Assembly: GCA_001871075.1 (NCBI GenBank)
Contig: MNUP01000009.1
Span: forward strand, 1 to 15,843
Direction of reading: 5' to 3'
Length of the DNA: 15,843 bases
Origin: Candidatus Desantisbacteria bacterium CG1_02_49_89
Lineage (GTDB): Bacteria > Desantisbacteria > UBA1551
Made by a program: the position numbers and the translations under genes. A model generated the notes under the pieces. The model saw only the letters and a program-made list of their open reading frames with translations, was not told the origin of the DNA and searched no databases. Within the stretch, counting starts at the first letter, position 1, and every line of letters begins with the position of its first letter. Shown piece after piece: positions 1 through 15,843 of the stretch.

Positions 1-252
1 ACCGCATGGATACTGCGGCATTACGACTACCCTGTCGCCAGGCTTTACAGTTCCCTGCTGGTCAATTGCGGTAACTTCGCCTGCCGCCTCGTGGCCCAGG
101 CAGTCGGTTTTCCACCCGTTCTTGTACGCCTTGTATTCCGTGCACATCGGCGCAATAATGATCTTTACCAGGACCTGTTCTCCTTTAGGTTTCGGGTCAG
201 GCCTGTCCACCAGGCGCACTTCTTTCTCACCGGTAATTTCCACCGCTTTCAC
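1..252 (-). CDS. Zinc-dependent alcohol dehydrogenase-like protein (MDR family), N-terminal part
   Basis: The N-terminal 84 residues of a medium-chain dehydrogenase/reductase are present and the rest lies beyond the left edge. The start is a GTG at 252, preceded by a strong AAGGAGG ribosome-binding site five bases away. Visible family marks are a catalytic-zinc cysteine (C37 in APMCTEY), the GHE motif (G53-H54-E55 in GHEAAGEV), the PGDRV turn at 71-75, and a PCG at 82-84 that is probably the first cysteine of the structural zinc loop. Known members oxidise alcohols, polyols or sugar alcohols with NAD(P). The substrate cannot be read from this fragment, but the neighbouring sugar genes suggest a polyol or sugar. 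Confidence in the family is high; the specific function is open. Confidence 0.85.
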   Translation of the reverse strand, partial: MKAVEITGEKEVRLVDRPDPKPKGEQVLVKIIIAPMCTEYKAYKNGWKTDCLGHEAAGEVTAIDQQGTVKPGDRVVVMPQYPCG

Positions 253-450
253 TACAACCTCCTTAAACCACAGAGAACTCAGAGTTACTCTTGGTTACAA
301 GATAAAATATTTAACCACACGATTACACACGATTTCCACTAGAAAGTCATTGCGATCGTAGAGCCATCTGCTCAGTTCTGGCTCGAAGACCCCTGTGTTA
401 AGTTCCAGTTTTATCGGAACTACAGGGGGAAGAATTTTGAGGTGACGAAG

Positions 451-473
451 TCCCAAAGGGATCCCTTCGGGAC
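451..473. repeat. Palindrome centred on GGATCC, copy 1
   Basis: TCCCAAAGGG is followed by ATCCCTTCGGGAC, a near-perfect 22-base palindrome. A second copy, perfect in both arms, lies at 4715-4737, so this is a dispersed palindromic element rather than a chance hairpin. Confidence 0.7.
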
Positions 474-486
474 AATCCGATGAAGT

Positions 487-546
487 CGTTGCGAGCGATA
501 GCGAAGCAATCTCGTATTGGATTGCTTCACTTCGTTCGCAATGACA
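487..546. repeat. TCATTGCGA-type inverted repeat, copy 1
   Basis: The left arm 487-511 (TTGCGAGCGATAGCGAAGCA) pairs with the right arm 519-546 (GGATTGCTTCACTTCG then TTCGCAATGACA). The same element recurs at 3546-3660 and 11279-11344, always in intergenic DNA of the sugar cluster. Confidence 0.75.
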
Positions 547-595
547 TATTGTGTGAAAATCCCGTTTTTCTCTGTGACCCCTGTGGTTAATTTTA

Positions 596-1657
596 TTAGC
601 AGGGAGTGAAATCCATCTTCTTATTGACTCGTAAAATGAACTCGCTGATCAGCTTCGTGATGTTATCCAGGTCGGTTGTGCTCACAAGTTCCACAGGCGA
701 GTGCATGTACCTGTTCGGTATGCTTATCAGCCCTGTCGCAACCCCCGACTTCGTGAGTTGTATTATGCGCGCATCCGTTCCGGTAGGGCCTGATATACCC
801 TCCACCTGGTATTTTATCTTCTTCTCCCTGGCAATCTTGACGAACAGGTCAAAGACCTTCGCGTTTATATTCGGGCCCCTTGCGATAACAGGCCCGCCGC
901 CGATCTTTATATCCCCTATTTTCTTCTTATCCGCGCCGGGCATGTCCATCGCGAAGGTTACGTCTATGGCAATGCCTATGTCAGGGCTTATTCCGTACGC
1001 GCTTGTCTGAGCTCCCCTTGTGCCAAGCTCCTCCTGCACGGTGGCAACCCCGTAAACAGCCGCCTGCGGCTTTTTCTTCGAAAGGACCCTGAGCACCTCG
1101 CTCACTATGAACGCGCCTATGCGGTCATCGAATCCCCTTGCTACTATTCTGTCCCCCCTTAGCTCCTCAAATCCGACTGCCGGGACCGCCGGGTCGCCGA
1201 CCTCTACAAGCGATTTGGCTTCTTTTTCGTTCTTCGCGCCTATGTCGATCCAGACATTGTCAGGGCTGATGATCTTATTGACTTCGTCCCCTTCCTGCAG
1301 ATGCCTGGGCTTTCTTCCGGTGACCCCGTGGATCTTCCCTTTCCTGGTCTTTATCAGCACCCTCTGGCCCGGTACAAGATGGTAGTCTATCCCGCCTATG
1401 GGAGAGAAATAGATAAAACCTTCCTTGTCTATGAACTTTACCATATACCCGATCTCGTCGATATGGCCGGCGAGCATTACCCTGGGGCTTCCGTTCTTGT
1501 TCAGGACCCCGGCAGTATTGCCGTGCACGTCCGTCTTCACTTCGTCGGCAAAAACCTTTGTCCGCTCCTTCCATATCCTGGCTGAATCTTCCTCGTACCC
1601 GGACGGGCTCATGCTGTCCATAAACCTTTTAAGAAACTCTTTCGGCTCCTTTTCCAT
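596..1657 (-). CDS. M42 family metallopeptidase (aminopeptidase/endoglucanase-type)
   Basis: This is a 353-residue cytoplasmic dinuclear metallopeptidase of the M42 clan, whose members remove N-terminal residues from peptides and often form large tetrahedral assemblies. All metal ligands expected for the family are present: H65 (GHIDEIG), D177 (GFDDRIG), the catalytic E209 and ligand E210 (VQEELGTRGA), D232 (AIDVT) and H319 (YMHSPVE). The start at 1657 is chosen because GAGGAGG lies six bases upstream. A longer reading from 1681 would begin inside a 7-base tandem repeat and is unlikely. Length is normal for the family. The gene follows the TPR protein gene by about 96 bases and shows no obvious link to the sugar genes. 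Some relatives are annotated as endoglucanases, but peptidase activity is the better call. Confidence 0.93.
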   Translation of the reverse strand: MEKEPKEFLKRFMDSMSPSGYEEDSARIWKERTKVFADEVKTDVHGNTAGVLNKNGSPRVMLAGHIDEIGYMVKFIDKEGFIYFSPIGGIDYHLVPGQRVLIKTRKGKIHGVTGRKPRHLQEGDEVNKIISPDNVWIDIGAKNEKEAKSLVEVGDPAVPAVGFEELRGDRIVARGFDDRIGAFIVSEVLRVLSKKKPQAAVYGVATVQEELGTRGAQTSAYGISPDIGIAIDVTFAMDMPGADKKKIGDIKIGGGPVIARGPNINAKVFDLFVKIAREKKIKYQVEGISGPTGTDARIIQLTKSGVATGLISIPNRYMHSPVELVSTTDLDNITKLISEFILRVNKKMDFTPC

Positions 1658-1670
1658 TATTCCTCCTCGT

Positions 1671-1698
1671 TCATCGTGCATCGTCCGTCGTTCATCGC
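1671..1698. repeat. Four tandem 7-base units upstream of the M42 gene
   Basis: The units are TCATCGT, GCATCGT, CCGTCGT and TCATCGC. They lie directly upstream of the M42 ribosome-binding site. Three other arrays of four heptamers occur in the window, with different unit sequences. Confidence 0.75.
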
Positions 1699-1753
1699 AG
1701 TTTCAATAAAAATAAATTCCTTGCAGTTACGCTGACACGTTGACGCGCTTTTG

Positions 1754-3454
1754 CTATTTGCCGGAATATATCTTATCGTACAGCTTGCTGATCAAAGGCG
1801 AGCGCGCGTCCACTCTTTTCATGGCGTCCATGCAGTTCAGGGCTCTTGTTTTGTCTCCCTGTTTCAGGTAAAGCAATCCTGCCTGAAAATAGTTGTCGCA
1901 GGCAACGGACGCCATCTTGCTTTTTTCATAAACAACCCCCAGGTTAAAGCAAGCGTTGGCAAACTCAGGATTGATCCGCAGCGCCGCGTTGTAATCATCA
2001 ACCGCGTTTTTATTCTGGCCTTGAGCTTTATAAGTGTTGCCCCTGTTGTAATAAGCGTCCGCGTATTGAGGTTTCACTTCAACGGCTTTTGAAAACTCCC
2101 TGATCGCGCTGTTGTAGTCTCCCTGGTAATAATATGAATTCCCTTTATCCAGGTAGATATTTGCGTTGTTGGGGTTCAGCTCTATCGCCTTGTTGAAATC
2201 GTTTATAGCGTCGCTGTATCTCTTGAGCTGGTTTTTAACAATACCGCGGTTATAAAAACCAAGGTAATTCTTGGGATCAAACGCTATTGCCTTTGAAAAA
2301 TCATTTACCGCGCTTTCCATATTGCCCAGCAGTATGTACGTATGGCCGCGGTATATGAAAGCAGTACTGTATTTCGGATTAACTTCAATTGCCTTGGTGA
2401 AATCATTCAGCGCGTCTTTATAGAGACGCAGGCGCAGGTAGGTATAACCGCGCATATTATAAAAATAGTCTGTCTTGGGGCTGAGCTCAATTGCCTTCCC
2501 AAAATCTTTTTCTGCCCTCATGTAATCATCCCGGTTAAAATATTCCCTGCCGCGGTTATAATAGGAAAGCGAATCTCCGGGATCTTTCTCTATTGCTTTT
2601 GTGTAATGTTCCATCCTTACTTTCTTGCCGTCTTCTTTGTCGCCGATAATGATGTTCAGGGTCCTTTCGTAGCCATAATGGATCACCCTGGCTTCCACCT
2701 TCTCTCCGGGTGTTTTCATCTCCACCGCGCTGACAAGTTCCGGGTAGCTGGCGATCGGCCTGCCTCCGAATCCAATAACCACGTCGTTCGGTTCCAGCCC
2801 TGCTTTTTCCGCGGGGCTTGATGAAAATACTTCCAGGATTAACGCCCCGGTCTTGCCCGGCAGGTTCAGCTGCTTTACGGTCTTATCGTCTATGCTACCC
2901 ATCGATACACCCAGCCATCCCTCTTTCTTCTGCGATCCTGCTGTTTGGGCAATCCCTGACCTGTCATAACCGGCTTTAAGGCCGGCTATTCTGTTCACCG
3001 CGGCCTTGATAGATCCCAGCAGTCCTTCTTCCTTGCAATCGGCGCATTCCTCTGTCTCGGCTTTTTCTATTTTTCCCGACTGCACATCTACTATTTTCAG
3101 GTTTACGAGGTAAATGTCCCCGACTTTTCCCACAGAGCCTGTGAACATCTTCTGCACGCCCAGCAGCTTGCCTATCTCAACGATCTTTGCCTGGTCCACT
3201 GCGCCCGAAAGCTGGAACTGCTGCTCCTTGAGGACGGACTCCATGTTCTCGCGCGTTATGATCGCGAACTTATCAGTGTTCACAAGCTGTATACGCAGGT
3301 AGTCTGATATCGTTGAAGCCACTCCCTGAGAGATCCCTTCTTTCGCTTCCAGGTCAAGCACAGCGGCGGCTGTCTTCTGCTCTTCCGCGTTCACTGCCCA
3401 CACCCCGCCTGCCAGCCACAGCACCAGAAACAATGGAATAAAAAATTTCTTCAT
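1754..3454 (-). CDS. Exported CsgG-like / PDZ / TPR repeat protein
   Basis: This 566-residue protein has three parts. Residues 1-23 are a Sec signal peptide with a positively charged start, a hydrophobic core and a VNA|EE or VWA cleavage region. Residues about 27-155 resemble the CsgG/FlgO-type fold seen in outer-membrane-associated proteins (AAVLDLEAKEGIS, then IGKLLGVQKMFTGSVGKV), with an isolated CADC pair at 137-140. Residues about 178-272 form a PDZ domain (GWLGVSMG, SSSPAEKAGLEPNDVVIGFGG). From about 280 to the end there are roughly seven TPR units of the AIExxP-YYNRG type. It is probably a periplasmic or envelope scaffold that binds peptide tails. The start at 3454 has AAGGATG upstream. 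The N-terminal fold is shared with the two lipoproteins at the right edge. Function beyond scaffolding cannot be stated. Confidence 0.87.
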   Translation of the reverse strand: MKKFFIPLFLVLWLAGGVWAVNAEEQKTAAAVLDLEAKEGISQGVASTISDYLRIQLVNTDKFAIITRENMESVLKEQQFQLSGAVDQAKIVEIGKLLGVQKMFTGSVGKVGDIYLVNLKIVDVQSGKIEKAETEECADCKEEGLLGSIKAAVNRIAGLKAGYDRSGIAQTAGSQKKEGWLGVSMGSIDDKTVKQLNLPGKTGALILEVFSSSPAEKAGLEPNDVVIGFGGRPIASYPELVSAVEMKTPGEKVEARVIHYGYERTLNIIIGDKEDGKKVRMEHYTKAIEKDPGDSLSYYNRGREYFNRDDYMRAEKDFGKAIELSPKTDYFYNMRGYTYLRLRLYKDALNDFTKAIEVNPKYSTAFIYRGHTYILLGNMESAVNDFSKAIAFDPKNYLGFYNRGIVKNQLKRYSDAINDFNKAIELNPNNANIYLDKGNSYYYQGDYNSAIREFSKAVEVKPQYADAYYNRGNTYKAQGQNKNAVDDYNAALRINPEFANACFNLGVVYEKSKMASVACDNYFQAGLLYLKQGDKTRALNCMDAMKRVDARSPLISKLYDKIYSGK

Positions 3455-3680
3455 AGATCATCCTTTTGCCATTAAGGCAATATTAACCACGTTAACCACA
3501 CGATTCCACTTTAACCATACGATTACACTAGATTTCCACCAGAAATGTCATTGCGAGGAATGAAATGACGAAGCAATCCAAGAGATTGCCGCGGGCTTTG
3601 CCTGCAGGCTTTGCCTGCACAACGACTTCGTCGGATTGCTTCACTTCGTTCGCAATGACAAGAAAAGTGAGATCGCGTGG
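3455..3680. repeat. Intergenic repeat mosaic between Gfo/Idh gene and TPR gene
   Basis: The gap is bracketed by AACCAC at 3485-3490 and GTGGTT at 3677-3682; the latter overlaps the stop codon of the Gfo/Idh gene. Within it lies the inverted repeat 3546-3660. The loop of that repeat contains two direct copies of the 13-mer GGCTTTGCCTGCA (3594-3606, 3607-3619). No reading frame of interest is seen. Confidence 0.7.
3546..3660. repeat. TCATTGCGA-type inverted repeat, copy 2
   Basis: The left arm 3546-3579 begins TGTCATTGCGAGG and ends GAAGCAATCC. The right arm 3633-3660 begins GGATTGCTTC and ends CGCAATGACA. The ends are exact inverted copies. It is the longest copy in the window and carries an internal tandem 13-mer. 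Confidence 0.82.
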
Positions 3681-4664
3681 TTAAAGTGTTATTATTTTAT
3701 TTTCGCGGATCGATCTTTTTACCGCAAGGCATATTTTCACGGATTCCACCCCGTCCTCTCCGGACGCAAGCGGCTTTTTGTCATTTATAACGCAGTCGAT
3801 GAAATGCGCGATCTCCTCTTTGAACCCGTCCGGCTTCGCGAAATTCTCGGTGTAAACCTTGTCGGGCTGAGAGCGGTAAATATATTGCAGGTTCCCGGGC
3901 TGGTCAAAATTTCCCTTTACCTCACACACCGCTTTCGCAGTCGTAAAACTCACTTCTTCTTTTGCGAACGCCCATTCAGAGCCGTATCCTGCTCCCACAC
4001 CCGCCATCCCGCCTTCTTTAAAAGATAAAGTAAAAATTCCGGTATCTATCTGTGGAGATCTGTGTCTCATAAAATAATTTCCGCCTTCAGCGTGGACCCG
4101 TTTCACGTCTCCCATAAAATACCGCAACAGATCAATTACGTGGACCGTGTTCTCGGTTATCGGGCCGCCGCCGTCCTGCTCATCCCAGAACCAGTCCATG
4201 TCCACCCTTCCGAGCGCGAATTTCACAAGAGCCCAGACAGGCCTTCCGAGATCCTCATCGCATTTTTTCTTTAGAAAGGCGTAAGCGGGCGCGAGCCTTT
4301 TTTTGAATCCTATCATAAGCTTCACCCTGTGCTTGCCGCAGGTGTCAACCATCTTTTTGGCGTCGTTAACGCTGGTGGACATCGGCTTTTCGCACATCAC
4401 ATGGACCTTTCTTTCAGCTGCCATCTGCGTAAGCTGCAAATGGGACCTCGGCGGCGTACAGATGCTTACCGCGTCCAGCTTCTCGCTCTTGAACATTTCT
4501 TCCGCGCTTGTATACGGCTTTGCCCTGTATTTTTCGCTGGCCGCTTTCAGCCTTTCGGGATTCATGTCCGCGGCAGCGGTTATTTCCACTTCGGGAACAG
4601 CCGCGTATTCTTCAAGATGCCTCATCCCTATCCCAAGCCCGATCACGCCCACCTTCAACTGCAT
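3681..4664 (-). CDS. Gfo/Idh/MocA family NAD(P)-dependent oxidoreductase
   Basis: This is a 327-residue cytoplasmic oxidoreductase. The N-terminal Rossmann fold shows KVGVIGLGIGMRH at about 4-16, and the family's EKP motif sits at 92-94 (CEKPMSTS), where the lysine is the usual catalytic residue. The C-terminal alpha/beta domain carries GGGPITENTVHVIDLLRYFMG. The family oxidises or reduces sugars, inositols and sugar acids at a ring carbon. The start at 4664 is chosen because AAAGGAG precedes it; a GTG 18 bases further upstream falls inside the repeat and overlaps that ribosome-binding site. The TAA stop is part of the TTAACCAC edge of the downstream intergenic repeat. Its place beside AraD and URO-D-like genes supports a role in sugar catabolism; the substrate is unknown. 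Confidence 0.9.
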   Translation of the reverse strand: MQLKVGVIGLGIGMRHLEEYAAVPEVEITAAADMNPERLKAASEKYRAKPYTSAEEMFKSEKLDAVSICTPPRSHLQLTQMAAERKVHVMCEKPMSTSVNDAKKMVDTCGKHRVKLMIGFKKRLAPAYAFLKKKCDEDLGRPVWALVKFALGRVDMDWFWDEQDGGGPITENTVHVIDLLRYFMGDVKRVHAEGGNYFMRHRSPQIDTGIFTLSFKEGGMAGVGAGYGSEWAFAKEEVSFTTAKAVCEVKGNFDQPGNLQYIYRSQPDKVYTENFAKPDGFKEEIAHFIDCVINDKKPLASGEDGVESVKICLAVKRSIRENKIITL

Positions 4665-4773
4665 AAGATCTCCTTTAACCACGGATTAACACGGATTCTC
4701 TCGGATTTAGCTTTTCCCAAAGGGATCCCTTTGGGACAACTTTCAACCTTCAACCTTTAACCTTTAACTTTGT
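4665..4773. repeat. Intergenic repeats between araD and Gfo/Idh gene
   Basis: Next to the Gfo/Idh ribosome-binding site is AACCAC (4677-4682), continuing as a degenerate GGATTAACACGGATT stretch. A perfect palindrome centred on GGATCC follows (4715-4737, second copy of 451-473), and then four 7-base units (4741-4768). This gap lacks the closing GTGGTT bracket found elsewhere. Confidence 0.7.
4741..4768. repeat. Four tandem 7-base units after araD
   Basis: The units are TTTCAAC, CTTCAAC, CTTTAAC and CTTTAAC, lying immediately downstream of the araD stop codon. The array has the same architecture of exactly four heptamers as those at 1671-1698, 13058-13085 and 13114-13141. Confidence 0.8.
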
Positions 4774-5475
4774 TTAACACTGGCCGTAATATGCAGACTT
4801 GCCATGCTTCCGCAGGAAATGCTTGTCCAGCAAAGCGCGCCCGATGGACCTGGTCCCTGAATTTATTTCCAGCGTGAAATACGCCATTTTCGCGATCTCT
4901 TCAAGCATTATGCTGTTGTAAACAGCGCCTTCAGGGGTTTTCCCCCACGCGAATGGGCCATGCGAAGCCACGATGACCATTTCAGTGATTTCAGGAGACA
5001 GGCGCATTTTTTTGAAAGTTTTTACTATCTGTATCCCTGTCTCTTTCTCGTAATCCGACTTTATCTGCTTCGCGCTCAGGTTAAAAGTGCAGGGAATGCT
5101 GCCGCGCACATAATCAGCATGTGTTGTTCCAAAACAGGGAATTGGTTTTTTCGCCTGCGCCCAAGCAGTCGCATACGCTGAATGTGTGTGCACCACCCCG
5201 CCAATATCCGGGAAGCTTTTATATAAGACAACGTGGCTTCTCGTGTCCGAAGAAGGCTTGAATCTGCTGTCCACGGTCTTGTTGTCCAGGTCAACAAGCA
5301 CTATTTTTTCCGGAGTGAGCTCTGAATAAGGGACACCGCTTGGCTTTATGGCGACAAGACCGCGTTTCCTGTCTATGCCGCTTGCGTTGCCGAACGTGCG
5401 GACCACAAGCCCGCTCTTCCACAGCTCCATATTGCATTTCCATACGATCTTCTTCAATTCCTTCAAAGACGCCAT
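4774..5475 (-). CDS. araD: L-ribulose-5-phosphate 4-epimerase AraD (class II aldolase/adducin family)
   Basis: This 233-residue cytoplasmic zinc enzyme interconverts L-ribulose 5-phosphate and D-xylulose 5-phosphate, feeding pentoses into the pentose phosphate pathway. The residues match those known for the E. coli enzyme at a constant offset of one: zinc ligands H96, H98 and H172, plus D77, catalytic D121 and the C-terminal Y230 (in AYYGQ). Also visible are GNASG at 29-33 and KPSG at 44-47. Length agrees with the 231 residues of E. coli AraD. The start at 5475 has AAAGGAG nine bases upstream; a longer frame from 5517 runs into the intergenic repeat. No araA or araB lies in the window. A related activity, such as retro-aldol cleavage of another sugar phosphate, is possible but less likely. 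Confidence 0.92.
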   Translation of the reverse strand: MASLKELKKIVWKCNMELWKSGLVVRTFGNASGIDRKRGLVAIKPSGVPYSELTPEKIVLVDLDNKTVDSRFKPSSDTRSHVVLYKSFPDIGGVVHTHSAYATAWAQAKKPIPCFGTTHADYVRGSIPCTFNLSAKQIKSDYEKETGIQIVKTFKKMRLSPEITEMVIVASHGPFAWGKTPEGAVYNSIMLEEIAKMAYFTLEINSGTRSIGRALLDKHFLRKHGKSAYYGQC

Positions 5476-5665
5476 GCAATGCTCCTTTTGCAACCACAGA
5501 TTAACACAGGTTAACACCGTAAATGCATTAATATTTTGCAGGGATTCAGAGAGATTTAAAAATAATAGAAATTAAAGTGGTTTGAATCCCGTTAAATCCC
5601 TGTTAAAAATAAGATTTATTTTGCCGCGTTAAACCTGTGTTCACCTGTGTTCACCTGTGGTTAAA
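5476..5665. repeat. Bracketed palindromic intergenic repeat between URO-D-like gene and araD
   Basis: AACCAC at 5492-5497, beside the araD ribosome-binding site, continues as AGATTAACACAGGTTAACAC. Its inverted counterpart ends at GTGGTT 5657-5662, four bases from the URO-D stop codon. The centre holds a second imperfect inverted pair built on CAGGGATT (near 5539) and AATCCCTGTT (near 5595). The gap is thus a nested palindrome with no gene. Confidence 0.75.
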
Positions 5666-6676
5666 TTATTTTCGGGCTTCGTCGATCATTGCGGCAATGT
5701 TCTCTTCCGGCACGTCTGCCTGTATGGTTATTCCCGGCTCAAGTATGTACCCGCCGCCTTTTCCCATTTTATCCTTGAGCATCCGCACTTCTTTCTTTAT
5801 TTCTTCGGGCGTGCCGCGCGGAAGCAGGTCCTGGGTGCGCAGCCCTCCGCAGAACGCCAGGTCTTTACCGAATTCTTTTTTAAGCGCGAAGATATCCATT
5901 GCCTCAGGCTGTATGGGATGGAGTATATCCAGCCCAATCTCGATCAGGTCCGGGATTATTTCAACGATATTGCCGCACGAATGATGGAACACGACGCGGT
6001 TGTTCGCGCGCGCAAGGCCGTATATCTCCTTTAAAAGCGGCTTGACGAACTGCCTCCAGTCAGCAGGGTTCATCACAAGCTGTTTCTGGTTACCGTAGTC
6101 GTCGCTGAGCGCCACCCCGTCAAACCGAAGGACCTGCTGGAAAAGGATCTTCATCGTGCCCAGGATAAAATTACTTATACCGCAGAGGAGTTCCTTCACA
6201 AACTCAGGGTTGAGCTTTATATCCATAAGCAGGTTTTCCATCCCCCGCATGAACGTCGCACGCTCCCACAGGTCCCCTATCCAGATTATCCGGAAGCTGT
6301 CCCCCTGCCTTTTGCACCACTCTCCTATCTCATCAAAACGGCAGGGCTGGTCCGGAAAAGGGAACCTGTATCCTGAAAGGTCAGGCTCTGCCAGGCAGGG
6401 CTTAATCGGAGAGCCGCGGTCAATGGCGCTTGTGCTCCATATCACGCCGAACTCGTCCTGTATCTGCTCCCCGTATTTTTCAGGCGGGGCGTAAAGCGGC
6501 TTAATGCTCCTGGGGCTGGTCATCCTTACGGGGAAGTCAAGCTCTCTTTCTATGCTCTTGATCTTGTAATGGCTTTCAACCAGCCTGCGCGCGGGCGGGG
6601 AAAACATGAAATTATACGGGGTCTTTCCCGTATCCTTATGCTCTATAATTTGTTTGATCCATTCTCTATTATTCAT
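5666..6676 (-). CDS. URO-D superfamily protein, corrinoid methyltransferase-like
   Basis: This 336-residue protein belongs to the uroporphyrinogen decarboxylase superfamily by overall pattern: SDDYGNQKQLVMNPADWRQF at about 191-210, then HHSCGN, and LAFCGGLRTQDLLPRGTPEEI at the end. It carries H232-x-C234 and C276, which match the His-x-Cys...Cys zinc site of corrinoid-dependent methyltransferases (MtaA/MtbA type) and not the active site of true heme-pathway HemE. Such proteins are common in polysaccharide clusters, where they may remove methyl groups; that role is inferred. The ATG at 6676 has no Shine-Dalgarno sequence. Four bases upstream begins the AATAGGGACAGGCACC repeat that marks the edge of the inserted four-gene island. 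Confidence 0.82.
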   Translation of the reverse strand: MNNREWIKQIIEHKDTGKTPYNFMFSPPARRLVESHYKIKSIERELDFPVRMTSPRSIKPLYAPPEKYGEQIQDEFGVIWSTSAIDRGSPIKPCLAEPDLSGYRFPFPDQPCRFDEIGEWCKRQGDSFRIIWIGDLWERATFMRGMENLLMDIKLNPEFVKELLCGISNFILGTMKILFQQVLRFDGVALSDDYGNQKQLVMNPADWRQFVKPLLKEIYGLARANNRVVFHHSCGNIVEIIPDLIEIGLDILHPIQPEAMDIFALKKEFGKDLAFCGGLRTQDLLPRGTPEEIKKEVRMLKDKMGKGGGYILEPGITIQADVPEENIAAMIDEARK

Positions 6677-6680
6677 TTTT

Positions 6681-6697
6681 AATAGGGACAGGCACCA
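6681..6697 (+). repeat. Left copy of 17-base inverted repeat bounding the GHKL-Fic island
   Basis: AATAGGGACAGGCACCA on the plus strand is an exact inverted match to 10324-10340. Similarity continues inward as a T-rich stretch and AAATCCTT/ATTCCTTT with small gaps. It abuts the URO-D start codon. Confidence 0.8.
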
Positions 6698-6758
6698 ATT
6701 TTTAAATCCTTATTTTAAATGATTTTTAAAGCTACTTTTCAAATTTTTGAATTTCGTC

Positions 6759-6794
6759 TAATCGCCAACCTAATCGCCAACCTAATCGCCAACC
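6759..6794. repeat. Three exact 12-base tandem repeats directly after the Fic stop codon
   Basis: The unit is TAATCGCCAACC on the plus strand (GGTTGGCGATTA on the coding strand), in three perfect copies that end exactly at the Fic stop codon. The rest of the gap to the URO-D gene (6698-6758) is AT-rich with a short TTCAAA/TTTGAA dyad at 6738-6751 and nothing else recognisable. Confidence 0.9.
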
Positions 6795-7844
6795 TTATTT
6801 TAAGATGTAATGCAGGGACCGGCCCTTGCCTTTGCTTTTAATTACATCGAGTTTAACCAACTTCTTTATTTCTTTAAGCGCGCCTTCATCTGAAAGCTTA
6901 AACATTTCCCTGACATCCCTGTTGGTTATCCCTTTATTTTTATTAGCGTATTCCACGATCTGCATCTGCCGCGGGGTAAGCGCGATCTGGGCGCTCTTTC
7001 TGGTCCTGATCCCCAGTTTCAAGATCGCCTCTTTTACTTTCTTCATTGAAGATACCACGCCGTCTGTGAAATATTCCAGCCATTTTGTCAGATCTCGCGT
7101 TTCCTTGTCCACGGTTTTCAGCGCGTTATAATATGATTGCCGGTCCTTGTCATAAAAATCATCAAGTGCGAATATCCGCCTGTGGTCAAAACCGCTTAAA
7201 TAAAGGACAAGCGTCGCAAGCAGCCTGGCTGTCCTGCCGTTCCCGTCTATGAAAGGATGGATCCTTGCTATCTCATAATGAACAATTCCCGCAAGCAGGA
7301 CAGGGTTCATCTCAAACGTATCTTCCAGATTAAGCCATTCAATAAACTCATTTACCAAAACCGGGACTTCTTCTGTTTTGGGCGGCATATACGTAATCTC
7401 TTCTTTGAATCCGGTCCCGTTAAAAACCCTCCTTCCCACAAAAACCTGCCTGTTCCTGAATGCGCCGCAGTCAGAATCATTGTTAAGCGTGCCTTTCGTG
7501 ACCATTTTGTGGATATTGAGCAGATCCCGGATCGTGAATTTTCCCTTTTCCGCGAGGACGGGGATTTTTTCCAGGGCTTCAAGATAGTTCAGGACCTCCT
7601 GCTTGTCTTTTTCTTCCGCAATGACATTTTTCCCCTCTGCCAGGTCCTCCACCTGTTTGAGATCCAGCCTGTTCCCCTCAATGGCGGTGGATGAATGCGA
7701 ATTGCTAAGGATTGCCTGGCGCCTCAGCTTCGCCTCCCATTGAGGCACCAGATGCGACTGCTCAATGACCTCGCGCGCGGAGGTAATTGCCGTAAGATTG
7801 TTTAGGATTTTATCAGTTATCGTGTATTTCGGATTAAATAGCAT
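6795..7844 (-). CDS. Fic family protein (class II, AMPylation-type) with C-terminal winged helix
   Basis: This 349-residue protein has the Fic signature HPFIDGNGRTAR at 196-207, matching HPFx(D/E)GNGRxxR, so the catalytic His and the phosphate-binding loop are intact. An N-terminal inhibitory helix motif (S/T)xxxE(G/N) is present as S52-TAI-E56-G57, which defines class II, self-inhibited enzymes. Residues about 285-349 look like a winged helix-turn-helix (TPRQMQIVEYANKNKGITNRDVREMF), a common C-terminal partner. Known relatives transfer AMP or another nucleotide to a protein hydroxyl. It is the last gene of a four-gene operon, and its ATG overlaps the previous stop codon by one base (TAATG). 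Within that operon it may modify one of the other three products or a host target; this is inference. Confidence 0.93.
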   Translation of the reverse strand: MLFNPKYTITDKILNNLTAITSAREVIEQSHLVPQWEAKLRRQAILSNSHSSTAIEGNRLDLKQVEDLAEGKNVIAEEKDKQEVLNYLEALEKIPVLAEKGKFTIRDLLNIHKMVTKGTLNNDSDCGAFRNRQVFVGRRVFNGTGFKEEITYMPPKTEEVPVLVNEFIEWLNLEDTFEMNPVLLAGIVHYEIARIHPFIDGNGRTARLLATLVLYLSGFDHRRIFALDDFYDKDRQSYYNALKTVDKETRDLTKWLEYFTDGVVSSMKKVKEAILKLGIRTRKSAQIALTPRQMQIVEYANKNKGITNRDVREMFKLSDEGALKEIKKLVKLDVIKSKGKGRSLHYILK

Positions 7845-8287
7845 TATACCCCCATACTAAATTTATCAGGCTGCCAGCCGCCGCATGTTTCGAATATCTT
7901 GTGGCCTATAAACGGAATAAAGCACTGAATAATGGTATTTGCGTCTAAGTTTCCTTGTTTCACCTTTCGATGAAGAGCGCGGTTAATTGTGCCAAGCGCA
8001 AGATAATCATTGCCGAGTATATCGGGATAATGTTTCTCGCATATATCAGCCAGATAGTTTTCCAGCTCTGTTTTTTTCACAATTATAAGACCGCAGTCTG
8101 CGCAGAACCTGCATGATTTGTTAAATGAGAAAAGATTTTTTGGATCTACGTGGATGATTAGACAAAACATCCGCTCTTTAGTTGTCTTCCTGTTGCATTG
8201 CGGGCAGCGGGTGAAAGCAATGTCATCATACTTATTTAAAAAGAAATAGTATCTATGTTCTCGATTGCCTGCCCATCCTTTTGTCAT
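7844..8287 (-). CDS. Small Cys-rich zinc-ribbon protein of unknown function
   Basis: This 147-residue protein has CPQC at 28-31 and C59-x2-C62-x2-C65 (CRFCADC), which together make a likely zinc ribbon or treble-clef site. An LALGTINRAL segment near 96-105 and a final FETCGGWQPDKF stretch follow. I do not recognise the family. The start at 8287 is chosen because AAAAGGA lies just upstream. The frame stays open to a TTG at 8320, which would overlap the preceding stop codon, so an 11-residue longer form is possible. The stop overlaps the Fic ATG by one base, which suggests translational coupling. By context it works with the SWIM and GHKL proteins. Confidence 0.8.
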   Translation of the reverse strand: MTKGWAGNREHRYYFFLNKYDDIAFTRCPQCNRKTTKERMFCLIIHVDPKNLFSFNKSCRFCADCGLIIVKKTELENYLADICEKHYPDILGNDYLALGTINRALHRKVKQGNLDANTIIQCFIPFIGHKIFETCGGWQPDKFSMGV

Positions 8288-8316
8288 TTTTTTCCTTTTC
8301 TGAACAGATTGCTGGT

Positions 8317-8769
8317 TCAATCGAATTTATCCACGGTTTCATCTTCTTCTGCTTCTTCTCTTGTTTCTTCTTCAAATCCTTTTATCCCAAGTGCGGCAAG
8401 AGATTCCGACGACCGTAAAATCATATTCCTGATAATATTCAAAAGCCCTGTTTTTGTTTTCTTCTTCAGGTTTTTGATTACATCATTAAAGTCAACGAAA
8501 GTTTCAGGGGCGATTTCATACGTTTTAGCAAGAGCAAACGCATGCTTGCACGGCCAATAATCAGACGGACAGGTGCAGGTTATTTTTTTGTTATCCTTCA
8601 TATCTATCTGCGTGCGGTAATCACCGTAATTTCCCTGAATTCTGCAACTGATGATCCTGCCGATTTTCAGTCGATGAGTAATGCGGGGAGAATTTACGTA
8701 TTCGGCTATGCGGTCAGCCATTGTGTTCTGTCTATCTTTCTTTGCATCTCTTCTTGCCTTTGTTTTCAT
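8317..8769 (-). CDS. SWIM zinc-finger protein
   Basis: This 150-residue protein has one clear SWIM motif, C65-x-C67-x6-C74-x-H76 (CTCPSDYWPCKH), preceded by a beta-rich lead (ISCRIQGNYGDYRTQIDMKD) typical of the domain. SWIM domains are known to bind DNA or proteins. The N-terminus is Lys/Arg-rich and the C-terminus is very acidic (EEETREEAEEDE), so it may make charged contacts with partners or nucleic acid. The start at 8769 has AGAGG seven bases upstream and lies 11 bases after the GHKL stop codon. A TTG at 8784 overlapping that stop is an alternative. As a stand-alone small SWIM protein in an operon with a GHKL ATPase, it is probably an adaptor. Confidence 0.88.
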   Translation of the reverse strand: MKTKARRDAKKDRQNTMADRIAEYVNSPRITHRLKIGRIISCRIQGNYGDYRTQIDMKDNKKITCTCPSDYWPCKHAFALAKTYEIAPETFVDFNDVIKNLKKKTKTGLLNIIRNMILRSSESLAALGIKGFEEETREEAEEDETVDKFD

Positions 8770-8780
8770 ATTTGCCTCTT

Positions 8781-10232
8781 TCAAGCAAGGGCATCCTTGA
8801 GCAGTTTGCTCTGGCGCTCAAATGCCTGGCGCGGATTGCGCGGGTCCTTCATAAGAGAAATTTCCTGCGTGATGAGACGAGCAAGGTAGAAAATGTATGC
8901 CTCTCTGTCCTTCACCGCTCTCTGATGAAGCGGGTGGTCGCGGTTAATCGTAATGATGGTTCCCTGTGTTTCGCATTCGGGACCTTCGGGTCCGAAGTGG
9001 TCTATGAGACAACTTACTCCCTCCCTGCCTGCTGCCAGCCTTTTTACGACAGCGGTAGGGGTCAGGGGTTTGACAGAAGGGCGTTTCATTCTTTTCTTTT
9101 TTGGCTGTTCTTCTGTTTTCGCGGCAGCCCTCTCTGTTTTACCGGGTTTTCCGCTTCCTGTAAAACCGGGAGTTCCTTCCCCGGCTTTTCCTTCTTCTCC
9201 GACCGGCAGCAGACCTTCGGGACAGAATTCAGGATTCATAAAAAGACTGTCTTTTACTCTTTCAAGTACCTCGGTCAGCACCCGCTTGGTTCTCCGGTTT
9301 TGCTTGAAGTCAGAAAGTTCTTCAACGGTCTTTTTAACTCTTTCCATCACTCTTTCCATCACTTTGCGGAAAGCCTTATATTCCTCGCTGTCCCTTATAA
9401 AATCACTGCGGTCACTTGTTATTGGAAGGAAATCCGCGTTGACCTCGCCGGTCACCCTTGCCGCGCCTATCTCCCACTTTTCAATCCCGAAGAAATCCCT
9501 GCGGATTGTCGCCTGCTTGACCTTACATTCAACGCCGGCTTCTTTCGCGTCCGTCCGGGATATCGGAGTGATTATTATCTCGCCGTGGACTACTCCGAAA
9601 TCAGTTCCTTCAAGAAAAGGAATCCTGTGCCCCGGAACGAACCTTGGAGAGACTTTTTTGTCATTCAAAAACACCGAGAAGTGCGGAGCCTTCAAAGGAA
9701 CGGATTCTATGAGACGCCTCTCCACGTCCGCGAGATTGAATTTTTTCCTCAGTTTTTTCAAAGTGACAACCGTGCCGTCTGGCTTTTCGGAATCAACCGG
9801 TTCTGCAAAGAACGGAAGATTCCAGGATTCAGGGGATTTCTCCCACTCATCCTTGTCAAATACGACCTTTGCCTGAAAATCGCCCTTCTTTGTCCAAACT
9901 TCAAAATACGGACAGGCCGAGAGAACCGCGAATTTGCCTATGCCAAACTCACCTATGCGGTCCCTGTCGAATTTTGGGGATTTGCGGTGAAGTCTTTTGT
10001 GGGGTGAGCCGATGTTGAAATACTGTTCAATATCCTTCCTGTCCATTCCGCTGCCGTTGTCTGAAATGATAATTTCGTCATCGCTGATTTTTATGCGGAC
10101 CTCGCTTGCATCAGCATCGTAGGCGTTGTTTACCAGCTCCCTGATCAGCTCAACGCTTTCGCCGTATAACCGCTCGCCTATGGTAACGATGTGGGTCTTA
10201 TCCACTGTCACAGAAATAGTATTTTCAGCCAT
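8781..10232 (-). CDS. GHKL (Hsp90/MutL/MORC-type) ATPase with unassigned C-terminal domain
   Basis: This 483-residue protein starts with a full Bergerat ATP-binding fold: N box ELVNNAYDADA with E32 and N36, DNGSGMD at 58-64, the lid GEFGIGKFA at 94-102 and DGTVVTL at 152-158. A second, S5-like region extends to about 290 and contains TSDRSDFIRDSEEYKAF, a pattern seen in MORC-like and Hsp90-like proteins. A Gly/Pro/Lys/Glu-rich linker (about 340-392) leads to a compact C-terminal part with INRDHPLHQRA and YLARLITQEISLMKDP that I cannot assign. No HATPase partner domain of histidine kinases is present. The start at 10232 has AGGAG five bases upstream. It is the first gene of the four-gene operon, and it probably acts as an ATP-driven clamp or switch. 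Confidence 0.88.
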   Translation of the reverse strand: MAENTISVTVDKTHIVTIGERLYGESVELIRELVNNAYDADASEVRIKISDDEIIISDNGSGMDRKDIEQYFNIGSPHKRLHRKSPKFDRDRIGEFGIGKFAVLSACPYFEVWTKKGDFQAKVVFDKDEWEKSPESWNLPFFAEPVDSEKPDGTVVTLKKLRKKFNLADVERRLIESVPLKAPHFSVFLNDKKVSPRFVPGHRIPFLEGTDFGVVHGEIIITPISRTDAKEAGVECKVKQATIRRDFFGIEKWEIGAARVTGEVNADFLPITSDRSDFIRDSEEYKAFRKVMERVMERVKKTVEELSDFKQNRRTKRVLTEVLERVKDSLFMNPEFCPEGLLPVGEEGKAGEGTPGFTGSGKPGKTERAAAKTEEQPKKKRMKRPSVKPLTPTAVVKRLAAGREGVSCLIDHFGPEGPECETQGTIITINRDHPLHQRAVKDREAYIFYLARLITQEISLMKDPRNPRQAFERQSKLLKDALA

Positions 10233-10277
10233 CTTATCTCCTGTAAATCACAAATTGCGATAAACGAAATTTTATTT

Positions 10278-10306
10278 CTTATAAAGTATGCCGAATTATC
10301 CAACAA
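10278..10306 (-). promoter_or_regulatory. Candidate sigma70-type promoter for the GHKL operon
   Basis: On the minus strand TTGTTG (10306-10301) is separated by exactly 17 bases from TATAAG (10283-10278), about 46 bases upstream of the GHKL start codon. It lies inside the island boundary, so the operon could carry its own promoter. It is assigned by eye. Confidence 0.4.
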
Positions 10307-10323
10307 TATAAAAGGAATAAAAA

Positions 10324-10340
10324 TGGTGCCTGTCCCTATT
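10324..10340 (-). repeat. Right copy of 17-base inverted repeat bounding the GHKL-Fic island
   Basis: TGGTGCCTGTCCCTATT on the plus strand is the reverse complement of 6681-6697. It overlaps by one base the TAA stop of the isomerase gene, so the island begins exactly where that gene ends. Between this repeat and the GHKL start (10233-10323) there is only the candidate promoter and ribosome-binding site. Confidence 0.8.
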
Positions 10341-11197
10341 TACGTAAGGATTCTATCCAGCGCCTTCTTGCTGACGGCTGAGGCTTCGAACGGCTTCGGG
10401 TGCTCCCAGACGTCTATGTCTAGCCAGCCGTCATACTTCCCAACGGTTTTCAGCGCTTTAATAACTCCCGCAACATTCATTTTCCCGTCCCCGATCGCCA
10501 TATGCCTTGAGCTCTTTGACTCGATCTTCGTGCAGGTGCCGTCGTTATCGCACACGTGGGTGTAACCGATCTTTCCCGCGACTGCCTTGATGAATTTCAT
10601 GGGATTTCCCTTTGTAAATATATTCACGTGGGAAAAATCAAAAATGCACTTGAAATATTTTGAATTGACCTTGTTCAGGAGTTTCACAAGCAGGTCCAGG
10701 GTGTTTATCATCTGCACCGGCTCAGCTTCGAACGCAAGCGTGATATCATATTTTTTCGCAAGTTCCGCGCATTTGCGATAGCTTTCTATGAACCAATTCA
10801 TCGCGTCATCTGACGGCCCGTTTCCAAGGAGTTCTCCAGCCCATACCCCCATCACTTCGCAGCCCATGACCTTTGCCAGGTCCAGCTGCTGTTTTATGCC
10901 GTCAACATATTCTTTGCGCAGCATGGAGTAACTGCTTCCAGGGTTGCCTTTCAGGCCTCCGGGCAGGGACTGGAGAGCCGGAACTTTCAGTCCTCTGTTG
11001 TTTATCAGTTTTTTCAGTTTTTTCTGTTCTTTCAGGTCTGTCGGATATGGGTCAGGAATGCCGAAAAGCTCAACTCCGTTAAAACCCAGCTTTGCCGCGT
11101 GGCCAAGTATCTCCGGCAGGGAATATTTCATTTTATATACCTGGCTCGCCCACCCGAACCCGTTCAAACCTAAAGCAATACCACGAAATCCGCTCAT
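10340..11197 (-). CDS. Sugar phosphate isomerase/epimerase-like TIM-barrel protein
   Basis: This 285-residue protein is of the xylose isomerase-like / AP-endonuclease 2 TIM-barrel superfamily. Likely divalent-metal ligands are E157 (AFEAEP), D187 with H190 (IFDFSH), H214 (GYTHVCDN) and E265 (DVWEH), the usual spacing for this fold. An early strand shows GFNGVELFG. Known relatives interconvert ketoses or keto-sugar derivatives, and many remain uncharacterised. The start at 11197 is chosen because AGGGGG lies just upstream; the frame stays open to 11284 but that stretch is intergenic repeat. It follows the rhamnosidase gene and probably acts on the released sugar or an oxidised derivative. The four-gene island sits directly after its stop codon. 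Confidence 0.88.
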   Translation of the reverse strand: MSGFRGIALGLNGFGWASQVYKMKYSLPEILGHAAKLGFNGVELFGIPDPYPTDLKEQKKLKKLINNRGLKVPALQSLPGGLKGNPGSSYSMLRKEYVDGIKQQLDLAKVMGCEVMGVWAGELLGNGPSDDAMNWFIESYRKCAELAKKYDITLAFEAEPVQMINTLDLLVKLLNKVNSKYFKCIFDFSHVNIFTKGNPMKFIKAVAGKIGYTHVCDNDGTCTKIESKSSRHMAIGDGKMNVAGVIKALKTVGKYDGWLDIDVWEHPKPFEASAVSKKALDRILT

Positions 11198-11375
11198 GCT
11201 AAACCCCCTGTAAACCACAAAATTTCCACGAAAGCACGAAAAATTCAGCCATGGATTTGCACGGATTAATACAAGAAATGTCATTGCGAACGAAGTGAAG
11301 CAATCCGGAATTTAGATTGCCACGCCCTTCGGGCTCGCAATGACTGATAGACAGTCATCTTGTGGAATCGCGTGG
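11198..11375. repeat. Bracketed intergenic repeat between rhamnosidase and isomerase genes
   Basis: AACCAC at 11213-11218 pairs with GTGGTT at 11372-11377, which contains part of the rhamnosidase stop codon. Inside lies the third TCATTGCGA-type inverted repeat (11279-11344) and a short exact hairpin ATGACTG/CAGTCAT (11340-11346, 11352-11358). No gene is seen. Confidence 0.72.
11279..11344. repeat. TCATTGCGA-type inverted repeat, copy 3
   Basis: TGTCATTGCGAACGAAGTGA at the left end mirrors GGGCTCGCAATGAC at the right end, around a short loop. It is the shortest of the three full copies. Confidence 0.72.
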
Positions 11376-14300
11376 TTAAATCTTTGATCTGAAATTATAA
11401 GTTCCGGAACCTATTTCAAAAATTGCTCTGTGATTCTCTATTCTCACAAACTTCACGCCGGAAGACTGAGAAGCGGGTTTCCCGCCCTCTGTAACATGGG
11501 CTTCGTTTTCCGCCGGAATATAGATCGTAGCGGTCGTGTTCGGCGGAACAGCCACATCCCAAACAAGATCCGTGCCTTCTTTTTTCCACCAGCTCTCGAT
11601 CTTTCCGTTTACGGAGTGGTATATGCCGCGCACCCAGTCCAGCTGGCCGAAAAGGTGCGGGTTCAGGATTATATGCCTGAAACCCGGCTGCCTTGCATCG
11701 GGATTTATGCCCGCGATACCCGAGAAGAACCACGCGTCAAACCCGCCCTGCATCGGGTGGTTGAAGGAAAAAACCGGCTTTGTGCCGTCCTTGTAAGCCG
11801 GGACCATTGCCTCCCAAAGGGTCGTGGCGCCCTGGCTGAACATGTCCGTGAAACTCGGGAAATCCGTTTTGGCCAGGATGCCATAGGCGGTGCTGTCATA
11901 CCCGAAATCGCTCAGCGCCCAGTAAAGGTGCCTGCTTCCTATAATTCCTGTCGTGAAATGGCCGCTGTGCTTTTCCATAACGTCGGTGTTAAGGCTTTTT
12001 GCAACCTCCGCGCGTTTTCCATCAGGAACAAGGTCCAGGTAAAGCGCAACCGCGTCAGCTGTCTGGCTTTTGAACGTCATTTTCTCAGGATCAAGGAATT
12101 TCTTTATGAACGATGCTTTTATCTGGTCCGCGAGCCTGCCGTATTGTTCCGCGTCCCCGGTCTTGCCAAGCAGCTTTGCTATTTCTGAAAGCAGGCGGGC
12201 GTCAAAATAATATAAGGCTGTGGACGTAAGGACAGGCGGGCATTGCATATGGGCATTGTCTCCGGGCGGGCACCAGTCGCCGAACCCGTCCTCCACGATA
12301 TTGTCCTTTGCCATCGCAGTAAGGTAGTCAACCCATCGCTTCATATGCGGGTAATGTTTCTCGAAAACGCTTGTGTCATTGTAATAAAGGTAAATGTACC
12401 AGGGCACCTGGACTATCGCGGAACCCCAGTCAGGCCGCGCCTCCCCGCAGGTGCGCTTGCCTGTTGAAATATTGCAGGGAATGCCGGGACTTGCAGGCTT
12501 GCCTGTGGCTGTTCCCCCGCCCATACCCAGGCTTGTCTCTATATCGTTCATGTATTTCGCCCAGAAAAGCGCCATGTCATAATTATAGATCGTCATTTCA
12601 CCTGACACATGCGCGTCGCCCAGCCACCCGCACCGCTCCCTGTGCGGGCAGTCTGTCGGTATGCTGTGCAGGTTGCTGATCTCGGTCCACAGGCAGGTCT
12701 TGTGTATGCGGTTAAGCAGGTCGTTTGAGCAGGTAAAGCTCCCGTTCCTCTGCACGGACGTGTGCACGACAACGCCTTCGAGCATATCCAGGTACGGCTT
12801 ACCCGGATAACCGGTCATTTCAACGAACCTGAAACCGTGGTATGTGAACCGCGGTTCCCAGACCTCAATCCCTTTCCCCTTGCAGGTATAATAATCGGTC
12901 TGGACCACACCGGTCGCGAAAACTCCGGTGCTGTTGGGGTCGATCCTTCCGTCAGGATAAAGGACTTCCGTGAAACGCAGCCTGATGGTCGTGCCTGCAG
13001 GCGCCTTGACTTTCAGCTTCACCCACCCGGTGAAATTCTGGCCCAAATCAAAAATGCAGTGGTGAGTGGTGAGTGGTGAGTGGTTAGTTAATAAATGATT
13101 TTTATCGTCTGCTGACCACTGGTCACTGGCCACTGGCCACTTTAGTTCAACGGGTTTGACAGTGGCCATGCGCTTGATCGGGGGGATCTGCTGGGAAACA
13201 AGTTTCGGCGTCAGCGGCTCTCTGACAACCGCGTTCTGCCACCCGGAATCGATAAATTTGGGCTCAGACCATCCGGGAATTTCTTTCCGCGCGTCATATG
13301 TCTCTCCGGCATAAACATTGTTGAAAACAACCGGTCCCTCTGATGCCTTCCAGTTTTCATCGGTAATTATCGTATCGGCCGTGTTATCGCTGTAATCGAT
13401 CTTTATCAAACAGATCGCTCCGGGTTTGCCGTAAACCAGCCCTCCCCAGACAAGGTCCTGGTTATACCAGCCGTTACCAAGCATAATGCCTGCGGCGTTC
13501 CTGCCTTTCCTGACCTGTTTTGTTATGTCATAGGTCGCGTAAAACGCATAATGCTCGTAGTTTGTCTGGCCAGGGTCAAGCACGCTGTCCCCTGCCTTTT
13601 TTCCGTTCAGGTAAAATTCATAATAGCCAAGCCCGCAGATATACGCGCGCGCCTGCCTTATCGGTTTTTTCAGCTCAAAAGACCTGCGAAGCAGGGGTGA
13701 AGGGAAAGGCTTGGGCGCAACAGGGATCCTGCCCCAGGGCGGGTCCCCGTATTTCAAAACAACTTTCGCATTCTTCCAGTTCTTAGGCTCAAAATCGATC
13801 CCCTTCCAGTCGCCTTCAATTTCCTCGGCTGCTGACCAGGAATTGTCTGTGAGTACTTTTGCCTCAGCGCCGTTTTCGTATTTCACCGAAAGCCCGAAGA
13901 GCGCGCCGGCGCTTGCCTGGGTTGTGTTCATATTCTGCCAGCAGTTCGCCTGGATGAGAACCGTGTTTTTTCCCGGAAAGAGGTATTTCGCGATATCAAA
14001 ATCAGTGGTATAAAGCAGGGTCCCGCAGTCGCCCACATGGATCCCGTTTATGTAGAGCATCCCGCAGGCGTATGCCGCCATCCGCGCCTTTGCCGATCTT
14101 ATTTTATTTCCCTGCTCAACATTAAAATACCGGCGCAGGTAAACGGTCTGGTGGCCCTTGAATTCAGGATACCATATCCAGTCACCGACAGAAATATCTT
14201 CCTTGCTGCCCGGATCAGGCCTGTGGTCTATAGATATCCATTTCGCGCCTGACCAGTCTTTCTGTTCGAGCAGGCCCATCTCCCAGCAGGCAGGTTCAGA

Positions 14301-14678
14301 CCATTCTGATGCCTGTCCATCCTGGTCCCACACACGCACCTTCCACCAGCATTGCATCCCGCTTTTAAGCGGCTTGCCTGAATATTTAACCTGGGAAGTT
14401 TCGCTGGATTCTATTTTCCCCGAATCCCACAGGTCAGCCTTGTCCGGATCCAGGATCTCGCGGCTGGATGCGGCCAGGATATGGTAAGCGGTCTGTTTAA
14501 GACCCCTTAAAATGGGGACAGTCCCGATTCTACGCTCCGACTTTACGTCGGAGCCGTAAATCTGGGACAGTCCCCTGGTCGCCTCTATCTGCCAGGAAAG
14601 GCGGGGCTGGACCGCGTCTATCCCTATCGGATTTATCTGGTACTCGCTTTTCAGCATTACCGGCCGAATATTAGCCAT
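11376..14678 (-). CDS. Alpha-L-rhamnosidase, glycoside hydrolase family 78, with two in-frame repeat insertions
   Basis: This 1100-residue enzyme hydrolyses terminal alpha-L-rhamnose from glycosides. After N-terminal beta-sandwich domains, the (alpha/alpha)6 catalytic domain shows the GH78 signature TDCPHRERCGWLGD at 675-688. D676, E681 and D688 have the same spacing as D567, E572 and D579 of Bacillus RhaB, and E956 in TTLWEAM fits its E841. The catalytic pair would be E681 and E956. SFNHPMQGGFDAWFF follows as in the family. There is no signal peptide, so it acts in the cytoplasm on imported oligosaccharides. AAAGGAG precedes the ATG. Two segments look foreign: residues 36-58 (a palindromic element) and 514-541 (heptamer arrays). 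Neither touches the catalytic motifs. The TAA stop is formed at the edge of the downstream repeat. Confidence 0.93.
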   Translation of the reverse strand: MANIRPVMLKSEYQINPIGIDAVQPRLSWQIEATRGLSQIYGSDVKSERRIGTVPILRGLKQTAYHILAASSREILDPDKADLWDSGKIESSETSQVKYSGKPLKSGMQCWWKVRVWDQDGQASEWSEPACWEMGLLEQKDWSGAKWISIDHRPDPGSKEDISVGDWIWYPEFKGHQTVYLRRYFNVEQGNKIRSAKARMAAYACGMLYINGIHVGDCGTLLYTTDFDIAKYLFPGKNTVLIQANCWQNMNTTQASAGALFGLSVKYENGAEAKVLTDNSWSAAEEIEGDWKGIDFEPKNWKNAKVVLKYGDPPWGRIPVAPKPFPSPLLRRSFELKKPIRQARAYICGLGYYEFYLNGKKAGDSVLDPGQTNYEHYAFYATYDITKQVRKGRNAAGIMLGNGWYNQDLVWGGLVYGKPGAICLIKIDYSDNTADTIITDENWKASEGPVVFNNVYAGETYDARKEIPGWSEPKFIDSGWQNAVVREPLTPKLVSQQIPPIKRMATVKPVELKWPVASDQWSADDKNHLLTNHSPLTTHHCIFDLGQNFTGWVKLKVKAPAGTTIRLRFTEVLYPDGRIDPNSTGVFATGVVQTDYYTCKGKGIEVWEPRFTYHGFRFVEMTGYPGKPYLDMLEGVVVHTSVQRNGSFTCSNDLLNRIHKTCLWTEISNLHSIPTDCPHRERCGWLGDAHVSGEMTIYNYDMALFWAKYMNDIETSLGMGGGTATGKPASPGIPCNISTGKRTCGEARPDWGSAIVQVPWYIYLYYNDTSVFEKHYPHMKRWVDYLTAMAKDNIVEDGFGDWCPPGDNAHMQCPPVLTSTALYYFDARLLSEIAKLLGKTGDAEQYGRLADQIKASFIKKFLDPEKMTFKSQTADAVALYLDLVPDGKRAEVAKSLNTDVMEKHSGHFTTGIIGSRHLYWALSDFGYDSTAYGILAKTDFPSFTDMFSQGATTLWEAMVPAYKDGTKPVFSFNHPMQGGFDAWFFSGIAGINPDARQPGFRHIILNPHLFGQLDWVRGIYHSVNGKIESWWKKEGTDLVWDVAVPPNTTATIYIPAENEAHVTEGGKPASQSSGVKFVRIENHRAIFEIGSGTYNFRSKI
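13056..13139. repeat. 84-base heptamer-repeat insertion inside the rhamnosidase gene
   Basis: Two arrays of four heptamers (AGTGGTG-type, 13058-13085; GGCCACT-type, 13114-13141) flank a short AT-rich spacer and are roughly complementary. In the coding frame they give a His/Thr/Ser/Trp-rich stretch of 28 residues (514-541), ending TTHHC. It lies between the VKPVELK strand and the conserved FDLGQNFTGW strand, where family members normally have a short linker. The length, a multiple of three with no stop, keeps the gene open. Confidence 0.78.
14514..14575. mobile_element. Palindromic MITE/RPE-like element inserted in frame in the rhamnosidase gene
   Basis: The 62 bases form an imperfect inverted repeat with ends GGGGACAGTCCC and GGGACAGTCCCC, and an inner stem CTCCGACTTT/CGTCGGAG. 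On the coding strand AGGGG occurs on both sides, a possible 5-base target duplication. It adds about 23 residues (36-58) between RG and LKQTAYHIL, where the family normally reads on directly into the QTAYxI strand. The GGGACAG core is shared with the island boundary repeat. No transposase is encoded. Confidence 0.75.
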
Positions 14679-14693
14679 TTAATACTCCTTTAC

Positions 14694-14738
14694 AGTTTAT
14701 ATAGTTTACAGAGTTTACAAAGTTTACAGAGTTTATAT
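14694..14738. repeat. Five tandem 9-base units upstream of the rhamnosidase gene
   Basis: The units are AGTTTATAT, AGTTTACAG, AGTTTACAA, AGTTTACAG and AGTTTATAT, a symmetric order. They begin three bases from the ribosome-binding site of the rhamnosidase gene, so they lie in its leader. Confidence 0.85.
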
Positions 14739-14794
14739 AGTGAAAATCTCAGTGGATTAAGTGAACTCAGTGGCTGAATTTAGTTTATAAGTAT

Positions 14795-14824
14795 AATCCG
14801 TGTGAATCCGTGGAAATCCGTGGT
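14795..14824. repeat. Three 10-base tandem units after the lipoprotein gene
   Basis: The units AATCCGTGTG, AATCCGTGGA and AATCCGTGGT run into the GTGGTT bracket (14820-14825) found after other stop codons. Between this and the 9-base array (14739-14794) only degenerate CAGTGG-type words are seen. Confidence 0.7.
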
Positions 14825-14831
14825 TAAATGT

Positions 14832-15404
14832 TTATCTTGGGATTGTATTAGCGATCTCGCGGCACAGGATCTGCAGGAGGAATTCCGGGTCTTTTTTCAT
14901 GCGGTCCCTGTCCTGCGGGTCCACAAGCGCCTGTATCCTGGAGTCAGAGCTCCTGAATGTATCTTTTGCCTGCCAGACCTGCGAGCCCTTTTCAACAGAC
15001 ACAAGCCGAACGCTTATCCCCGCTTCCCCCGGCTTATACGCCGAAAGCGTTCCCAGCACCACCCCGTGCGCTCCCAGCATCTTCCCGATCTTTACCGCGG
15101 TGGATTCGTCAAGGCGTTCCGGGTCAAAATCCTGCTCCTTGAAAACTTCCTGTATGCGCAGCCTTTCCACGAGCGTGAAATGCCCGGTCTTTCCCAGCTG
15201 GAGGTTGAATTCCTCGGTCGCCTTTTCCCCGGCAAGAACATCGCCTGAAACGTTCTTGAACGGCAGGACCGCGACCCTTTTCTCCCTTATGTCCTTGAGC
15301 GAGTTGGCGTCAAGAAAAAAGTTGGTCACCTTGTATGCCGCAGGCGGCGCCGCGCATCCCGCTACCATAACCACCGATAATATCAAAAGCATTTTACGAT
15401 ACAT
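14832..15404 (-). CDS. CsgG-like envelope lipoprotein
   Basis: This 190-residue protein starts with a lipoprotein signal peptide: hydrophobic core LLILSVVMV and a lipobox VAGC with the lipid-accepting C17. The mature part has the CsgG/FlgO-type pattern KRVAVLPFKNVSGD at about 42-55, FTLVERLRIQEVFKEQDF, and a VKIGKMLGAHGVVLGTLSAY strand-helix-strand. Known relatives sit at the outer membrane as secretion-pore or envelope-associated proteins. This one is too short to be a full CsgG pore. AGGAGG lies just upstream of the ATG at 15404. It is a close tandem paralogue of the partial gene at the right edge, and its core fold recurs in the TPR protein at 1754-3454. Confidence 0.87.
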   Translation of the reverse strand: MYRKMLLILSVVMVAGCAAPPAAYKVTNFFLDANSLKDIREKRVAVLPFKNVSGDVLAGEKATEEFNLQLGKTGHFTLVERLRIQEVFKEQDFDPERLDESTAVKIGKMLGAHGVVLGTLSAYKPGEAGISVRLVSVEKGSQVWQAKDTFRSSDSRIQALVDPQDRDRMKKDPEFLLQILCREIANTIPR

Positions 15405-15653
15405 GCAAACCTCCTATTGCAACCACAGATGAACACCCTCTACAGGTTTCTGCGAAACCTAACCGTGAGGGCAGGCAGGTGAACACTGTTTTGACCACTG
15501 AATATGCCAAAAGAAGTTATTTTCACAGGGAATTGACGAGAACTTAAACTGAACTTATTACTTTTTCTGGGTTTAACCTAAGAATTTTAAGTTCTCTTAA
15601 GTTCCCTGTAAAAGTATTTCTGTGTTAACCTGTGTTTACCTGTGGTTATTTAG
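15405..15653. repeat. Long nested palindrome between the two lipoprotein paralogues
   Basis: The outer bracket AACCAC (15421-15426) matches GTGGTT (15642-15647). A second inverted pair lies inside it: TTTTCACAGGGA...GAGAACTTAAA (15520-15548) against TTTAAGTTCTCTTAAGTTCC...TGTAAAA (15586-15613). A separate hairpin (15436-15471) interrupts the left outer arm. No gene is seen. Confidence 0.75.
15436..15471. repeat. Small hairpin nested in the outer repeat arm
   Basis: CCCTC/GAGGG enclose an exact AGGTTTC-TGC-GAAACCT stem-loop. The surrounding repeat reads GAACAC before and AGGTGAACAC after, which would be continuous without this segment. Confidence 0.65.
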
Positions 15654-15843
15654 TTATTTTTCTATTGTAAGAGCGAATTCGCGGCACAGGGTCTGGCTGA
15701 GGAATTCAACGTCCTTCACCAGTCTATCCCTGTCCTGCGGATCAACAAGCGCCTGGATCCTGGGGTCATTACCCTTGAAGGTCTCTTTTGCCTGCCACAG
15801 CTGCTCGCCTGTCTCAACGTTTACCATGCGCACGCTTATCCCG
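15654..15843 (-). CDS. CsgG-like lipoprotein paralogue, C-terminal part
   Basis: The last 62 codons and the TAA stop of a gene that continues beyond the right edge are present. The sequence ISVRMVNVETGEQLWQAKET, the following QALVDPQDRDR and the final TLCREFALTIEK align without gaps to the end of the neighbouring lipoprotein, with roughly 60% identical residues by eye. It is therefore a tandem duplicate upstream in the same orientation. The signal peptide and lipobox are not in view, so membrane anchoring is inferred from the paralogue. Confidence 0.82.
   Translation of the reverse strand, partial: GISVRMVNVETGEQLWQAKETFKGNDPRIQALVDPQDRDRLVKDVEFLSQTLCREFALTIEK

What the first reader, a model, noticed from the sequence alone, without database searches (positions are those of the whole stretch)
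6795..10232. Four-gene GHKL ATPase / SWIM / zinc-ribbon / Fic operon, a candidate undescribed defence or stress module
The sequence shows a GHKL ATPase with an unassigned C-terminal domain, a stand-alone SWIM protein, an unrecognised Cys-rich protein and an intact class II Fic enzyme. They are packed with gaps of 11 and 29 bases and a one-base TAATG overlap. GHKL/MORC-like ATPases are known partners in bacterial restriction-type conflict systems, and Fic enzymes are known toxins or protein modifiers. I know of no named system with this four-part composition. I infer an ATP-driven sensor (GHKL) with nucleic-acid or protein adaptors (SWIM, zinc ribbon) and a Fic effector kept off by its own inhibitory helix.
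Basis: partly seen in the sequence, partly recalled or inferred. Interest (0 to 1): 0.8.

Follow-up and report, generated by a model that had tools for sequence, protein, structure and literature searches.

The report
Mosaic GHKL–SWIM–zinc–Fic operon
Four tightly packed bacterial genes look like one defence machine, but only the first two (a MORC-like ATPase and a zinc-finger protein) are found side by side in a second lineage; the other two are rare or self-standing genes, so this is a local assembly, possibly carried between ends of a small mobile element, and not a conserved four-part system.

Summary
Four minus-strand genes (GHKL ATPase, SWIM, Cys-rich, class II Fic) are packed with gaps of 11 and 29 bases and a TAATG overlap. 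The four-part system is not supported. None of 36 near-full-length GHKL relatives has SWIM, Cys-rich or Fic neighbours. The Cys-rich family was found otherwise only as isolated genes on three Nostoc plasmids, and in 0 of 385 other sampled genomes. The Fic is a SoFic-like enzyme, a known one-gene toxin type. One link is real. In a second lineage (G095) the closest GHKL outside the window's group (61% identity) is followed directly by a SWIM protein. In the GHKL tree the window, G001 and G095 form a supported clade, and both members with sequence downstream have SWIM (2/2, against 0 of about 39 elsewhere). The GHKL model resembles MORC/Hsp90 GHKL-S5 clamps. All four genes lie between 22-base inverted repeats. 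The 16-base core occurs nowhere else in the genome, and its one-mismatch variants flank a Y1 (RAYT-type) transposase gene. SWIM and Cys-rich have lower GC than their neighbours. Best reading: a MORC-like ATPase with a SWIM adaptor, plus an unrelated Cys-rich gene and an autonomous Fic, brought together locally and possibly mobile. A defence role is inferred, not shown.

The parts
8781..10232 (-). GHKL-S5 ATPase, 483 aa, MORC/Hsp90-like, with a variable linker (about 341-389) and a conserved C-terminal domain (about 390-483)
8317..8769 (-). stand-alone SWIM zinc-finger protein (150 aa from the ATG); resembles the N-terminal part of PADLOC PDC-S62
7844..8287 (-). Cys-rich protein (147 aa from the ATG), two CxxC pairs at 39-42 and 70-73 plus C76 (numbering of P0003); relatives seen only on Nostoc plasmids
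6795..7844 (-). class II Fic AMP-transferase, SoFic-like, 349 aa, intact active site and inhibitory motif
6681..6702 (-). inverted repeat, Fic-side end: AAAATTGGTGCCTGTCCCTATT on the minus strand; 4 bases before the start codon of the next gene
10319..10340 (+). inverted repeat, GHKL-side end: AAAAATGGTGCCTGTCCCTATT; begins in the stop codon of the upstream gene

Best explanation
The four genes are a locally assembled operon, not a conserved four-part system. Its core is a two-gene unit: a MORC/Hsp90-like GHKL-S5 ATPase that should dimerise on ATP binding and clamp or remodel DNA or a protein complex, with a SWIM zinc-finger protein as its nucleic-acid or protein adaptor. The fold and ATP site are predicted from sequence and a model; the GHKL-SWIM pairing is shown in two lineages; clamp action and partnership are inferred. 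The Cys-rich protein is a sporadic, probably zinc-binding gene of plasmid-like distribution. The Fic is a SoFic-type AMP-transferase, held off by its own N-terminal helix, that can act without the others (inferred from the known single-gene SoFic). The set sits between inverted repeats like those around a Y1 transposase gene in the same genome, which suggests, without proving, that it came in as one piece. The likeliest biological role is mobile-element or phage conflict.
For: Intact ATP-site motifs and 34-row alignment with invariant GHKL residues; model matches MORC2 and Hsp90/TRAP1, E about 1e-13. GHKL-SWIM: G095 GHKL ends at L209:7473 and a 589-aa SWIM-DUF6880 protein starts at 7474, full-length PDC-S62, E 5e-62; P0002 matches the same model, E 3.6e-7, and aligns to it across and beyond SWIM. 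WIN+G001+G095 clade 98/92. Against a four-part unit: 0/36, Cys-rich in 1/386 genomes, the window's own. Mosaic composition: GC3 0.40-0.43 for SWIM and Cys-rich, 0.535-0.65 for the GHKL, Fic and surrounding genes. Repeat: the exact 16-mer occurs at these two sites only, 22 looser copies elsewhere, none for the reversed control; outward-facing pairs flank Y1 genes on C38 and C114.
Against: GHKL-SWIM rests on two loci; the other three genomes in that part of the tree have contig ends just after or inside GHKL and cannot be tested. The two SWIM proteins differ in length (150 vs 589 aa) and a direct BLASTP finds nothing. The tight packing in the window would also fit a real four-gene unit private to this lineage. 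Most end-like repeats in the genome are single, and about 0.2 outward pairs within 3.7 kb are expected by chance, so mobility is not proven. No expression, biochemistry or phage test exists.
Confidence: 0.6

Rival explanations
1. A genuine four-component defence or stress system, private to an under-sampled phylum: GHKL senses, SWIM and Cys-rich adapt, and Fic is the effector.
For: Tight packing with translational coupling; GHKL-SWIM recurs; the SWIM and Fic proteins match PADLOC models of candidate or known defence genes; only one other genome of the phylum is held, with GHKL cut by the contig end.
Against: 0 of 36 GHKL relatives and none of the three located Cys-rich relatives carry the set; the Fic type works alone elsewhere (PMC12249575); base composition differs between the genes; G095 has GHKL-SWIM without the other two.
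Confidence: 0.15
2. Four unrelated genes placed in tandem by chance insertions, co-transcribed but with no functional partnership, GHKL-SWIM included.
For: Most GHKL relatives stand alone with shifting neighbours; decayed C-terminal relics show that GHKL is dispensable.
Against: SWIM directly follows GHKL in both testable members of one clade and in none of about 39 other loci (about 1 in 1000 by a simple count that ignores relatedness).
Confidence: 0.2
3. GHKL is a housekeeping or repair clamp (MutL/Hsp90-like), not a defence protein; the other three are passengers.
For: Slow-evolving family (49-57% identity across Nitrospirota, Desulfobacterota and others), often next to alaS in Nitrospirota, found on no plasmid.
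Against: Patchy: 10 of 386 diverse genomes, lost and decayed in places, and several relatives sit beside toxin-antitoxin genes.
Confidence: 0.2

Closest known systems
Prokaryotic MORC / paraMORC GHKL ATPases (Iyer, Abhiman and Aravind 2008, PMC2292703)
   Same: GHKL plus S5 ATPase module with a C-terminal extension; best fold matches include MORC2 and MORC3; patchy distribution.
   Different: No superfamily II helicase, methylase or nuclease beside it; the C-terminal domain was matched to no named family here; most members stand alone.
SoFic (single-gene AMP-transferase anti-phage toxin; PMC12249575)
   Same: Near full-length PADLOC SoFic match (E 1.2e-59), Fic motif, N-terminal inhibitory motif, C-terminal winged-helix-like region.
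   Different: 66 bits against the NCBIfam equivalog cut-off of 550, so not an orthologue; lies last in an operon; no room for an AS1-like antitoxin gene just downstream.
PDC-S62 (PADLOC single-gene defence candidate, SWIM protein)
   Same: The G095 neighbour is a full-length member; the window SWIM protein matches its N-terminal region.
   Different: The window protein lacks the DUF6880-like remainder; no published test of PDC-S62 was found.
REP-associated tyrosine transposase (RAYT) elements, IS200/IS605-like
   Same: Inverted ends as on the Y1 transposase element of contig C38, with the same Fic-side inner sequence (AAATAAGG..TTTAAAAAT).
   Different: No transposase between the window ends, and four cargo genes instead.

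Membership tests
Prokaryotic MORC/paraMORC | GHKL ATP-site motifs followed by an S5-type domain | tested here: met
   Motifs found; model with GHKL then alpha+beta domain, Foldseek to MORC2/Hsp90, E about 1e-13 (mean pLDDT 75).
Prokaryotic MORC/paraMORC | Gene neighbourhood with superfamily II helicase or restriction enzymes (about 70% of MORC neighbourhoods in PMC2292703) | tested here: not met
   No helicase or restriction gene recognised beside the window operon or as a recurring neighbour of 36 relatives.
SoFic | Catalytic HPFx[DE]GN[GA]RxxR | tested here: met
   HPFIDGNGRTAR at 196.
SoFic | N-terminal inhibitory [ST]xxxE[GN] motif (class II) | tested here: met
   STAIEG at 52.
SoFic | Score above the NCBIfam SoFic equivalog cut-off | tested here: not met
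   66.4 bits against 550; the PADLOC model does match, E 1.2e-59.
SoFic | AS1-like small antitoxin gene downstream (47 aa in E. coli, PMC12249575) | tested here: not met
   Only about 114 bases between the Fic stop and the far end of the repeat.
PDC-S62 | Full-length match to the 566-position model | tested here: not met
   Positions 40-139 only; full-length in the G095 neighbour.
RAYT / IS200-like element | Paired ends like those around a Y1 transposase in the same genome | tested here: met
RAYT / IS200-like element | Y1 transposase inside the element | tested here: not met
   None between 6681 and 10340; Y1 genes lie on other contigs.
RAYT / IS200-like element | Empty site in a close relative | tested here: inconclusive
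   No relative with the flanking sugar genes was found: best matches to the flanking gene are 31-42% identical.

The most novel reading that the evidence does not exclude
A GHKL-SWIM clamp-adaptor pair is an undescribed conflict system of one GHKL clade, here carried with extra cargo (Cys-rich protein and a SoFic-like toxin) as one transposase-less RAYT-type mobile cassette that inserted into a sugar-catabolism operon.
Probability: 0.2. Interest if true: 0.6.

Novelty: new variant of a known kind. Interest (0 to 1): 0.36.

Why it matters
If the GHKL–SWIM link is real, it would be a minimal bacterial version of an ATPase clamp working with a zinc-finger reader, as in MORC proteins, where the ATPase and the CW zinc finger lie in one chain. 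If the repeats are working ends, it would show IS200-like ends moving a multigene operon. The four-part system as first proposed would matter more but is not supported.

Tried and rejected
Four-gene co-occurrence: tblastn and motif searches around 43 GHKL loci found none of the three partners. Viral contigs: no relatives of the SWIM or Cys-rich proteins, and only distant ATPase-domain matches for GHKL. Phages and plasmids: no Cys-rich match in phages, three in Nostoc plasmids, none for SWIM, GHKL or close Fic on plasmids. Empty-site test: no usable relative. Link of Fic genes to the repeats: a second Fic, on C120, has a repeat end near its 3' side but is a different Fic type (RhuM-like N-terminus) without a partner end, so I took it as coincidence. 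Reading the 84-91% identical C-terminal matches (L043-L045) as a shared domain in other proteins: they are decayed relics. Literature searches found no GHKL–SWIM or GHKL–Fic system.

Full report
Observation. The four genes are real and packed as described: GHKL 10232-8781, SWIM 8769-8317, Cys-rich 8287-7844, Fic 7844-6795, all minus strand, gaps of 11 and 29 bases, then a shared base in TAATG. GHKL, SWIM and Fic are recognised by Pfam above cut-off; the Cys-rich protein is not recognised above a cut-off by any library used.

Co-occurrence. A scan of 84,980 species genomes with the GHKL protein gave 43 loci, mostly Nitrospirota and Desulfobacterota at 49-57% identity. In 36 loci with most of the gene, no SWIM, Cys-rich or Fic relative lies nearby by tblastn, profile search or motif search; most have 3-6 kb on each side, although a few end within 1 kb. 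The neighbours shift from locus to locus apart from alaS and an adjoining gene in one Nitrospirota group. In a sample of 386 diverse genomes, GHKL of this family is in 10 and the Cys-rich family only in the window's own genome. The Cys-rich protein has three relatives at 38-40% identity, all on Nostoc plasmids, none next to SWIM, GHKL or Fic.

The part that recurs. One of the ten genomes, G095, carries the GHKL closest to ours outside our phylum (61%), and a SWIM protein of 589 aa begins at the base after its stop codon. That protein is a full-length PADLOC PDC-S62 member; our SWIM protein matches the N-terminal part of the same model, and the two align over SWIM and about 35 residues beyond it, although plain BLASTP finds nothing. 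In a maximum-likelihood tree, window, G001 and G095 form a clade (98/92) within a five-genome group (99/97). G001, G346 and G184 cannot be tested because their contigs end within or just after GHKL. So both testable members have SWIM, against none of about 39 others: roughly 1 in 1000 by simple counting, which ignores relatedness. G095 lacks the Cys-rich and Fic genes, and has an AbiE toxin–antitoxin pair upstream.

What the proteins look like. The GHKL model (mean pLDDT 75, low between 341 and 389) has the GHKL fold, an S5-like domain, a helical pair and a small conserved C-terminal domain. Foldseek's best matches are MORC2, MORC3 and Hsp90/TRAP1. The Fic has catalytic and inhibitory motifs intact and matches SoFic in PADLOC but falls far below NCBI's SoFic equivalog cut-off. 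SoFic acts as a one-gene toxic anti-phage protein (PMC12249575), so the Fic needs no partner.

Surroundings. The operon sits between a sugar-isomerase-like gene and a uroporphyrinogen-decarboxylase-like gene, in a run of minus-strand sugar genes that includes a rhamnosidase-like gene (family names here are from my reading of the translations, not from a search). It is bounded by a 22-base inverted repeat, 6681-6702 and 10319-10340, starting in the stop codon of the upstream gene and ending 4 bases before the next start codon. The 16-base core is found exactly twice in the 2.48-Mb draft, here; 22 copies with one or two mismatches exist and none of the reversed control. Outward-facing pairs like ours surround Y1 transposase genes on contigs C38 and C114, and our Fic-side end shares the inner sequence of the C38 transposase 3' end. 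Most other copies are single, long intergenic gaps in the window carry other repeat families too, and about 0.2 such pairs are expected by chance. I rate a mobile cassette as plausible, about even odds. SWIM and Cys-rich have GC3 of 0.40-0.43, the GHKL, Fic and flanking genes 0.535-0.65, which fits a mosaic.

Conclusion. The four-part system is not supported; a GHKL–SWIM pair is, at the level of two loci and one clade. The most likely working is an ATP-driven MORC-like clamp with a SWIM adaptor, joined locally by an unrelated Cys-rich gene and a self-inhibited Fic. That the unit defends against phages or mobile elements is inference from family and neighbourhood; nothing here tests it.

Noticed in passing
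L043:6001-6171, L044:6001-6114, L045:6001-6099: Short C-terminal relics of the GHKL gene (78-91% identical, no intact gene found elsewhere in those genomes), in L044 right after a small two-gene, toxin-antitoxin-like pair: the gene decays and is dispensable.
   Followed up: partly
G001:C82 end, G125:C186 and C42 ends, G346:C50, G184:C263: Metagenome contigs often end inside or just beside this GHKL gene, as if strain variation or repeats lie there.
   Followed up: no
window 14832-15404 and 15654-15842, minus strand: Two neighbouring lipoprotein-like genes with 72% identical DNA over 224 bases, a tandem duplication cut by the window end.
   Followed up: no
window 519-562, 3632-3660, 11263-11307 and others: Several dispersed intergenic repeat families (for example GGATTGCTTCACTTCGTTCGCAATGACA) fill the long gaps between genes.
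   Followed up: no
L005:5571-5945: A SprT-like protein gene with a metallopeptidase-like YHEILHK motif starts 7 bases after the GHKL gene, and a stretch like the GHKL N-terminus (39 aa, 67%) lies 0.6 kb upstream.
   Followed up: no
L209:4599-6025; L019, L021, L034, L042: AbiE, nucleotidyltransferase or VapBC-like toxin-antitoxin genes lie beside several GHKL relatives.
   Followed up: partly
L123 (G001:C82) upstream of GHKL: The gene upstream of GHKL in G001 looks like RtcB with an intein (by eye).
   Followed up: no
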